In this document: piece by piece, positions 1 to 64,000 of the stretch
Numbering within the stretch: the first letter of the stretch is position 1
How the letters are laid out: every line of letters starts with the position of its first letter
NCBI GenBank assembly: GCA_026989655.1
Contig: JALSIX010000027.1
Location: 1-64,000 of the forward strand
DNA from: Caldilineaceae bacterium
GTDB taxonomy: Bacteria; Chloroflexota; Anaerolineae; Caldilineales; Caldilineaceae
DNA length: 64,000 nt
Direction of reading: 5' to 3'
Made by a program: the position numbers and the translations under genes
The notes under the pieces: generated by a model
What the model saw: only the letters and a program-made list of their open reading frames with translations
Told to the model about the DNA's origin: nothing
Databases searched by the model: none

Positions 1-135
1 CCACCTTCACGCCCACACCGGTGACACCCACGCCGACGGCCACACCCACCTTCACGCCCACACCGGTGACACCCACGCCGACGGCCACGCCTACCTTCAC
101 GCCCACACCGGTGACGCCCACGCCGAGCCCTCAGC
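1..135 (+). repeat. three tandem 45-bp coding repeats
   Basis: Three almost identical 45-bp units begin at bases 1, 46 and 91 and encode a 15-residue Thr/Pro unit (TFTPTPVTPTPTATP). Near identity at the DNA level indicates recent tandem duplication, so copy number may vary between strains. The array probably continues left of the window. Confidence 0.9.
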
Positions 136-1652
136 CGGGCATCGGGGTCAGCAAGCGGGTCACCGATCCGGCCAACGGAGTGGTCCCGCCCGGAGGCCTG
201 GTGGTCTTCACCATCCGGGTGGAGAACACCGGCAACACCACGCTGGTCCAGATCCCGCTCTTCGACCGCTACGAGGCGAACATCCTGGAGTTCGTGAGCA
301 CCAACATCAGCGCTCCCCAGGTGACGGTGAGCGGAGACGACGGAACGCTGTTCTGGCCCGACATCACGGTGGATCTGGGCGATCTGGCTCCGGGCGCTGC
401 GGTGGAGTTCCAGGTCACCTTCCGAATGATCCAGGCACAGACCACCACCAATGTCGCGGAGACGGGCGAGGCCATCGACGAGTTCGGCAACCGGGTGCCG
501 CCGGCCACCGGGCAGAGCAGCGTCACCGTACAGCCCGCGCCCACGCCGGGGCCCATCTATCTGCCCATTCTGCAGAAACCGGTGCCGCCTACGCCCACAC
601 CCACGCCGGTGCCGCCTACGCCGACGCCCACACCCACACCGGTGACGCCCACCCCCACGCCCATCGGGCCCGGGGGCGAGGGCGAGCTCGACTGTCCGCC
701 CGGGGGCTGCACCGTGGAGGGCTTGGTCCACCCGAAGGGCATCGCGGTGCACACCCGGCTGCAACAGGTCTACATCGCCAGCCGGGACACGAACACCCTG
801 ATCCGCTTCGATCCCCGCCGCAACCAGGTGGTGGCCACCGCGCCCACCGGCAGTGAACCCTGGGACGTGGTGGTGAACGAGCGGACGGACGAGGTCTGGG
901 TGAGCAACTTCGCCAGCGGCGATGTGTGGGTCTACGACGCGCGGACCCTGGCCGTGAAGCACCGCATCCCCACGGCTCCCAACCCGGCCCTGATGGAGAT
1001 CTTCCCGGATCTCAACACCGTGGCCGTGGTGGTGCGCTCCATCAACGGGGTGGCCATCATCCGGGACTACGGGGTGGTCCAATATCTGGGGACCGGGGGC
1101 CGGGGCGCGTACGGCATCGCAGCCGATCCGGTGAACGACCAGTTGATGGTGAGCAACCGGGACACCGGCAACCTGTGGATCCACTACCTGGACCGGAGCA
1201 CCGGGATCTGGAGGACGAGCACCACGGAGCTCAAGTTCGGCGATGGCCACGAGCGGACCGTCCCCTTTGAGGTGGCCTACAATCCGGCCAATCGCAAGCT
1301 CTATGTGGTCTACATCGCCAACAACGGCCGGTGGTACGTGGACATCTTCCAGAAGGATTCCCTGAGCTCGGTACGCAAGCTGGCCCAGGTGGCCGTGGGC
1401 GATGGAGGCCCTGCCACCAGCCCCGATGTGGGCGGCACGGGGTTGGACGTGAACCCCAACACCGGCAATGTGTTCGTGGCCAACACCGCGGACGGCACGG
1501 TAAGTGTCCTCAGCGGCACCATCGACCGGGTGGTGGCCACGGTGGTCGTGGGCCCGGATCCGTTCGAGCTCGCGGTCAACTCGGCGACCAATCGGGTGTA
1601 CGTGCTGTTGCGGGTGGTCAACCGCCTGGTCAAACTGGTGGACATCTACTGA
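1..1652 (+). CDS. secreted DUF11-like / YVTN beta-propeller protein, 5' truncated
   Basis: The frame is open from the first bases of the window, so the start codon and signal peptide lie to the left. The visible part begins with Thr-Pro-rich repeats. A DUF11-like domain follows, about 120 residues with the phrases KRVTDPANG and IRVENTGNT, typical of extracellular stalk domains. A second Thr/Pro linker (bases about 580-665) leads to a C-terminal propeller of YVTN/NHL type, with repeated blades such as VYIASRDTNTLIRFDP and NVFVANTADGTVSVLSG. The likely role is an exported or surface-bound structural or ligand-binding protein; no catalytic motif is visible. The gene converges on the subtilisin-like protease, with a palindrome between them. 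Architecture is clear, function unknown. Confidence 0.85.
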   Translation, partial: TFTPTPVTPTPTATPTFTPTPVTPTPTATPTFTPTPVTPTPSPQPGIGVSKRVTDPANGVVPPGGLVVFTIRVENTGNTTLVQIPLFDRYEANILEFVSTNISAPQVTVSGDDGTLFWPDITVDLGDLAPGAAVEFQVTFRMIQAQTTTNVAETGEAIDEFGNRVPPATGQSSVTVQPAPTPGPIYLPILQKPVPPTPTPTPVPPTPTPTPTPVTPTPTPIGPGGEGELDCPPGGCTVEGLVHPKGIAVHTRLQQVYIASRDTNTLIRFDPRRNQVVATAPTGSEPWDVVVNERTDEVWVSNFASGDVWVYDARTLAVKHRIPTAPNPALMEIFPDLNTVAVVVRSINGVAIIRDYGVVQYLGTGGRGAYGIAADPVNDQLMVSNRDTGNLWIHYLDRSTGIWRTSTTELKFGDGHERTVPFEVAYNPANRKLYVVYIANNGRWYVDIFQKDSLSSVRKLAQVAVGDGGPATSPDVGGTGLDVNPNTGNVFVANTADGTVSVLSGTIDRVVATVVVGPDPFELAVNSATNRVYVLLRVVNRLVKLVDIY

Positions 1653-1676
1653 GCCCTGCCAACCGAGTGGGATAGA

Positions 1677-1716
1677 CGCGAGGGCGGGCCCGGGAATTCC
1701 CGGGCCCGCCCTCGCG
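1677..1716. terminator. 40-bp perfect palindrome between convergent genes
   Basis: The arms 1677-1696 and 1697-1716 are exact reverse complements with no spacer, centred on GAATTC. A short TTT follows on the plus strand. It lies 24 bp after the stop of the propeller gene and 32 bp before the stop of the opposing protease gene. A bidirectional transcription terminator is the simplest reading. Confidence 0.7.
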
Positions 1717-1748
1717 TTTCTCGCCCTGGGCGTTCACCCCCGGATCCG

Positions 1749-4403
1749 CTAAGGGCTGTTCGCCACCATGGGCAAATGGAGTCGAAAACGGGCCCAGACC
1801 GGGATGAAGCGGGCGTAGATCTCCGGGGCGGTGATCCCTGTCCGGTAGTCCGTCCACACCACCACGGTGTTGCCCTGCCGATCCAGGGCCACTCGAGGCT
1901 CGGCCTGCTGGGCGTCGCCGGGATCCTGGTTGACCCGGACGTTGGCCGACCAGCGGTCGCTGTCCAGGGCCAGCCACGCCGCGTAGATGTCCCCATCGCC
2001 GTTGCGCCCGTCCTCCCAGGCCACCACAGCGCCCCCAGCCCCTGCGCTCAGGTGGGGGCGGGTCTGGGGCGCGTCGCCCGGGTCGTCGTTGATCCGTCGA
2101 GGCTCGGACCACCGGCCATCCGGCAACCGATGCACGGCATAGAGATCCGGGTGTTGTCCGGCGCCGCGCACGTCCTCCCAGACCACCAGCACGCGACCAC
2201 GGCCGTCCACCCCGATCTGGGGCGCCCGGGCCTCGTGTCCGGGCGAGCTGGAGGCCACCGCAACCGGAGCCGTCCAATCCCCCTCCACGCCGAGCCGATA
2301 GGAGACCAGGACCGCGCTGGCCTGGGACTCCCGTTCCACCCAGACCGCGTACACGGTCTCTCCATCCGCCGCGAGGTCCGGCTCCTGCTGGGCCCGGGAG
2401 GGCAGCTCGGTGAGAGGCCGCGGGGCATCCCAGCTCTCCGCCCCGGCCCGTCGCTGGCTCCAGTAGAGCACGGTTCGCCGTTCGCCCTCGGACACAGGCC
2501 GCTCCTCCACCCAGACGGCCACCAGGGTGCCGCGGGCCGTGGCGGCCAGGGCCGGGTCTGTCTGCGGAATGGGCTGGGCGGGATCCCGGCTGACCGGCAC
2601 CGCGTTGCCCCAGGCCGTACGGACCATGGCGGCCTGGGCGAAGAGGACATCCGGATCACCGGTCTCGTCCTCGGTCTGCCACAGCAGCCCTACCTGTCCG
2701 GAGGGCAGGAGGGCCAGGCTTGCCTTCCCCAGGAAGGTGGTGGCGGAGAGCTGTTGGCTGGCCTGGACCGGGATGTTGGCGCCCCACTGCGAGGCGGTGG
2801 AGGCCAACACCGCGCTGTACAGGATGTCCGCGCCGGCCCGGCGGTCCACCCACACGGCCATGGTGTCTCCGGCCGGGCTGCCGGCCAGGGCGGCCCGATG
2901 CTGTGCCCCGGCAACCACGCTGTTCACCCGAGTGTCTGCCACGGCGCGAGGAGGGGGCGTAGGGGTAGGGGTGGGCGACGGGGTAAAGGTGGGCGTGGCG
3001 GTGGGGGAAGGGGTGGGCGTTGGGGTGGGCGATCCTTCGGGAACGGGGGTTGGCGAGGGGCTCGCCGCGGGCGTGGCAGTGGCCGCACCGCCCTGGGCGA
3101 GCTCCACCGCGGCCCGGACGTCCAGGCGACCATATCCGGAGAACGCATCCCACCCCGGCTCCTGGACATCCTGTGCGCTGTCGAGCAGGATCCGCCGGAC
3201 ATCGCCTGGAGTCAGGCCGGGATCGACGCTCAGGAGCAGGGCAGCCGCCCCGGCCACATGGGGCGCGGCCTGGCTGGTGCCGGCCAGCCAGGCATAGGCG
3301 GCGCCGGAATCCCGCAGATACGCCCCGGTGATCCAGTGTCGGGGGTCGGCATCGTCCCCGCCTGTGGGATCCCCACCCGGCGCGGCCAGGTCCACATAGG
3401 TGCCGCTGTTGGAGTAGGATGCGTGGCCATCCTGGTCGTCCACCGCGGCCACGGCCAGGACCGGTTCCAGGGCCGCGGGGTAGGTGATCGGATTGCCCTG
3501 GGCGTATTCGTTGCCGGTGGCCGCGACGATCACCGCGCCCTGGCGGGAGGCGGTGTCCACCGCCTCCCGGAGCAGATCCGAGGCATGGGGTCCCCCCAGG
3601 CTCAGGTTGAGCACCCGGGCGCCGTTCTCCACGGCCCACCGGATGCCTGCGGCGATGGAGACGCTGGTGCCCGTGCCGGTGGCGTCCAGGGCTTTGATGG
3701 GCATCAGCCGGGCGGCCCAGGCCACCCCCGCGATCCCCTGGCCGTTGTGGGTGGCCGCGGCCGCGACACTGGCCACATGGGTGCCATGGCCGTTGTCGTC
3801 CTGGGGATCCGGGTCGTCCCCGATGAAATCGTATCCGGGCACCAGTTTCGAGGCCAGATCCGGGTGCCCCAGGTCCACACCGGTGTCCACCACCGCGATC
3901 ACCACCTCGGCCCTGCCGGGGGTCACCTCCCAGGCCCTGTCCGCCCGGATGTGGGGCAGGTTCCACTGGTAGCGGGGATAGAGGGGATCGTTCGGCGTCA
4001 GGGCCGTGCCGATGGCCCGGTACCGGTACTCGGGCTCCGCGTAGCGCACGCCCGGGATCCGGGCCAGTCGCCGGGCCTCCGCGACCTCCTGGCCCTGGGG
4101 AACTCGAAGCCGGTAGAGTCCTGCCAGGCCCGGGATCGCCACCGGCCGGAGCGCGTCCATGCCGACGCCCAGCCGGGCCGCCATGCTCCGGGGCAGGGTG
4201 GAGGCCCCCTCCCAGCGCAGGATCACGGCCCCGGGAACCCACATGGGGTCCGCGAAGGGCTGGGCCGTGCCGCGGACGGGCTGGGGCGGCGCACCGAGAT
4301 CGGCCTGGATGGGAAACCCGGAGATGGCCAGGAGGGCCAGGGCCATGCACAGGCCCCAGAGCCCGGCGCGGATCCAGCGAACGGGGAAGGGGCTGGAGGT
4401 CAC
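1749..4403 (-). CDS. secreted subtilisin-like (S8) serine protease with Thr/Pro linker and C-terminal propeller
   Basis: An 884-residue exported protease. The GTG start at 4403 is chosen because GAGGAG precedes it by about 9 bases and it gives a compact signal peptide; ATG starts at 4445 and 4517 are possible but would bury that signal peptide. After a prodomain of about 120 residues come the S8 motifs in D-H-S order: Asp173 (VVDTGVDLGHPDL), His206 (DDNGHGTHVAS) and Ser377 (AGTSQAAPHVAGA). A Ser/Thr/Pro linker follows, rich in TPTP units, then about 370 residues of repeated VAVWVDRRAG/VVAWEDGRNG units resembling BNR or TolB-like propeller blades. It probably acts outside the cell on peptides, with the propeller for attachment or substrate contact. 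The catalytic assignment is firm; the substrate is unknown. Confidence 0.93.
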   Translation of the reverse strand: MTSSPFPVRWIRAGLWGLCMALALLAISGFPIQADLGAPPQPVRGTAQPFADPMWVPGAVILRWEGASTLPRSMAARLGVGMDALRPVAIPGLAGLYRLRVPQGQEVAEARRLARIPGVRYAEPEYRYRAIGTALTPNDPLYPRYQWNLPHIRADRAWEVTPGRAEVVIAVVDTGVDLGHPDLASKLVPGYDFIGDDPDPQDDNGHGTHVASVAAAATHNGQGIAGVAWAARLMPIKALDATGTGTSVSIAAGIRWAVENGARVLNLSLGGPHASDLLREAVDTASRQGAVIVAATGNEYAQGNPITYPAALEPVLAVAAVDDQDGHASYSNSGTYVDLAAPGGDPTGGDDADPRHWITGAYLRDSGAAYAWLAGTSQAAPHVAGAAALLLSVDPGLTPGDVRRILLDSAQDVQEPGWDAFSGYGRLDVRAAVELAQGGAATATPAASPSPTPVPEGSPTPTPTPSPTATPTFTPSPTPTPTPPPRAVADTRVNSVVAGAQHRAALAGSPAGDTMAVWVDRRAGADILYSAVLASTASQWGANIPVQASQQLSATTFLGKASLALLPSGQVGLLWQTEDETGDPDVLFAQAAMVRTAWGNAVPVSRDPAQPIPQTDPALAATARGTLVAVWVEERPVSEGERRTVLYWSQRRAGAESWDAPRPLTELPSRAQQEPDLAADGETVYAVWVERESQASAVLVSYRLGVEGDWTAPVAVASSSPGHEARAPQIGVDGRGRVLVVWEDVRGAGQHPDLYAVHRLPDGRWSEPRRINDDPGDAPQTRPHLSAGAGGAVVAWEDGRNGDGDIYAAWLALDSDRWSANVRVNQDPGDAQQAEPRVALDRQGNTVVVWTDYRTGITAPEIYARFIPVWARFRLHLPMVANSP

Positions 4404-4542
4404 AGGGACGTTCTCCTCAAAGGAAGCGACACGGACATCCGACATGCCCAGGGCAGAGGGCCATCCATTGGGCCATCGGGTCCGGTGGAACCGGTGGAAA
4501 TGGGGGAAATCGCCCATATGGCGGACCTCCGCGTCCGGACAT

Positions 4543-5040
4543 TCAGGGTTCCCGATCCGCGGCCTCCTCCGGGTCGCCGGCTTCGAGCTGGGCGATGAAG
4601 CGCACCAGGTCGGCCCGGGTCAGGATGCCCACCAGCCGGTTCTGGGCGTCCACCACGGGCAGGGCATTGTGGCCGGGCCGCATCATGAGCTTGGCCGCCT
4701 CTTCGATGGAGGCATCGGGGTGGATGGTTCGGGGCTGGGCCGTCATGAGCTGGGCCGCGTTGACGGCCAGGATATGGCGCACATGGTCCTTCCAACGAGT
4801 GTAGTCGCTCAGGCGGAGAGGGATCAATCCCCACAGGAGGGGATAGTAGGCAGGGGCATCGGGCGGCGCGTGTCGGGCCACCAGATCCGCCTCGGTGACG
4901 ATGCCCATCAGATGCCCGGCCGAATCCACCACGGGCAGGGAACTGATGGCATGGGCCACCATGCGCCGGGCGATCTCCTGGATGGATGTGTCCGGGTGGA
5001 CGACGATCACTTCCTGGGTCATCAGGTCATGGACGTGCAC
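4543..5040 (-). CDS. CBS-domain pair protein
   Basis: A 165-residue protein made almost entirely of two CBS motifs (a Bateman module), each with the pattern DLMTQEVIVVHPDTSIQEIA followed by SLPVVDSAGHLMGIVTEADL. Such modules bind adenine nucleotides and usually regulate a partner; no effector domain is fused here. The GTG start at 5040 has AGGAGG six bases upstream. Longer frames would run through the tRNA terminator at 5115-5141, so they are rejected. The gene follows the tRNA operon on the same strand but beyond its terminator. Confidence 0.9.
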   Translation of the reverse strand: MHVHDLMTQEVIVVHPDTSIQEIARRMVAHAISSLPVVDSAGHLMGIVTEADLVARHAPPDAPAYYPLLWGLIPLRLSDYTRWKDHVRHILAVNAAQLMTAQPRTIHPDASIEEAAKLMMRPGHNALPVVDAQNRLVGILTRADLVRFIAQLEAGDPEEAADREP

Positions 5041-5114
5041 AGCGTACCTCCTGGGTAGGCTGGATGGTGGATGGAGGGCCTGGTTCGAACCGCCCACGGG
5101 GACCAGGGCCGGAC

Positions 5115-5141
5115 AAACAAAAAGGCCCACACCTGTGGGCC
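5115..5141 (-). terminator. intrinsic terminator of the tRNA operon
   Basis: On the minus strand GGCCCAC, a 4-base loop and GTGGGCC are followed by TTTTTGTTT. This is a textbook intrinsic terminator 17 bases beyond the 3' end of tRNA-Met. It separates the tRNA genes from the CBS gene. Confidence 0.9.
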
Positions 5142-5156
5142 ACTCCGCGGATCGAG

Positions 5157-5229
<73 letters not shown>

Positions 5230-5273
5230 GGAGAGAACGGAGCCGGGAGGAGCGAGCCTCCCGGCTGACGAGG

Positions 5274-5344
5274 AGCGGGTAGCGGGAATCGAACCCGCGT
5301 AACCTGCTTGGAAGGCAGGTGCTCTGCCACTGAGCTATACCCGC
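5274..5344 (-). tRNA. tRNA-Gly (TCC)
   Basis: Acceptor stem GCGGGTA/TACCCGC, anticodon stem CCTGC/GCAGG around the loop CTTCCAA, so the anticodon is TCC (glycine). The T arm is GCGGG-TTCGATT-CCCGC. CCA is not fully encoded. It is the middle gene of a three-tRNA operon. Confidence 0.95.
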
Positions 5345-5345
5345 C

Positions 5346-5422
<77 letters not shown>

Positions 5423-5434
5423 CCCGCGCCCTCC

Positions 5435-5463
5435 ATTGTAGCCAAAAGTGGCCCTGGGGTCAA
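5435..5463 (-). promoter_or_regulatory. sigma70-type promoter of the tRNA operon
   Basis: On the minus strand, TTGACC (5458-5463) and TACAAT (5435-5440) are separated by 17 bp. Initiation would fall near 5428, just before tRNA-Pro. Confidence 0.85.
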
Positions 5464-5491
5464 AACTCCCGGAGGCCTGCCGGGGTTCCAC

Positions 5492-7207
5492 TCAGGGCAC
5501 CCAGGTGAGACGATGCTCCATCCAGTTGGGCAGCTCTCCCCGCACGGGCGCCAGGAGCTGAGGAGCCCCCCCCGTGGCCGGCACCACCCAGAGGCCCCAC
5601 CGGCCGTCCCGGTTGCTGAGAAAGGCCACCCGCTGTCCGTCGGGGCTCACGGCAGGAAGGCCGTCGATCCCCGGGTTCTGGGTCAACCGGGTCACCTGAC
5701 CGGTGTCCACCGATACCCGGTAGATCTCCCAGTCGTCGTCCCGCTCCGCGCTCATGAAGTAGACGAAGCGCCCATCCGGGGACCAGGCCGGACGGGCATC
5801 GCCCGGCACCTGGGTGAGAGGCGCGCGGCCGGTGCCTCGGCTGTCCATGAGCCAGAGCCCACAGCGGTTGCCCCGCTCGTCGCACCCCCGGAAGGCGATC
5901 CGGTCGTCCACCGGGTTCCACGCGGGATCCGTGCCGAACCCCAGGCTGGCGCCGTTGTCCTGGCCATCGGCCCAGGCCACGTAGATCCGCCAGCGCCGGT
6001 CCCCTTCCCGGTTGCTGGCGAAGACCAGGCGATTCCCCTCGGGATTCCAACTGGGCAGCATGTCCTCCGCGAAGACGGTGAAGCGGAGCCGCAGCCCACT
6101 GGCCGGATCGAAGCCCGAGAGGCCCCGCTGGTCCCCGCGCATGTTCCGAAAGACCAGGCGCTGGCCGTCGGGCCGCAGGTGGGGGTTCATGCCGTCCTCC
6201 ACCAGGACCACCGGACGGACGCTGGCCGTCACCGGCTGGGCCAGGATCCGATAGCGGCCGTCCACGGGATCCCGCACGTCGTAGAGGATCCGGCCGGTGC
6301 CCATGCCCATGGGAGCCTCGCCCGTGGGGGCGTCGGCGGTCGGGGCCGCCGCGGTCCCGCTCTGCTGGCAGAGAGTGTTCAGCTCCGCGTGGCGGGACGC
6401 GAGCTCCGGGGTGCTCTGGACGGCCATCGCGGCCGCGTACTGGGCAGCGGCCTCACACCATCGCCCCTGACGGTCCAGGCTTTCGCCGTACTCCACGTGG
6501 GCCTGTTGCAGCCGCCGGCGCACATCCCGATAGCCCGGATCCTGGGCGTACAGCTCTTCCAGCAGCGCGATGGCCTTGGGCCAGTCCGCGTACCAATAGG
6601 TCAGCGCGTCCAGGTAGGTCGCGGCCATGTCCCGGACGGTTCGGATCTCGGCCAGGTCGGGATCCAGGGCCAGCGCCCTGTCCAGGTACTGGACGGCTTC
6701 CTCCAGGCGGCCCGCGTTGTGCCGCTCCATTCCCAGGGTCAGGTAGGCGGTGAGAAGCATCTCCCGTACCTGCTCGGCCTGGAACGCCGGATCGGCCAAC
6801 TGGATCTCCCGCAGCCGCTGGATGGCCTCCGCCCAACGTCCTCCTTGCACCAGGGCCTGGGCTTCCTGCCAGAGCTCGTCCACAGGGCTGGTAGGGGTGG
6901 GCGCGGGCGGGATGGGGGAAGGTGTGGGAGGGCTGGCGGCCATGGCCAGGGCCTGGTCCAACCCCTGGATGGCCGCGGGGTTTCCCGGTTCCAGGAGGAG
7001 CACCTGGCGGTATTCCTCGATGGCAGCCCGACCGTTGCCCTGGGCCAGATAGTCCTCGGCCCGTTGGAGATGCATGGCGATCTGCTGGCGGGCCTGGGCC
7101 CTGGCCTGGCGGAGCCCGGCCTGGTACCCTCGGATTGCGCCGAAGGCCACGATCAGAACAGCCAACAGGGTAGCGAGCCCCACCAGGATCCAGAAGAACC
7201 GGGGCAT
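5492..7207 (-). CDS. membrane-anchored TPR / TolB-like (PD40) propeller protein
   Basis: A 571-residue protein. The ATG at 7207 has GGAGA eight bases upstream and puts a membrane segment (FFWILVGLATLLAVLIVAFG) right at the N terminus; two earlier in-frame ATGs lack good ribosome sites. A helical part with TPR-like units (RAEDYLAQGNGRAAIEEYRQVL and later repeats) covers roughly residues 45-270. The C-terminal 250 residues repeat PD40 blades such as PSWNPEGNRLVFASNREG and PAWSPDGRFVYFMS, as in TolB. It probably faces outward and scaffolds protein contacts. No enzymatic motif is visible. It is transcribed away from the chemoreceptor gene. Confidence 0.88.
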   Translation of the reverse strand: MPRFFWILVGLATLLAVLIVAFGAIRGYQAGLRQARAQARQQIAMHLQRAEDYLAQGNGRAAIEEYRQVLLLEPGNPAAIQGLDQALAMAASPPTPSPIPPAPTPTSPVDELWQEAQALVQGGRWAEAIQRLREIQLADPAFQAEQVREMLLTAYLTLGMERHNAGRLEEAVQYLDRALALDPDLAEIRTVRDMAATYLDALTYWYADWPKAIALLEELYAQDPGYRDVRRRLQQAHVEYGESLDRQGRWCEAAAQYAAAMAVQSTPELASRHAELNTLCQQSGTAAAPTADAPTGEAPMGMGTGRILYDVRDPVDGRYRILAQPVTASVRPVVLVEDGMNPHLRPDGQRLVFRNMRGDQRGLSGFDPASGLRLRFTVFAEDMLPSWNPEGNRLVFASNREGDRRWRIYVAWADGQDNGASLGFGTDPAWNPVDDRIAFRGCDERGNRCGLWLMDSRGTGRAPLTQVPGDARPAWSPDGRFVYFMSAERDDDWEIYRVSVDTGQVTRLTQNPGIDGLPAVSPDGQRVAFLSNRDGRWGLWVVPATGGAPQLLAPVRGELPNWMEHRLTWVP

Positions 7208-7334
7208 ATGGTCCGTCTCCAGAGGATCCAGAGGGGCCATGGGGGCGCCTCGGGGCATTCTCCTCGCCTCGTGTCCGCGCTGGGGCGTCCTCGGGCCTTC
7301 AGGGCTCTTGGGCGCTCACCTCTCCACCGCCTCC

Positions 7335-7363
7335 ATTATACTGCCCCGGAATGGAGGGGAAAA
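7335..7363 (-). promoter_or_regulatory. probable promoter of the TPR/TolB-like gene
   Basis: A perfect TATAAT (7335-7340, minus strand) has a weak -35 candidate, TTTTCC, 17 bp upstream at 7358-7363. The leader would be about 120 nt. Confidence 0.5.
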
Positions 7364-7706
7364 ACCGCGGAGGTCCCCAAGGTCCCCTGCCATCGCCGGC
7401 ACGGCGCGGGCCCTATCCAGGCAGCCGGCGGGCCCACCACCGCCCGAACGTCCTTCCCCCTCTGGAGGGCGGGATGGACGCCCCTTGGCTCGACCGAGGC
7501 GAAGGCCAGGCGGATCGCCGCGCAGGAGCGGGCCAGAGTCGGGCGTACCGCTGGGCGATCCGGCCGTCGGCCCCCTGGATTCTGCGACGGATTCCCTATA
7601 CGCTTCCGGCACGAGGCCGTCGAAGATATAAAGATAGCACGAGCCGGGGTCCGCTGCCCCGGTGCGTCCATATCTGCCATGTGTGCCGCGAGGACGGACA
7701 GGAACC
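7364..7706. other. intergenic region between divergent genes
   Basis: These 343 bases separate the TPR/TolB-like gene from the chemoreceptor gene. No convincing coding frame is present. An AT-rich patch near 7621-7640 (TATAAA at 7627-7632) is the only plausible plus-strand promoter for the chemoreceptor, but it lacks a clear -35. No repeats or hairpins stood out. Confidence 0.6.
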
Positions 7707-10229
7707 ATGCGTACACTCCGCCGCCTGTGCTCATCCCTGGGATCCTGGGTCGGTGGACTGTGGATCTGCCGCCTGGAACAGATGCCCGGTCTGCGCTGGC
7801 TCACCGGCCATCTGATACACAAGCTGGGATTCGCGTTGACTCTGATGCTGGCCATCATGTTGGTGGCCATCGGCGGCGCGTTCTACCAGGTGAACCAACA
7901 GGCCGGCGACGCGCTCCGGATCGAGATGGCGGGCCGCCAGCAGGTGTTGGGGCAACAGGTGGCCCGGATCTCCCTGGACATCGTGGACGGCCACATCGCG
8001 GAGCTGCCCAAGCTGGAGTACTACATCCAGGAGTTCGACCGCTACTTCCAGCGCCTGCTCCAGGGCGATCCCGAGGCCGAACTGCCGCCGGCAAGCCCCG
8101 AGGTCCGCCAGGCCCTGCAGGCCATCGAACCCCTGTGGCAGGACTCCCGCGCCGCGGCCCTGGCCATTGCCGACCACGCCCAGGCCATCTACGAGTTCAA
8201 CCAGGCCCTGGACGAGCTCGGGCAGGACCTGAACAACGTGCTCATCGCGCTGGAGGGAGCGGCGAGCGTGCTGGAGGTGGCCGAGAGCGGATCGCCGTCC
8301 CACTATCTGCTCCGGCGACAACAGGCCGTCACCCTGCGCCTCATGGCCCTGATCCTCGCCATTGCCCAGGGCAACGAGGGCACCAGCGCCCAACTTGGGT
8401 TCAGCCTACGGGAGTTCGACCGCAACCTGGAGAGCCTGCTCCAGGGCAACCCAGACCGGAACATCCCGCCGGCCCAGGGGGTGTTTCGGAACCGGATGGA
8501 GAACGTGGCCCAGGCATGGAATCCGGTGCGGGAGAACATCTCCAAGGTGCTGGTCCACGCGGAGGTGGTCAACGCCAGCAGGGCCCAGGCCCGGCTCATC
8601 TCGAGCTACAGCGCGGAGCTCCTCCGGTACAACGGCCAGGTGGCCGAGCTCCTCCGGGAGGAGGCCCAGGCCAAGACGGATCAGATCCTGCGCTATCTCC
8701 TGGCGTTGGGGCTGGTCTTCCTCTTCACCTATCTGGTGATCACCCTGTTGGTCCGCCAGGCGGTACGTCCCCTCCAGGCCATGAAGGATCGGTTCCAACG
8801 GCTCGTCCAGGAGGACCTGCACGCGTTCGGGCAGGTCCTGGCCCAGTTGGCCCAGGGCGATCTCACCGGCTCCTTCCAGGTCACCACCGGTCGGATCGGC
8901 TACCACGCGGCCGACGAGGTGGGGCAGATCGCCCGGGCCTTCGACGCCATGGTGGCCCGGCTGGACGAGATGGCCCAGGCCTTCGAACGGGCCCGGCACC
9001 AGCTTCAGGGCCTCATCGGCCATGTGCGCTCCAGCGCCCAGGAGGTGGCCGATTTCAGCCACCAGCTCAGCGAAGCCGCGCTCCAGTCGGGCAGCGCGAC
9101 CCAGCAGATCGCGGACGTCATCACCCATGTGGCCGAGGGCAACCTGCGCCAGAGCGAACAGGTGAACCAGGTGCGCAAGGCGGTGAACGAACAGATCCGT
9201 TGGATCCAGGCCATCGCGGAGAACGCGGAGCAGCTGGCCGTGGCCGCGGTGGACGCCAACGAGGTCCTGCACGGCACCCTGGGGCCGGCCATTGCCCAGG
9301 TCCAGGAGGCGGCCCAGGAAGGCCAGGAGGTGGTGGATGTGGCCGACACCTCGGTGGCCCGGGGCGCCGACGCGGTGGCCAAGACCATCCAGGACATGCG
9401 TTCCATCTCCCGGGTCACCGAGGAGGCCGTGCAGTGGGTGAACCAGATGCAGGGCGCGTCCCAGCAGATCGACACCATTGTCCAGGCCATCGACGAGATC
9501 GCGGAGCAGACGAACCTGTTGGCCCTGAACGCGGCCATCGAGGCGGCCCGGGCCGGCGAACACGGCCGGGGCTTTGCGGTGGTGGCCGACGAGGTGCGCA
9601 AGCTCTCGGAGCGGGCCACCCGTTCCACCCGGGAGATCCACGGGCTGATCGACACGGTCCAGACCACCATGGCCCGGATGGTGGGGGCCATGGAACGAAG
9701 TGCCCGGGAGGTGCAGAACGGCCTGGCCGCGGCCCAGGAGGCGGGCCACACCTTCCAGGAGATCCGGGCCACCATGGAACGGGTCCAGGGGCAGACCTCC
9801 CGCCTGGCCCGGGCCGTGGAGGAGATGGGACAGAGCAGCGCGGTGTTGGAGGACGTGTTGACCCGGGTGGCGGCCATCGGAGAGGAGAACCGGCGGTCGG
9901 TCCAGGAGCTGACCCGCTTCAGCCACACGGTCCAGGAGGCCATCACCGCGGTCTCTGCGGTGACGGAGGAGAACAGCGCCGCCGCGACAGAGGTCTCCGC
10001 GGGGGCCGAGGAGATCAGCGCCCAGATGGAGCAGACCGTGATCTCGGTGGAGCTGTTGGCCAACATGGCCCACCGCCTGCGGGAGGAGGTGCAGCGGTTC
10101 CGGCTGGACTCGACATCCGCGGGGCCGGTGGAGGCTGGCGGCCCCTCTCCGGAGGATGAAAGCCCCTGGGAAGAGGTGTTCCACCCCGGGCAGCAGCCCC
10201 TCCCCAACGGTCAGCGGAGGGCTGTGTAG
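7707..10229 (+). CDS. methyl-accepting chemotaxis protein
   Basis: An 840-residue transmembrane chemoreceptor. The start at 7707 is the ATG behind AGGAACC; an upstream GTG at 7662 is less likely. Transmembrane segment 1 is at about residues 41-60 and segment 2 ([18 protein letters not shown]) at about 330-352. Between them lies a sensor region of about 270 residues, mostly helical, with an internal similarity ([20 protein letters not shown] and [19 protein letters not shown]) suggesting a duplicated helical-bundle module. HAMP-like sequence follows segment 2. The cytoplasmic rod contains the conserved tip [19 protein letters not shown] around residue 600. It would signal through CheA/CheW, none of which are in this window. 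The ligand is unknown. Confidence 0.95.
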
Positions 10230-10256
10230 CCGCCTCGGGCCCCGGCCACTTCGCCT

Positions 10257-11918
10257 TCATCGCCCCCCTTCTCCGGGCGGCCGAAACACCTCGCCCCCGT
10301 CCGTGCGGAAGTGGAGATCGAACGCGTCCGGATCCGTGCCCCGGGCCTGGATGGCGCCGTGGCGGCGGACGGGGCCTGGAAAGACCACGGGCCGGGTGGT
10401 GTGGAGGATCTGACCGTCCCAGAGGAGGCTGAGAAGCCCCTGGGAGGTGGGCAGGTCCAGGAGAGCCCACCAGGACCACTCCGGGGGCCAGGTGGGCGTC
10501 AGGTGAAGGCGGCCTTCCTCCCAGTGGATGCCACACCCGGAACCCATCACCCGGGCCAGGAAGACAGGGGCGGAGAGGAGGTCCAAACCCGTTTCCCACC
10601 ATGTGGGGGGGAAGGGAGTCCGCTCCCCCGTCGGGGCCGTCGGCCGGTCCGGAGCCAGGTCCTGGGCCTCGCTGGACCAGCGAGCCGGGTCCGCGCTGTG
10701 CCCCAGCCGAGCCAGGAGCGCCGCGGCCTGCTGGAGGGCATGGGCTGCCTGGAGCCGCCATCGGGGATCGGTGGCCGCCGAGGTGCGACGGCCCCGGATC
10801 AAGGCCTCGGCACAGAGGCGGATGGCCTCCTGGTGTTCGGCCAGCCAGCCCCCCTCTCCATCTCGGGCCAGACGCCGGTGCAGGGCCTCCAGATAGCCGC
10901 GAAGGGGCCGGGGATCCGGAGGAGGGGCAGGGCCTTGGGGAGTGGCGGGGAACGGCCGAGAGGGCAGGTGGCCCTGGGTGCGGTGGACCAGCTCCCGGAC
11001 GGTGGCCAACAGGTCGTGGCTGAAGGAGGGTTCGAAGAGGTGGCAGGCGTCCACCCAAGCAGGCAGGGCGCTCAGCTCCTCGTCCAGCGGGGCCAGGCCC
11101 ATGGACAGCCGTTTGAGCCGGTGGACGATCCGGATCTTGGCCTGTTGGACGGCCCAGTCCAGCCGACGCCAGGGCGACCACAGCCGTCCCCGATGGGTGA
11201 CCTCCCACCACTGGGCCTGGGTACGACGATGGACAGAGCGGATGTCCCGGAGGGCCAGGAAACCCTGCCAGGCCCCCTCCTCGCCCTCATGGCTCACGGT
11301 GAGCAGGAAGGCCAGGTCCACCTGTCCGACCACCAGCACGTGGTAGAGCAGACGGGCCTGGGAGGGGGCCGGGAAAGCGACCTGGTCGGGCCGTCCCTCC
11401 GGCATGCCGAAAACCCGGGTGGTCTCCACGTCCTGGGGACGACAGCGCCCCTGGGCCACCAGGAGCCCGTCCACCATCCGCTGTTCCAGGGGTTCGCCCC
11501 AGTCGATGGCGACGCGGACCTGGAGCAGGCGGTCGCCCTCGGCCTGGCATTCCAGCATCCACAGGGCAGCCCGGTCGTGGGCACTGTCCAGGGGTGGGAA
11601 GGTCCGCTTGCTGACGATCACCCCCTCCACCCCGGCGATGGTCTCCACATAGCCGGGGTACTGTCGGGTCACCAGGGCCTGCATGGCCTCCACGGGTTCG
11701 TGGCGGATGCCCCGGCGGGTGTAGATGGGGGCCTGGATCTGGAGGCGGATGGAGCGGGCATAGGTGTGGCCATGGCCGGGCCCGGTCAGGCCGTACAGGT
11801 CGCTGTCCCGGTCGGTCCGGTAGTGGATCTGCAGGTTGGCCAGCGGGTAGCGGGCCCGGGGATCCTGGGCGGTGTATTCCAGGGTGATGGGGGCATCCAG
11901 GGATCGGGGGAGGGCCAT
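10257..11918 (-). CDS. hypothetical protein, carbohydrate-enzyme-like
   Basis: A 553-residue soluble protein that I cannot assign to a named family with certainty. The N-terminal 250 residues look beta-rich. The middle contains helical stretches (KIRIVHRLKRLSMGLAPLDEEL, an Ala/Gln/Leu-rich bundle near LQAAHALQQAAALLARLG), and the C terminus has a Trp-rich stretch (TPTWPPEWSWWALLDLP) reminiscent of the accessory beta-sandwich at the end of (alpha/alpha)6 glycosidases. No catalytic acid can be pointed to. The ATG at 11918 lies four bases after the stop of the ABC ATPase gene and has no ribosome site of its own, so translational coupling is likely. It may process what the importer brings in; that is inference from position. 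Confidence 0.7.
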   Translation of the reverse strand: MALPRSLDAPITLEYTAQDPRARYPLANLQIHYRTDRDSDLYGLTGPGHGHTYARSIRLQIQAPIYTRRGIRHEPVEAMQALVTRQYPGYVETIAGVEGVIVSKRTFPPLDSAHDRAALWMLECQAEGDRLLQVRVAIDWGEPLEQRMVDGLLVAQGRCRPQDVETTRVFGMPEGRPDQVAFPAPSQARLLYHVLVVGQVDLAFLLTVSHEGEEGAWQGFLALRDIRSVHRRTQAQWWEVTHRGRLWSPWRRLDWAVQQAKIRIVHRLKRLSMGLAPLDEELSALPAWVDACHLFEPSFSHDLLATVRELVHRTQGHLPSRPFPATPQGPAPPPDPRPLRGYLEALHRRLARDGEGGWLAEHQEAIRLCAEALIRGRRTSAATDPRWRLQAAHALQQAAALLARLGHSADPARWSSEAQDLAPDRPTAPTGERTPFPPTWWETGLDLLSAPVFLARVMGSGCGIHWEEGRLHLTPTWPPEWSWWALLDLPTSQGLLSLLWDGQILHTTRPVVFPGPVRRHGAIQARGTDPDAFDLHFRTDGGEVFRPPGEGGR

Positions 11919-11922
11919 GGGG

Positions 11923-13473
11923 TCATGTGGACAGACCGGCGGCCGTGTGTTCCTGGGGGTGGACACCGGCCATGAGCAGGCCCAGCCGTTCTCGGGTGGC
12001 CTCCTCGGCGGGCAGGACATCCAGGATCTGGCCCTGGTACATGACCGCGATGCGGTCGGAGAGGGCCATGATCTCGTCCAGCTCGTAGCTGACCAGGAGG
12101 ACGGCCACGCCCTGGTCCCGCTTGGCCACGATCTGTTGGTGGATGAACTCGATGGAGCCCACGTCGATGCCCCGGGTGGGCTGGGCCGCGATGAGGAGCT
12201 GGATGGGGCGGCTGAACTCCCGGGCCACCACCAGCTTCTGCTGGTTGCCGCCGGAGAGGCTCCCGGCCCGGGTGTAGATGGAGGGGGTGCGGACGTCGTA
12301 CTCCGCGACCAGGCGGCGGGCGTGCTCCGCGATGGCCTCCTCCTGGATGGTCAGGCCCTGGGCGAAGGGAGGCCGGTAGTAGGTGTTCAGCACCAGGTTG
12401 TAGGCCACGGGATAGGCGCCCACCATGCCGTAGGCATGCCGATCCTCGGGCACATGGCAGCTCTGGCCCCGGTCGGTGATCTGGCGGGGCGAGGCGCGGG
12501 TCATGTCCTGGCCGGCGATGCGCAGCCGGCCCCCGGTGGCCGGCCGCAGGCCGGTGATCACCTCCACCAGCTCGGTCTGGCCGTTGCCCTGGACCCCGGC
12601 CACGCCCAGGATCTCCCCGGCCCGGACCTGCAGGGAGACGCCGCGCAGGGCCGGTTCCCCCAGGTCGTTCACCGCCTCCAGCCCTTCCACCTCCAGGACC
12701 ACCGGCCCCGGGCTGGCCGGTCCCTTCTCCACCACCAGCATCACCTCGCGCCCCACCATCATGGCGGCCAGGCTGGCCTGGGACGCGGTCTGGGGGTCGG
12801 CCTCCCCCACCACCTCGCCCCGCCGCAGGACCACGATCCGGTCCGCGATGTGGAGGACCTCCTTGAGCTTGTGGGTGATGAAGATGATGGCCTTGCCCTG
12901 CCGGCGGAGGAGGTCCATGATCTGGAAGAGGCCCTGGATCTCCTGGGGGGTGAGCACGGAGGTGGGCTCGTCCAGGATGAGGATGTCGGCCTCCCGGTAG
13001 AGGGCCTTGATGATCTCCACCCGCTGGCGGACCCCGACGGGCAGGTCCTCCACGATGGCGTAGGGATCCACCTCCAGGCTGTACCGGGAGGCGATCTCCT
13101 GGATCCGTCGGGCCACCGCCTCCCGATCCAGGAAGGGGCCTCGGATGCTCTCGCTGCCCAGCATGACGTTGTCCACCACGCTCATCACCGGCACGAGCTG
13201 GAAGTGCTGGTGCACCATGCCGATGCCCAGGGCGATGGCGTCCTTGGGCGAGTGCATGGTCACCGGCCGGCCTCGGACCCGGATCTCGCCCTCGGTGGGC
13301 CGGTAGAGGCCGTAGATGATGTTCATCAACGTGGACTTGCCCGCGCCATTCTCGCCCAACAGGCCCAAGATCTCGCCCGGGTAGAGCTCCAGGTGGACCC
13401 GGTTGTTGGCCACCACGCCGGGGAAGACCTTGGTGATGTCGCGGACCTCCAGGATGGGCTCGCGTGTGTCCAT
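11923..13473 (-). CDS. double ATP-binding subunit of a BmpA-type (nucleoside/simple sugar) ABC importer
   Basis: A 516-residue protein with two fused ABC domains. The first has Walker [10 protein letters not shown], signature [11 protein letters not shown] and Walker [12 protein letters not shown]. The second has a degenerate P-loop (GVQGNGQTE), signature [11 protein letters not shown] and AAQPTRGID in the Walker B position. Asymmetry of this kind is normal for the RbsA/NupO class. The ATG at 13473 is preceded by GAGAG. It lies in one operon with the two permeases and the BmpA-like binding protein upstream, 118 bp after the second permease. It powers import at the inner face of the membrane; a nucleoside substrate is suggested by family only. 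Confidence 0.93.
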
Positions 13474-13591
13474 GGCGCTCTCAGGGGTAGCACGGTGGGG
13501 CTCCGGGGAGCCCACGGCGTCTCCACGGGATCCGGCTGCGCCCCCAGGGGACGCGCCGGCAAGGGGGCCCCGGTGGGCGCCCGGGCCCGAA

Positions 13592-14641
13592 CTACTCGCC
13601 GCCCTCGGTCTCGTACACCTTGCCCTCGGCCGCGGGGGGACGGACCCGCCCGACAAAGCCCGAGACCACCACGATGGTCACCAGGTAGGGCAGCATGGAG
13701 ATGAAGTGGCGCGGCACGGTCTTGACCCCGGCCAGGAGCAGCTCGTTCTGCAGGGCCTGGGTGTAGCCGAACAGGACAGAGGCGCCCATGGCGCCGAAGG
13801 GGTTCCAGTTGCCGAAGATCATGGCCGCCAAGGAGATGAAGCCCCGCCCGGCGGTCATGCCCTCCTGGAACTGGCCCACCGCCTCCAGGACCAGGTACCC
13901 TCCGGCCAGGCCGGCCACCATGCCCCCCAGGGTGGTGTTCATGTACCGATATCGGTTCACCGGGATGCCCACGGTGTCCGCGGCCCGGGGGTGTTCGCCC
14001 ACGGCCCGGGTGCGGAGCCCCCATCGGGTGTAGAACAGGCCTACGTGCAGGAGGGCCACCAGGATCAGGGCCAGGTAGGTCAGAAGGGGCTTCGCGAAGA
14101 GCACGGGGCCGATGACCGGGATCTGGGAGAGGAGCGGGATGGCAATGGGCGCGAACTTCCCCTCGGCCACCGCGTCTCGGTCGAACAGATACGCGGAGAT
14201 CCCCGCGGCCAGGATGATGATCACCGTGCCGGAGATGATCTGGTCCATGCGGAAGCGGATGGAGAAAGTCGCGTGGAGCAGCCCCATGATCCCCCCGATG
14301 CCGACGGCCACCAGGGTGCTGAAGAGGAGGCTGGTGGTCAAGGGCCAGTCGTTCGTGTTCGTCTTGGCCACAAAGGCCGCGAACGCGCCGGCCAACATCA
14401 TCCCCTCGATGCCGATGTTGATGATGCCGGAACGCTCGCAGAGGATGCCGCTCATGGCCCCCAGGATGAGGGGGATGGCGGCCCGCAGGGTGAAGTTCAA
14501 CGCGCTGACCCCGAAGAGCACCCGCAGCCAGGTCCGCTCGCCCAGGGCGGTGGTGTTGACCAGGATCGCCAGGGCCACCAGGGCCAGGGCCAGGACCCAG
14601 CCGACGATCGCGGTGGCCTTCCACACCCGATGTGGCCTCAT
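13592..14641 (-). CDS. ABC importer permease 2 (BmpA-associated, YufQ/NupQ class)
   Basis: A 349-residue integral membrane protein of the branched-chain/simple-sugar permease superfamily. Hydrophobic segments run through its length, and the diagnostic cytoplasmic-loop sequence GILCERSGIINIGIEGMMLAG is present near residue 70. The ATG at 14641 overlaps the TGA of the first permease (ATGA), so the two are translationally coupled and probably form a heterodimer. The frame stays open upstream, but that part is antisense-like sequence inside permease 1. Confidence 0.93.
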   Translation of the reverse strand: MRPHRVWKATAIVGWVLALALVALAILVNTTALGERTWLRVLFGVSALNFTLRAAIPLILGAMSGILCERSGIINIGIEGMMLAGAFAAFVAKTNTNDWPLTTSLLFSTLVAVGIGGIMGLLHATFSIRFRMDQIISGTVIIILAAGISAYLFDRDAVAEGKFAPIAIPLLSQIPVIGPVLFAKPLLTYLALILVALLHVGLFYTRWGLRTRAVGEHPRAADTVGIPVNRYRYMNTTLGGMVAGLAGGYLVLEAVGQFQEGMTAGRGFISLAAMIFGNWNPFGAMGASVLFGYTQALQNELLLAGVKTVPRHFISMLPYLVTIVVVSGFVGRVRPPAAEGKVYETEGGE

Positions 14642-15780
14642 CCGCTGCCTCCGCCCCAGGTCTGGCTGATGGTGGTCACCTCGAACTCCTCGGCCTCCAT
14701 CCGGAAGAGGAGCCGGATCAGGGTGGGTGCGGCCACGAAGGCCAACACCAGGGCCTGGATCACCTGGATGATGTCCTGGGCCACGCCGGACTCGAACTGC
14801 ATCCGGGCCGCGCCGGCGTCCAGGGCCCCGAAGAGAAAGGCGGCCAGCACGATCCCAAAGGGGTGGGTCTGGCCCAGCAGGGCCACGGTGATGCCGTCGA
14901 AGCCCACCTGCCCCCCGAACTCCGGGGCGAACTTCCAGTTGACCCCCAGGGTCTCGATCGCGCCGGCCAGGCCGGCCAGGATCCCGGCGATGCCCATGGT
15001 GAAGACCACGGTCCAGGCCACCCGCATCCCGGCGTAGCGGGCCGCCTTCAGGTTGAGGCCCACCGTGCGGATCTCGAAACCGATGGTGGTTCGGTAGATG
15101 AGCCACCAGATGAACACCACCACGGCCAGGGCCAGGAGAACCCCGGCATGGAGACGATAGGCCGGGTCGAAGAAGAGAGGGAGGCGGGCAGACTCCAGGA
15201 TGTCCGGCGACTCGGACACCGCCCGGGCCGTGGGATCCCAGAGGGGGCCGGGGCTCTGGCCCTCGGTGCCCCCGGCGTAGACGGTCCATCCCGCGAGGAG
15301 CGCGGCCACATAGTTCAGCATGATGGTCACGATCACCTCGTGGGCCCCGGTGTAGACCTTGAGCAGCCCGGGGATGAGGCCCCACACCAGCCCGCCCACC
15401 ACCCCGGCCAACAGGGCCAGGCTCACATGCAGGGGGGCGGGCATGCCGGGAAAGGAGATGCCCACCGCGGTGGCGGCCACGGTGCCCATGAGAAACTGGC
15501 CCGCGGCCCCGATGTTGAAGAGCCCGGCCTTGAAGGCCACGGCCACGGATAGGCCGGTGAAGATGAGGGGCACCATCTTGCGCACGGTCCGGGCCAGGGC
15601 CCGGGCGTCACCGAAGGCACCGGACCACAGCCCCCGGTAGGCCACCAGGGGGTCGTCGCCGAAAGCCCACATGGCCACCGCGCCGATGGCCAGGGCGATC
15701 AGGATGGCGGCTACAGGGAGCAGGAGGGAGCGGAGAAAGCGCCCGAGCCGTCCCGGGCGGCGGTCGATGGCGTTCGCCAT
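14638..15780 (-). CDS. ABC importer permease 1 (BmpA-associated, YufP/NupP class)
   Basis: A 380-residue integral membrane protein with many hydrophobic helices and the family signature VAFKAGLFNIGAAGQFLMG near residue 85. It pairs with the following permease, whose start overlaps its stop. It follows the binding-protein gene after 163 bp containing a strong hairpin. A periplasmic-side loop of about 50 residues between helices is longer than in many relatives (WTVYAGGTEGQSPG and following). Confidence 0.93.
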   Translation of the reverse strand: MANAIDRRPGRLGRFLRSLLLPVAAILIALAIGAVAMWAFGDDPLVAYRGLWSGAFGDARALARTVRKMVPLIFTGLSVAVAFKAGLFNIGAAGQFLMGTVAATAVGISFPGMPAPLHVSLALLAGVVGGLVWGLIPGLLKVYTGAHEVIVTIMLNYVAALLAGWTVYAGGTEGQSPGPLWDPTARAVSESPDILESARLPLFFDPAYRLHAGVLLALAVVVFIWWLIYRTTIGFEIRTVGLNLKAARYAGMRVAWTVVFTMGIAGILAGLAGAIETLGVNWKFAPEFGGQVGFDGITVALLGQTHPFGIVLAAFLFGALDAGAARMQFESGVAQDIIQVIQALVLAFVAAPTLIRLLFRMEAEEFEVTTISQTWGGGSG

Positions 15781-15817
15781 GCACCCAGTCCTATACGTCG
15801 TTCTCGGTTCCGATCTC

Positions 15818-15853
15818 CCGGCAGGGGGCGAGGGCGCCCTCGCCCCCCGCCGG
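15818..15853 (-). promoter_or_regulatory. intercistronic hairpin in the importer operon
   Basis: GGGGGCGAGGGC (15824-15835) is followed directly by its exact reverse complement (15836-15847). Outer CCGGC/GCCGG arms extend the stem with one mismatch. No U-run follows, so it is more likely an mRNA-end stabiliser or partial terminator between the binding protein and the permeases than a full stop. This would raise binding-protein levels relative to permease. Confidence 0.7.
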
Positions 15854-15943
15854 ACCGCGCCTCAGGTGGGGCCGAGCGGATGACAGACGTCCTCCGCGGG
15901 CTCCCCGCATCGGCTCCTGGGGGCGGGAAGAGGAGGGATCGAG

Positions 15944-17032
15944 CTACGGGTTGTAGCCGGTGTCGATGGTGCCCTCCAGCAGGCCCTGCTTGATCTCCTG
16001 GAGCTGGTCCTTGACCTCCTGGGGCACATCGTCCTCGAAGTCGTGGAAGGGGGCCAGGCCCACCTCGCCGTAGTAGTTCCCGCCGGGGAACTCGCCCTGG
16101 AAGGCCATGCCGATCAGGTCGGCCACCGCGGGGGTGATGAGCTTCATCGCGCTGGAGACCAGGCAGGGCTGGGCCGCGGGCAGGGTGTACCACTGGTCCG
16201 TGTCCACACCGATGCAGTAGACCCGCTGGCCGGCCTGGGCCGCCGCGGCCACCTCCTGGAGCGCGCCGTTGCCGGTGATGCCGCCCGCGCCGAAGATCAC
16301 GTCCGCGCCCTGGTCCAGGGCCTGGCGGGCCGTGGCCGCGCCCCACTCCGGATCCGTGAAGGCCACGTCCAGGCCGCCGGGGTGATAGGTGGAGATGGTG
16401 GTGATGTCGGGCTTGATGTAACGGGCCCCGTTCTCATAGCCCTCCTTGAAGGCCACCACCGGGGGCACCAGGTCCGTGCCCAGGACCGCGGCGATGATGT
16501 CCGTCTCGCTCAGGTGGGCGGCCAGGACACCGGCCAGGAAGCCCGCCTGGTCCTCGTGGAAGATGAGGCCGGCCACGTTGGGCAAGGCCTCTGCCTGGAA
16601 CTGGTCCACGCCGATGAAGTAGACGCCGGGATTGGCCTTGGCCGCCTCCACGGTGGCGTCGCCCAGGGCGAAGCCCACGGTGACGATGACGTCGTAGCCC
16701 GCGTCGATGAACTGCTGGATGTTGTCCGCGTAGTCCTTGGAGTCCACGGTCTCGATGTACTTCACGTTGTCCTCGGGCAGCCCCAGCTGTTCGGCGCCCA
16801 GGAGGACCCCCTCCCACGCGGACTGGTTGAAGCTGCGGTCGTTGATCCGGCCCACGTCCGTGACCAGACCGACCTTGAACTCGGCCAGGGGCTCTGCAGC
16901 CTCCTCGGCAGGGGCCGCGGCCTCCTGCTCCTGGGCCGGCGCGGTGGGCGCCGCGGGGGCCGGACAGGCGGCCAGCACCAGGGCCAACAGGGTGAGCAAG
17001 GCCATGAGGAAGAACAGGCGTTTGCGGGACAT
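15944..17032 (-). CDS. BmpA/PnrA-family substrate-binding lipoprotein
   Basis: A 362-residue lipoprotein. The signal peptide ends in the lipobox LVLAAC with Cys23 as lipid anchor, followed by an Ala/Pro/Glu linker. The mature part has BMP-family features: FKVGLVTDVGRINDRSFNQS at its start, then AGYDVIVTVGFALG and YFIGVDQFQ. PnrA-like proteins bind purine nucleosides, so nucleoside uptake is the best guess. The ATG at 17032 has AGGAGG upstream. It is the first gene of the importer operon, driven by the promoter at 17128-17156. Confidence 0.95.
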   Translation of the reverse strand: MSRKRLFFLMALLTLLALVLAACPAPAAPTAPAQEQEAAAPAEEAAEPLAEFKVGLVTDVGRINDRSFNQSAWEGVLLGAEQLGLPEDNVKYIETVDSKDYADNIQQFIDAGYDVIVTVGFALGDATVEAAKANPGVYFIGVDQFQAEALPNVAGLIFHEDQAGFLAGVLAAHLSETDIIAAVLGTDLVPPVVAFKEGYENGARYIKPDITTISTYHPGGLDVAFTDPEWGAATARQALDQGADVIFGAGGITGNGALQEVAAAAQAGQRVYCIGVDTDQWYTLPAAQPCLVSSAMKLITPAVADLIGMAFQGEFPGGNYYGEVGLAPFHDFEDDVPQEVKDQLQEIKQGLLEGTIDTGYNP

Positions 17033-17127
17033 CCTTGACCCTCCTTGTGGTCTTGTGGAAGAAGCGGTGAACGTTTTGCCTCGCCAGGGGGACGGCGTGG
17101 ATGAGGACAGCTTCCAAGGCCGCCCCC

Positions 17128-17156
17128 ATTATAGAGGGAGGGCTGCGAAGAGACAA
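17128..17156 (-). promoter_or_regulatory. sigma70-type promoter of the importer operon
   Basis: On the minus strand TTGTCT (17151-17156) and a perfect TATAAT (17128-17133) lie 17 bp apart. Initiation near 17121 gives a leader of about 90 nt before the binding-protein gene. Confidence 0.85.
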
Positions 17157-17240
17157 AAAACAGGATCCTCAGGTTAAGGTTCGTCGCGCGGCGCCCAGGC
17201 GGTCCTCTCCTGGGCAAGGCCTCGGACCGTCCAGGCCGGG

Positions 17241-18281
17241 TCACCCGATCTGTTCCAGGAAGCGGACGTCGTTGGTGTAGAAGTAGCGGATGTCGTCCAC
17301 GCCGTAGCGGAGCATGGCGATGCGCTCGGGCCCCATGCCGAAGGCAAAGCCGCTGAAGCGGGCCGGATCGTAGCCGCCGTTCCGCAACACCACCGGGTTC
17401 ACCATTCCCGCACCCAGGATCTCCAGCCACCCGGTGTACTTGCACACCCGACAGCCCTGCCCCGCGCAGAGGACGCAGTCCACGTCCACCTCCACGCTGG
17501 GCTCGGTGAAGGGGAAGTAGCTCTTGCGAAAGCGAAGCCGGCGCCCCTGACCGAACATCTGGTCCACGAAGTTGACCAACACGCCCTTCAGGTCCGCAAA
17601 GGTGATCTTCCGGCCCACGGCCAACCCCTCCACCTGGTAGAACATCATCTCCGCCCGGGCGGTCACGTCCTCGTGGCGGTAGCATTTGCCGGGCAGGATC
17701 ACCCGGATGGGCTCCGGCGCGTACTCCCGCATGGCGTGGATCTGGCCGGGGCTGGTGTGGGTCCGCAGGATCACCCCGGGGGTGGTGGTGTAGAAGGTAT
17801 CCCACATGTCCCGGGCCGGGTGGCCTTCGGGGATGTTCAGCAGGGTGAAGTTGTACTCGTCCGTCTCCACCTCGGGTGCGTCGTAGATCTGGAAACCCAT
17901 CTGCCCGAAGATGCGGTAGATCTCCCGCAGGGTGCGGGTGGTCGGGTGCAGCCGGCCCACCGAGGGACGGCGGCCGGGCAGGGTGACGTCCACCTTCTCC
18001 GCGGCCAAGCGGTCCTGGATCTCGGCCTGGCGGATGGCCTCCTGGCGTTCCTTCAGGGCCTGCTCCAGCCGCTGCTTGAGCCGGTTGGCCCGCCGACCGA
18101 CCTGGGGGCGGAGGTCCGGAGGCAAGCTGCCCAGATTGCGCAGGGCCTGGGTGAGAGCGCCCTTGCGCCCCAGGTACCGGCTGTACCAGGCCTCGGTCTC
18201 CGCGCGGGTCTGGGCCGTGGCCAGCTCCCGCTCGGCCTCCCGTTCCAGGGCGTCCAGCTCCTGCAACAGATCGCCGCTCAT
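17241..18281 (-). CDS. pheS: phenylalanine--tRNA ligase alpha subunit
   Basis: A 346-residue class II synthetase subunit, of normal length. The N-terminal coiled coil (about residues 1-90) would contact tRNA. Catalytic-core landmarks are RTHTSPGQIHAM, MFYQVEGLAVG, the FTEPSVEVDVDC segment and motif 3 GFAFGMGPERIAMLRYG. A CxxC-x4-CxxC insertion (CVLCAGQGCRVC) follows FTEPS, as in Bacillus-type PheS. The ATG at 18281 has GGGAGGA seven bases upstream. PheS works as an alpha2-beta2 enzyme with PheT, but no pheT follows: the next minus-strand gene is the importer operon with its own promoter. Confidence 0.97.
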   Translation of the reverse strand: MSGDLLQELDALEREAERELATAQTRAETEAWYSRYLGRKGALTQALRNLGSLPPDLRPQVGRRANRLKQRLEQALKERQEAIRQAEIQDRLAAEKVDVTLPGRRPSVGRLHPTTRTLREIYRIFGQMGFQIYDAPEVETDEYNFTLLNIPEGHPARDMWDTFYTTTPGVILRTHTSPGQIHAMREYAPEPIRVILPGKCYRHEDVTARAEMMFYQVEGLAVGRKITFADLKGVLVNFVDQMFGQGRRLRFRKSYFPFTEPSVEVDVDCVLCAGQGCRVCKYTGWLEILGAGMVNPVVLRNGGYDPARFSGFAFGMGPERIAMLRYGVDDIRYFYTNDVRFLEQIG

Positions 18282-18345
18282 GGGGGCGTCCTCCCGTGGT
18301 GTACCGCTTCGGCCATGCAGAGGCTCTGTCTGTGATATGGCGGGA

Positions 18346-18374
18346 ACTATACCGGAGGCCCCTTCCGTTGTCAA
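18346..18374 (-). promoter_or_regulatory. sigma70-type promoter of pheS
   Basis: On the minus strand a perfect TTGACA (18369-18374) and TATAGT (18346-18351) are separated by 17 bp. The leader of about 58 nt is too short for a T-box or a leader-peptide attenuator. Confidence 0.88.
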
Positions 18375-18609
18375 GGAGGAAGGAACCATGGTAGGGCCAT
18401 CTTTACACGACCGTCGGGGGCTGCAGCGAAATCCTCCTTTCCCCAGCCGTCCGCAGGAGCCCCACCATGCCGACGATGCGGAACGATACCCCCGGCAGAG
18501 AGGGACCCCCTCCCGGTCTCTCCCCCTGGACCGAGGGATGGCGCGTGGGCTCTCGGGGCAACCCGGGCAGAGGACAGCGCATCTTCCCGGATGGACTAGG
18601 GGAGGACTG

Positions 18610-18618
18610 TGTTATAAT
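18610..18618 (+). promoter_or_regulatory. extended -10 promoter of secA
   Basis: TGTTATAAT is a perfect extended -10 element (TGn plus TATAAT at 18613-18618). A -35 candidate TGGACT (18592-18597) is at 15 bp, which is short, so the extended -10 probably carries the activity. The leader is about 35 nt. Confidence 0.8.
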
Positions 18619-18660
18619 AGGGTAGTTTGCCTGGCACACCGCGCACAGTGAGGACATGCC

Positions 18661-21618
18661 ATGTTCAAGAAGCTGCTGACCAAGATCGTCGGCGACTCCA
18701 ACGAGAAGGAGCTGAAGCGGCTCTGGCCCATTGTCCAGCGCATCAACGAGCTGGAGGCGACGTTCGAGCAGAAGAGCGACGACGAACTCCGGGCCACGAC
18801 CGACCGCTTCCGAGAGCGGATCCGGGAGGAGACCCGCGAGCTGCAGCACCGGCTGGAGGAGGCCCAGGCGGAATACGAGGCAGTGGCCGGCACCGACGAG
18901 CAGCGTTTCGCCCGCATCGAGGTGGAGAGGGCCCGAAAGGCCCTGCTGGACGCGGAGAACCGGGTCCTGGACGACCTCCTGCCCGAGGCCTATGCGGCCG
19001 TACGGGAGGCCAGCAAGCGGACCATCGGCCTACGCCACTACGACGTGCAGCTGCTGGGCGGCATCGTCCTCCACCAGGGCAAGATCGCGGAGATGAAGAC
19101 CGGCGAGGGCAAGACCCTGGTCGCCACCCTGCCCCTCTACCTGAACGCGCTCACCGGCCGTGGGGTCCACCTGGTGACCCCCAACGACTATCTCTCCAAG
19201 GTGGGGCTCCAGCTCATGGGGCCCATCTACCATCTGCTGGGCCTGAGCGCGGCGGTGATCCAGAACGCGGCCGGCAGCCCGGACAAGGGCAGCTTCCTCT
19301 TCGATCCCGAGTATCCCGCAGAGGACGACCGCTACCAGGCCCTGCGGCCCATCACCCGGCGGGAGGCCTACCAGGCCGATATCCTCTACGGCACGAACAA
19401 CGAGTTCGGCTTCGACTACCTGCGGGACAACATGGTCCACCACGTGGAACAGATGGTCCAGCGAGAGCTGTACTACGCCATTGTGGACGAGGTGGACAAC
19501 ATCCTCATCGACGAGGCCCGCACCCCCCTGATCATCTCCGGCGAGGCCCAGGAGAGCTCGGACAACTACCGGCGCTTCGCGGAGATCGTGTCCCGGCTTC
19601 AGCCCGAACGGGACTACACGGTGGACGAAAAGGAGCGCCACGTCACCCTGACCGAGGAGGGCATCAGCCGGGTGGAGCAGATGCTGGGGGTGGAGAACCT
19701 CTACTCCGAGGAGCACTTCGAACTGCTGCCCTACCTGGACAACGCGCTGCGGGCCCGGGCCCTCTACCACCGGGATCGGGACTACATCGTCCGGGGGGAC
19801 GAGGTCATCATCGTGGACGAGTTCACCGGTCGTCTGATGGAGGGCCGGCGCTACAGTGAGGGCCTGCACCAGGCCATCGAGGCCAAGGAAGGGGTCCGGA
19901 TCAAAAAGGAATCCATGACCCTGGCCACCATCACCTTCCAGAACTTCTTCCGCATGTACTACAAGCTGGCCGGCATGACCGGCACGGCCAAGACCGAGGA
20001 GGAGGAGTTCCGCAGCATCTACAAGCTGGACGTGGTGGTGGTGCCCACCCACAGGCCCGTCATCCGGGTGGACCACCCGGACGTGATCTACAAGACCCAG
20101 CAGGCCAAGTTCAAGGCCGTGGTGGACGAGATCGCGGAGGCCCACCAGCGGGGTCAGCCGGTGTTGGTGGGCACGGTGGCCATCGAGACCAGCGAACTCC
20201 TGAGCAAGATGCTCAAACGGCGAGGCATCCCCCACCAGGTGCTCAACGCCAAGCACCACGAGCGGGAGGCCACCATCATTGCCCAGGCCGGCCGGCCGGG
20301 CGCGGTGACCATCGCCACCAACATGGCAGGCCGAGGCGTGGACATCCTGTTGGGAGGCAACCCCGAGGGCCTGGCCCGGGACCAGCTCCGCAAGGAGGAG
20401 ATCGACCTGACCGAGATCCCCATGGCCGCGTGGAACGAGAGCGTGGACATGCTCAAACAGGGCCAGGACCCCACCGCCAAGTACCCCACCCGTTGGGCCC
20501 AGGTGCTGAAGGAGAAGTTCGAGGAGACCCGCCGGGACCAGGAACGGGTGAAGGCCCTGGGAGGCCTCTACGTCATCGGCACGGAACGCCACGAGGCCCG
20601 GCGGATCGACAACCAGCTCCGAGGCCGCTCCGGCCGCCTGGGGGACCCCGGGGCCAGCCGCTTCTACCTCAGCCTGGAGGACGACCTGGTGCGCCGCTTC
20701 GGCGGCGACCGCATCAGCGGGCTGATGGACCGGCTGGGCCTGGAGGACGACCAGCCCATCGAGCACAACCTCATCACCAAGGCCATCGAGCAGGCCCAGA
20801 CCCGGGTGGAGGGCTACAACTTCGACATCCGCAAGCACGTGCTCCGCTACGACGAGGTGGTCAACGAACAGCGGGAGACCATCTACGAACAGCGGCGACG
20901 GATCCTCACAGAGCCCAACCTCAAACCCTCGGTCCTCCAGCTCATCCAGGAGGAGATCCAGGCCGTGGTCCAGCCCTTCCGGGCCTACGATCTGGAGGAG
21001 GAGCCCGAACGGCTGGACGAGCTGATCCAGGCCCTGCGCCAGGTCTTCCCCTTCCCCGAGGACTTCGACCCCGAGGCCTGGCGCTCCCTCTCCCTGGACG
21101 AGATCCAGGAACAGGCCACCCAGATGGCCCTGGCGATCTACGAGGCCAAGGAGCAGGAGTACGGCGCCGAGCTCATGCGGGAGGCGGAGCGCCGGATCAT
21201 GCTGGCTGCAGTGGACCACCGATGGGTCCGCCACCTGACCGACCTGGATCGCCTGCGAGAGGGCATCGGGCTCCAGGCCGTGGCCCAGGTGGATCCCCTG
21301 GTGGCCTACAAGCGGGAGGCCTTCGCCATGTACCAGGAACTCCTGGAGGCCATCCGCAGCGACATCGTCAAGGCCCTCATGGGGCTCACCATCCGGCGGG
21401 AGCAGCCCCTCCCCGCGGGGCGACCCATTGCGCGCAACATCCGCACCAACCGGGATGGCACCGGCGGAACCGCCCGGCCCCAGACGGTCCGCCACACCCG
21501 CAAGCGGCCCGGGCGGAACGATCCCTGCTGGTGTGGCAGCGGCAAGAAGTACAAGTACTGCCACATGAAGGAGGACCGCCGCAAGGGCGTGGCGGCCCGG
21601 GAAAAGGTCACCTCCTGA
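18661..21618 (+). CDS. secA: preprotein translocase ATPase SecA
   Basis: A 985-residue motor of the Sec export pathway that pushes preproteins through SecYEG. Walker A TGEGKT begins at about residue 147, followed by the DEVD box in IVDEVDNILIDEARTPLI, the MTGTAKTEEEEF segment, and second-motor-domain motifs TNMAGRGVDILLGG and RRIDNQLRGRSGRLGDPG. The C-terminal tail carries a complete zinc-binding SEC-C motif (CWCGSGKKYKYCH), which binds SecB or ribosomes in other bacteria. The start is fixed by the conserved MFKKLLTKIVGD opening and an upstream GAGGA. It suits a window so rich in exported proteins. Confidence 0.98.
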   Translation: MFKKLLTKIVGDSNEKELKRLWPIVQRINELEATFEQKSDDELRATTDRFRERIREETRELQHRLEEAQAEYEAVAGTDEQRFARIEVERARKALLDAENRVLDDLLPEAYAAVREASKRTIGLRHYDVQLLGGIVLHQGKIAEMKTGEGKTLVATLPLYLNALTGRGVHLVTPNDYLSKVGLQLMGPIYHLLGLSAAVIQNAAGSPDKGSFLFDPEYPAEDDRYQALRPITRREAYQADILYGTNNEFGFDYLRDNMVHHVEQMVQRELYYAIVDEVDNILIDEARTPLIISGEAQESSDNYRRFAEIVSRLQPERDYTVDEKERHVTLTEEGISRVEQMLGVENLYSEEHFELLPYLDNALRARALYHRDRDYIVRGDEVIIVDEFTGRLMEGRRYSEGLHQAIEAKEGVRIKKESMTLATITFQNFFRMYYKLAGMTGTAKTEEEEFRSIYKLDVVVVPTHRPVIRVDHPDVIYKTQQAKFKAVVDEIAEAHQRGQPVLVGTVAIETSELLSKMLKRRGIPHQVLNAKHHEREATIIAQAGRPGAVTIATNMAGRGVDILLGGNPEGLARDQLRKEEIDLTEIPMAAWNESVDMLKQGQDPTAKYPTRWAQVLKEKFEETRRDQERVKALGGLYVIGTERHEARRIDNQLRGRSGRLGDPGASRFYLSLEDDLVRRFGGDRISGLMDRLGLEDDQPIEHNLITKAIEQAQTRVEGYNFDIRKHVLRYDEVVNEQRETIYEQRRRILTEPNLKPSVLQLIQEEIQAVVQPFRAYDLEEEPERLDELIQALRQVFPFPEDFDPEAWRSLSLDEIQEQATQMALAIYEAKEQEYGAELMREAERRIMLAAVDHRWVRHLTDLDRLREGIGLQAVAQVDPLVAYKREAFAMYQELLEAIRSDIVKALMGLTIRREQPLPAGRPIARNIRTNRDGTGGTARPQTVRHTRKRPGRNDPCWCGSGKKYKYCHMKEDRRKGVAAREKVTS

Positions 21619-21725
21619 GATCTCCTCCCCACGGGAGAGCAGCCCCCCGGACCGTTCGCCCAGGACCGGAGAACCGGCGGCAGGAGGTGGACAGCTCCGT
21701 GCGTTTCCCGGGCACGCACGCCTTC

Positions 21726-21756
21726 CTGAGAAACTCTTCTGAGCAGTTCTCCTGAG
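21726..21756 (+). promoter_or_regulatory. three phased CTGAG repeats upstream of a promoter
   Basis: CTGAG occurs at 21726, 21739 and 21752, exactly 13 bp apart, within units TCCTGAGAAACTC, TTCTGAGCAGTTC and TCCTGAGAATATT. The last ends against the -35 box at 21761. The regular spacing and position suggest an activator-binding array. Confidence 0.55.
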
Positions 21757-21760
21757 AATA

Positions 21761-21789
21761 TTGACACGCCCTCTTCCCGGCGATATAAT
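21761..21789 (+). promoter_or_regulatory. consensus sigma70 promoter upstream of the sulfur-carrier operon
   Basis: Perfect TTGACA (21761-21766), 17-bp spacer and perfect TATAAT (21784-21789): the best promoter match I found in the window. Initiation is expected near 21796, more than 500 bases before the next start codon. Confidence 0.93.
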
Positions 21790-21795
21790 GCAGAG

Positions 21796-22182
21796 CGTGG
21801 AGATCGGCCCACCGACAGGCAAGGGCCATCGGTGGGGTGCCATCGGTGGGGTGTGGTGACGAACTGCGAGCCACCGTTCCATTCACCTGTGGACTGACCG
21901 TGCATCCCGAGGACCGCTTCGTCGCTCATCGCTGTACCTGCTCGTGTCCCTAGCGGGAACCCCCAGCACGACGCTGGCGGGGTTCCCGCGGTACGGACGC
22001 GAGCGATGAGCGCGTTGTCGTTCTCGGCATCCTGGCCCTCGACCCTGTAGCTGAAGCCGCACGGCGCCCCTGGTCGGAGCGCCGATGCCCCGAGCCCCTC
22101 CCGGCCCACCAGTCCCCGGGAAGGGCCCAAACCGTGGACAACGCCGGACTCATCGCCTCGCGGTGGGTCCGGCGTTTTCTTG
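21796..22182 (+). ncRNA. candidate structured RNA or attenuated leader, about 385 nt
   Basis: The span from the consensus promoter to an intrinsic terminator has no plausible coding frame but much pairing. CCCACCGA (21808-21815) can pair with either of two 14-bp tandem repeats (21826-21839, 21840-21853), and CCACCG at 21871 competes. A composite hairpin pairs 21923-21931 with 22004-22012, 21941-21949 with 21995-22003, 21953-21963 with 21979-21989 and 21964-21967 with 21973-21976. A further domain is closed by CTCGGCATC (22023-22031) with GATGCC..GAG (22084-22094). I could not match it to RNase P RNA, tmRNA, SRP RNA, T-box, TPP, SAM or cobalamin motifs. It may be an independent RNA or a regulatory leader of the downstream operon. 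Confidence 0.55.
22140..22182 (+). terminator. intrinsic terminator at the end of the candidate RNA
   Basis: AACGCCGGAC (22140-22149) and GTCCGGCGTT (22167-22176) form a 10-bp stem with a 17-base loop, followed by TTCTTGTTG. It lies about 115 bases before the sulfur-carrier start, so readthrough control here would set expression of that operon. Downstream, TGTTGTG recurs at 22181, 22192, 22217 and 22231; no clear promoter was found there. Confidence 0.85.
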
Positions 22183-22298
22183 TTGTGTTCCTGTTGTGTT
22201 CTTCGCTGGGCCGTCCTGTTGTGTGGCCCGTGTTGTGGTGTTGCCGCTGCGCCTCGGCGCACGGCGAGGACCGTTCAAAACCAGGAGAGAGCACACCC

Positions 22299-22577
22299 AT
22301 GCCTACCGTGTACATTCCCACCCCGTTGCGCCGGTTGACCGGCGGCCAATCCAAGGTGGAGGTGGAGGCCCATACCGTCCAGGAACTGGTCCAGGCCCTG
22401 GAGGCCCGCTATCCGGGCATGGCGGACCGGCTGTTGGACGACTCGGGCCAGGTGAAGCGCTTCATCAACGTCTTCGTCAACGACGCGGAGATCCGCACCC
22501 TCCAGGGGCTCGAGACCCCCCTGCAAAGCCAGGACCAGGTGTCCATCGTGCCGGCCATGGCCGGCGGTGGACGTTGA
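22299..22577 (+). CDS. MoaD/ThiS/CysO-type ubiquitin-like sulfur carrier with a C-terminal extension
   Basis: A 92-residue beta-grasp protein. The start at 22299 follows AGGAGAG and gives MPTVYIPTPLRRLTGG, the usual opening of CysO-like carriers; the middle has VQELVQALEARYPG and FINVFVNDAEIR. In this family the C-terminal Gly-Gly is adenylated and converted to a thiocarboxylate that donates sulfur. Here the codons before the stop read Met-Ala-Gly-Gly-Gly-Arg, so one or two residues follow the GG and should be removed before activation. It is the first gene of an operon with an E1/rhodanese protein 18 bp downstream and a cysteine synthase after that. The context favours CysO-type cysteine synthesis over molybdopterin or thiamin synthesis. 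Confidence 0.93.
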   Translation: MPTVYIPTPLRRLTGGQSKVEVEAHTVQELVQALEARYPGMADRLLDDSGQVKRFINVFVNDAEIRTLQGLETPLQSQDQVSIVPAMAGGGR

Positions 22578-22595
22578 GAGCCAGGAGGCATGGCC

Positions 22596-23837
22596 ATGCC
22601 AAGGTACACCCGGGATCAGCTACTGCAACTGGCCAAGAGCCAGATCCAGGAGATCACGCCCACCCAGCTCAAGGAGATGCTGGATGCCGGCCAGGAGCTC
22701 ACCCTGGTGGACATCCGAGAACGGGAGGAGTGGGTCCAGGGCCACATCCCCGAGGCCCTCTTCATCCCTCGGGGCTACCTGGAGCTCCAGATCGAGCAAC
22801 ACCAGCCGGACCGAAGCAAGCCCGTGGTGGTCTACTGCGCGGGAGGGGTCCGCTCGGCCCTGGCGGCCCGCAACCTGAAGGAGATGGGGTACGAGAAGGT
22901 GCTCTCCCTGCTGGGCGGCTTCAACGGCTGGAAGGACGCGGGTCTGCCCTTCCAGGTGCCCCGGGTCCTGGAGGAGGCCCAGCGCATCCGCTACAGCCGC
23001 CACATCATCCTGCCGGAGGTGGGCGAAGAGGGACAGATCCGGCTGCTGGAGAGCAAAGTGCTCCTCATCGGCGCGGGCGGCCTGGGCAGCCCCGCGGCCA
23101 TGTACCTGGCCGCGGCCGGCGTGGGCACCCTGGGCATCGTGGACTACGACGTGGTGGACGTCTCCAACCTCCAGCGCCAGATCCTCCACGGCCACAGCGA
23201 TGTGGGGCGCCCCAAGGTGGAATCCGCCCGAGATCGAATCCAGGAGATCAACCCGGACGTGACGGTGATCGGCCATCCCGAGCCCATCAGCCGCACGAAC
23301 GCCCTGGAGATCATCCGGGAGTACGACGTGGTCCTCAACGGCTCGGACAACTTCCCCACCCGATACCTGGTCAACGATGCCTGCCAGTTCCTCAGGAAGC
23401 CCCTGGTGGACGCGAGCATCTTCATGTTCGAGGGCCAGGTGACCGTGTACCGGCCCGCGGTGCCCGAGAAGGGGATCCAGGGCGGCCCGTGCTACCGCTG
23501 CCTCTACCCGGATCCGCCGCCCCCGGGCGAGGTGCCCAGCTGCGCGGAGGCCGGTGTCCTGGGAGTGTTGCCGGGCATCGTGGGCTCCATCCAGGCCCTT
23601 GAGGCCATCAAGCTGCTCCTGGGCATAGGCGAACCCCTGGTGGGCCGCCTGCTCATGATCGACACCCTGGAGATGAGCTTCCGCACCCTGAAGGTCCAGC
23701 GGAACCCCGACTGCCCGGTGTGCGGCGACCGCCCCACCATCACAGAGCTCATCGACTACGAGCAGTTCTGTGGACTGCCGCCCCGGGTCCCGGTGGAGGC
23801 CCGGCCCAACGGCTCGGGCCAGTCGGTCCCCGCCTGA
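22596..23837 (+). CDS. rhodanese-ThiF/MoeB fusion: sulfur-carrier adenylyltransferase/sulfurtransferase
   Basis: A 413-residue fusion. Residues about 15-120 form a rhodanese domain ([19 protein letters not shown], active loop CAGGVRS). The rest is an E1-like adenylyltransferase that opens with [16 protein letters not shown], has the nucleotide-binding [14 protein letters not shown], the SNLQRQILH segment and two zinc CxxC pairs (CYRC, CPVC). Rhodanese at the N terminus is the reverse of the usual MoeB-R order. It would adenylate the upstream carrier and pass persulfide sulfur to it. Of two nearby ATGs, the one at 22596 is chosen because AGGAGG lies seven bases upstream. Confidence 0.95.
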
Positions 23838-23848
23838 AGGGAGGAACC

Positions 23849-24838
23849 ATGGCTGCCATCTTCCGGGCCCCCCAGCTCGTCCGGCCCCTCCCCCGCCACC
23901 GACACCGGGAGGGACCGGACCCCTTTCGAGAGGGCCCCCGGTCCATCCTGGACTGCATCGGGAACACCCCCCTGGTGGACCTGAGCGCCTTCGCCCATGG
24001 GCTGGGCGTCCCCGCCACCGTGGAGGTCTACGCGAAGGCGGAGTGGTTCAACCCCGGTGGCTCGGTGAAGGACCGCCCCGCGCTCTACATCGTGGAGGCC
24101 GGAGAGCGCAGCGGCGCGCTGACCCGGGACAAGATCCTCATCGACAGCAGCAGCGGGAACACGGCCATCGCGTACGCGCTCATCGGCGCGGTGAAGGGCT
24201 ACCGGGTCCACCTGGTGATGCCGGCCAACGTGAGCCAGGAGCGCAAGGCCCTGGTGAAGGCCTACGGCGCCACCCTGATCGAGTCGGATCCCCTGGAGGG
24301 ATCCGACGGAGCCATCCACCTGGCCCGACAGAAGGTGGCCATGGACCCAGACCGGTACTTCTACGCGGACCAGTACAACAACCCGGCCAACTGGCGGGCC
24401 CACTACGAGACCACCGGCCCGGAGATCTGGCGCCAGACCCGCGGCCGGATCACCCATTTCGTGGCCGGCCTGGGCACCACCGGCACCCTGGTGGGGACCG
24501 GGCGCTACCTGAAGGAGCGCAGGCCCGGAGTGGAACTGGTGGGGGTCCAGCCCCTGGACGAGCTGGCGGTCATCGAGGGACTCAAGCACCTGGAGACGGC
24601 CCTGGTGCCCGGCATCTACGACCCGACCCTGGTGGACCGCACCCTCTTCGTGGACCCGGACGCAGCCTGGGCCCTGGCCCAACGCCTGGCCCGGGATGCG
24701 GGGCTCTTCGTCGGCCTCAGCAGCGGCGCGGCCATGCACGCCACCCTGGAGGTGGCCCGGGAGCTGGACCGAGGCGTGGTGGTGACCCTCTTCCCGGACG
24801 ACGGCAGCAAGTACCTGAGCCTGGGGCTCTTCGGCTGA
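23849..24838 (+). CDS. cysM: cysteine synthase (CysM-like, PLP-dependent)
   Basis: A 329-residue fold-type II PLP enzyme. It has the Schiff-base lysine in [10 protein letters not shown], the substrate loop [11 protein letters not shown], the phosphate-binding loop [12 protein letters not shown] and GLSSGAAM near the C terminus. CysK/CysM enzymes replace the leaving group of O-acetyl- or O-phosphoserine with sulfur. Placement 11 bp behind the carrier and E1 genes suggests use of the carrier thiocarboxylate, as with CysM and CysO in Mycobacterium; that is inference. A GGGAGGA ribosome site precedes the ATG. No JAMM peptidase gene of the Mec+ type is present in the operon. Confidence 0.93.
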
Positions 24839-24852
24839 ACAGGCCGGGGCCC

Positions 24853-27444
24853 TCACTCGCCCCGCAGCGCGTCCCCGGGCTCCACCCGGCCCTGGTGCCA
24901 GGCCGGAAGGAGGCCCGCTACCAGGGCCGCGGTCACCGCCACCAGGAACGCCTGGAGGAACTCCTCGGGCAACAGACGCATGGACAGCGTCCACCCGAAG
25001 GAGCGCAGGTTGATGATGTAGATGAGCACCAGGGCCAGGACAAAGCCCACGGGCAGGGCCAGAAGCCCCGCGGTGAGGCCCATCAGGCCCGTCTCCAGCA
25101 GGGTGCTGAGCCAGAGCTGGGGGCGGGTCATGCCCGTGGCCCGGAGGACGCCGATCTCCCGGGTCCGCTCCATCTGGAGGCTCATCAGGGTGGAAAGGAT
25201 GCCGATGAAGGCCACCAGGGTGGCCAGGAGGCGCAGGGCCACGGTGATGGCAAAGGTGCGATCGAACACCTCCAGCGCTTCCTCCCGGGTGGCCCGGTTG
25301 GAACGAATGAGGAGCGTGGCCCGGCCGGCAAAGGCCTGGCGCAGCCCCTCCACCAGCCTGTCCACCTCCACGCCCGGCGCGGCCTGCACCGCGATGGCCG
25401 AGACGGCCGGGTCGTCCCAGTAGCGTCGGTAGACGGGATCCGCCATGAGCAGGCCCGGCTGGATGTCGAAGTCGTAGGCCACGGCCACCACAGGGAAGCC
25501 CACCCACCCCCGGTCGGTGAAGAGCTCCACCACATCGCCCACCCGCACCCGGTAGCGGTTGGCCAGGGGATCGTTCACCACCACACCGCCGGCCTCCACC
25601 GCGGGCCACACGGCCGCCGGATCGCGTTGGGTCTCCCGGAAGCGCCGGTCGGGTCCGGCCAGATCCTGGGAGAGGGCCGAGACCCGCACGGTGATCTCCC
25701 GGGGACCTTTCCCGGAATTCCCCAGGCGGGCGACCACCTCCACCTCCCGGTTGGTGGCCACCTGGGCTACGCCGGGAAAGCGGGCCAGCTCCTGGGCCAG
25801 CTCGGGCGAGAGCCCACCGGTAAGGCGGCTGGAGCCGATGCGCGGCGCGGTGATGAAGACATCGGCCTGGAGCACCTCATCCAACCACTCCTCCACCGTC
25901 TGGCGGAAGCTGCCGATCATCACGCTGACCCCGATGATGACGCTGACGGCCACCATCAGCGCGGCGATGGCCACGGAGGTGCGGCTGAGGGAACGGATGA
26001 GGTCCCGGGGGGCCATGCGGACCAGGATGTGGCCCCCCGGGCCCAGGGCCCGGGCCAGCCCCCCCATGAGCAGGCCGGTGATCCCCGGGGTCATCAGGGC
26101 AGCCCCCAACAGGATGCCGAACAGGCCGGCGAAGGCCACGGCCACCGGCCACTCCGGCAACATCAGGGCCAAACCCACCAACACCAGCCCGCCGCCGGCT
26201 CCGGCGACCCGGGGCACCAGTGCCCGGGCCCGCTCCTCCACCCGAGAGCGCTGCATCACGCCAGCCGGGGGCGTCTGGGTGGCCTCCCAGGCGGGCACCA
26301 GCGCGGCCAGCAGCCCGGCCCCTATGCCGGCCACCGCCCCCTTGACCAGGGTGGCCGGGGGCACGTCCATCTCCCGGACGGCCACCACAAAGAAGAGGTC
26401 GTTGATGGTGGTGGTCACCGCCTGGACCGCGCTGCGGCCCAGCAGGATCCCCAGCCCCAGCCCCAGGAGAGTGCCCAACAGCCCCAGGAGGCCGGATTCC
26501 AGCAGGATGAGGCGGAAGATCTCCGTCCGGGTCATGCCCAGGGCCCGAAGGGTGCCCAGGACCGGTCGCCGTTGGACCACGCTGAAGGTGACGGTGTTGT
26601 AGATGAGGAACATGCCCACCACCAGGGCCAACAGGCTGAGCGCGGTCAGGTTGAGCTGGAACGCGGCGGTCATCTCCGCGACGGTGCCGGTGCGGGCTCC
26701 CGCGGGCTCCATCCGGGCGTTCACCGGCAGGAGGGCCTGGATCCTTTCCAACACCGCCTCGCCCGGGGGGCCCTCCGGCACCATCAGGTCGATCCGGTCC
26801 AGCCGCCCGACCCGCCCCAATACCTCCTGGGCGGTGGCGATGTCCGCCAGGAGCAGACCGTCCAGGGCCCGGCGGCTGAGCCGGTCCACGGGCTCCAGCA
26901 GGCCCACGATCCGCAGAGGGATCTCCGGCCCCGGGCCCCGAGCCCGGACGACATCGCCCAGGGCCAGCCCATAGCGTCGGGCCAGGGCCGTGCTCAGGAG
27001 GATCGCGTTGGGCTCCACCAGCAGGGGGGCCAGATCCGTGGCGCCCTGGGCCGGGCCGTCGGCGCCCAGGTAGCTGCGGAAGGGCGCGTCCGCGAAAGGA
27101 TCCACGCCCAACAAGCGCATGGGCCGGCCATCCATCTCCTGGACCACCACATAGCCTTCCACCACCGGCGCGCTGAGCCGATAGCCCAGCTCTCGCCGCA
27201 GCCGGGTGTAGAGGGCCTCGTCCAACCCGGTGGGGCCCCCCACGATCCGGTGGGTGGCCCGGCCCGCCAGGGTCTCGGTGCTCAGTTGGAAGGCCCGGGT
27301 CGCGGAGCCGTTGGCCAGGTCGATGGCCACCACCATGGCCACGCCGATGGCCACGCCGGCCACCAGGAAGGCGGATTGGAGGGGGCGTCGCCAGGCATGA
27401 CGCCAGGCCATGCGCAGGAGCAGGCGGAGATGGGCCGGGCTCAT
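24853..27444 (-). CDS. FtsX-family ABC exporter permease (MacB/LolC-like), double permease domain
   Basis: An 863-residue membrane protein. An N-terminal transmembrane helix ([20 protein letters not shown]) is followed by an extracytoplasmic domain of about 240 residues, three to four helices including [17 protein letters not shown], a second extracytoplasmic domain, and a C-terminal set of helices ([33 protein letters not shown]). This is the two-FtsX-domain layout of putative lipoprotein or lipid exporters and mechanotransmitters. Its ATG overlaps the TGA of the ATPase gene (ATGA), so the two form one transporter. The substrate is unknown; lipoproteins or membrane-active compounds are typical of the family. 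Confidence 0.93.
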
Positions 27445-28130
27445 CCTTCTGCCACCAGGCGTCCATGTTCCAGGTGGAGCACCTGGTCCGCGTGGCGGGC
27501 GATCTCCCGGGCGTGGGTGGCCATGATCAGGGTCTTGCCCGCGTCCCGGGTCAGCTCCAGGAGCAGGGCCAACACCGCGTCGCCGGTGCCCTCGTCCAGG
27601 TTGCCGGTGGGCTCGTCGGCCAACACCAGCAGGGGATCGTGGACCAGGGCCCGGGCAATGGCCACCCGCTGCTGTTCGCCCCCGCTCAGCCTGTCGGGAT
27701 AGGTATGGAGCCGGTCGCCCAGGCCCACCCGTGCCAGGAGCTCTTGAGCTCGCCGCCGCCCTACCTCCCCACGGCCGGCCAGCTCCACGGGCAGGGCCAC
27801 GTTCTCCAACACGGTGAGGGTGGGGATCAGGTTGAAGAACTGGAAGACGATCCCGATGTGGCGCCGCCGGAAGAGGGTCCGCTGACGGTCGGTGAGGCCC
27901 GTGAGGTCCACCTCCCGGCCATCCTGCTGGATCCACACCCGCCCGCCGGTGGGCCGATCGATGCCGGAGATCAGGTTCAACAGGGTGCTCTTGCCGCTGC
28001 CCGAGCGGCCGAACAGACAGGTGAACTTCCCCTGGGGAAAGGCCCAGTCGATGGCGTGGAGCACCCGATGCTCCCGGCCGGCGTCCTGATAGGACTTGCT
28101 GAGCTGTTCCAGGCGGACGAGATGGCGCAT
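27441..28130 (-). CDS. LolD/MacB-type ABC transporter ATPase
   Basis: A 229-residue ATPase with Walker [10 protein letters not shown], a Q-loop in [15 protein letters not shown], signature [15 protein letters not shown], Walker [14 protein letters not shown] and the H-loop in [12 protein letters not shown]. This is the usual profile of ATPases working with FtsX-like permeases. The ATG at 28130 has only a weak ribosome site, but the promoter at 28189-28217 fits a short leader. Longer upstream frames would cross that promoter and are rejected. Confidence 0.95.
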
Positions 28131-28188
28131 GGCGGTCCAGATGCCCCGTTTCAGTGAGCTGGTTCGGGAGATCCGTCTGTGGGGATCC

Positions 28189-28217
28189 ATTGTAGGGAGG
28201 GAGCTCAAGGGCGTCAA
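28189..28217 (-). promoter_or_regulatory. sigma70-type promoter of the LolD/FtsX operon
   Basis: On the minus strand TTGACG (28212-28217) and TACAAT (28189-28194) are 17 bp apart. The leader is about 50 nt. Confidence 0.85.
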
Positions 28218-28385
28218 TTTCCGGCGGGGCCCCGGAACCCCAGACGGACCGAAGCCCGAGCCCCCGGTCTGCCCCCGTGCTCCCTCCGCCGACGGCATGG
28301 GGCCTTGGCGCTTTTCCCCCAATTCCGGTGCCAATTTCTGGATCATTTCTAGATCAATTGTCAGGTATGGGGCCCCTGGATTGTG

Positions 28386-28394
28386 TGGTAGAAT
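28386..28394 (+). promoter_or_regulatory. extended -10 promoter of the hybrid histidine kinase gene; long leader
   Basis: TGGTAGAAT is an extended -10 element without a good -35. The resulting leader of about 190 bases up to 28592 shows no coding frame, riboswitch motif or terminator that I can recognise. Just upstream, GGATC and AGATC occur 12 bp apart (28340-28355), a possible but unproven operator. Confidence 0.5.
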
Positions 28395-28592
28395 GCAGGG
28401 GCGACACGATGGTTGGGCGTCGGGAAAGCGGTCGGGCAGACTCTGTCCGTGGTGGATCCCCCCGATCTTCCTCGCATTCGTGCCTCTTCGTGGTGCTGTC
28501 CATCTGTTCTCCCCTGGGTATCGGACCGCGGGCCCGACCGCCGTGCGGATGGACCCCAGAGCCACGACCAATCCGAAGGATGAGCTGTACCC

Positions 28593-31500
28593 ATGTCTAC
28601 ATTGCAGGTGGCTTCCGGCTGGTTGGCCCGGTTCTTCCCCCGACTGAACCGCTGTATCCACCCCGCCCAGGCCTTGACCCGTTGGTCTCTGCCCTGGTGG
28701 CAGGCCCTCCTCATCCCCGCCGGCGTGCTGACCGCCATCGAGAGCACCCGTCGCCTGGGGATCGTGTTGCCGGTCCCCTATCTCCTGCTGGTGGTGAGCC
28801 TGGTGTGGGTCGCCACCCTGTCCACCGTGCGCACGGGGCTGGCCGCCGCGGGGCTGGCCGCCGCGTACCTGCCCTACGCGGCCGCCGTGGGCTTCGGGCC
28901 CCACACCCTGATCGGCGCCCCATGGCGGGTGGGATTGGGCATCCTCTTTCTCCTGGCGTTGACCGGGTACATCGGCCTGCTCCGCCGCCACTCCCTCCAG
29001 GCCCTGACCGCGGCCCAGGTGGACCTGGAACACCAGACCCTGCGCTATCAGATCCTGGTGGACCATCTGGGCGAGGCCCTCTTTCTGTTCGACCGCACGG
29101 GCATGGTGCGCTACCGCAACCGGAACGCGGAGCAGATGTTGGGGGACAGCCTGAAGGTGGGGGACTGCCTGTTCGAGGGCATCCACGGCCACGACCGAGC
29201 CACGGTGGAGTCCCAGTGGAGGGCTCTGCTCCGCGAGGACACCGGCGGCCAACGGCTGTTTCGCTACCGGGCCCCGGGCGCGGACGGACACTGGCACACC
29301 TGGGAGGGGCTGGCCGTCAACCTGCTGGAACGCCCGGAGTTCCGGGGGATCCTCTTCTCGGCCCGGGATGTCACCGAGACCACCGGCCAGATCTGCCTCT
29401 TCCAGGAGCTCTGGAAGGCCATCCCCGATGGCCTCCTCCTGATGGACACCCCCCAGGGCGCCATCCACCAGGTCAACCCGGCCCTCTGTGCGCTGATGGG
29501 GTACACCCCCGGGGAGCTCATCGGGCGCCCCTACTCCGTCCTGATGCCTCCGGAATCCCAGGAGAACGGCCGCGCGCTGCATCGGTCGCTCCAACCAGGT
29601 GGCCCGGACCACGCCACCGAGCCAACCGACGTGGACACCGCGGCCCTGCGCCGGGACGGCACCCTCCTCCCCGTGGAGATCCGCCTGACCCCGGTGGAGC
29701 TACCCGGCGGCCGGTATGCCCTGGCCCTCCTGCGGAACGTCCAGGAGGAACGGCAGATCAAGCAGTCCCTCGCGAGACACGCCCACTTCCTGGAGACCCT
29801 CCAGCGCATGACCCAGATCGGGCTCGAGCTGCTGGACCCCGAACGGCTGCCCCAGATCTTCGTGGACGAGCTGCGGGAACTCCTGCAGGCCGACGCGTGC
29901 TATCTGACTCGCTGGGAGCCGGACCGCCGCTGCACCCGCCCCTTGGCCGCGTCGGGTCTCCACCGCAACACATACCTGGACTTGGCTCCTCCCCCCGGCG
30001 CGGAGACCCTGACCGCCCGGGTGCTGGACACCGGGCACCCCCTGGTGGTGGAGGACGTGGCCGCCAGCCCAGAGATCTCCGAGCAGGCCCGGGCCCTGTT
30101 CCCCAAGGAACAGGCCCTGCTGGCCCTCCCGGTCCAGGCCGGGGAACGGACCCCCCTGGGCGCCCTGGTCCTGGCCTACCATGCGCCCCGTCGCTTCTCG
30201 CCCCAGGAAGTGGAGCGGGCCCAACAGGCCGCGGCCCAGGTCGCGCTGATCCTCCACCGGGCCCAGCTTCACCACCGCCTCCAACAACGGGCAGAGGACC
30301 TGGCCGCCACGGTCCAACGCCAGGAGCGCATTCTCCAGGACTTCTTCGAGCTCACCCCCACCCCCATGCTCGTGGCCCAGGTAGACGGGGTGATCCTCCA
30401 GTGCAACCAGGCCCTGGCCCAGCTCACCGACAGCCGCCCCGAGGCCCTGATCGGCCGCCCATGGCCCGCGTTCCTCCATCCCGAGGACCGAGACCGCTTC
30501 GCAGAGGTCGCGCAGGGGCTCGGCCCTCGAGGTCGGGCCACGGAGGTCCGGCTCCGAGGCCAGACCCCCCGAGGGGTGGAGCACTCGCTGAGCTGCAGCA
30601 TGACCCGCTACGGGGACCGGCTCTACATCGTGGCCCAGGACATCACCGCCCAGGAGGAGACAGCCGCCCGCCTGGTCGCGGCCCGGGAACAGGCCGAGGC
30701 CGCCAGCCATGCCAAGTCGGACTTCCTGGCCATGATCAGCCACGAGCTCCGCACCCCCCTGAACGCGATCCTGGGCTTCACCGAGCTGTTGGATCGGCAG
30801 CTTCGGGGGCAGATGAACGAGCGCCAGCGCCGCTACCTGACCAACATCTACAACAGCGGACGTCATCTGACCGAGCTGATCAACGACCTGCTGGACCTCT
30901 CCCGGATCGAGGCCGGCCGCCTGGAGCTGCACCTGCGGCCCGTCCGCCTGGACCAGGTGGTGCGCCAGGCCAGCGAAGGCCTGGCCACCCTGATCGCCCA
31001 GAAGGAACACGCCCTGGAGCTGGCCCTGGACGGTCCCACCCCCACCATCCTGGCCGACCCGGAACGGACCCGACAGATCCTGGTCAATCTGCTCAGCAAC
31101 GCGGTCAAGTACACCCCGCCCCAAGGCCGGATCCGGGTCGGCCTGGAGGCATGCTCCCATCGGGCCGCGGTCCACCTGTGGGTCGCGGACACGGGCATCG
31201 GCCTGGCGCCCGGGGATCAGGAGCGGATCTTCCGGCTGTTCGAGCAGGTGGACTCGCCCTACACCCGCAACCAGGAGGGCACCGGCCTGGGCCTGGCCCT
31301 GACCCGCCAGCTCGTGGAGCTCCACGGGGGCCGGATCTGGGTGGAGAGCCCCGGCCCGGACCAGGGAAGCACCTTCCACGTGGAGCTACCCATCGTCCCC
31401 GCGGCCCGGCTGGAGCAGATCGACATCCAGGCCCGCACCCCTCTGGTCCTGGTGGTGGAGGACGATCTGAACGACGGCGATCTCATCGCCCACCATCTGG

Positions 31501-32168
31501 AGGAGGCGGGCTACGGGGTCCTCCGAGCCTATCGGGCCGTCCAGGCGGTGGAGTTGGCCCAGGAGTACGTGCCCGACCTGATCGTGCTGGACATCCTGAT
31601 GAAGCCCGAGGATGGCTGGCACGTCCTCCACGCGATGGAGACCATCCCGGTAGTCCGGTGGATCCCGGTGGTGGTGATCTCCATCACCGAGGATGCCCAG
31701 CGGGGCCGCCGTTACGGGGTCATGCATTGGCTGGTCAAGCCGGTCACATCCGAGGCGTTGCTGCAGGCCGTGGCCGAGGCATTGGCCCGCGGACGGCCCC
31801 GGGGGAAGGTCCTGGTGGTGGGAGTGGGCCCTGGCGAGGTGCCGGACGCGGCCGGACAGGCCCTGGAACGACGGCACTACCTGGTGGAATGGGTCTCCGC
31901 TCCCCAGGATGCCCTGTACCGGGCCCTGACCCTGCGGCCCGACGCGGTGCTCCTGACCGAGGAGGTGGCGGAGGACCCAGAGCTGGTGGCCCTGGTGGCA
32001 CGACAGCTTCGGGTGCACCCCCTCACCAGCCAGGTCTCCCTCCTGGTGCCCAGCGAACCCACAGCGCCCCCCCAGGGCCAGGACATGTACCCCGAAGGGC
32101 TCCGCGCGCTCCTCCGGGCGTTGGCCGACGAGGGGTTCCACTTCACGCCCTACGGGATCGTGGACTGA
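28593..32168 (+). CDS. membrane hybrid histidine kinase with PAS and GAF domains and two receiver domains, the last degenerate
   Basis: A 1,191-residue sensor kinase. Three to four hydrophobic segments (about residues 35-135) anchor it. PAS-like domains follow ([38 protein letters not shown]), then a GAF domain, a third PAS ([19 protein letters not shown]) and the kinase core with His717 in [16 protein letters not shown] and G-boxes [12 protein letters not shown] and [19 protein letters not shown] receiver domain has phospho-acceptor Asp1000 in [15 protein letters not shown] and LVKPVT. A final receiver-like domain ([20 protein letters not shown]) reads [11 protein letters not shown] where the Asp should be. 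It converges on a second kinase gene. No stand-alone response regulator is adjacent, so the phosphate's next target is unclear. Confidence 0.95.
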
Positions 32169-32179
32169 GGAGAGGCCAC

Positions 32180-32202
32180 GGCCTGGGCTTCCAGCCCAGG
32201 CC
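32180..32202. terminator. bidirectional hairpin between the two kinase genes
   Basis: GGCCTGGGCT (32180-32189), loop TCC and AGCCCAGGCC (32193-32202) form a perfect 10-bp stem 11 bases after the first kinase's stop. It lacks a T-run on either side, so termination is plausible but not certain. Confidence 0.55.
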
Positions 32203-32288
32203 CACGGAGGGACGGCGAAGGACAGAGAGAGGCCGGCCCACCCCCTCCCCGGCTTCCATCCGGGATCTGGGGGAAGAAGGACCCGACC

Positions 32289-33806
32289 TCACCCCCACTC
32301 CGTGGGCAGGTCCAGGTGGATGCGGGCGCCGCCGGCGGCTCCCCGCTCGATCCGACAGTGGCCCCCGATGGAGAACACCAGATCGCTGATCAGGGCCAGG
32401 CCGATCCCCAGCCCCGGGACCTGGCCGGCCCGATCCGAGTCGATCTGGTAGAGGGGGCGCCAGACCGCCTCCCGGGATTCGGGTGGGATACCCGGTCCGT
32501 CGTCCTCGAAGGAGACGGCCACCCCCCTTGCCCCCTCCCCCGAGACCACCTTCAGCCAGAGCTGGGGCTGCTTGGAGGGATGGAACTTGACCGCGTTGTC
32601 CACCAGGTGGTAGAGGATCACCTCCCAGATCGCGGCCGAGAAGGGCAGCCGGACGTCCGCGGTGGCCTGAAAGGTCACCCGCTCCATGGGCAGGAGAAAG
32701 GCCTGGGCCGTGGTGCGGAAGAGGGTCTCCAGCTCCCGGGCGGAGATGGAGCCGAGCTGGGCCGACGTCTGGGTGGTGGCCCAGCTCTGGGTCAGGTCCA
32801 CCGCATGGCCCACCTGCTCCACCAGCAGGTTCAGGTTGGCCCGGAGCTCCTGGTGCAACAGGGGCCACTCCGGGTGTCCGGGGTGGAGCTCGCCCATCTC
32901 CCAGAGATCGATGAGCCCCTGGACGATGGTCAGGGGCGTGCGGAACTTGTGGGCAATCAGGTGGACCAGGGTGACCATCTGGCCGGCTGTACGCTGGAGC
33001 TCCGTGACATCTCGGAAGACCAGCATCCAACCGCCCCGGGGCAGAGGAGCTCCCTGGACCTGGATCCAGAAGCTGGCCGTCGCGCCCTGGCGGGGCCGGA
33101 TGAGGGTCAGGGTGAAGGCCTGCCCCGCGTCGCGCAGCTCCTCCCAGGTGGTCGCGGGCACCACCGCGAAGCGTTCGGCTATCAGGGAGAGCCAGGGGCA
33201 CTCTGTGGGCAGGGCGAGCTCCTCCATCTCGAGCCACCGCCGCGCGGTGGGGTTGAGCCCCTCCAGGTGGCCGCAGGCATCGATCCAGCCGTACCCATCC
33301 CGGCTGTGCATGACCACCCACTCGAACCGCTCCCGTTCCTGGAGCTGGCGGCGGAGATGGCCCAGCGCCACCGCCGTCTGGACGCGGACCTGGAGCTCCG
33401 TCAGGTCCACCGGCTTGGTGAGGAACTCGTCTGCGCCACAGCGCAGCCCTTTCAGACGAGCCTCTCGATCGCCCAGCGCGGTGACCAGGATGATGGGCAC
33501 CGTCTGCCAACGGGGCAGTGCGCGGATGCGACGACAGACCTCGAAGCCGTCCATCCCGGGCATCATCACGTCCAGGAGGACCAGATCCGGCTCCACCATG
33601 TCCAGGATCTCCAGGGCATCCCGGCCGTGGGCCGAGGTGTACACGGTGTAGCCCTGGAGGTCCATGAGGGCATCGACCAGGAGCTCCCGGGCCTCCCGGG
33701 AATCGTCCACCACCAGAACCACCTTCTCCGCGGTGGGGCAGGGATCTTCCAAGGGCTGGCTGGGGGGACACTGAGGGCGTAGGGGAACAGCGGCGTTCAG
33801 AAGCAT
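32289..33806 (-). CDS. receiver-PAS-histidine kinase (soluble)
   Basis: A 505-residue cytoplasmic protein. An N-terminal receiver domain has the acid pair in LVVDDSREA, phospho-acceptor Asp79 (DLVLLDVMMPGMDG) and LTKPVDLTE. A PAS-like domain follows (HSRDGYGWIDACGHLEGLNP...). The kinase core has His286 in LIAHKFRTPLTIVQG (Lys-Phe instead of the common Glu-Leu/Phe) and G-boxes FEDDGPGIPPESR and GLGIGLALISDLV. Receiver-first kinases often take phosphate from another kinase and relay it; the neighbouring convergent hybrid kinase is a candidate partner by position only. The ATG at 33806 has AGGAA upstream, and TACAAT at 33843-33848 may be its -10. Confidence 0.93.
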   Translation of the reverse strand: MLLNAAVPLRPQCPPSQPLEDPCPTAEKVVLVVDDSREARELLVDALMDLQGYTVYTSAHGRDALEILDMVEPDLVLLDVMMPGMDGFEVCRRIRALPRWQTVPIILVTALGDREARLKGLRCGADEFLTKPVDLTELQVRVQTAVALGHLRRQLQERERFEWVVMHSRDGYGWIDACGHLEGLNPTARRWLEMEELALPTECPWLSLIAERFAVVPATTWEELRDAGQAFTLTLIRPRQGATASFWIQVQGAPLPRGGWMLVFRDVTELQRTAGQMVTLVHLIAHKFRTPLTIVQGLIDLWEMGELHPGHPEWPLLHQELRANLNLLVEQVGHAVDLTQSWATTQTSAQLGSISARELETLFRTTAQAFLLPMERVTFQATADVRLPFSAAIWEVILYHLVDNAVKFHPSKQPQLWLKVVSGEGARGVAVSFEDDGPGIPPESREAVWRPLYQIDSDRAGQVPGLGIGLALISDLVFSIGGHCRIERGAAGGARIHLDLPTEWG

Positions 33807-33969
33807 GATCGTTCCTTTCCCTGTGTTCTGCCATCTGAATCGATTGTACAGGGACGGGGTGGGGCGGGGGAACGAGAGATTCCACCTATTTGCCTCCGTT
33901 TTCCGCGGTATTTTCAGGGCCGAAGGCCGTCCACCGAGGCGCAGACCCCCCTGGGATCTCCCCCGAACA

Positions 33970-33991
33970 CCCAGGGCCTGCAGGCCCTGGG
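33970..33991. repeat. 22-bp perfect palindrome upstream of a lipoprotein gene
   Basis: CCCAGGGCCTG (33970-33980) abuts its exact reverse complement (33981-33991). It lies 65 bp before the start of the propeller lipoprotein and 164 bp from the divergent kinase start. It could be an operator or a leader hairpin. The rest of 33807-34055 shows no coding frame. Confidence 0.55.
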
Positions 33992-34055
33992 AAGGCTCCC
34001 CGGCCTGGTCGGGGGCTGGAGAAGAGCGCGGCGGAACGAGAACGGAGCGAGCCCC

Positions 34056-35525
34056 ATGGAACGGACCGTCCCGAAAAGCGCCCGCCGGTTGATCCCGCTG
34101 CTCTGTCTCCTCCTGGTCTGGGCCACAGGGGGCTGCCGCTCTTCCCCGCTGGACGCCGGAGCACCTCCCGCCCGCAGGGTGTTCCTGCCCTACATCACCT
34201 CCACACCCGCCTCCACACCGGGCCCACGGCTCACCTGGTCCGCGCGCTACGGGGGCCCAGGAAGCGAGGAGATGGAGGGCCTCCTCGCGACCCAGGACGG
34301 GGACCTGGTGGTGGTCGGCTCCACGGATTCCTTTCAGGACGAGGAGGGCGATGGCTGGATCGTGGCCCTGCAGGAGGATGGCCAGGTGCGTTGGCAACGG
34401 ACCTACGGCGGCCAAGGCGACGACGGCCTCCTGGACATCCGTCAGACCCCGGATGGTGGCTTCGTGGCCGTGGGATGGACCCGTTCCTTCGGGGCGGAGC
34501 AGGCAGACGTGTGGATCCTGCGCCTGGATGGAGAGGGACAGGTGCTGTGGTCCAAGGTCTACGGTGGCCCTGGCATGGAACAGGCCTGGTCTGTGGCCCT
34601 GAGCGGGGACGGTGGCTTCCTGGTGGCCGGAGGGACCACCTCCTTCGGAGCCGGTGGCTCCGACTTCTGGGTACTGCGCCTGGATCCCCAGGGCGAACCC
34701 GTGTGGCAGCGGACCTACGGCGGCCCCCAAGACGAGGGTGGGGGCGGCACATACGGGGAGTTCGTGGTGCGGGCCCTGGTGGACCGGGAGGGGAACTACG
34801 TCCTGGCCAGCGAGACGGCCTCCTTCGGGGCCGGCGAGACGGACATCTGGGTGATCCAACTCCGACCGGACGGCTCGATCCGCTGGCAGAAGGCCTACGG
34901 GGGCCCGGAGGAGGAGACCACCTGGTCGCTCGTGGAGCTGGCCGGTGGGGGCTACCTGGTCCCGGGGGTGACGGTCTCCTTTGCGCCCGACGCCAGCGGC
35001 GACCTATGGGCCCTGCGTCTGGAGTCGAACGGTGCCGTCCGCTGGCAGCGGCTCTACGGGCTCCCGACCCTCTGGGACGAGGCCCTGAGCGCGGGGGCCA
35101 CCCGGGACGGCGGCGTGGTCATCGGCGGCTACCTGGAGGAGAGCACGGACTGGGACGGAACCCTGCTTCGGCTGGACGGGGACGGGCAGCTCTGGGCACG
35201 GCGCCGTTACGAGCACGGCTGGAACTGGCCCAACGGGGTGGTGGAACTGGCCGACGGCAGCCTGGCCGTGGCCGGGGTGGCCTGGGATCGGGCCGGGGGC
35301 CAGGAGCTGGACCTGTGGGTCATGCGCCTGGCCCCGGACGGAGATCTCGGCACCTCCTGCGGGCTGGCCCAGGAACTCCAGATCCAGGTCGCGGACACGG
35401 CGGCCCGTCCCCAAGACACCCAGGCCACCGTGGGAAGGACGGCCGTACGGCCCCGGGAGGCCCAGGTCACCGTACGGGACACCCAGATCGCCCCCCGCTA
35501 TCTGTGTGCCCCAACGCGCCGCTGA
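34056..35525 (+). CDS. lipoprotein with about seven repeats of propeller type
   Basis: A 489-residue exported protein with a signal peptide ending in a lipobox-like WATGGC, Cys27 as probable anchor. The body repeats a unit of about 55 residues containing a WQRTYGG-type strand followed by a DGGF-VAVG-T-SFG strand and D-WILRLD, as in WD40/PQQ-like propellers often called delta-60-like repeats. The C-terminal 60 residues (VADTAARPQDTQATVG and similar) form a separate Thr/Arg-rich tail. No active-site motif is visible; a surface binding role is inferred. GGAGCGAG precedes the start. It converges on a secreted protein gene. Confidence 0.88.
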   Translation: MERTVPKSARRLIPLLCLLLVWATGGCRSSPLDAGAPPARRVFLPYITSTPASTPGPRLTWSARYGGPGSEEMEGLLATQDGDLVVVGSTDSFQDEEGDGWIVALQEDGQVRWQRTYGGQGDDGLLDIRQTPDGGFVAVGWTRSFGAEQADVWILRLDGEGQVLWSKVYGGPGMEQAWSVALSGDGGFLVAGGTTSFGAGGSDFWVLRLDPQGEPVWQRTYGGPQDEGGGGTYGEFVVRALVDREGNYVLASETASFGAGETDIWVIQLRPDGSIRWQKAYGGPEEETTWSLVELAGGGYLVPGVTVSFAPDASGDLWALRLESNGAVRWQRLYGLPTLWDEALSAGATRDGGVVIGGYLEESTDWDGTLLRLDGDGQLWARRRYEHGWNWPNGVVELADGSLAVAGVAWDRAGGQELDLWVMRLAPDGDLGTSCGLAQELQIQVADTAARPQDTQATVGRTAVRPREAQVTVRDTQIAPRYLCAPTRR

Positions 35526-35608
35526 GTTCCGGGGCCTCGCCTCCTGCTCCCTGTTCGCTGTTCGGGCCGAAGGAGATGCTCCCCCTCATGGAGGAGCGGA
35601 GGCCCACC

Positions 35609-36868
35609 CTAGTGAGGGCGATCGATGGTGTACTCGATGACCACCCCATGGGCCTTGGTCTTGCCGCCGTCCCCGTCCACATCCAAGACCAGCCAGACGT
35701 AGTAGGCGTACTGGCTGTTGTCCACGGTATCGTAGTCGATGGTGGTGGTGGAGCTGGAGGAGATGGCCACCTGGTTGCTCGTGCCGCTGCTGAACCCGCC
35801 GGAGGACTCGGTGTAGGCCATCACCTCCTCGTTGCCCGCGAGGTCGATCCGGTAGAGGGTGGCCTTGGCGTTGAACTCGTCGGAGCCATCGCTCCAGTAG
35901 AAGGTCATCTTGGTGACCGTGGCCTCGTGGGGAAGATAGACGGGTGCCAGGAACAGCCGGGTCTGGGTATCGTCTGGCTCCAGGGTGTGGCCGCTGTTGG
36001 TGTAGTTCCCCCCGCCCTGGTAGGGACGGAAGGCCGCGGCCGGGATGGACACGAAACCGGTGATGGGTTTCCAGGTGAGCGCCCCTTCGATGTGGGCATC
36101 GCCCTCGGAATAGATGCCGTAGCCGTTGGGAGAGGCGCTCTCCCCGTAGACGCCGTAGGTGGGGAATTGGGCCCGCCCCTCTCCCCGGCCGTAGACCCCT
36201 GCCTGGGGGCCGGTGCCGTAGACACCGATGCCCGAGAAGGCCTGGGCCCGTCCGTAGACCCCGTACCCTCCCTGGCTCCCGGTGTTCCAGCCGGCCACCC
36301 CGGCCCCGTCCGCCGCGACCGTCTCCCCGTAGAGGGCCGCGGCGTCGCCGCCGGTGGCCGTGTTGACCGCGCCCAACAGCCGCCCGGAGGTCAACGCCCC
36401 CTGGATGGTGGTTCCCGGTCGCAGGCTCAGCGCGTAGGGGGTGGCTGCCAGTTTCTGGCGTCCCAGGACGGTGTAGCTGCTCTCCGTGGCCTTCTTCACC
36501 CCCACCTCCAGCCATAGGGCCCGGCCGTCGAAGACGTCCCCGAAGTCCAGCTCCACGGTGAAGAGCCCATCGGTCACCCGCACCCCGCTCCGGTCCACGG
36601 TGCTCCCCACCGAACTCCCTCCAGAGGCGGCATCGAAGAGGCGAAACCGGAAATCGTAGACCCCGTTCGCGGGGCCGCTCCCGTCCGTCAGCCGCCCCTG
36701 GTAGGTGAAGGCCGTGTCCACTGTCGCCTGCATCGCGGCCGCCCCCTGGGGAACGGTCTCCTGGGCCTGGGCACTGTGGGCCCACCACTGCACGGCCCAG
36801 ATGAGTGTGGCCGCCAACAGCAGGCCCCCCAGGGGAGCCCATCTCCCCACTCGACGCTGTTTTGCCAT
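35609..36868 (-). CDS. secreted cell-surface protein of unknown function
   Basis: A 419-residue protein with a signal peptide (LGGLLLAATLIWAVQWWAHSA, cleavage near AQA). Its first mature domain begins FTYQGRLTDGSGPANGVYDFRFRLFD, a pattern common in large secreted bacterial proteins just before Gly/Tyr repeats. The middle holds short repeats GVYGRA, GVYGTG, GVYGRG, GVYGES and GIYSEG, typical of beta-roll or trimeric tail-fibre-like stalks. The C-terminal 150 residues form a beta-rich domain (EATVTKMTFYWSDGSDEF). AGGGGAG precedes the ATG. It is the last gene of the minus-strand surface-protein series. Confidence 0.85.
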   Translation of the reverse strand: MAKQRRVGRWAPLGGLLLAATLIWAVQWWAHSAQAQETVPQGAAAMQATVDTAFTYQGRLTDGSGPANGVYDFRFRLFDAASGGSSVGSTVDRSGVRVTDGLFTVELDFGDVFDGRALWLEVGVKKATESSYTVLGRQKLAATPYALSLRPGTTIQGALTSGRLLGAVNTATGGDAAALYGETVAADGAGVAGWNTGSQGGYGVYGRAQAFSGIGVYGTGPQAGVYGRGEGRAQFPTYGVYGESASPNGYGIYSEGDAHIEGALTWKPITGFVSIPAAAFRPYQGGGNYTNSGHTLEPDDTQTRLFLAPVYLPHEATVTKMTFYWSDGSDEFNAKATLYRIDLAGNEEVMAYTESSGGFSSGTSNQVAISSSSTTTIDYDTVDNSQYAYYVWLVLDVDGDGGKTKAHGVVIEYTIDRPH

Positions 36869-36891
36869 GATATCTCCCCTTCCTGTACCTG

Positions 36892-36911
36892 GCCTGGGGA
36901 TACCCAGGCCA
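36892..36911 (-). promoter_or_regulatory. leader hairpin before the secreted protein gene
   Basis: GGCCTGGG (36892-36899), loop GATA and CCCAGGCC (36904-36911) form a perfect 8-bp stem about 10 bases upstream of the ribosome site. It could modulate translation or stabilise the mRNA. The same GGCCTGGG/CCCAGGCC arms occur in the hairpin at 32180-32202. Confidence 0.5.
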
Positions 36912-37015
36912 AAGGCTGGGTGGGCGGTGCCCCGGAGCGAGACGGCCCACCTGGGTGGAGGTACCGGTTCGCTTCCGCCCCGGGCCGGGGCTTTCCCTGT
37001 CTGTGGTGTACCGGG

Positions 37016-38386
37016 CTACTGCTTCGTGGTCAGCGGCAGGAAGAGCCGGTAGCCCTCCCCTTCCACCTGACAGCCCTGGCCGTTCAGGGCCACATCCACT
37101 CGATGGGGGGTACGGTCGTTCTGCCAGGCAAAGCCGGCCTCCTGCACACAGGAGCCCACCCGCAGGCGCAGGATCTCCCCAGCCTGGTAGCCGGGGATGC
37201 CGGCCTCCCCGTCCCGGCCGTAGACGGCCATGAGACCGAAGCGTCCATCCTGGTCCACCGCCACACAGCCCACCACCTGCCCGCTGCTGTCCAGGGCCTC
37301 CACCAGGGTGCCGGCCGGAGCAGGGACGCCGTTCTGGCGCACATCCCCGTAGAGCAGGGTCATGGTGGGCGTGGGTGCCACCGCGGGACAGCCGGCCCGC
37401 GGCCGTTGCCGTGGCCGCTCCCGGCTGCCGACCTCGGGAAAGGTCAGGGTGGCCGAACCCGTCATGTGGATCAGAACGGCCTCACCGGGATACAGCGTGG
37501 TCAAGGTCTGGTAGGAGGCCCCCAGTTGGACATCGTAGGCGCCCCGCAGGCCGATGACCCGATCGTACTTGCCCTGGATGCTGGCCAGGGCCGCGACCAG
37601 GTCCACCGCCCCTTTGCCGCAGTAGGACACCAGGTTCCAGCCAGGCCCCAGGGCCATGGGGCTCGTGGGCCTGCGGGCCGGCCCCAGGGTGACCAGCCGC
37701 ACCGGGGCCCCGGCGGTCAGGCGCAGCCAGGCCCCTGTCCCCCCTTGCAGTGCATCCACGGGGCGGTTGTCCGCGTCCCATACCGCGTTGTAGCGCCCCT
37801 GGATGGTCTGCAGCGCGCTTTCCAGGGGTTGATCCCCCAACTCCGGACAGACGCCCATCAGGTTCCATCCCTGGGCGACCTCCTGGACCTGGATCCCCGC
37901 CACCTGGCGCTCCACCGGGATGGAGGTCGCGTCCGGCGCGCCCAGGACCACCCGGCTGGGCGTCAGGTAGCCGATGCCCTCGGCCTGGACGACCATCTCC
38001 GCGGTGGCCAGGACACCGGTACCGCTCGCGCCGGGCTGGTCGCCGGTGGTGTAGGCACCCACGGCCAGGGTCACCCCATTGAACTTCACCTCTGGCCCCA
38101 GGGCGTGGACCTGGCGGCCACTGCTGTCCAGGAAGGAGGAGCCCAGGCTGCCGCTCTGGATGCGCAGGATCGAGCCGGCCGCGTCCAGGTCCAGGTCGAA
38201 GGCGCCCAGGTTGGAGATCTCCTTCACCTGCAGGGCCACCTGGATGGTGTTGCCGTCTCCATCGGTGAGCACCGGGGCCACAGTGGGGGTCCCCTCCGCG
38301 GCCAGGGCGGGGGTGCTCGGCGCCAGCAGCCCCGCGAGAAGGAGGGCCATCCATGTCACATATCGAAGGAAGGGATGTCGGTTCAT
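37016..38386 (-). CDS. secreted protein with cohesin-like domain and two GWNLV repeats
   Basis: A 456-residue exported protein. The ATG at 38386 gives a signal peptide ending near LAPSTPALAAEG; an earlier ATG at 38461 would place 25 extra residues in front. The first mature domain (about residues 35-150; VALQVKEISNLGAFDLDLDA) resembles cohesin-type protein-binding domains. Two related units follow: QGWNLMGVCPELGDQPLESAL and PGWNLVSYCGKGAVDLVAAL, each ending in IQGRYNAVWD or IQGKYDRVIG. The C-terminal 100 residues resemble a carboxypeptidase-regulatory/Ig-like domain (APAGTLVEALDSSGQVVG). It could dock to dockerin-like partners; the giant protein immediately upstream has a dockerin-like segment. 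Confidence 0.85.
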   Translation of the reverse strand: MNRHPFLRYVTWMALLLAGLLAPSTPALAAEGTPTVAPVLTDGDGNTIQVALQVKEISNLGAFDLDLDAAGSILRIQSGSLGSSFLDSSGRQVHALGPEVKFNGVTLAVGAYTTGDQPGASGTGVLATAEMVVQAEGIGYLTPSRVVLGAPDATSIPVERQVAGIQVQEVAQGWNLMGVCPELGDQPLESALQTIQGRYNAVWDADNRPVDALQGGTGAWLRLTAGAPVRLVTLGPARRPTSPMALGPGWNLVSYCGKGAVDLVAALASIQGKYDRVIGLRGAYDVQLGASYQTLTTLYPGEAVLIHMTGSATLTFPEVGSRERPRQRPRAGCPAVAPTPTMTLLYGDVRQNGVPAPAGTLVEALDSSGQVVGCVAVDQDGRFGLMAVYGRDGEAGIPGYQAGEILRLRVGSCVQEAGFAWQNDRTPHRVDVALNGQGCQVEGEGYRLFLPLTTKQ

Positions 38387-38488
38387 GGTCGCCTCGCGTT
38401 GGTGATGCTGGGCAATGCGTCCCAGGTACCTCAGGAAGCCTGGGAAGACGCTATGGTCCATCCTGTTCCCACGTCACGGCTCCGGCAC

Positions 38489-38529
38489 CCCGGGAGGCGG
38501 AGCCGCGAGCGGGCCTTCCGCCTCCCGGG
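38489..38529 (-). terminator. strong hairpin after the giant protein gene
   Basis: CCCGGGAGGCGGA (38489-38501) and its exact reverse complement (38517-38529) make a 13-bp stem with a 15-base loop, nine bases past the stop at 38538. No U-run follows on the minus strand. It may end the transcript inefficiently or protect its 3' end before the cohesin-like gene. Confidence 0.6.
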
Positions 38530-38537
38530 CCACGCAT

Positions 38538-41500
38538 CTACTCCGCATCCGCGTCGAACTTGGCCGCCCACTGTTCCTGGCCGCTGGGCGGTTGGTCGAT
38601 GTAGGCCAGTTGGGCAAGCACACCGGCCTGCCAGCAGCCTCCGTCGTTCCACCAGCGCTTGTCCCAGCCCCGCCAGGTCTCCGGCTCGCAGGCGAAGAGG
38701 CCGATGGCCACCCAGAGCTGGCCGGTGAAGGCGGTGCAGTCCTCCTCCGTCTTGCCGCACTGCTGGCCGCCGGTGGCCTTGGCGTTGGGCTGCACGTTCT
38801 CGATGGTCAGGGTCAGCTCGCCCTTGGCGTGGATCAGGCAGAGGGCCGTGCCGGTGACGTTGCCCCGCAGGAAGCCACCCCAGATGGGGCGTCCGCCCTC
38901 CACAGGGGCGAAGTACCAGCCCTGGAGCTCGCCGCCTGCAGAGGCCTTGAGCAGACAGCCACTGTTGTAGATGGGGACGTCGCCGTAGAGGTAGAGGAAG
39001 GCGCCGCCGAAGACCTTCCCTGCAGGCGGCCCGGCGGACGGGCCCTGGTTCAGGCCCACCTTCTTCAACAGGGTGTCGAAGCCCGCTTCCCGCAGGACCT
39101 GGCTCCTGGGATCGATGAGGCCGAAGAGGAGTGCGCCGCCCAGGGTCAGGCCATCCATCGTTCCTTCCCCTTTGATGCCCAGGTAGGCCAGGGGCTGGAA
39201 GTTCACCCGGCCGGCGCCGAACACAGCACCCGTGTTCTGGAGAACGACGCCTTCCACCTCCATGCGGGCGATGATGATGCCGCCTTCCAGGCGCTCGTAC
39301 CCGGACTTGGTCCCTATGATGAGGTAGATGTCGGCCTTGATGTCCCTGTCACCGGTGATGGAGGAGCTCACGTTCTTGCCCACCACGATGATCTCCCCAT
39401 CCCGGGTGATCTCCAGGGTGAGCCAGTCCGCGTGGAACAGGGGGCGTCGGTCCGTGGGGGAGGCCTTGATGTCCACCAGGGTGCCGAACTTGATGTTCAC
39501 CAGGCGGAAGTCGCCGCCCGCGATCTCGAAGATCACCTGCCCCATGCCTGTGGCCAGGGTGGCGTTGGCCACCTTCAGGATCTGGCCCGACTGGATGCCG
39601 GTGATGCCGTAGGCCTCCTTGCCCTTCAGGGCTCGGATCTTGGGCTCGATGATCTGGAAGGTCTGGGTGTAGGCGCCGGTCTTCCAGTCGCCCCACACGG
39701 ACTTGGCCAGGTCCAGGGGGTCATCCTGGTCCCCAGGCTTGATCCCGTAGCCGAACTTCTCCATCCAGGCCTTCGCGTCCTTCTCCACATCGTCCCACTT
39801 CTGGTAGGGCGCGATGCCCACGTTGTTCTTGCCCGGCCGGTTCATGGCCAGGGCCCGGATGCCGGCCTGGCTGGCCGCGTAGCCCGCGAAGAGGCCGAAG
39901 TCCATCTGGAAGCCCTGGGTGTCGGTGAAGTTCACCGTCACCACCACCCCCAGATCGGTCTTCAGGACCTCGCCGCCGGGCAGCAGGGAGACGTCTGGCT
40001 TGATGCCCACCAGCGCGCCGCCGTAGTCGTTGACCATCAGCTTGAAGGGCAGGTACTCGTCCAGGTATTTGTTGGCGATGGGATAGGCCCAGCGCAGGTT
40101 GGGTTTGCTGGCCGGGGCCTGGCTCTTCCGGTTCCCCTGGACATTGGTCACCAGGGGCCACTTGCCCTTGGGCGTGTCGTCCTTGCTCTGCATGGTGAAG
40201 GAGCCCGTGGCCCCGATCTCGCCGAAGTGGACCACCGCGCCGTTGCCGTCCACCAGGATGAAGCCACAGCCCTGGCCCTTGCCACCGTTGCGGTCCGCGC
40301 ACCGCTTCAGGGACTGGCCAGTGACCTTCCCCTGGCTGTCCAGCAGGTTGGGCGGCAGCTCGCCCATCAGCTCGCTGGGCTGGACGCCGGCCGGGTCGGG
40401 CAGGCTGGACTCGTCCATCATGGCGCTGTAGAAGCGGCTGAGTTTCACGTCGGTCAGGGCGTAGGGCACGCCGCTCACCCGGAAGTAGTCGGGTAGGTCC
40501 TGGTTGCCGTTGTTCCCCTGAGGATAGAGGCGGACGTCCCCGTAGTCGCCGTTGGGGAACCAGTCGTGGGCCATGGGGATCTCCGCATCCACGCCCACCT
40601 GGCTGCTCTGGGTAGTGGTCTTGCCCAGGCCCGCGACCACGCCCGTGCCCCGCAGCACCAGGATGGCGCCGGGCAGCACCTGGTTGCCGTCGTTCTTGCC
40701 CGTGTTCTGCTGGTATTTGGCCTGGTAGTCCACCACGTGATCGTTGCGGCCGCTGCCCTTGCCGCCGATCTGGACGAAGCGGGCCGTGCGCGGGGTCTGG
40801 CTGAAGTTCCAGAACTTGTGGACGTAGGGCTTCACCTGCTCCACCTGGCCCTCCACGGGGCAGCCCCGCTCGTCGAAGCCGTCGGGCCCGAAGCGCAGGG
40901 GGATCACCACGTCGCTGGGGTAGGGCAGGCGCAGGTCCAGCCGAGCCTGGCCATCCACCACCGCGTTGTCCACGAAGAGGAGGTCGTACTCCTTGATGGT
41001 GACCAGATAGCCCCACTTGTTGCGGATCTCCCCGAAGCTCTGGGCGTTGATGCGGAAGTTGCCGCTCACCCCGCCCCGGCGCACGTAGAGATCCAGGTCC
41101 ACGTCCTTGAACATGGCCGGGTCGAAGCAGTCACAAGCAGCCCAGGCTCCCAGGCCGATGATGTTCAGCCCGGGGTCCAGCTTGGCGCTGGGCGCGTAGA
41201 CGGTGTCCAGCTTGCGCCAGGCGTTCTCCGCGGGGGCGGGATCGCTGGGGGACACCCGGTTCCAGTTGATGGCCGCGCCGTTCTCCGGGAAGCTGGCCGC
41301 GGCCCCGTAGAGCTCCATGGTGATCCCGGGCCCGCTGGTGTAGACCGTGTAGGCCCCGGTCCAGGTGATCTCCGTGGGGTTCACGCTCACCGATTCCCGC
41401 AGCAGGCCCCCGTCCTGGAGGGTGAACCGACCGCTGGGCGGGGTGATGCTGAGCTGGATGAGGCCACCCAGAGGCGTGCGCGTCCCCACCCGCAGGAGCT

Positions 41501-44500
41501 TGTCCTTCTGGGAGATGAAGCTGATGTCCGTGCCCTGGCTGTAGTAGTCCAGGCGAGCAGTGGCGTTGTTCAGGGCGCCGCTGACGATCTGGCTGGCGTC
41601 GATGGTCACCTGCGCGCCGCCCTGGGCCGTGATCTCCACGCCCCCGGGCAGGCTGGTGACGTAGGTGAAGGGATTGGGGTTGTTGAAGCTCCCCTGGAGC
41701 CCCTGGTTGTTCACCAGCACATTGGTCCCGGTGTAGCCCGTGTTGGTCGTGCCCCCAGGTCGGAGGAAGCCCAGGTTGTTGTCCGGCCAGGGCAGGCCGC
41801 CACCGGCTGGCGGCGCGTAGCCCAGGCGGTCCTGGACCGTCACCGTCCCCATGAGGTTCAGGGCCGTGGGGTGCAGCTCCCAGGTGTTGGTGTGCAGGGA
41901 CCAGGGCAGGTTCTCGTCCACCAGGTAGAGACCGTCCACGGTGGTGTCCACCACCAGGGGCTGGAAGAGGTAGTCGGGGAAGACGTTCTCCACCACGGCC
42001 CGCACCTGGTTGCTCCGCTCCACCGCGGTGGGGTCCACCACCTTCACGTTGTCTGGGAACTGGAAGCGCATCTGGCCCCGGGCCACGCCGGGCTGGAACT
42101 CCATCTTCTCCACCCAGGTGACCAGCCGGCCGGCGCTCACGCCCTTGTTGATGTCCACCACGATGCGGCCGCCAACGAAGTCGCCTGTGTCCGGGTCCAC
42201 GTAGATGTCGTAGAAGTTGGCCGGGAACGGGTCCCCGTCCCCATCGATGAGCTTGCCCTCGCCGAAGAGGGGCGCCTCCGGACCCAGGTCCAGGCCGTTG
42301 CAGTTACCATTGTAGTCGTAGAAGTTGTCCACGACGAGAGTCCAGCCGTTGGCCAGGAGGATGGTGTCTCCGGGCACGTTCCACCAGCCTTCGCCGCCGG
42401 GGCCGTAGTAGGAGGGCGCACGGATCTCGTAGCCGGTGCTGCAGGGCAGGGTCGGCCCGGGGGAGAGAGGGGTGTTCAACTCGATGACCGCGCCCGCGGT
42501 CAGCGGCTGCAGCCGGATGGCGCCCCAGTAGCCCAGGACCTCCAGGGAGCTGGGGCTGAAGGCCAGCACCGTGTAGTCGTAGGCGTCGGTGATGTCCAGA
42601 TCCGCGGTGTCGGTGATGACCAGGGCCGACTGCGGGTTGGGGCCGCTCGGCGGGTAGAAGGTGCGGTTGCTGCTCACGTCCACCACCGGGGTGACCTGGA
42701 TCCAGTTGCCCGCAGTGGTCTTGCGGAAGAGGGCCACGTAGGGGGTGGGCAGGTTGTTGTCCGCCGGCGCGGGGATGAGGACCCGTGCGGTGGGCTGGGA
42801 GGCCCCCAGAACCCACTCCACGGCCAGGGGCTGGCCCAGGCGGGCCATGTGTCGGTTCGTGTCCAGGAAGTTGTTCACGTTGCGCACCCAGCGCACGGTG
42901 GCCGGGCTCTGGCCCTGGTCGTTGCGCTCCGTGGCCTCCACCTTCACCGTCTCGCCGGGCTCACCGCGCACGGTCACCTTGCCGCTGGGGGGCACGGTCT
43001 GCACGTCCGTGCGCAGGCCGTTCTGGTCCGGGCGCAGGGTGGTCACCTTGCGGTCGGCCACACCCGTGGGCGGCAGGGTGTAGGTCAGAGGCACCTGGTA
43101 GGTCAGGGTGTCCGGATCCCACTGGGCCGGGCCCTTGTCCACCTCCGGTGCGTCCGGCCGGTTCGGTCCGCACAGTCGAGCCTTGAAGGTGGCCGGATCG
43201 CTCACGTTGCCGTAGCCGTCCAGGGCCTCCACCTTGTAGTAGACCCAGGTGTCCACCGGGGGCTGATAGGCCTCGGTGAAGGTGGCCTGGCCGTTCTCCA
43301 CCTTGATGCGCTGGATGAGCTGCACCCCCGGCGCGTTCAGGTTCGTGATGGGGTCAAAGGAGCGGTAGACGATGAGCTGACGGACCTGGGAGGCCAGCCC
43401 GGTGAAGTTCACGCTCAGGCCGCCCGGCACACACTGGTTCACGTCCGCCACACTGGGCGCGGGCGGCTTCTGCCGGGGGTAGAGGCCACCCTTGGCCGGC
43501 GCGCTGGGCGCGGACCAGTTCCCGGCCGCGTCCCGCACCTGGACCCGGAACCAGTAGAGGCCCTGCTTGGGGGGCGTGTACTGGTAGGTCATGATGACCG
43601 TGTTCGCCTGGGTCAGGCCGTTGGGGGTGATGTCCACCCAGGCGGTGATGGGCAGGCTGGCCAGCACACTGGGCTCGGTCAGGGAGACCGGGTCCGGGCT
43701 GCGCAGGACGTAGAACTTCAGCGGGGTGCTCTGGTCCGTGGCCGTGTAGGTCCAGGTCAGGGTAAGCTTGGTGTGTTGCTCGTCCGCCTGGACCTGGAGA
43801 TCGGCCACCGGGGCCGGCGGCCGCAGATCCCGCACCCGGATGTCCGCGGGCTGGCTACAGGGTCCCTCGTTGCCCAACAGGTCCACCGGGCAGACCTTGT
43901 ACTGCCAGACCGTGAAGACCTGGTCGGGTCGGACCCGGGTGGAGATGTCGAAGACGTCCACCAGCCGGTCCGCGTAGAAGAACTGCCCCTGGGTGACGGG
44001 GTCCACGGACTTGCCGGGCTGGATCAGGCGGTAGCCCGCGTTGGGGTTGCCGGCCACCTTCAGCGGATTGACGATCTGCCACTGGTTGCCCGTGGCCGGG
44101 CCCTTGCGGTAGATCTTGTAGCCGGCCACGTTGGGGTTCACCGGCAGGGTCATCACCGGCCCGACGCCGCTGAACTGGAAGGGGTCCTGGAGCTGGTTGC
44201 TCTTCTGGGTGGTATCCGAGGGGATGTCCCACAGGAGGAAGGCCGTGCCGTGGGCCTGACGGTAGACCTGGGCCCCGTCCCAGTCGTAGCGTTCTGTGCC
44301 CGTGATGGGGCGGGTGGTGGGCGAGATGCCCAGATCGCTGGGCCCCTGGTAGACGGTGCCCTCCCGCAGGTTGGTGGGCGCGGCCAGGGCAGCCAGGGAG
44401 CTGATGGCCACCGGGCCGTAGATGGGCGCGTTGGGATCGCCCTTCACCTGCACGTAGTAGGTCACCATCTCGGTGGCCGGGACATTGGCGTCCACGAAGC

Positions 44501-46550
44501 CCAGCCCCACCGCCTGGGCGATCTCCGGGTAGGCATCGGCCAGCAGGGAAACCCGGGCCCTGTTCTGGGGGTTCTTGAGGAAGGCCAGCAGGGCCCCGTC
44601 GTCGGCCAGGTTCAGGTCGGCCAGCTCCACGTTGCGCACCAGGTCCCGGATGTCTGGGAGCACCTGGGCCTGGAAAGCGGCCAGATCCGGCGCGGCCTTG
44701 GCCTCGCCGACCACGGTGAAGCTGCCCGTATCGCCCGTCTTCCGCAGGATCTGGAAGACGGTGTTGACGTCGCTCTTGCCCGGCACCCAGCGCCAGTGGA
44801 GGTAGATGCGCCGGCCCCGGGCCCCGTTGTCCTGGGCCCAGGCCAGATCCAGGCCATCGCACCGGGCCCGCCAACCCTGGGCCAAAGTGTTCAGGTCCTC
44901 CAGCTCCACCACGCCGTCGCGGTCCAGGTCCTGCTCCGGGAAGAGAGGCGACTGGCCCAGACGGCCTGCAGCGGCCTGTATGTCCAGCACATCCAGCACG
45001 CCATTGGTGCCCGGCGCGTCCAGGCTGCGGATGCGGTCCGCGGTGCAGGGGGAGACCGGCGGTGTGCCGGGCAGGGGATCGTCGTCCCGGATGATCACCC
45101 GAGCCGTGGCCGGTTCGCCCAGCCGGGCGCCCTGGGGCCCAAAGAGGCTCAGGTTGAAGGCCTCATCCTCGTTCTCCGCATCGCTGTCGTCCAGGATGGT
45201 CACCTGGATGGACTTGCGGCTCTCTCCGGGGTTGAAGGTCAGGGTGGTGGAGATGGGGGTGAAGTCCTGGTTGGCCTTGGCCGAACCCTCGGTGGTGGCC
45301 ACCTGGACCGTCACCGGGCCTCCACCGCTGGGCCGATCCACCAGCTCCACGTCCAGGCTCACGGCGCCCACGCTCTCCCCCACCCGGACGGTGTCCGTGA
45401 GGATCCGCAGGACGGGCCTGTAGAGGGTGGCGTTCGCATGGATCACGGCGATGCCGGACTCCACCTGGCTGTTGCCGAGCACCCCATTGGCCGGCGACAG
45501 CAGCAGGTAGCCTGCAGGAGGCTGGAAGCGGATCTGGTAGGTGCCGGGCGCGAGGGTGGGGAAGCCATAGCGCCCCTCGACATCGGTCTGGGTGGTGTCC
45601 AGGACCGTGCTGCCGCTGCTGTCCAGGAGCTGGACCGTGACGGAGACGACACTGGGTTCGTCAGGATCCCAGGTGTTGTCCTTGTTCAGGTCCTCCCACA
45701 CGAGCCCGGAGATGGAGCCGGGCTCGTAGAGGCCCGCGTCCACAGCCACCAGGTTCTGGCCCGAAGCGAGGGTGAAGGGGGCCGTCAGACCGGAGGCCGG
45801 CTCCACATCGCTGTCCTTGGCGTCGTTCCCCCCTTGGTCCTTGGGGCTGAACTGCTCCCCAGCCGGGGGGACGACCCGCACCTGGTAGGTGTCGGGCCGA
45901 AGGTTGCTGAAGTAGTAGTTTCCGTCCTCGACGCTGTCCGTGCGGGTCTCCGCGATGAAGCCCCGGGTGGTGGAGAAGAGGCGCACCACCACCTCGCCCA
46001 GGCCCGGTTCGCCGCTCTCCTGGATGCCGTTGCCGTTCTCGTCCCGCCAGACCCGGCCGCTGACCCCGGCCGGCAGGGCCACGGCCACACTCACCTGGGC
46101 GTCCGCCTGCACGGTCTGCTCGTCCACCGTATCGCCGGTGACCTGCACCCACTGCTGGAAATCACCCGAGGGGGCCGTGACCGTGCAGGTATAGCTCTTG
46201 ACCGCCTCCGGGGCCAGTTCGTTCAAGGTCCGGTTGCAGTCCGGGCTGGGTGTGTTGGTGGCCCCGACCTGCTGCCAACTGGCGACGGTCAGGTTCAGGG
46301 CCTTGCTCGAGCCGGTGTTGCGGACCGTGATGGTGAAGGTCACGGGTTGGCCGGACAACACCGGGATCCCCCCTGTCTGGGCCACGATGTCCACCAGAAT
46401 CCCGGAATACGGGGCCTGGGCCCGGGCCGGGGAGCCACCGACGCCGGCCAGGATCCCCGCCAGGGCCAACAGAAGCCCAACGGCCCAGGCGCTGAGGGGA
46501 AGCCATCGGTAGGGTCGAACGCGGTGCACAGGAAACGGCATGGGGGACAT
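38538..46550 (-). CDS. giant multidomain surface protein (2,670 residues)
   Basis: The largest gene of the window. The ATG at 46550 is preceded by AAGGAG and gives a signal peptide ending near SPARAQA. In order: a CARDB/DUF11-like domain (VTFTITVRNTGSSKA), two SdrD-type B domains (SGRVWRDENGNGIQESGEP; SGLVWEDLNKDNTWDPDEP), a Calx-beta domain (KANQDFTPISTTLTFNPGES), a dockerin-like EF-hand pair (GVLDVLDIQAAAGRL; DLDRDGVVELEDLNTLA), several fibronectin-III-like domains (about residues 900-1150), then more than 1,300 beta-rich residues without a recognised family. The C terminus has scattered cysteines (CGKTEEDC, CEPETWRGW). No sortase motif or membrane anchor is visible at the end, so attachment to the envelope is unclear. 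A SARP-like box lies upstream of the small gene before it. Confidence 0.92.
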   Translation of the reverse strand: MSPMPFPVHRVRPYRWLPLSAWAVGLLLALAGILAGVGGSPARAQAPYSGILVDIVAQTGGIPVLSGQPVTFTITVRNTGSSKALNLTVASWQQVGATNTPSPDCNRTLNELAPEAVKSYTCTVTAPSGDFQQWVQVTGDTVDEQTVQADAQVSVAVALPAGVSGRVWRDENGNGIQESGEPGLGEVVVRLFSTTRGFIAETRTDSVEDGNYYFSNLRPDTYQVRVVPPAGEQFSPKDQGGNDAKDSDVEPASGLTAPFTLASGQNLVAVDAGLYEPGSISGLVWEDLNKDNTWDPDEPSVVSVTVQLLDSSGSTVLDTTQTDVEGRYGFPTLAPGTYQIRFQPPAGYLLLSPANGVLGNSQVESGIAVIHANATLYRPVLRILTDTVRVGESVGAVSLDVELVDRPSGGGPVTVQVATTEGSAKANQDFTPISTTLTFNPGESRKSIQVTILDDSDAENEDEAFNLSLFGPQGARLGEPATARVIIRDDDPLPGTPPVSPCTADRIRSLDAPGTNGVLDVLDIQAAAGRLGQSPLFPEQDLDRDGVVELEDLNTLAQGWRARCDGLDLAWAQDNGARGRRIYLHWRWVPGKSDVNTVFQILRKTGDTGSFTVVGEAKAAPDLAAFQAQVLPDIRDLVRNVELADLNLADDGALLAFLKNPQNRARVSLLADAYPEIAQAVGLGFVDANVPATEMVTYYVQVKGDPNAPIYGPVAISSLAALAAPTNLREGTVYQGPSDLGISPTTRPITGTERYDWDGAQVYRQAHGTAFLLWDIPSDTTQKSNQLQDPFQFSGVGPVMTLPVNPNVAGYKIYRKGPATGNQWQIVNPLKVAGNPNAGYRLIQPGKSVDPVTQGQFFYADRLVDVFDISTRVRPDQVFTVWQYKVCPVDLLGNEGPCSQPADIRVRDLRPPAPVADLQVQADEQHTKLTLTWTYTATDQSTPLKFYVLRSPDPVSLTEPSVLASLPITAWVDITPNGLTQANTVIMTYQYTPPKQGLYWFRVQVRDAAGNWSAPSAPAKGGLYPRQKPPAPSVADVNQCVPGGLSVNFTGLASQVRQLIVYRSFDPITNLNAPGVQLIQRIKVENGQATFTEAYQPPVDTWVYYKVEALDGYGNVSDPATFKARLCGPNRPDAPEVDKGPAQWDPDTLTYQVPLTYTLPPTGVADRKVTTLRPDQNGLRTDVQTVPPSGKVTVRGEPGETVKVEATERNDQGQSPATVRWVRNVNNFLDTNRHMARLGQPLAVEWVLGASQPTARVLIPAPADNNLPTPYVALFRKTTAGNWIQVTPVVDVSSNRTFYPPSGPNPQSALVITDTADLDITDAYDYTVLAFSPSSLEVLGYWGAIRLQPLTAGAVIELNTPLSPGPTLPCSTGYEIRAPSYYGPGGEGWWNVPGDTILLANGWTLVVDNFYDYNGNCNGLDLGPEAPLFGEGKLIDGDGDPFPANFYDIYVDPDTGDFVGGRIVVDINKGVSAGRLVTWVEKMEFQPGVARGQMRFQFPDNVKVVDPTAVERSNQVRAVVENVFPDYLFQPLVVDTTVDGLYLVDENLPWSLHTNTWELHPTALNLMGTVTVQDRLGYAPPAGGGLPWPDNNLGFLRPGGTTNTGYTGTNVLVNNQGLQGSFNNPNPFTYVTSLPGGVEITAQGGAQVTIDASQIVSGALNNATARLDYYSQGTDISFISQKDKLLRVGTRTPLGGLIQLSITPPSGRFTLQDGGLLRESVSVNPTEITWTGAYTVYTSGPGITMELYGAAASFPENGAAINWNRVSPSDPAPAENAWRKLDTVYAPSAKLDPGLNIIGLGAWAACDCFDPAMFKDVDLDLYVRRGGVSGNFRINAQSFGEIRNKWGYLVTIKEYDLLFVDNAVVDGQARLDLRLPYPSDVVIPLRFGPDGFDERGCPVEGQVEQVKPYVHKFWNFSQTPRTARFVQIGGKGSGRNDHVVDYQAKYQQNTGKNDGNQVLPGAILVLRGTGVVAGLGKTTTQSSQVGVDAEIPMAHDWFPNGDYGDVRLYPQGNNGNQDLPDYFRVSGVPYALTDVKLSRFYSAMMDESSLPDPAGVQPSELMGELPPNLLDSQGKVTGQSLKRCADRNGGKGQGCGFILVDGNGAVVHFGEIGATGSFTMQSKDDTPKGKWPLVTNVQGNRKSQAPASKPNLRWAYPIANKYLDEYLPFKLMVNDYGGALVGIKPDVSLLPGGEVLKTDLGVVVTVNFTDTQGFQMDFGLFAGYAASQAGIRALAMNRPGKNNVGIAPYQKWDDVEKDAKAWMEKFGYGIKPGDQDDPLDLAKSVWGDWKTGAYTQTFQIIEPKIRALKGKEAYGITGIQSGQILKVANATLATGMGQVIFEIAGGDFRLVNIKFGTLVDIKASPTDRRPLFHADWLTLEITRDGEIIVVGKNVSSSITGDRDIKADIYLIIGTKSGYERLEGGIIIARMEVEGVVLQNTGAVFGAGRVNFQPLAYLGIKGEGTMDGLTLGGALLFGLIDPRSQVLREAGFDTLLKKVGLNQGPSAGPPAGKVFGGAFLYLYGDVPIYNSGCLLKASAGGELQGWYFAPVEGGRPIWGGFLRGNVTGTALCLIHAKGELTLTIENVQPNAKATGGQQCGKTEEDCTAFTGQLWVAIGLFACEPETWRGWDKRWWNDGGCWQAGVLAQLAYIDQPPSGQEQWAAKFDADAE

Positions 46551-46645
46551 GGACGTACACTCCTTGTGTGCTGAGGGGTTCCAGCAACGTTCCAGCACTC
46601 TCCGTCGAGTATCGGCAAACTGGGCCATCAAGGCCATCGCCCCAT

Positions 46646-46662
46646 GGTCCTCAGAGAGGACC
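46646..46662 (-). promoter_or_regulatory. hairpin between the 68-aa gene and the giant gene
   Basis: GGTCCTC, loop of three and GAGGACC form a perfect 7-bp stem starting right after the small gene's stop codon, about 95 bases before the giant gene's start. No U-run follows. It may tune readthrough or mRNA stability between the two genes. Confidence 0.45.
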
Positions 46663-46869
46663 TCACTGAAGGCCGTCGGGCGCCTGGGGTCCCAGGCCAT
46701 ACCGTTGCAGATATCGCCTCAACAGGGCCACCAGGCTGTCGAAGTCCTCGAAGTAGTCGACGGTCTGGGTGGTCACCTCCGTCACCTGGCCTCTCCACCC
46801 GGAGGAGCTGCCAGGTTCCTGCCAGATACGCACAATGAGCGATCCCCGCCCGGTGGAGTCTGGAACCAT
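46663..46869 (-). CDS. small conserved-looking hypothetical protein (68 aa)
   Basis: A 68-residue soluble protein. The ATG at 46869 follows GGGAGG at a slightly short distance. The sequence is protein-like and not low-complexity: a beta strand GSLIVRIWQEPG, a Trp-Arg-Gly strand (GWRGQVTEVTTQTVDYF) and an amphipathic C-terminal helix (FDSLVALLRRYLQRYG). I cannot name a family. The frame is open upstream to 46932, but that part overlaps the SARP-like promoter's -10. Its position between a SARP-like promoter and the giant surface protein suggests an accessory or regulatory role for that operon. Confidence 0.72.
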   Translation of the reverse strand: MVPDSTGRGSLIVRIWQEPGSSSGWRGQVTEVTTQTVDYFEDFDSLVALLRRYLQRYGLGPQAPDGLQ

Positions 46870-46930
46870 GATGCCTCCCGAGAAATCTGGGTGGGCCGGT
46901 GCCCTGGTTCGAACATCTCTCCTGCCCCCC

Positions 46931-46962
46931 ATGATGGAGAAGGCTGTCTCAGACTTGTCTCA
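46931..46962 (-). promoter_or_regulatory. SARP-type operator/promoter, copy A
   Basis: On the minus strand two TGAGACA heptamers (46956-46962 and 46945-46951) are separated by AGTC, an 11-bp period. Eight bases further lies CATCAT (46931-46936), a 4-of-6 match to TATAAT. SARP activators bind paired heptamers of TCGAGNN type 4 bp apart, with the downstream one about 8 bp from the -10. Shifted by one base the repeats read TTGAGAC and CTGAGAC. It is 62 bp upstream of the 68-aa gene. A 29-bp core (46941-46969) is identical in copy B. Confidence 0.7.
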
Positions 46963-46969
46963 ACCGCCT

Positions 46970-47405
46970 TCCATCCACCGGGCACTCGGCCGCATGGCCC
47001 ATTCCCCGCTTCCGACAGGTGAACCCGGCCATGGGGCCACGGGCACGCTGACACCACAACGCCCTGGTCCGTTGCCTGCCCGGCAGCCGGCCGAGATGAC
47101 GGCGCCGACGCCGACGAAGGGACAAGGAAGATCCGCGTCCCCGGGCCCAGGGGGGCGTCTACCAGGTGGACGCGGCCGAGGGGGGGGCAGTGTGCCGGGA
47201 CAGCCGGCATGGAAGGGACGAAACGGCTGTGGAGGCGGCAACAGGGCGGCCGCCCCCACAGCCAGGCGAGTCCAAGGGAGGAGGATGGATGGGCGGCGGA
47301 AATCCACGGCCATCCTCCCCCGGGTGGACCTCCGTCTCGCACCGCCAGGACCGGGTAGCCGACGTCCACGGCAGGCGGCCCCACGGAATGCACCTACTCC
47401 TTCAC
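46970..47405. other. 436-bp region without a recognised gene
   Basis: It lies between the lipoprotein gene's stop and operator copy A. No open frame has a ribosome site or protein-like composition, and I saw no promoter, strong hairpin or repeat besides the directly repeated GGAGTAGGTG just past the lipoprotein stop. It may hold binding sites upstream of the SARP-type promoter. Confidence 0.6.
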
Positions 47406-48224
47406 CTACTCCTGCACCGTGAACGAGAGCCGCTGCACCTCCTCATCGTTGATGAGCAGAACGACCTCGTGGTCGCCGGCCGGCAGGCCATCCTGTTTCT
47501 CCAAGGTGAAGTAGACACTCACGGCCTCCAGGTCCTCCTGGGCGGTGAGGGAGCGGGTGGCATCCTCGGCGAGCTGTCCGTTCAGATACCAGTTGACTTC
47601 AAGGCGCGAGTAGAGGCCCAGATCGACCACGCCCACCAGGTAGATGACCGTGTCCGACGTGCTGAAGGTCGTCGTGGGCTCCACCGGCACGTAGGCGTTG
47701 GGCGTCTCCTCCATCCCTTTGGCCAGGGTGACCTCGATCACGCGGGAAGGAATGGCCTCTGGGGGCGGCGCCACGGCGAAGGTGTAGCTGCCGGCCGGCG
47801 AGCCGTTCACGAAGACCTCCACCCGGTAGTTGGGGCTCACGGGCAGGGGTTCTCTGGGCTTCAGCGTGAAGTGCACCCGGGTGTTCTCACCGATGGAGAA
47901 GATGACCCCCTCGTTGACGTCGGCCAGGTCTACCGTGGCCGAGGCGATCTCCTGATCGCGGACGTAGAAACGGGCCATCACCTCCCCTTCCCGGGGCCGT
48001 CCCTCGATGGTGAGCAGCAGGTTCACCGTCTGCTCCGGCGTGAAGGAGGTGGTGGGGTTGATGGGCTCCATCTCCTCGCCCACATCTTCGGCAAAGGTGG
48101 CGTCGAGGATGGTGAGGCCAGAACCCTCCTGCGCCCCTGCGCCCTCTCCATCGCCGCCACAGGCGGCCACAACCAGAGCCATCGCCAGTGCCAGCCCCAG
48201 AAGCATCCATCTATGTCTCATCAT
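47406..48224 (-). CDS. lipoprotein with two tandem beta-domains
   Basis: A 272-residue exported protein. The ATG at 48224 has GGAGGG eight bases upstream; an earlier ATG at 48245 lacks one. The signal peptide ends in LVVAAC, Cys22 being the lipid anchor, followed by a Gly/Glu linker. Two homologous domains of about 110 residues follow: the first runs from ILDATFAEDV through INPTTSFTPEQTVNLLLTIEG to SYTFAV, the second from VIEVTLAKGM through VEPTTTFSTSDTVIYLVGVVD to LSFTVQE. This is an internal duplication of an Ig-like fold. No enzymatic motif is visible. Its promoter carries operator copy B, and it sits directly downstream of the SARP-type regulator gene. Confidence 0.88.
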   Translation of the reverse strand: MMRHRWMLLGLALAMALVVAACGGDGEGAGAQEGSGLTILDATFAEDVGEEMEPINPTTSFTPEQTVNLLLTIEGRPREGEVMARFYVRDQEIASATVDLADVNEGVIFSIGENTRVHFTLKPREPLPVSPNYRVEVFVNGSPAGSYTFAVAPPPEAIPSRVIEVTLAKGMEETPNAYVPVEPTTTFSTSDTVIYLVGVVDLGLYSRLEVNWYLNGQLAEDATRSLTAQEDLEAVSVYFTLEKQDGLPAGDHEVVLLINDEEVQRLSFTVQE

Positions 48225-48301
48225 GGGAGCATCCCTCCGGTCCATCGGGTGTTGTCGGTGTGATCACAGGAAGAGATCCTCGACTCCCCCTCTCCTCAAC
48301 C

Positions 48302-48333
48302 ATGATCGCGGAGGCTGTCTCAGACTTGTCTCA
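48302..48333 (-). promoter_or_regulatory. SARP-type operator/promoter, copy B
   Basis: On the minus strand TGAGACA occurs at 48327-48333 and 48316-48322 with a 4-bp spacer, followed after 8 bp by GATCAT (48302-48307) as -10. The 29-bp core 48312-48340 is identical to copy A, whereas flanks differ. It precedes the lipoprotein start at 48224 by 78 bp. The remaining bases up to 48585 show no coding frame. Confidence 0.7.
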
Positions 48334-48585
48334 ACCGCCTCCCGGAGAACGGACACCCATGGAGACGCCCCCCGCCCACGGCCCATCAGCGGGGACCGCG
48401 ACGGGAAAGTCCGGCGGAGAACCTGCGCAAAGGGGCGAAAGGAGGGCAAAAGGGGGCCATGTGAGAGCAACGGAGAACCCTGGGATGGCGCGAACCCTCC
48501 CACAGGGTGAGAGAGGTGGCACCCGGGGAAGGGAACAGGCTGCGGAAGGGGTGCCGGCCCTCCTCGGGGGAAGGAGCCGGGCTGT

Positions 48586-51500
48586 TCAGGAGCGTTCGGA
48601 GATCTTCAGCGCCCGCAGATCACGGCGGACAGTCCGGGGACTGACACCCAGGACCTTGGCCAGGGCCTGGACCGTGGGGCGGGCGCCCTGCTCCTTGGCC
48701 TCGGCCAGCAGTCGGCGGAGGCGGTGGCGCCGCCGGGGTGGCCCTTCGGGCAGGGCCATGTCCTCCGGTGCGTGGACGGTCCATTCCACCGTGTGGTGGC
48801 CCGTTCCGTCCCGCCCCGGCAAGGTGACGGCCTGCCGCTTCGGACAATAGGGGTTCCAGGCAGCCAGAATGGCCCGGTGTTCGAAGACCCGTTCCCGGCT
48901 CATGGCACGATGCTCCGGGGTGAGGGTGGCCATCATGCGCTCCAGGCGTTCCACCGAGCGGGCCAGGGCCTCTCGGGCCTCCCGCTCGCGGCCGGCGACC
49001 TCCAGAGCTATCGAGCGGTAGAACCACATCATGTAGTCCATCTCCTCCAGGTCGTCCAGCGCGTCCATGGCCTCCTGGGTGAGGGCCAGGGCCTCTGAGA
49101 CGGCCCCCTGCTGGGCTCGGATCCACCCCTTCATGGCGAGCATCCAGGGGCGCAGGGCCGCCATGCCGTGTTCACGACACAGGGCCAGGCCGGCATCCAG
49201 CTCCTGGACACCCGCCTCCAGGTCCCCCTGCTCTATGTGCCAGAGGGCGCAGGTCCGGTGGAACTGGGCCAGGATGAAGAACTCCTCGACCTGGGCCAGG
49301 ATCGCCTTGGCCGTCTCCATATGCGAGCGGGCGTCCTCCCAGCGCTCCTCCGTGATCTCGGCCGCGGAGAGAATGGCCAACGCGTGCCCCAGGGTGATCC
49401 GATCGTCCGACCGGCGGGCATAGTCCAACACCCAGCCCAGCAGGGATCGGGCCCGAGCCGTGTCGCCCACAAAGGCCACCAGGTTGGAGGCCAGGTTCAC
49501 CCGGGTGATGGCCTCCGGCCGATCCATGCCCAGGGTGGGACAGAGGGCCAGCACCTCCTCGTAAGCCTGGATACAGCGGCCCACCTCGCCGATCTTGCTG
49601 AAGACGTTGGCCAGGTTCACCCGAGCCCGGACCTCGCCGTACAGGTAGCCGATCTCCTGGCTCAACGCCACCCCGCGGCGGTGGAAGTCCGCGGCCCGAT
49701 CGTAGAGCCCCTCCTCCATGGAGACGATGCCCAGCACGTTCAGGACGTCTACCTGGCGATGTTTGAAACCCAGCCCCCCGAACTGTTCCAGGGCCTGGGA
49801 GGCCACCTCCCGGGCCTCGGTGTACCGCTTCACGCCTCCCAGGGCGCTGGCCAGGAAGAGGAGGGCCTCGGCCCGATGGCGTCTCTCCCGGGGCACCAGG
49901 GCCACAGCCTGCTCCAGGAGCTCCACGGCCCGGGTGGATGCCCCCTGATATTCCTCCACCTGCCCCAGGAGGGTCAAGGCCTTCACCTGGAGATCCACCT
50001 GTTCCAGAGAACGGGCCAGGGAGAGCGCCTGCGCGGCCGCCCGACGGGCCTCCGGGTAATGGCTCCGGTGGAGGTGAAAGGCCGCTGTTCGGCACAGGAC
50101 CTCGCAGGCCTGGAGGGGGTCCTGGGTGGTCCGTTCGCCCAGCTCCTCCAACACCCGGGCCTGGGCCTCCAGATCGCCCAGGACGGCCAGGGTCTGCTCC
50201 CATTCCAAGAGGAGCGCCGTCCGCCGCCCGGGATCGTCCTGCGACAGTCGGTCCAGGGCCTGCAAGGCCTGTTGGAAATGGTGGCGGGCCCGACGATAGT
50301 CGGAGCGGGCCAGGGCCTCCTGGCCGGCCCGGTGATGGTGCTCCAGGGCCTGGGGCCAGTCCTGGGCCAGGGTGAAGTGGTGGGCCAGCACGGCACTGGA
50401 GGCCTGGTTCCGATGGGACAGGACCTGGCCGGCCCGGTGGTGGAGAGCCCGGGCCCGGTGCATGGGCATGTTCTGGTAGATGACCTCTCGGATCAGGTCG
50501 TGGTGGAAACGGAGATGGGTCTCCGTCTCCACCAGAAGGCCCTGGGCCACCAGATGGCGGAGGGCCTGGAAGACCTGGGCCGGGGACATGGAGACCATGC
50601 TCTGGAGGATCGGGAGGGTGAACTCGAGCCCCAGGACCGAGGCCGGTGCCAACAGGGCCTGGCTCTCCGGGGACAGGCGCCGGAGCCGCTGCTCCAGGAG
50701 CTCTTCCACCCGTTCCGGCAAGATCGCCTCCTCGCCCGCCGGGGCTTCGAGCTCCCAGGGAGTGCTCCATTCCCCCGGCGCGCGCCGCCGGAGAAGGCCC
50801 TCTTGGTACAGGGCCCGGAGGCTCTCCAACACGAAGAAGGGATTGCCGCCGGTCTTGGTGTGGATCCGGGCCACGAACCGGGCCGGTGTCTGTCCCATGC
50901 CCAGGGCCAGGCGGACCAGCTCCCCCGCGGCCAGTCGATCGAGAGGACGGAGGACCAGACGACGCTGCACCCCCGCGCGATCGATGGCCTGGAAGGCCTC
51001 CCAGCGTTCCGGGACCGCCCGGACCGCCTCGCCCCGGTAGGCCGCGACCACCAGGACCGGCTCGGAGCGCAGCTCCCGGGCCAGGAGGCGCAACATCTCC
51101 AGGGTCTCCAGGTCGGCCCGATGGAGGTCGTCCAACAGGAGGACGGCCGGGCCCAGCCGACCGATGGCCCGGAGGAGATGGAGGAGGGCCTCCATGGACC
51201 GCCGCCGCGCGGCGTCTGGGGCCAAGGTCGGAGGCTGGGGAAGAGGGTCCAGGGTCCTGGCGATCTCCGGAAAGAAGCGGGACAGGACGGCCAGCCAGAG
51301 GGGATCCAGGACCAGGGCCAACTGCTGGATGTGGAGAGGGGTCAGGAAGGGCGTCAGGGCCCGGACCAGGACGGCCATGGCCTGCTCCTCCACCTCCACG
51401 GCCACGGCCCGGTAGATCTGGGCCCCCCGCCAGGCCGCGTCCTCGGCCAGGGTGTCCAACAGCTTGCTCTTGCCGATCCCGGCCTCCCCTTCCACCAGGA

Positions 51501-52362
51501 CCACGCCGCCGCTCCCGCCGATGGCCCACTCCACCGCCTCCACCAGTTGAGCCCGCTCCCGCTCCCGGCCCACCAGGGGAAGCTGTTCGGGGCTCTCCAG
51601 GAAGGGCGCGAACTCCGTTCGGGAGGCGATGCGCATCTGGGCCTGGATGCGTTCGGCCAGTTGGAGGGTCGCGGGGGTCGGCGAGGTGCCCAGCTCCTCC
51701 TGGAGCAGACGTTCCAGCTCCTGGAACTGGGCCAAGGCCATGTGGGGCTGGCCCAGGTGGACGTAGGCCTGCATGACCAGGCGGTGCCCGCTCTCCACCA
51801 GGGGATCGGCTCGGGTGAGGCGCAGCGCATGCTCCAGGGCCTGCTCCCATCGGCCAGCCTGGCTCTCGGCCTCGGCCAGCGCGGTGAGGGCAGCCAGGTA
51901 GCGCTGGCGGAGCTGCTCCCGAAGCGGGAGGATCCACTCGTCGTCCAGGTCGATCAACAGATCCCCGCGATAGCGGGCCACGGCCCGGGCCAGGGCCTCC
52001 AGATCCGAGCTCTGGGCGGTCTCGTCCAGAAAGCAGCGGACGTCCACGGTGAAGGAGGCCCGGCGATCCAGGCGGATCTCCGGGCCGCTGAGCACCAGGG
52101 GATGGCCCAGGTGCTCATCCAGGTGGCGTCGGATGCGCCACAGCTCCTGGGAAAGGCGCCGGCGGGCCGTCTGTTCCGGCAGCTCGGACCAGAAGATGCC
52201 CGCCAGTTTCTCGCGACGATGGCCCTGGTCCGCGTGGTAGGCCAGGTAGGCAAAGAGGGTTCGGGCCTTCTCGGTGGGGAAGGGGGGGAGATCGCCGGCC
52301 TCGGCCCGAACACGCAGGTGTCCGAAGAGCTCAATGGTCAGGGAAGGCACGGGTGCAGACAT
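48586..52362 (-). CDS. SARP/AfsR-like transcriptional regulator: winged helix, BTAD, AAA ATPase, TPR, extra C-terminal HTH
   Basis: A 1,258-residue regulator. The N-terminal OmpR-type winged helix (about residues 8-95; LTIELFGHLRVRAEAG, RRRLSQELWRIRRHL) and the bacterial transcriptional activation domain (about 100-250) define the SARP family. An ATPase of STAND/AAA type follows with Walker A EGEAGIGKSK near residue 295 and Walker B AVLLLDDLHRADLE near 405. Residues about 650-1150 are helical TPR-like repeats. The last 45 residues (VQALAKVLGVSPRTVRRDLRALK) form a second helix-turn-helix, unusual for this family. Such proteins integrate ligand or protein signals and activate promoters with direct heptamer repeats. 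Two such boxes lie within 5.5 kb on the same strand. The ATG at 52362 has no clear ribosome site. Confidence 0.93.
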   Translation of the reverse strand: MSAPVPSLTIELFGHLRVRAEAGDLPPFPTEKARTLFAYLAYHADQGHRREKLAGIFWSELPEQTARRRLSQELWRIRRHLDEHLGHPLVLSGPEIRLDRRASFTVDVRCFLDETAQSSDLEALARAVARYRGDLLIDLDDEWILPLREQLRQRYLAALTALAEAESQAGRWEQALEHALRLTRADPLVESGHRLVMQAYVHLGQPHMALAQFQELERLLQEELGTSPTPATLQLAERIQAQMRIASRTEFAPFLESPEQLPLVGRERERAQLVEAVEWAIGGSGGVVLVEGEAGIGKSKLLDTLAEDAAWRGAQIYRAVAVEVEEQAMAVLVRALTPFLTPLHIQQLALVLDPLWLAVLSRFFPEIARTLDPLPQPPTLAPDAARRRSMEALLHLLRAIGRLGPAVLLLDDLHRADLETLEMLRLLARELRSEPVLVVAAYRGEAVRAVPERWEAFQAIDRAGVQRRLVLRPLDRLAAGELVRLALGMGQTPARFVARIHTKTGGNPFFVLESLRALYQEGLLRRRAPGEWSTPWELEAPAGEEAILPERVEELLEQRLRRLSPESQALLAPASVLGLEFTLPILQSMVSMSPAQVFQALRHLVAQGLLVETETHLRFHHDLIREVIYQNMPMHRARALHHRAGQVLSHRNQASSAVLAHHFTLAQDWPQALEHHHRAGQEALARSDYRRARHHFQQALQALDRLSQDDPGRRTALLLEWEQTLAVLGDLEAQARVLEELGERTTQDPLQACEVLCRTAAFHLHRSHYPEARRAAAQALSLARSLEQVDLQVKALTLLGQVEEYQGASTRAVELLEQAVALVPRERRHRAEALLFLASALGGVKRYTEAREVASQALEQFGGLGFKHRQVDVLNVLGIVSMEEGLYDRAADFHRRGVALSQEIGYLYGEVRARVNLANVFSKIGEVGRCIQAYEEVLALCPTLGMDRPEAITRVNLASNLVAFVGDTARARSLLGWVLDYARRSDDRITLGHALAILSAAEITEERWEDARSHMETAKAILAQVEEFFILAQFHRTCALWHIEQGDLEAGVQELDAGLALCREHGMAALRPWMLAMKGWIRAQQGAVSEALALTQEAMDALDDLEEMDYMMWFYRSIALEVAGREREAREALARSVERLERMMATLTPEHRAMSRERVFEHRAILAAWNPYCPKRQAVTLPGRDGTGHHTVEWTVHAPEDMALPEGPPRRRHRLRRLLAEAKEQGARPTVQALAKVLGVSPRTVRRDLRALKISERS

Positions 52363-52476
52363 CGTCGAATCGTGGCCGGATGCAAGGACAGTGTGCAGGG
52401 CCTAGGACCCTTCCCCCATGCATCTCCGGACTGGGGAACGCGTCCACCGGGAGGACCCCAATCCCCGCTTGGAAGC

Positions 52477-52506
52477 ATTGTACCAAAGCGCAAACCGGTC
52501 CCACAA
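52477..52506 (-). promoter_or_regulatory. promoter of the SARP-type regulator gene
   Basis: On the minus strand TTGTGG (52501-52506), an 18-bp spacer and TACAAT (52477-52482), the latter preceded by TGG, an extended -10. The leader is about 110 nt. No TGAGACA heptamers are present, so there is no sign of autoregulation. Confidence 0.7.
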
Positions 52507-52646
52507 CCGCCTTCTGGCGGGGGGTTCGCGGATTTCCCCAGGGAAAGGAGCTGCCAGGGCTGCCCGAGCCGGGGAGGGGCAGGGCCCAGGCGGGGGACAT
52601 GGGGGGCCGGCCGAGACCGCGGCGGGCCAGACGACCATCGGGGGGC

Positions 52647-54701
52647 TCATCCCGGCACGTGGCGACGCAGCTCCTCCAGCCAGGCGGTGGCCTGGGCATC
52701 GCTGGGCGCCCGCCAGTCACCCCGGGGCGAGAGGGAGCCGCCGGATCCCACCTTGGGGCCGTTGGGCAATGCAGAGCGCTTGAACTGGCTGAACTGGAAG
52801 AAACGGTGTAGGAAAACCTCCAGCCAGTGTTTGATGGCAGGCAGATCGTACTCCCGCCGCTTCTCCGGGGGAAGGAAGGGGGGCCACGATCCCCGTTCCC
52901 GATCACCCCAGGCGTGATGGGCCAGGAAGGCCACCTTGCTGGGCCGATAGCCGAAGCGGCTGATGTAGTAGAGGTGGAAGTCCTGGAGCTCGTAGGGCCC
53001 GATGACGTCCTCGCTGCGCTGGCCAGGCTGGTCCGCGGTTCCCCCGGGCACGAGTTCCGGCGAGATCTCCGTGTCCAGGATGGATTGGAGGACCTGACAG
53101 GTGTTCGGGTCGAACTGGCGGGTGGCGATGGACCAGCGGATCAGGTGCTGGATGAGGGTCTTGGGCACGGACGCGTTCACGTTGTAGTGGGACATGTGAT
53201 CGCCCACGCCGTAGGTGCACCAGCCCAGGGCCAGCTCGCTGAGATCGCCGGTTCCCACCACCAGCCCGCGGTGGAAATTGGCCAGGCGGAAGAGATGGGC
53301 TGTCCGCTCCCCGGCCTGGACGTTCTCGAAGGTGACGTCGTACACCGGCTCCCCGGCCGCGTAGGGATGGCCGATGTCCGCCAGCATCTGACGGGCCGCG
53401 GGCCGGATGTCGATCTCCCCGGCGCGGACCCCCAGGGCCTCCATCAACGCCCAGGCGTTCCGGTAGGTCCGCTGGCTGGTGGCGAAGCCGGGCATGGTGT
53501 AGGCCAACACATGGGTCCGGGGCAGCTCCAGACGGTCCATGGTCTTGGCGCACACGATCAGGGCCTGGGTGGAGTCCAGCCCTCCGGAAACGCCCACCAC
53601 CACCTTTTCCATGCCGGTCGCCCGAAGGCGCTGCATCAGCCCCTGGACCTGGATGTTGTAGACCTCGTAGCAGCGTTCGTCCAACACGGCCGGGTCGCTG
53701 GGCACGTAGGGGAAGCGCTCGATGGAGCGCTCCAGGGGCACGGGCCCGGTGGGCAGGGCCAGCTCGAAGGAGACGGTGCGCAGGGTGCCCAGGATCTCCC
53801 GGTAGCGCTGCGCCGAGTCGTTGAAGCTGGTCATGCGCATCCGGTCCTGCCGCAGTCGGTCCAGGTCCACATCCGCGGTGATGAGCTGTTCCTCGGTGGA
53901 GAAGCGCGTCGACTCGGCCAGACGGGTGCCGTTCTCGTAGATCAGCGCGTGGCCGTCCCAGGCCAGATCTGTGGTGGACTCACCGAAGCCGGCGCCGGAG
54001 TAGAGGTAGGCCGCGATGCACCGGGCCGACTGGGAGGCACACAGGCTACGACGGTAGTCTGCCTTGCCCACGGTGATGTTGCTGGCCGAGAGGTTGGCCA
54101 ACACCGTGGCACCGGCCAGGGCCGCGTAGGTGCTGGGGGGAATGGGCACCCACAGGTCCTCACAGATCTCCACGTGGAGGACGAAATCGGGCATGTTCGT
54201 GGCCCGAAAGAGGAGATCCGGGCCGAAAGGGATCCGCTGGCCCAGGAGAACGACCTCCCGGGCCAGGGCATGGTCCGCGGCGACGAACTGGCGCCGCTCG
54301 TAGAACTCCCGGTAGTTGGGCAGGAAGGACTTGGGCACCGCCCCCAGGATCCGACCGCCATGGACCACCACCCCGCAGTTGAAGAGCCGTTGCTCCAGGC
54401 GCAGGGGCGCGCCCACCACCAACACGGGATCCAGCTCCCGGCTGGCAGCCACCACCTGGGCCAAGGCCTGCTCCGTGGCGTCCAACAGCGCGTCCTGGTG
54501 GAACAGATCCTCCAGAGTGTACCCGGAGAGGCCCAACTCGGGGAAGAGCGCCAACACCGCGCGGCGACGATGGGCCTGGCGGGCCAGGGCGACGGTCCGC
54601 TCCGCGTTGAAGGCCGGATCGCCGATGCGCACATGGGGCACCGCGACGGCCACCCGGACGATGTTGTGCCGGTAGATGGAGTGGAAGGGCAGACGGTCCA
54701 T
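52647..54701 (-). CDS. nadE: glutamine-dependent NAD+ synthetase
   Basis: A 684-residue bifunctional enzyme for the last step of NAD synthesis: it amidates deamido-NAD using ammonia from glutamine. The N-terminal nitrilase-type glutaminase has its Glu in [14 protein letters not shown], Lys in [13 protein letters not shown] and Cys in [10 protein letters not shown] (about residue 180). The synthetase part has the PP-loop SGGLDS (about residue 375) and [16 protein letters not shown]. Length matches the long, Mycobacterium-type NadE. The ATG at 54701 begins [20 protein letters not shown], a normal start for the family; upstream codons lack a ribosome site. A TACAAT hexamer at 54798-54803 may be its -10. 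Confidence 0.96.
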
Positions 54702-54846
54702 GGGATGCACTGAACGGCCCCCGTGGGACAAGAACGAAGAAGAGAGCTGGGACAATCTCCACGTCGTACGGGGGACCTGTCTCCCCCCTGCGCCCTGATT
54801 GTACACCGGGCAAGGGGTTCCAGGCCAGTGGGCAGGGGATACCCGC

Positions 54847-54877
54847 TTGTGCAGCCGATGGGCTTGTGCGGTATAAT
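54847..54877 (+). promoter_or_regulatory. probable promoter of the thioesterase operon
   Basis: A perfect TATAAT (54872-54877) has TTGTGC (54847-54852) upstream at a long 19-bp spacing. The leader to 54942 is about 58 nt. Confidence 0.6.
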
Positions 54878-54941
54878 CCTACAGGAGAGGCCTTTCAGGT
54901 CTCATCGATGGATCCAACCCCGAGCCGATGAGGTCTGTGCC

Positions 54942-55394
54942 ATGGGCTCCACGACCCAGGAACTGATCGCCCTGCTGGAGGCCCGGATCCAGCAGGAGGC
55001 CCCGGCCTGGCGACGTTCCCTGGCCATCCCTCCTCCCTGCTACCAGGAGATGTCCCCGGAGGTGGTGGCCTACGAGGCAGAGGCCGGCCGCCTGACCCTG
55101 CGTTTCCCCGTGGAGGAGCGCTGGCTCAACCCGGCAGGGGTGATGCAGGGCGGCTTCCTGAACGCCGCGGTGGACAACACCTTTGGGCCGTTGAGCTATC
55201 TCGTCGCGCGGCCCAGCGCCACCACCCACATGCACACCGCCTTCATCCGCCCGGTGACCCGCGAAGACGGGTACATCGAGGTGACCGCCCGGGTGGTGGC
55301 CCAGACCCGCCAACAGATCCACCTGGCTGCCGAGGTTCGAAACCCCCGCGGCAAGCTGGTCGCGGTGGTGACCGCCAGCCAGACCTTCCTGTGA
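54942..55394 (+). CDS. PaaI-type hotdog-fold thioesterase
   Basis: A 150-residue single hotdog domain. The family core is visible in NPAGVMQGGFLNAAVDNTFGPLSYL, where the residues after the Gly-Gly carry the catalytic acid (Asp in AVDNT), and in THMHTAFIRPV. These enzymes hydrolyse acyl- or aryl-CoA thioesters. GAGG lies eight bases before the ATG. It is the first gene of a tight plus-strand run with a metallo-hydrolase (13 bp gap) and an acyl-CoA dehydrogenase-like flavoprotein, which is consistent with acyl-CoA handling. The natural substrate is unknown. Confidence 0.9.
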   Translation: MGSTTQELIALLEARIQQEAPAWRRSLAIPPPCYQEMSPEVVAYEAEAGRLTLRFPVEERWLNPAGVMQGGFLNAAVDNTFGPLSYLVARPSATTHMHTAFIRPVTREDGYIEVTARVVAQTRQQIHLAAEVRNPRGKLVAVVTASQTFL

Positions 55395-55407
55395 AACGAT
55401 ACCGCCC

Positions 55408-56142
55408 GTGGCCGCCAGCCGTGTCGCGATCCATCCGGTGTGGACCGGCTTCAGCATGGCCTATCTGGTGAGGACATCCCGGGGCTCCCTGCTGGTGGAT
55501 GCCGGGTCCCCAGGCCAGGCTGCCCTCATCCAGCGTTCCCTGGCACGCCATGGGTGCCCCGGGCTGGACTGGATCTTCCTCACCCATGCCCACTACGACC
55601 ACTTCGGCAGCGCCGGAGCCCTGCGCCGGGCCACCGGGGCCGCGGTGTGGGTCCACCCCGAGGACGCGGCCGACCTGGCGGCCGGACGGACCCGTCTGGG
55701 CCAGGCCCGAGGATGGGGGCGGGTCCTGGCCTGGCTGTTGCCCATCGCGGAACGGCTGTCCCCACCGGAGCCCACGCCGCCGGATGGCACGGTAGCGGAC
55801 GGAGAGTGCTTTGCCGAGCTGGGCGTTTCGCTCCAGGTGCTCCACACCCCGGGCCATACCCCAGGCTCCGCCACCCTGGTGGTGGACGGGGTCCACGCCT
55901 TCGTGGGCGACCTCCTCTCCACCACCGGGGGCCGTCCCCACGCCCAGCGCTTCCTGGCCCAGGACTGGAGCCAGATCGTGGCGAGCCTGGAGCGACTGCA
56001 ACAGACCGATGTGCGCTGGCTCTATCCAGGCCACGGCCGGCGTCCGGTGTCCAGGGCCTGGCTGCCTCGGCTGATCGCGGAGGCCCGGGCGCTCCAGGGA
56101 CGAACGCGCCCGGGCCCGAGAGAAAGGAGCAAGAGGGGATGA
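55408..56142 (+). CDS. metallo-beta-lactamase-fold hydrolase
   Basis: A 244-residue cytoplasmic hydrolase. The metal-binding signature is LTHAHYDHFGS (HxHxDH), with further ligands in HTPGHTPGSATLV, VGDLLS and YPGHG, the glyoxalase II-like pattern. It would hydrolyse a thioester, lactone or phosphodiester at a dinuclear metal site. The GTG start at 55408 has no obvious ribosome site and is the weakest part of the call; it starts just before VWTGFSMAYLV, where such proteins usually begin. Its stop overlaps the start of the next gene (ATGA), indicating coupled translation. Confidence 0.9.
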   Translation: MAASRVAIHPVWTGFSMAYLVRTSRGSLLVDAGSPGQAALIQRSLARHGCPGLDWIFLTHAHYDHFGSAGALRRATGAAVWVHPEDAADLAAGRTRLGQARGWGRVLAWLLPIAERLSPPEPTPPDGTVADGECFAELGVSLQVLHTPGHTPGSATLVVDGVHAFVGDLLSTTGGRPHAQRFLAQDWSQIVASLERLQQTDVRWLYPGHGRRPVSRAWLPRLIAEARALQGRTRPGPRERSKRG

Positions 56143-57818
56143 CCACCATGGAGCCCGTGGAGACACGGCGAGCCCCAGAGGATCTGCGCACCCACCAGGT
56201 GTTCAACCAGCCCACACCCCTGGAGCCCTGCAACCTCTACACCTCAGATGTGGCCCTGCAGGAGGCCCTACACCGGGAGGGGGGCGGCTGGGCCCAGGAC
56301 CAGGTGGCGGCCTACGGCGAGCTGGCCGGAGGCCCCATGATGGCCCTGGGGTTCCAGGCCAACGAGTTCCCGCCCCGGCTCCGGGCCTACGACCGCTATG
56401 GCCATCGCATCGACGAGGTGGAGTACCATCCAGCCTACCACGAGCTCATGGCCCTGGGCATCCGCCATGGGCTCCACGGGCTGCCCTGGCGAGCCCCCCG
56501 GCCCGGCGCCCACGTGGCCCGGGCCGCGCTGGTCTACCTCCACTGCCAGGCCGAGGCCGGCACCCAGTGTCCCCTCACCATGACCTTCGCGTCCATCCCC
56601 ACCCTGCGCCAACAGCCCGAGCTGGCCACCTGGTGGGAGCCCCGGATCCTGTCCACCGAGTACGATCCCCGTCCCGTGCCCCCAGACCAGAAGGCCGGCG
56701 TCACCATCGGCATGGGCATGACGGAGAAGCAGGGCGGCACGGACGTCCGGGCCAACACCACCCGGGCCTATCCCCTCGGAAACGGTGGGGCCGGCCAGGC
56801 ATACGAGCTGGTGGGCCACAAGTGGTTCTGCTCCGCGCCCATGTGCGACGCGTTCCTGGTCACCGCGCGGACAGAACAGGGGCTCTCCTGCTTCCTCCTG
56901 CCCCGCTGGCGCCCGGACGGCACCCGGAACGCGTTCCACATCCAGCGGCTGAAGGACAAGCTGGGCAACCGCTCCAACGCCTCCAGCGAGGTGGAGTTCG
57001 CGGGCGCGTACGCCGTCCTGGTGGGGGAGGAGGGGCGGGGCGTCCGCACCATCATCGAGATGGTGGCCCTGACCCGCTTCGACTGCATCGTGGGCTCCGC
57101 GGCCCTCATGCGCCAGGCCCTGGCCCAGGCCATCCACCACTGCGCTCAGCGACAGGTCTTCGGCAGGGCCCTGGTCCAACAGCCTCTCATGGCCAATGTC
57201 CTGGCGGATCTGGCCCTGGAGTCGGAGGCCGCGTTGGCCTTCGCCTTTCGGGTGGCCCGGGCCATGGACCAGGGGACAGAGGACGAGGCAGAGGCCCTGC
57301 TGGCCCGGATTGCCCGGCCCATCGGCAAGTACTGGGTGTGCAAGCGAACTCCCTTCCACGTCCATGAGTGCCAGGAGTGTCTGGGCGGGCTGGGCTATGT
57401 GGAGGAGTCCAACCTGCCCCGGCTGTACCGAGAGGCACCGGTGAACTCCATCTGGGAGGGCAGCGGCAACGTCCAGTGTCTGGATGTGCTGCGCTCCCTG
57501 GCCCGGGATCCCCGGACCCTGGAGGTCTACCTGGACGAGGTGCGGCGGGCCCGGGGCGTGGACCGACGGTTCGACGCCTTCGTGGATAGGCTGGAACGGG
57601 ATCTGGCCCGACCCGGCGACATGGAGTACCGGGCCCGGGAGCTGGTGGAGCGACTGGCCCTGGCCCTGCAGGCCTCCCTGTTGATCCGGGCCGGACAGGC
57701 GGCCGTGGCGGACGGCTTCGTGGCCTCCAGGCTGGAAGGGGGCGGCCGGGCCTTCGGCACCCTGCCCCCCGGGGTGGATGTCCAGGCCATCGTGGAGCGC
57801 GCGCGACCCCGGCTCTGA
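56139..57818 (+). CDS. AidB-like acyl-CoA dehydrogenase-family flavoprotein
   Basis: A 559-residue protein of the AidB branch of the acyl-CoA dehydrogenase family. Diagnostic stretches are GMGMTEKQGGTDVRANTT, LVGHKWFCSAPMCDAFLV, RLKDKLGNRSNASSEVEF, LGGLGYVEESNLPRLYREA and NSIWEGSGNVQCLDVL; the Glu in the last matches the catalytic-base position. AidB in Escherichia coli is induced by alkylation damage, binds FAD and DNA, and has only weak dehydrogenase activity. An AAAGGAG site precedes the ATG, which overlaps the stop of the hydrolase gene. With a thioesterase and a glyoxalase II-like hydrolase in the same operon, detoxification of reactive acyl compounds is plausible, but this is inference. 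Confidence 0.95.
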   Translation: MTTMEPVETRRAPEDLRTHQVFNQPTPLEPCNLYTSDVALQEALHREGGGWAQDQVAAYGELAGGPMMALGFQANEFPPRLRAYDRYGHRIDEVEYHPAYHELMALGIRHGLHGLPWRAPRPGAHVARAALVYLHCQAEAGTQCPLTMTFASIPTLRQQPELATWWEPRILSTEYDPRPVPPDQKAGVTIGMGMTEKQGGTDVRANTTRAYPLGNGGAGQAYELVGHKWFCSAPMCDAFLVTARTEQGLSCFLLPRWRPDGTRNAFHIQRLKDKLGNRSNASSEVEFAGAYAVLVGEEGRGVRTIIEMVALTRFDCIVGSAALMRQALAQAIHHCAQRQVFGRALVQQPLMANVLADLALESEAALAFAFRVARAMDQGTEDEAEALLARIARPIGKYWVCKRTPFHVHECQECLGGLGYVEESNLPRLYREAPVNSIWEGSGNVQCLDVLRSLARDPRTLEVYLDEVRRARGVDRRFDAFVDRLERDLARPGDMEYRARELVERLALALQASLLIRAGQAAVADGFVASRLEGGGRAFGTLPPGVDVQAIVERARPRL

Positions 57819-58013
57819 TGCCCGCTCGAGCCATGGCACCGGCGTCTGGCTCCGGCCGGGGAGGGGGACGAGCGATATCCAGGCCCTCTGCGCGCTGGAT
57901 CCTGGGGCCCAGGCAGAGGGAGAACGGCGTTCCACAACGGCGTCATCCACCCTCTGGATGAGAGCACTCCGGAGCCGGTGTCCGGGCCGTTCCTGGCCGA
58001 TGGGAGGGAGAGC

Positions 58014-58583
58014 ATGAGGCGGAGGAGGAGCGGAGGGCAGACGGTCGCCGGGACCGTGCGTCGGCTGCCTGTGGTGGGGGTCATGGGCTCGGGCACCCAG
58101 GCCCATGTGGACAAGGCCGAGCCCCTGGGGCGCTGGCTGGCCGGCCTGGGGGTCCATCTGCTCACCGGCGGAGGCCCGGGGGTGATGGCTGCGGCGAGCA
58201 GGGCCTTCGCCGAGACACCGGGACGCGCGGGATGGGTCATCGGGATCGTCCCCGGCGAGGTGACCCCCCAGGGGTATCGGCCCCGAGCCGGCTATCCCAA
58301 TCCCTGGGTGGAGATCCCCATCCTCACCCACCTGCCCCTCAGCGGAGCGCAGGGCATGGATCCCCGGTCCCGCAACCACATCAACGTGCTCTCCGCGACG
58401 GTGGTGGTGGCCCTGCCGGGTGGATCCGGGACGGCCAGCGAAGTGGGTCTGGCCCTCCGCTACGGTCGGCCCGTGGTCGCCTGGCTGGATCGTCCCGAGC
58501 AGATCCCGGATCTGCCCGGGGATGTCCCCGTGGTGGGGAGCCTGGAGGACGTGCAGCGGTTCGTGCAGGAGCACCTGCCATGA
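58014..58583 (+). CDS. LOG-family protein (TIGR00725-like, lysine decarboxylase-like fold)
   Basis: A 189-residue Rossmann-like protein. GSGTQAHVDKAEPLGRWLA opens the domain, GGGPGVMAAASRAF is the nucleotide loop, and RNHINVLSATVVVALPGGSGTASEV carries the PGGxGTxxE motif of the LOG family. Members include cytokinin riboside monophosphate phosphoribohydrolases and nucleotide-binding proteins of unknown role; the substrate cannot be read from sequence. The ATG at 58014 follows GGGAGGGAG. The 195 bases before it contain no gene. Its stop overlaps the next start. Confidence 0.9.
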   Translation: MRRRRSGGQTVAGTVRRLPVVGVMGSGTQAHVDKAEPLGRWLAGLGVHLLTGGGPGVMAAASRAFAETPGRAGWVIGIVPGEVTPQGYRPRAGYPNPWVEIPILTHLPLSGAQGMDPRSRNHINVLSATVVVALPGGSGTASEVGLALRYGRPVVAWLDRPEQIPDLPGDVPVVGSLEDVQRFVQEHLP

Positions 58584-59008
58584 TCTGGATCCAGCGGGAG
58601 ATCCGCCTGCGCCCCTATCCCCGGGGTTTCCACCTCATCACCGACCAGGTCCGAGCCGCGGTGCCGGAACTCCGGCAGATCCGGGTGGGCCTGGCCCATC
58701 TCTTCATCCTCCACACCTCCGCCTCCCTGACCCTGAACGAGAACGCGGATCCCACGGTCCGCCGGGACATGGCGGCCTATTTCCGCCAGGCCGTGCCCGA
58801 GGACGCGCCCTACTTCGTCCACACCTACGAGGGCCCGGACGACATGCCCGCCCACATCCAGGCCTCGCTGCTGGGAAGCTCGGTGAGCGTGCCCATCCGG
58901 GACGGGGACCTGGCCCTGGGCACCTGGCAGGGCATCTATCTGGGGGAACACCGGGAACGGACCCGGGCCCGCCGCCTCCTGGTCACCGTGTTCGGCCAGC
59001 CGACATGA
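58580..59008 (+). CDS. YjbQ/UPF0047-family protein
   Basis: A 142-residue single-domain protein. The family pattern is visible in LFILHTSASLTLNENADPTVRRD, ending GTWQGIYLGEHRERTRARRLLVTVFG, which contains the conserved His and Glu pocket. Escherichia coli YjbQ has weak thiamin-phosphate synthase activity, but the physiological role is not settled. Translation is coupled to the LOG-family gene by an ATGA overlap, so the two may act on related substrates. Confidence 0.93.
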   Translation: MIWIQREIRLRPYPRGFHLITDQVRAAVPELRQIRVGLAHLFILHTSASLTLNENADPTVRRDMAAYFRQAVPEDAPYFVHTYEGPDDMPAHIQASLLGSSVSVPIRDGDLALGTWQGIYLGEHRERTRARRLLVTVFGQPT

Positions 59009-59058
59009 GCCCGAGCGCCCCTCCCAGCCCCTGTCGCCCCTTGGAAGGAGCCTGTGTC

Positions 59059-60102
59059 ATGGCGTTGGACTGGACACCGCCCCCCAACTGGCTGCGCATT
59101 CGGACCCTGGACGCCCACACCGGAGGCGAGCCCCTGCGGATCGTGCTGGACGGCCTCCCGCCCATCCCGGGCCGGACCATCCTGGAGAAGCGGCGCTACG
59201 CCCGGGAACACCTGGACCGGCTCCGCACCGTGCTCATGTGGGAGCCCCGGGGGCACCCGGACATGTACGGCGCAGTCCTCACCGAGCCGGTGACCGAGGA
59301 CGGGGATCTGGGGGTCCTCTTTCTCCACAACGAGGGCTACAGCACCATGTGCGGCCACGGGGTCATTGCCCTGGCCGTAGTGGGCCTGGAGACCGGGCTC
59401 ATCCGCCCTCGGGACGACCACGGCCAGGACGGCCGGATCCCGATCCGAATGGACACCCCGGCCGGCCGGGTGACCGCGTACGCGCGGCGGGTAGGGGGGC
59501 GCATCGTGGAGGCCTCCTTCCTCAATGTGCCCTCCTTTGTCTACGCCATGGACGAGATCGTCCCGGTGCCCGGGGTGGGCCGGCTACGTGTGGACGTGGC
59601 CTTCGGCGGCGCGTTCTACGCGCTCTGCCGGGCCGAGGACCTGGGGGTCAGCCTGACCCGCCAGGACTACCGACGTCTCATCGACCTGGGCATGCGGGTC
59701 AAGCACGCGGTGGCGGAGCAGATGGCCATCGAACACCCTTTCGAGCCGGATCTGGGCTTCCTCTACGGGACCATCGTTGTGGGAGAACCCCGGGATCCCC
59801 GGCACCACAGCCGCAACGTGTGCATCTTCGCGGAGGGCGAGGTGGATCGCTCGCCCACGGGCACAGGGGTCAGCGCCCGGGCCGCGCTCCACCACGCGCG
59901 CGGCGAGCTGGGCCTGAACGAACCCTTCGTGGTGGAGAGCATCCTGGGGACCACCTTCACCGGGGAGGTGGTGGAGGAGGTCTCCTTCGGCCCCTACCCG
60001 GCGGTGATCCCCCAGGTCACCGGCACGGCCCACATCTGTGGGCTGAACGAGCACCTGGTGGACCCAGGGGATCCGCTGGCGTACGGGTTCCTGCTGCGTT
60101 GA
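59059..60102 (+). CDS. proline racemase-family enzyme, probably trans-3-hydroxy-L-proline dehydratase
   Basis: A 347-residue enzyme of the proline racemase superfamily. The opening DAHTGGEPLRIVLDGLP and the first active-site motif GYSTMCGHGVIAL, with its catalytic Cys, are intact. The second motif reads DRSPTGTGVSAR: Thr replaces the second catalytic Cys of racemases and 4-hydroxyproline epimerases. Cys/Thr pairs are known from trans-3-hydroxy-L-proline dehydratases, which cannot racemise. The ATG at 59059 has AAGGAG eight bases upstream. No proline catabolic partner is next to it. It converges on the sulfide:quinone oxidoreductase gene with a 25-bp gap. Confidence 0.92.
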   Translation: MALDWTPPPNWLRIRTLDAHTGGEPLRIVLDGLPPIPGRTILEKRRYAREHLDRLRTVLMWEPRGHPDMYGAVLTEPVTEDGDLGVLFLHNEGYSTMCGHGVIALAVVGLETGLIRPRDDHGQDGRIPIRMDTPAGRVTAYARRVGGRIVEASFLNVPSFVYAMDEIVPVPGVGRLRVDVAFGGAFYALCRAEDLGVSLTRQDYRRLIDLGMRVKHAVAEQMAIEHPFEPDLGFLYGTIVVGEPRDPRHHSRNVCIFAEGEVDRSPTGTGVSARAALHHARGELGLNEPFVVESILGTTFTGEVVEEVSFGPYPAVIPQVTGTAHICGLNEHLVDPGDPLAYGFLLR

Positions 60103-60127
60103 GAGGAACGCCCCCCTGTCCCAGGGC

Positions 60128-61321
60128 TCAGGCCCGTCCTCGGAGCATGCCGTGCCAGTACATCCGGGGCAGGCCATAGGCCTTCAGCGCGTACATGGTG
60201 TAGCGCTCCTGGGCCTGGTCAAAGGGGAAGGACTCCTTGGGCCTGCCCTCGTAGTCGAACTCGGCCAGGATCAGGCGTCCATATCCGGTGACCAGGGGAC
60301 AGGAGGTGTAGCCGTCGTAGCGGGCAGGCAGGGGCTCCCCCCGGAGGGCCGCCATGAGGTTGTCCACCAACACCGGTGCCTGCTTGCGGATGGCCGCCCC
60401 TGTCTTGGAGGTGGGCAGGCTGCTGCAGTCCCCCAGGGCGAAGACGTTGGGATAACGGACGTGCTGGGTGGTGTACTGGTCCACCTCCACCCATCCGGCC
60501 TCCCCGGCCAGCTTGCTCTGCTTGATGAAGTCCGGCGCGCTCTGGGGTGGGGTCACGTGGATCATGTCGTACTGCAGAACCACCTCCTCGCCGTTGTCCA
60601 ACCGCTTGAAGACCGCCTCCCGTCTGTCCGGCCGGAGCGCCACCAGGTTGTGCTGGTAACGGGCATCGATCCCCTTGCGCTGGATCACCCGGTCCAGGGC
60701 CTGGGCATACTTGCTCACGGAGAAGATGCCCCCGGACGCGGAGGCAAAGATCACCTGGCTCCTGTCCCGGACACCGCTCTTGCGGAAGTAATCGTCGGCC
60801 AGGTAGCAGATCTTCTGGGGGGCACCGCCACACTTGATGGGGGTGTCCGGTTGGGTGAAGATGGCGGTACCGCCCCGGAAGTTGCGGATGTTCTCCCAGG
60901 TGGAGTCCACCGTACGGTAGGAGTAGTTGCTGCAGACACCGGTGCCGGGCCGGCCCACCGACTCCTTCAGCCCGGGGATCTTGTCCCAGTCCACCTGGAT
61001 CCCGGCGGCCACCACCAGGTAGTCGTAGGTGATGGTCTCTCCGCCCCGGGTGGTCACCGCGTGGTTTTCCGGATCGAAGGAGACCACCGCGTCCTGGATC
61101 CAGGTCGCCCCCTCTGGGATGAAGTCCCCCTCGTCCCGTTCAGAGACCTCCTTGGGGAAAACGCCTCCGCCCACCAGGGTCCAGATAGGCTGGTAGTAGT
61201 GTTTGCTGGACGGCTCGATGATGGCCACCTCTGGGGGATCGGGCCGGTTGCAGAGCTGGGCGGCTACGGTGAGGCCCCCTGTGCCGCCACCCACAATGAG
61301 GACTTGATAGTGGTTCTTCAT
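60128..61321 (-). CDS. sqr: sulfide:quinone oxidoreductase, type II
   Basis: A 397-residue flavoprotein that oxidises sulfide and reduces the quinone pool at the membrane. The FAD loop is VGGGTGGLTVAAQL. The two redox cysteines of the mitochondrial/bacterial type II group are present: Cys164 in TPIKCGGAPQKICYL and Cys341 in YDGYTSCPLVTGYGRLILAE. VTPPQSAPDFIK, FALGDCSSLPTSKTGAA and ESFPFDQAQERYTMY also match that group. The ATG at 61321 follows AGGAGGGAACC. It is 74 bp downstream of the DUF1641 gene on the same strand and likely cotranscribed. The product would be a persulfide; no persulfide dioxygenase gene is adjacent, although rhodanese domains exist elsewhere in the window. Confidence 0.96.
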   Translation of the reverse strand: MKNHYQVLIVGGGTGGLTVAAQLCNRPDPPEVAIIEPSSKHYYQPIWTLVGGGVFPKEVSERDEGDFIPEGATWIQDAVVSFDPENHAVTTRGGETITYDYLVVAAGIQVDWDKIPGLKESVGRPGTGVCSNYSYRTVDSTWENIRNFRGGTAIFTQPDTPIKCGGAPQKICYLADDYFRKSGVRDRSQVIFASASGGIFSVSKYAQALDRVIQRKGIDARYQHNLVALRPDRREAVFKRLDNGEEVVLQYDMIHVTPPQSAPDFIKQSKLAGEAGWVEVDQYTTQHVRYPNVFALGDCSSLPTSKTGAAIRKQAPVLVDNLMAALRGEPLPARYDGYTSCPLVTGYGRLILAEFDYEGRPKESFPFDQAQERYTMYALKAYGLPRMYWHGMLRGRA

Positions 61322-61395
61322 GGTTCCCTCCTTCCCTCCGGGTGCAAATCGGTGTGGAGAGCGGATCGGTCGAATGGCTCCAGCTTCTGTACAGG

Positions 61396-62109
61396 TCACG
61401 AGGTCCCCTGCCCGAGCCGAGCACCGAAGGCCTGGGCAAAACGCACGAGAAAACCGGTGGCCCGCTGCACGTGGGCATCCCCCAGGGCACGCAGAAGCCC
61501 CCAAGGCCCCAGACGCGGGGGAGGCTGGGCCTGGGCCTCGGCCAGAGCCTGGCCCATGGCCCCCATCGCCTTCAGGGTTCTGGGCTCCAGGATGCCCGAT
61601 TCCAACAGGGCGTCGTACTCAGGAGAGGCCATGAGCTGGCTCAGTTTGGCTGCGACCCGAAGTCCCCCTCGAACCAACGTCTCCGGGTCCACGCCAACCT
61701 CTCGGAGCTCCATGTAGGCCTCGTCCAGGCTGTCCGCCGCCAGGGCGGCTACCTGAGGCGCCTGGTCCACCAGCTCCAGCATCTGCTCCACCCGGTCCAT
61801 CCGGTCCAACAGGGCGGAGAGAACCCGCACGTTCTCCGGCCGGGTGGCCTTCTCCAGAACGGTCAGCCCCTCCCGAAGCCGCTCCTCCGGGTCGATGCCC
61901 CGCGCCTGGAGCCGGCCCACGGCCTCGTCCAGGCTGTCCGCCGCCAGGGCGGTCATCTGGGGAAGCTGGACCACCGCGTCCGCGAGGGCGTCGACGGCCT
62001 TCTCCAGTGCGTCCAGCCGATCCAGGATCCGGGCCAGGGCCTTCGCCACCTGGGGTTGGCTGAGGCGGGCCTGGAGCATCTCGGTGCCATTGGACGATGT
62101 GGTATCCAT
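61396..62109 (-). CDS. DUF1641-domain protein with an internal duplication
   Basis: A 237-residue, mostly helical protein. Two related units of about 75 residues are evident: LPQMTALAADSLDEAVGRL with ARGIDPEERLREGLTVL, and APQVAALAADSLDEAYMEL with EVGVDPETLVRGGLRVA. The C-terminal part (ESGILEPRTLKAMGAMGQAL) matches DUF1641, a family of unknown biochemical role found beside sulfide:quinone oxidoreductases and molybdenum oxidoreductases. GGAGGAAGAG precedes the ATG. Its place between those two gene types here supports a shared electron-transfer module, perhaps as a scaffold. Confidence 0.9.
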   Translation of the reverse strand: MDTTSSNGTEMLQARLSQPQVAKALARILDRLDALEKAVDALADAVVQLPQMTALAADSLDEAVGRLQARGIDPEERLREGLTVLEKATRPENVRVLSALLDRMDRVEQMLELVDQAPQVAALAADSLDEAYMELREVGVDPETLVRGGLRVAAKLSQLMASPEYDALLESGILEPRTLKAMGAMGQALAEAQAQPPPRLGPWGLLRALGDAHVQRATGFLVRFAQAFGARLGQGTS

Positions 62110-62255
62110 GGCTCTCTTCCTCCTCCGTAAAGTGGCTCCTGCGCGAAGTGGGTGGGCTCGAGGGAGCCCGCCGGGGTCTTATGCGGTGGCACAGGTACCC
62201 TACGCCGTGAGGACAGGACGGCGCTCGAGCTGGAAAAACGGCAACAGGAAGGCAG

Positions 62256-62278
62256 GGGTGAGGGAAACGGCCTCACCC
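62256..62278 (-). terminator. hairpin between the molybdopterin enzyme and DUF1641 genes
   Basis: GGGTGAGG (62256-62263), a 7-base loop and CCTCACCC (62271-62278) form a perfect 8-bp stem 61 bases past the stop at 62340. No U-run follows directly. It could attenuate transcription or stabilise the upstream message within a single operon. Confidence 0.5.
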
Positions 62279-62339
62279 ATGGGGGCACGATGGGAACGTC
62301 GGGAACGCCAGGGGGTGCGCTGCGGCGGACGGCAGGGCG

Positions 62340-64000
<1,661 letters not shown>

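Follow-up and report, generated by a model that had tools for sequence, protein, structure and literature searches.

To our knowledge, nearly all described SARP activators come from Actinobacteria, where they switch on antibiotic production. EmbR of Mycobacterium tuberculosis controls cell-envelope genes, and direct repeats with an 11-bp period are likewise bound by regulators of the PhoB/OmpR type. AfsR binds its promoter as two adjacent SARP protomers, which occupy two 11-bp repeats centered at -29.5; the -10 and -35 elements of SARP promoters are poor (PMC10936776). In the afsR-afs box-afsS arrangement, the target gene activated by this large SARP encodes a protein of 63 aa (PMC6988585). 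Binding by PimR requires a minimum of two heptamers (PMC5930380). Here we analyzed the first 64,000 nucleotides of a contig (JALSIX010000027.1) from a Caldilineaceae bacterium of the Chloroflexota, hereafter the window, in which two identical 29-bp sequences lie near a SARP-type regulator gene. Our results make it very probable that the adjacent SARP-NOD-TPR regulator uses both copies as its operators, that it activates a regulon of exported proteins, and that the locus is one case of a class-wide set of modules. The evidence is comparative throughout, and the genome set consisted largely of draft assemblies.

The regulator

The gene at 48586-52362 had been called SARP-type in a preliminary sequence-only reading of the window, and the Pfam BTAD match, phmmer hits to EmbR and AfsR, and a predicted structure with the AfsR/EmbR fold bear this out. 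The features are as follows.

48586-52362, minus strand: SARP-NOD-TPR regulator of 1258 aa (Pfam BTAD 3.5e-24, AAA_16 2.1e-21, TPR; orthologues in relatives)
51622-52362, minus strand: SARP domain (winged helix plus BTA), residues 1-247 (AlphaFold2 model, pLDDT 96; structural alignment)
52108-52176, minus strand: predicted recognition helix, residues 63-85 (EQTARRRLSQELWRIRRHL...; AlphaFold2 model, alignment to AfsR alpha3)
48604-48723, minus strand: C-terminal HTH, residues 1214-1253 (Pfam HTH_11/HTH_DeoR)

As in described large SARPs, an N-terminal OmpR-type winged helix and a BTA domain are followed by a NOD/STAND ATPase and a TPR part (Pfam AAA_16, TPR). The phmmer values were 4.7e-8 for EmbR and 1.3e-4 for AfsR, and in VIA-align comparisons the SARP-domain model matched AfsR 8k60 with Z 20.8 over 235 residues (second AfsR complex, 19.8) and EmbR 2ff4 with Z 19.6 (second EmbR match, 19.5); the next unrelated fold reached Z 12.2. 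Residues S71, Q72, and R76 align with R87, T88, and R92 of AfsR. The protein is a large SARP by architecture and not AfsR itself, since it scored 54.8 bits against the AfsR equivalog NF053617 (NCBIfam), whose cutoff is 1430 bits. About 20 related regulator matches are present in the same genome.

The HTH_11/DeoR-like HTH at the C terminus (48604-48723) is without counterpart in AfsR. Alignments of the relatives in G033, G005, G018, and G038 reach it and those of other relatives stop earlier; it may thus give the regulator a further element for binding DNA or protein. We rejected it as a required reader of TGAGACA: the relatives in G002, G014, and G020, which have the same sites, match the regulator only to about residue 1167.

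The two 29-bp copies

Comparison within the window confirmed that the stretches at 46941-46969 and 48312-48340 are identical and that their flanks have diverged (82% identity over 57 nt). Read on the minus strand, each contains TGAGACA-AGTC-TGAGACA, followed after 8 bp by a hexamer.

48312-48340, minus strand: putative SARP operator A, 29-bp core, with heptamers at 48333-48327 and 48322-48316
48302-48307, minus strand: -10-like hexamer GATCAT of operator A, 8 bp from the 3' heptamer
46941-46969, minus strand: putative SARP operator B, 29-bp core, with heptamers at 46962-46956 and 46951-46945
46931-46936, minus strand: -10-like hexamer CATCAT of operator B, 8 bp from the 3' heptamer

The sequence-only reading had recognized in this the heptamer arrangement of SARP operators, and both copies agree with it: SARP sites are direct repeats with an 11- or 22-bp period whose 3' repeat lies about 8 bp from the -10 element, and the window sites have an 11-bp period and 8 bp to the hexamer. 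The hexamers themselves are weak, each sharing 4 of the 6 bases of TATAAT. Both copies precede minus-strand genes, as had been proposed: operator B stands before the gene of a 68-aa protein (46869-46663) and that of a giant protein, and operator A before a lipoprotein gene whose likely start, judged from the sequence, is 48224. The site is rare. The whole 4.09-Mb, 150-contig genome holds two exact copies, both in the window, and shuffled windows gave 0.17 matches with up to two mismatches allowed.

Downstream genes and further sites in the genome

The genes that follow the two putative operators are these.

47406-48224, minus strand: lipoprotein gene, putative target of operator A (open reading frame; lipoprotein-type N terminus)
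46663-46869, minus strand: 68-aa small protein (FIxRxW...WR family), first gene past operator B (family HMM; model)
38538-46550, minus strand: giant exported protein (DUF11, SdrD_B, and Calx-beta by Pfam; orthologue in G008)
37016-38461, minus strand: exported cohesin-like protein, next gene of the putative operon (Pfam Cohesin, E 4e-4, just under the curated cutoff)

The lipoprotein is 45% identical (E 5e-66) to a lipoprotein in a regulator-linked operon of G038, a genome from another family. Synteny of the small, giant, and cohesin-like genes is preserved in G008, where the giant-protein orthologue (76% identity) directly follows a TGAGACA box of its own and the cohesin-like orthologue is 70% identical. 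In the giant protein of this 37016-46550 region, we also noticed by eye a dockerin-like EF-hand stretch; together with the borderline cohesin next door it could possibly form a surface assembly pair under the same operator.

Scanning the genome revealed sites with one mismatch at C50:32534 and C84:15631, and the two-mismatch sites include C86:3267. On the operator strand, the C50 site reads TGAGACA-accc-TGAGATA and continues at the same period with TGGGTCA, a degenerate third copy of the repeat; the C84 site reads TGAGACA-tctc-TGAGATA; and the C86 site, with a degenerate second heptamer, reads TGAGACA-gttc-TGAGAAG-8 bp-TACAAT. The genes after them encode a 715-aa, a 111-aa, and a BNR/sortilin-type protein, respectively, all with signal-peptide or lipoprotein-like starts. 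In G020 (E 6e-58), G380 (2e-38), and G014 (1e-36), the small gene is followed by one for an exported protein homologous to the C50 protein, and the C84 protein matches a 94-aa protein of the G038 operon (49% over 70 aa). Matches with three mismatches (55, versus 43 in the reversed control) hardly exceeded background and were left uninterpreted. These further sites precede genes of exported proteins, and for two of them a homologue stands in a regulator-linked operon of another species. The local regulon of envelope proteins suggested by the sequence-only reading is supported as to its exported-protein targets, but the word local was too narrow: unlinked contigs are reached, and the arrangement appears to be class-wide.

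Linkage of TGAGACA sites to the regulator in other genomes

Among 41 genomes, the exact heptamer pair occurred only in that of the window (G000, two sites) and in G002 (one), G008 (two), G014 (one), and G020 (one); the reversed-pattern control gave no match in the same set. These 4 of the 40 relatives all hold close relatives of the window regulator, and in three of them the site is linked to it, lying downstream on the same strand at 35 bp in G002, about 1.1 kb in G020, and about 5.5 kb in G014. In G008, sites and regulator are on different contigs, and the two sites stand at the start of theirs, before the small-gene orthologue and directly before the giant-protein orthologue. Within the 41 genomes, the exact pair is thus not placed at random, as the sequence-only reading had anticipated for relatives, but is confined to genomes with relatives of the regulator and mostly linked to them.

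A class-wide scan of 396 genomes yielded 14 exact sites, versus 3 matches of the reversed control. Newly found among the linked cases was G380, in which a single site lies between a divergent regulator and small gene. In G038, the regulator is followed at 66 bp by the variant TGAGATA-N4-TGAGATA-9 bp-TATAAT. Linked TGAGACA sites have the spacers agtc, accc, tctc, gttc, agtt, ctcc, cttc, ttcc, atcc, and attc, which mostly follow NNYC, whereas most of the probable chance matches do not. Exact matches in G273, G316, G280, G072, and G073:C121 were set aside as chance, being without an NNYC spacer and without a regulator in their 3-kb loci, which is consistent with the 3 matches of the reversed control. 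In L094 (G215:C81, about 4443-4482), four tandem TGAGACA heptamers at 11, 11, and 10 bp precede the gene of a WYL-type regulator, on a short contig in which no SARP regulator was seen.

A small-protein family at the putative regulated promoters

The 68-aa protein belongs to a family with an FIxRxW motif and a WR pair, and the members tested reached no Pfam or NCBIfam family at cutoff. By family HMM it is present in 31 of the 41 genomes. It is absent from each of the five genomes of the same family in which the regulator had no match (G007, G015, G019, G021, and G024) and also from five other genomes with few such matches, so that family and regulator co-occur. Among the regulator matches listed, at least 39 of 106 small-gene copies lie within 6 kb of a regulator, with about 2 expected; these comprise 26 downstream on the same strand, 12 divergent, and 1 upstream. 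Members also adjoin such regulators in Meiothermus, Eremiobacterota, and Thermoflexus records. The Meiothermus and Eremiobacterota loci (L227, about 5406-5564; L206; L239), in which the family stands beside SARP-type regulators, indicate that the module is not confined to the Chloroflexota.

The 68-aa protein is modeled as beta-beta-beta-alpha (pLDDT 82). Fold searches with this model returned nothing significant: the best Z was 4.4, including 2yzt and the comparison with HicB-like or partial RNase H folds, and Foldseek E values were 0.09 or worse. The gene after the small gene has a signal-peptide-like start in 41 of 55 cases (75%), compared with 14.6% at random positions under the same crude procedure. 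The small gene constantly comes first and accompanies the regulator more than any one kind of target, so its product is probably a regulatory partner and not a structural protein.

Putative operators with differing words across the class

We asked whether any exact 7-mer is repeated at a fixed distance upstream of the small genes, after removal of duplicates. Such a repeat at an 11-bp period was found upstream of 37 of 98 small genes, compared with a mean of 2.6 and a maximum of 8 in 200 dinucleotide shuffles and with 2 to 11 of 98 at other periods; the peak is at 11, with none at 22. Without the TGAGACA/TGAGATA regions, 30 of 89 remained. In random windows the frequency was 3.3%, and upstream of other open reading frames it was 5.0%. 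The words include AGAAACG, TGAAACG, TAGAACG, TATCACG, TGTCACG, CTTTACG, CGATACG, CGGCACG, TTGGACG, and TCCGACA, and the majority end in ACG or ACA. A TANNNT hexamer lies 8 to 10 bp past the second repeat in 16 of 30 cases in the forward direction versus 1 of 30 in the reverse, with a modal distance of 9 bp and a peak at 9-10 bp, and these hexamers are better than those of the window. About 60% of the small genes have no exact box within 450 bp, under a detection that requires an exact 7-mer; as the loci were chosen by homology, recent operators may be favored.

In a tree of the N-terminal domains, regulators with the same word are neighbors for TGAAACG (98/86) and AGAAACG (100/95), the putative readers of TCCGACA fall in one five-member clade, and those of TGAGACA form two groups in a 15-member clade that is not firmly supported (84/94). 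In the window's own genome, a paralogous SARP-NOD-TPR regulator at L098 (G000:C85, 4451, minus strand) has a box TCCGACA-gtca-TCCGACA-9 bp-TACACT after its small gene. By itself this private box is not significant against the repeat background; its support came solely from a TCCGACA box beside a related regulator in G004. The arrangement appears to be class-wide, with different words for different paralogues.

The words might be chosen by the recognition helix. In a first set of regulators, residue 71 was Arg with ACG words and Ser, Thr, or Asn with ACA or ATA words, and this was recorded as a prediction before 20 new regions were inspected. All 10 new ACG boxes went with Arg at residue 71, a weak result given that Arg is the common residue, and at the single new clear ACA box (L304) the prediction failed, the residue again being Arg. 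Because Arg is common and the lineages are few, a code in which residue 71 (aligned to AfsR R87) specifies G at base 7 when Arg and A when Ser, Thr, or Asn is offered as a suggestion.

We judge it somewhat more probable than not that Chloroflexota contain dozens of afsR-afsS-like modules per group. Each would pair a SARP-NOD-TPR regulator with an undescribed partner of 70 to 100 aa, and would drive an exported protein from a promoter whose heptamer is specific to the regulator, mostly of the form nnnnACG or nnnnACA, and recurs at 11 bp. No description of such operators or of the small-protein family was found in the open-licence papers searched.

Alternative readings of the sites

The repeats could instead belong to a response regulator of the PhoB/OmpR family, which likewise reads direct repeats of 11 bp near -35; this family has the same winged-helix class and 7+4 geometry, and PhoP and AfsR compete for overlapping boxes upstream of Streptomyces afsS (PMC6988585). 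We consider this quite improbable, because the sites travel with the SARP regulator gene, the words change between loci while the neighbor stays a SARP regulator, and regulators sharing TGAAACG or AGAAACG cluster in the tree. Similarly small odds attach to a reader that is a paralogous SARP-NOD-TPR regulator in place of the adjacent gene's product. Such a paralogue might recognize the word too, given about 20 related matches genome-wide, and one is encoded on C86 about 10 kb from the C86 site; however, linkage elsewhere is to the closest relatives of the window regulator, and the paralogues examined carry other words, such as TCCGACA at C85. Least probable is that recent duplication or a mobile repeat produced the copies and that they regulate nothing: the identity runs into spacer and flanks, so recent copying within the lineage is likely, yet in other species the heptamers persist around different spacers, in every case between genes and in the right orientation, and there are only two exact copies per genome.

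Proposed mechanism and significance

We therefore return to the adjacent SARP-NOD-TPR regulator as the reader of both copies. Activation by it is suggested by the geometry that the sites share with the AfsR complex and by their poor hexamers. Two SARP domains would sit side by side, one on each heptamer and thus one per helical turn, and the pair would cover the stretch between -35 and -10 in promoters whose core elements are poor. It would bring in RNA polymerase in the way established for AfsR. Activation would be gated, in response to a signal, by the NOD ATPase together with the TPR part. The output of the regulon would be the small, giant, and cohesin-like proteins, the lipoprotein, and the unlinked exported proteins on C50, C84, and C86, and each regulator in the class-wide set would have its own heptamer.

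If this is correct, the SARP operator architecture extends to a further phylum, where it comes with a small, conserved partner gene, has exported proteins as its output, and occurs in tens of independent copies per group. If true, so many natural pairs of regulator and word would make a SARP recognition code readable, with residue 71 as the first candidate. Two questions have become testable: how a SARP domain selects its word, and whether large-SARP signaling generally includes a small protein encoded at the regulated promoter, as it may with AfsS. The arrangement also provides target predictions for hundreds of uncharacterized regulators, and for surface proteins that could not otherwise be annotated, in a largely uncultured phylum.

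Comparison with known systems

The PhoB/PhoP box fits the window sites in geometry, but their linkage is to SARP genes. EmbR of M. tuberculosis has a similar SARP-type domain (Z 19.6) and differs in having an FHA domain and no NOD/TPR part. The three-heptamer operator of PimR, a SARP-LAL regulator (PMC5930380), has the same 4-nt spacers, and the C50 site has a degenerate third repeat at the same period, whereas regulator architecture, heptamer, and target are different. Closest is AfsR-afs box-afsS of Streptomyces coelicolor (PMC10936776, PMC6988585), with a large SARP carrying NOD and TPR parts, two 11-bp direct repeats between the -35 and a poor -10, and a promoter that drives a small protein (63 aa in afsS). 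The system described here differs in its Chloroflexota host, its heptamer, its exported-protein output, and the extra C-terminal HTH of the window regulator; its small protein, as far as known, belongs to a family other than that of AfsS. Our best reading is that the locus represents a Chloroflexota counterpart of Streptomyces afsR-afs box-afsS that controls the cell envelope.
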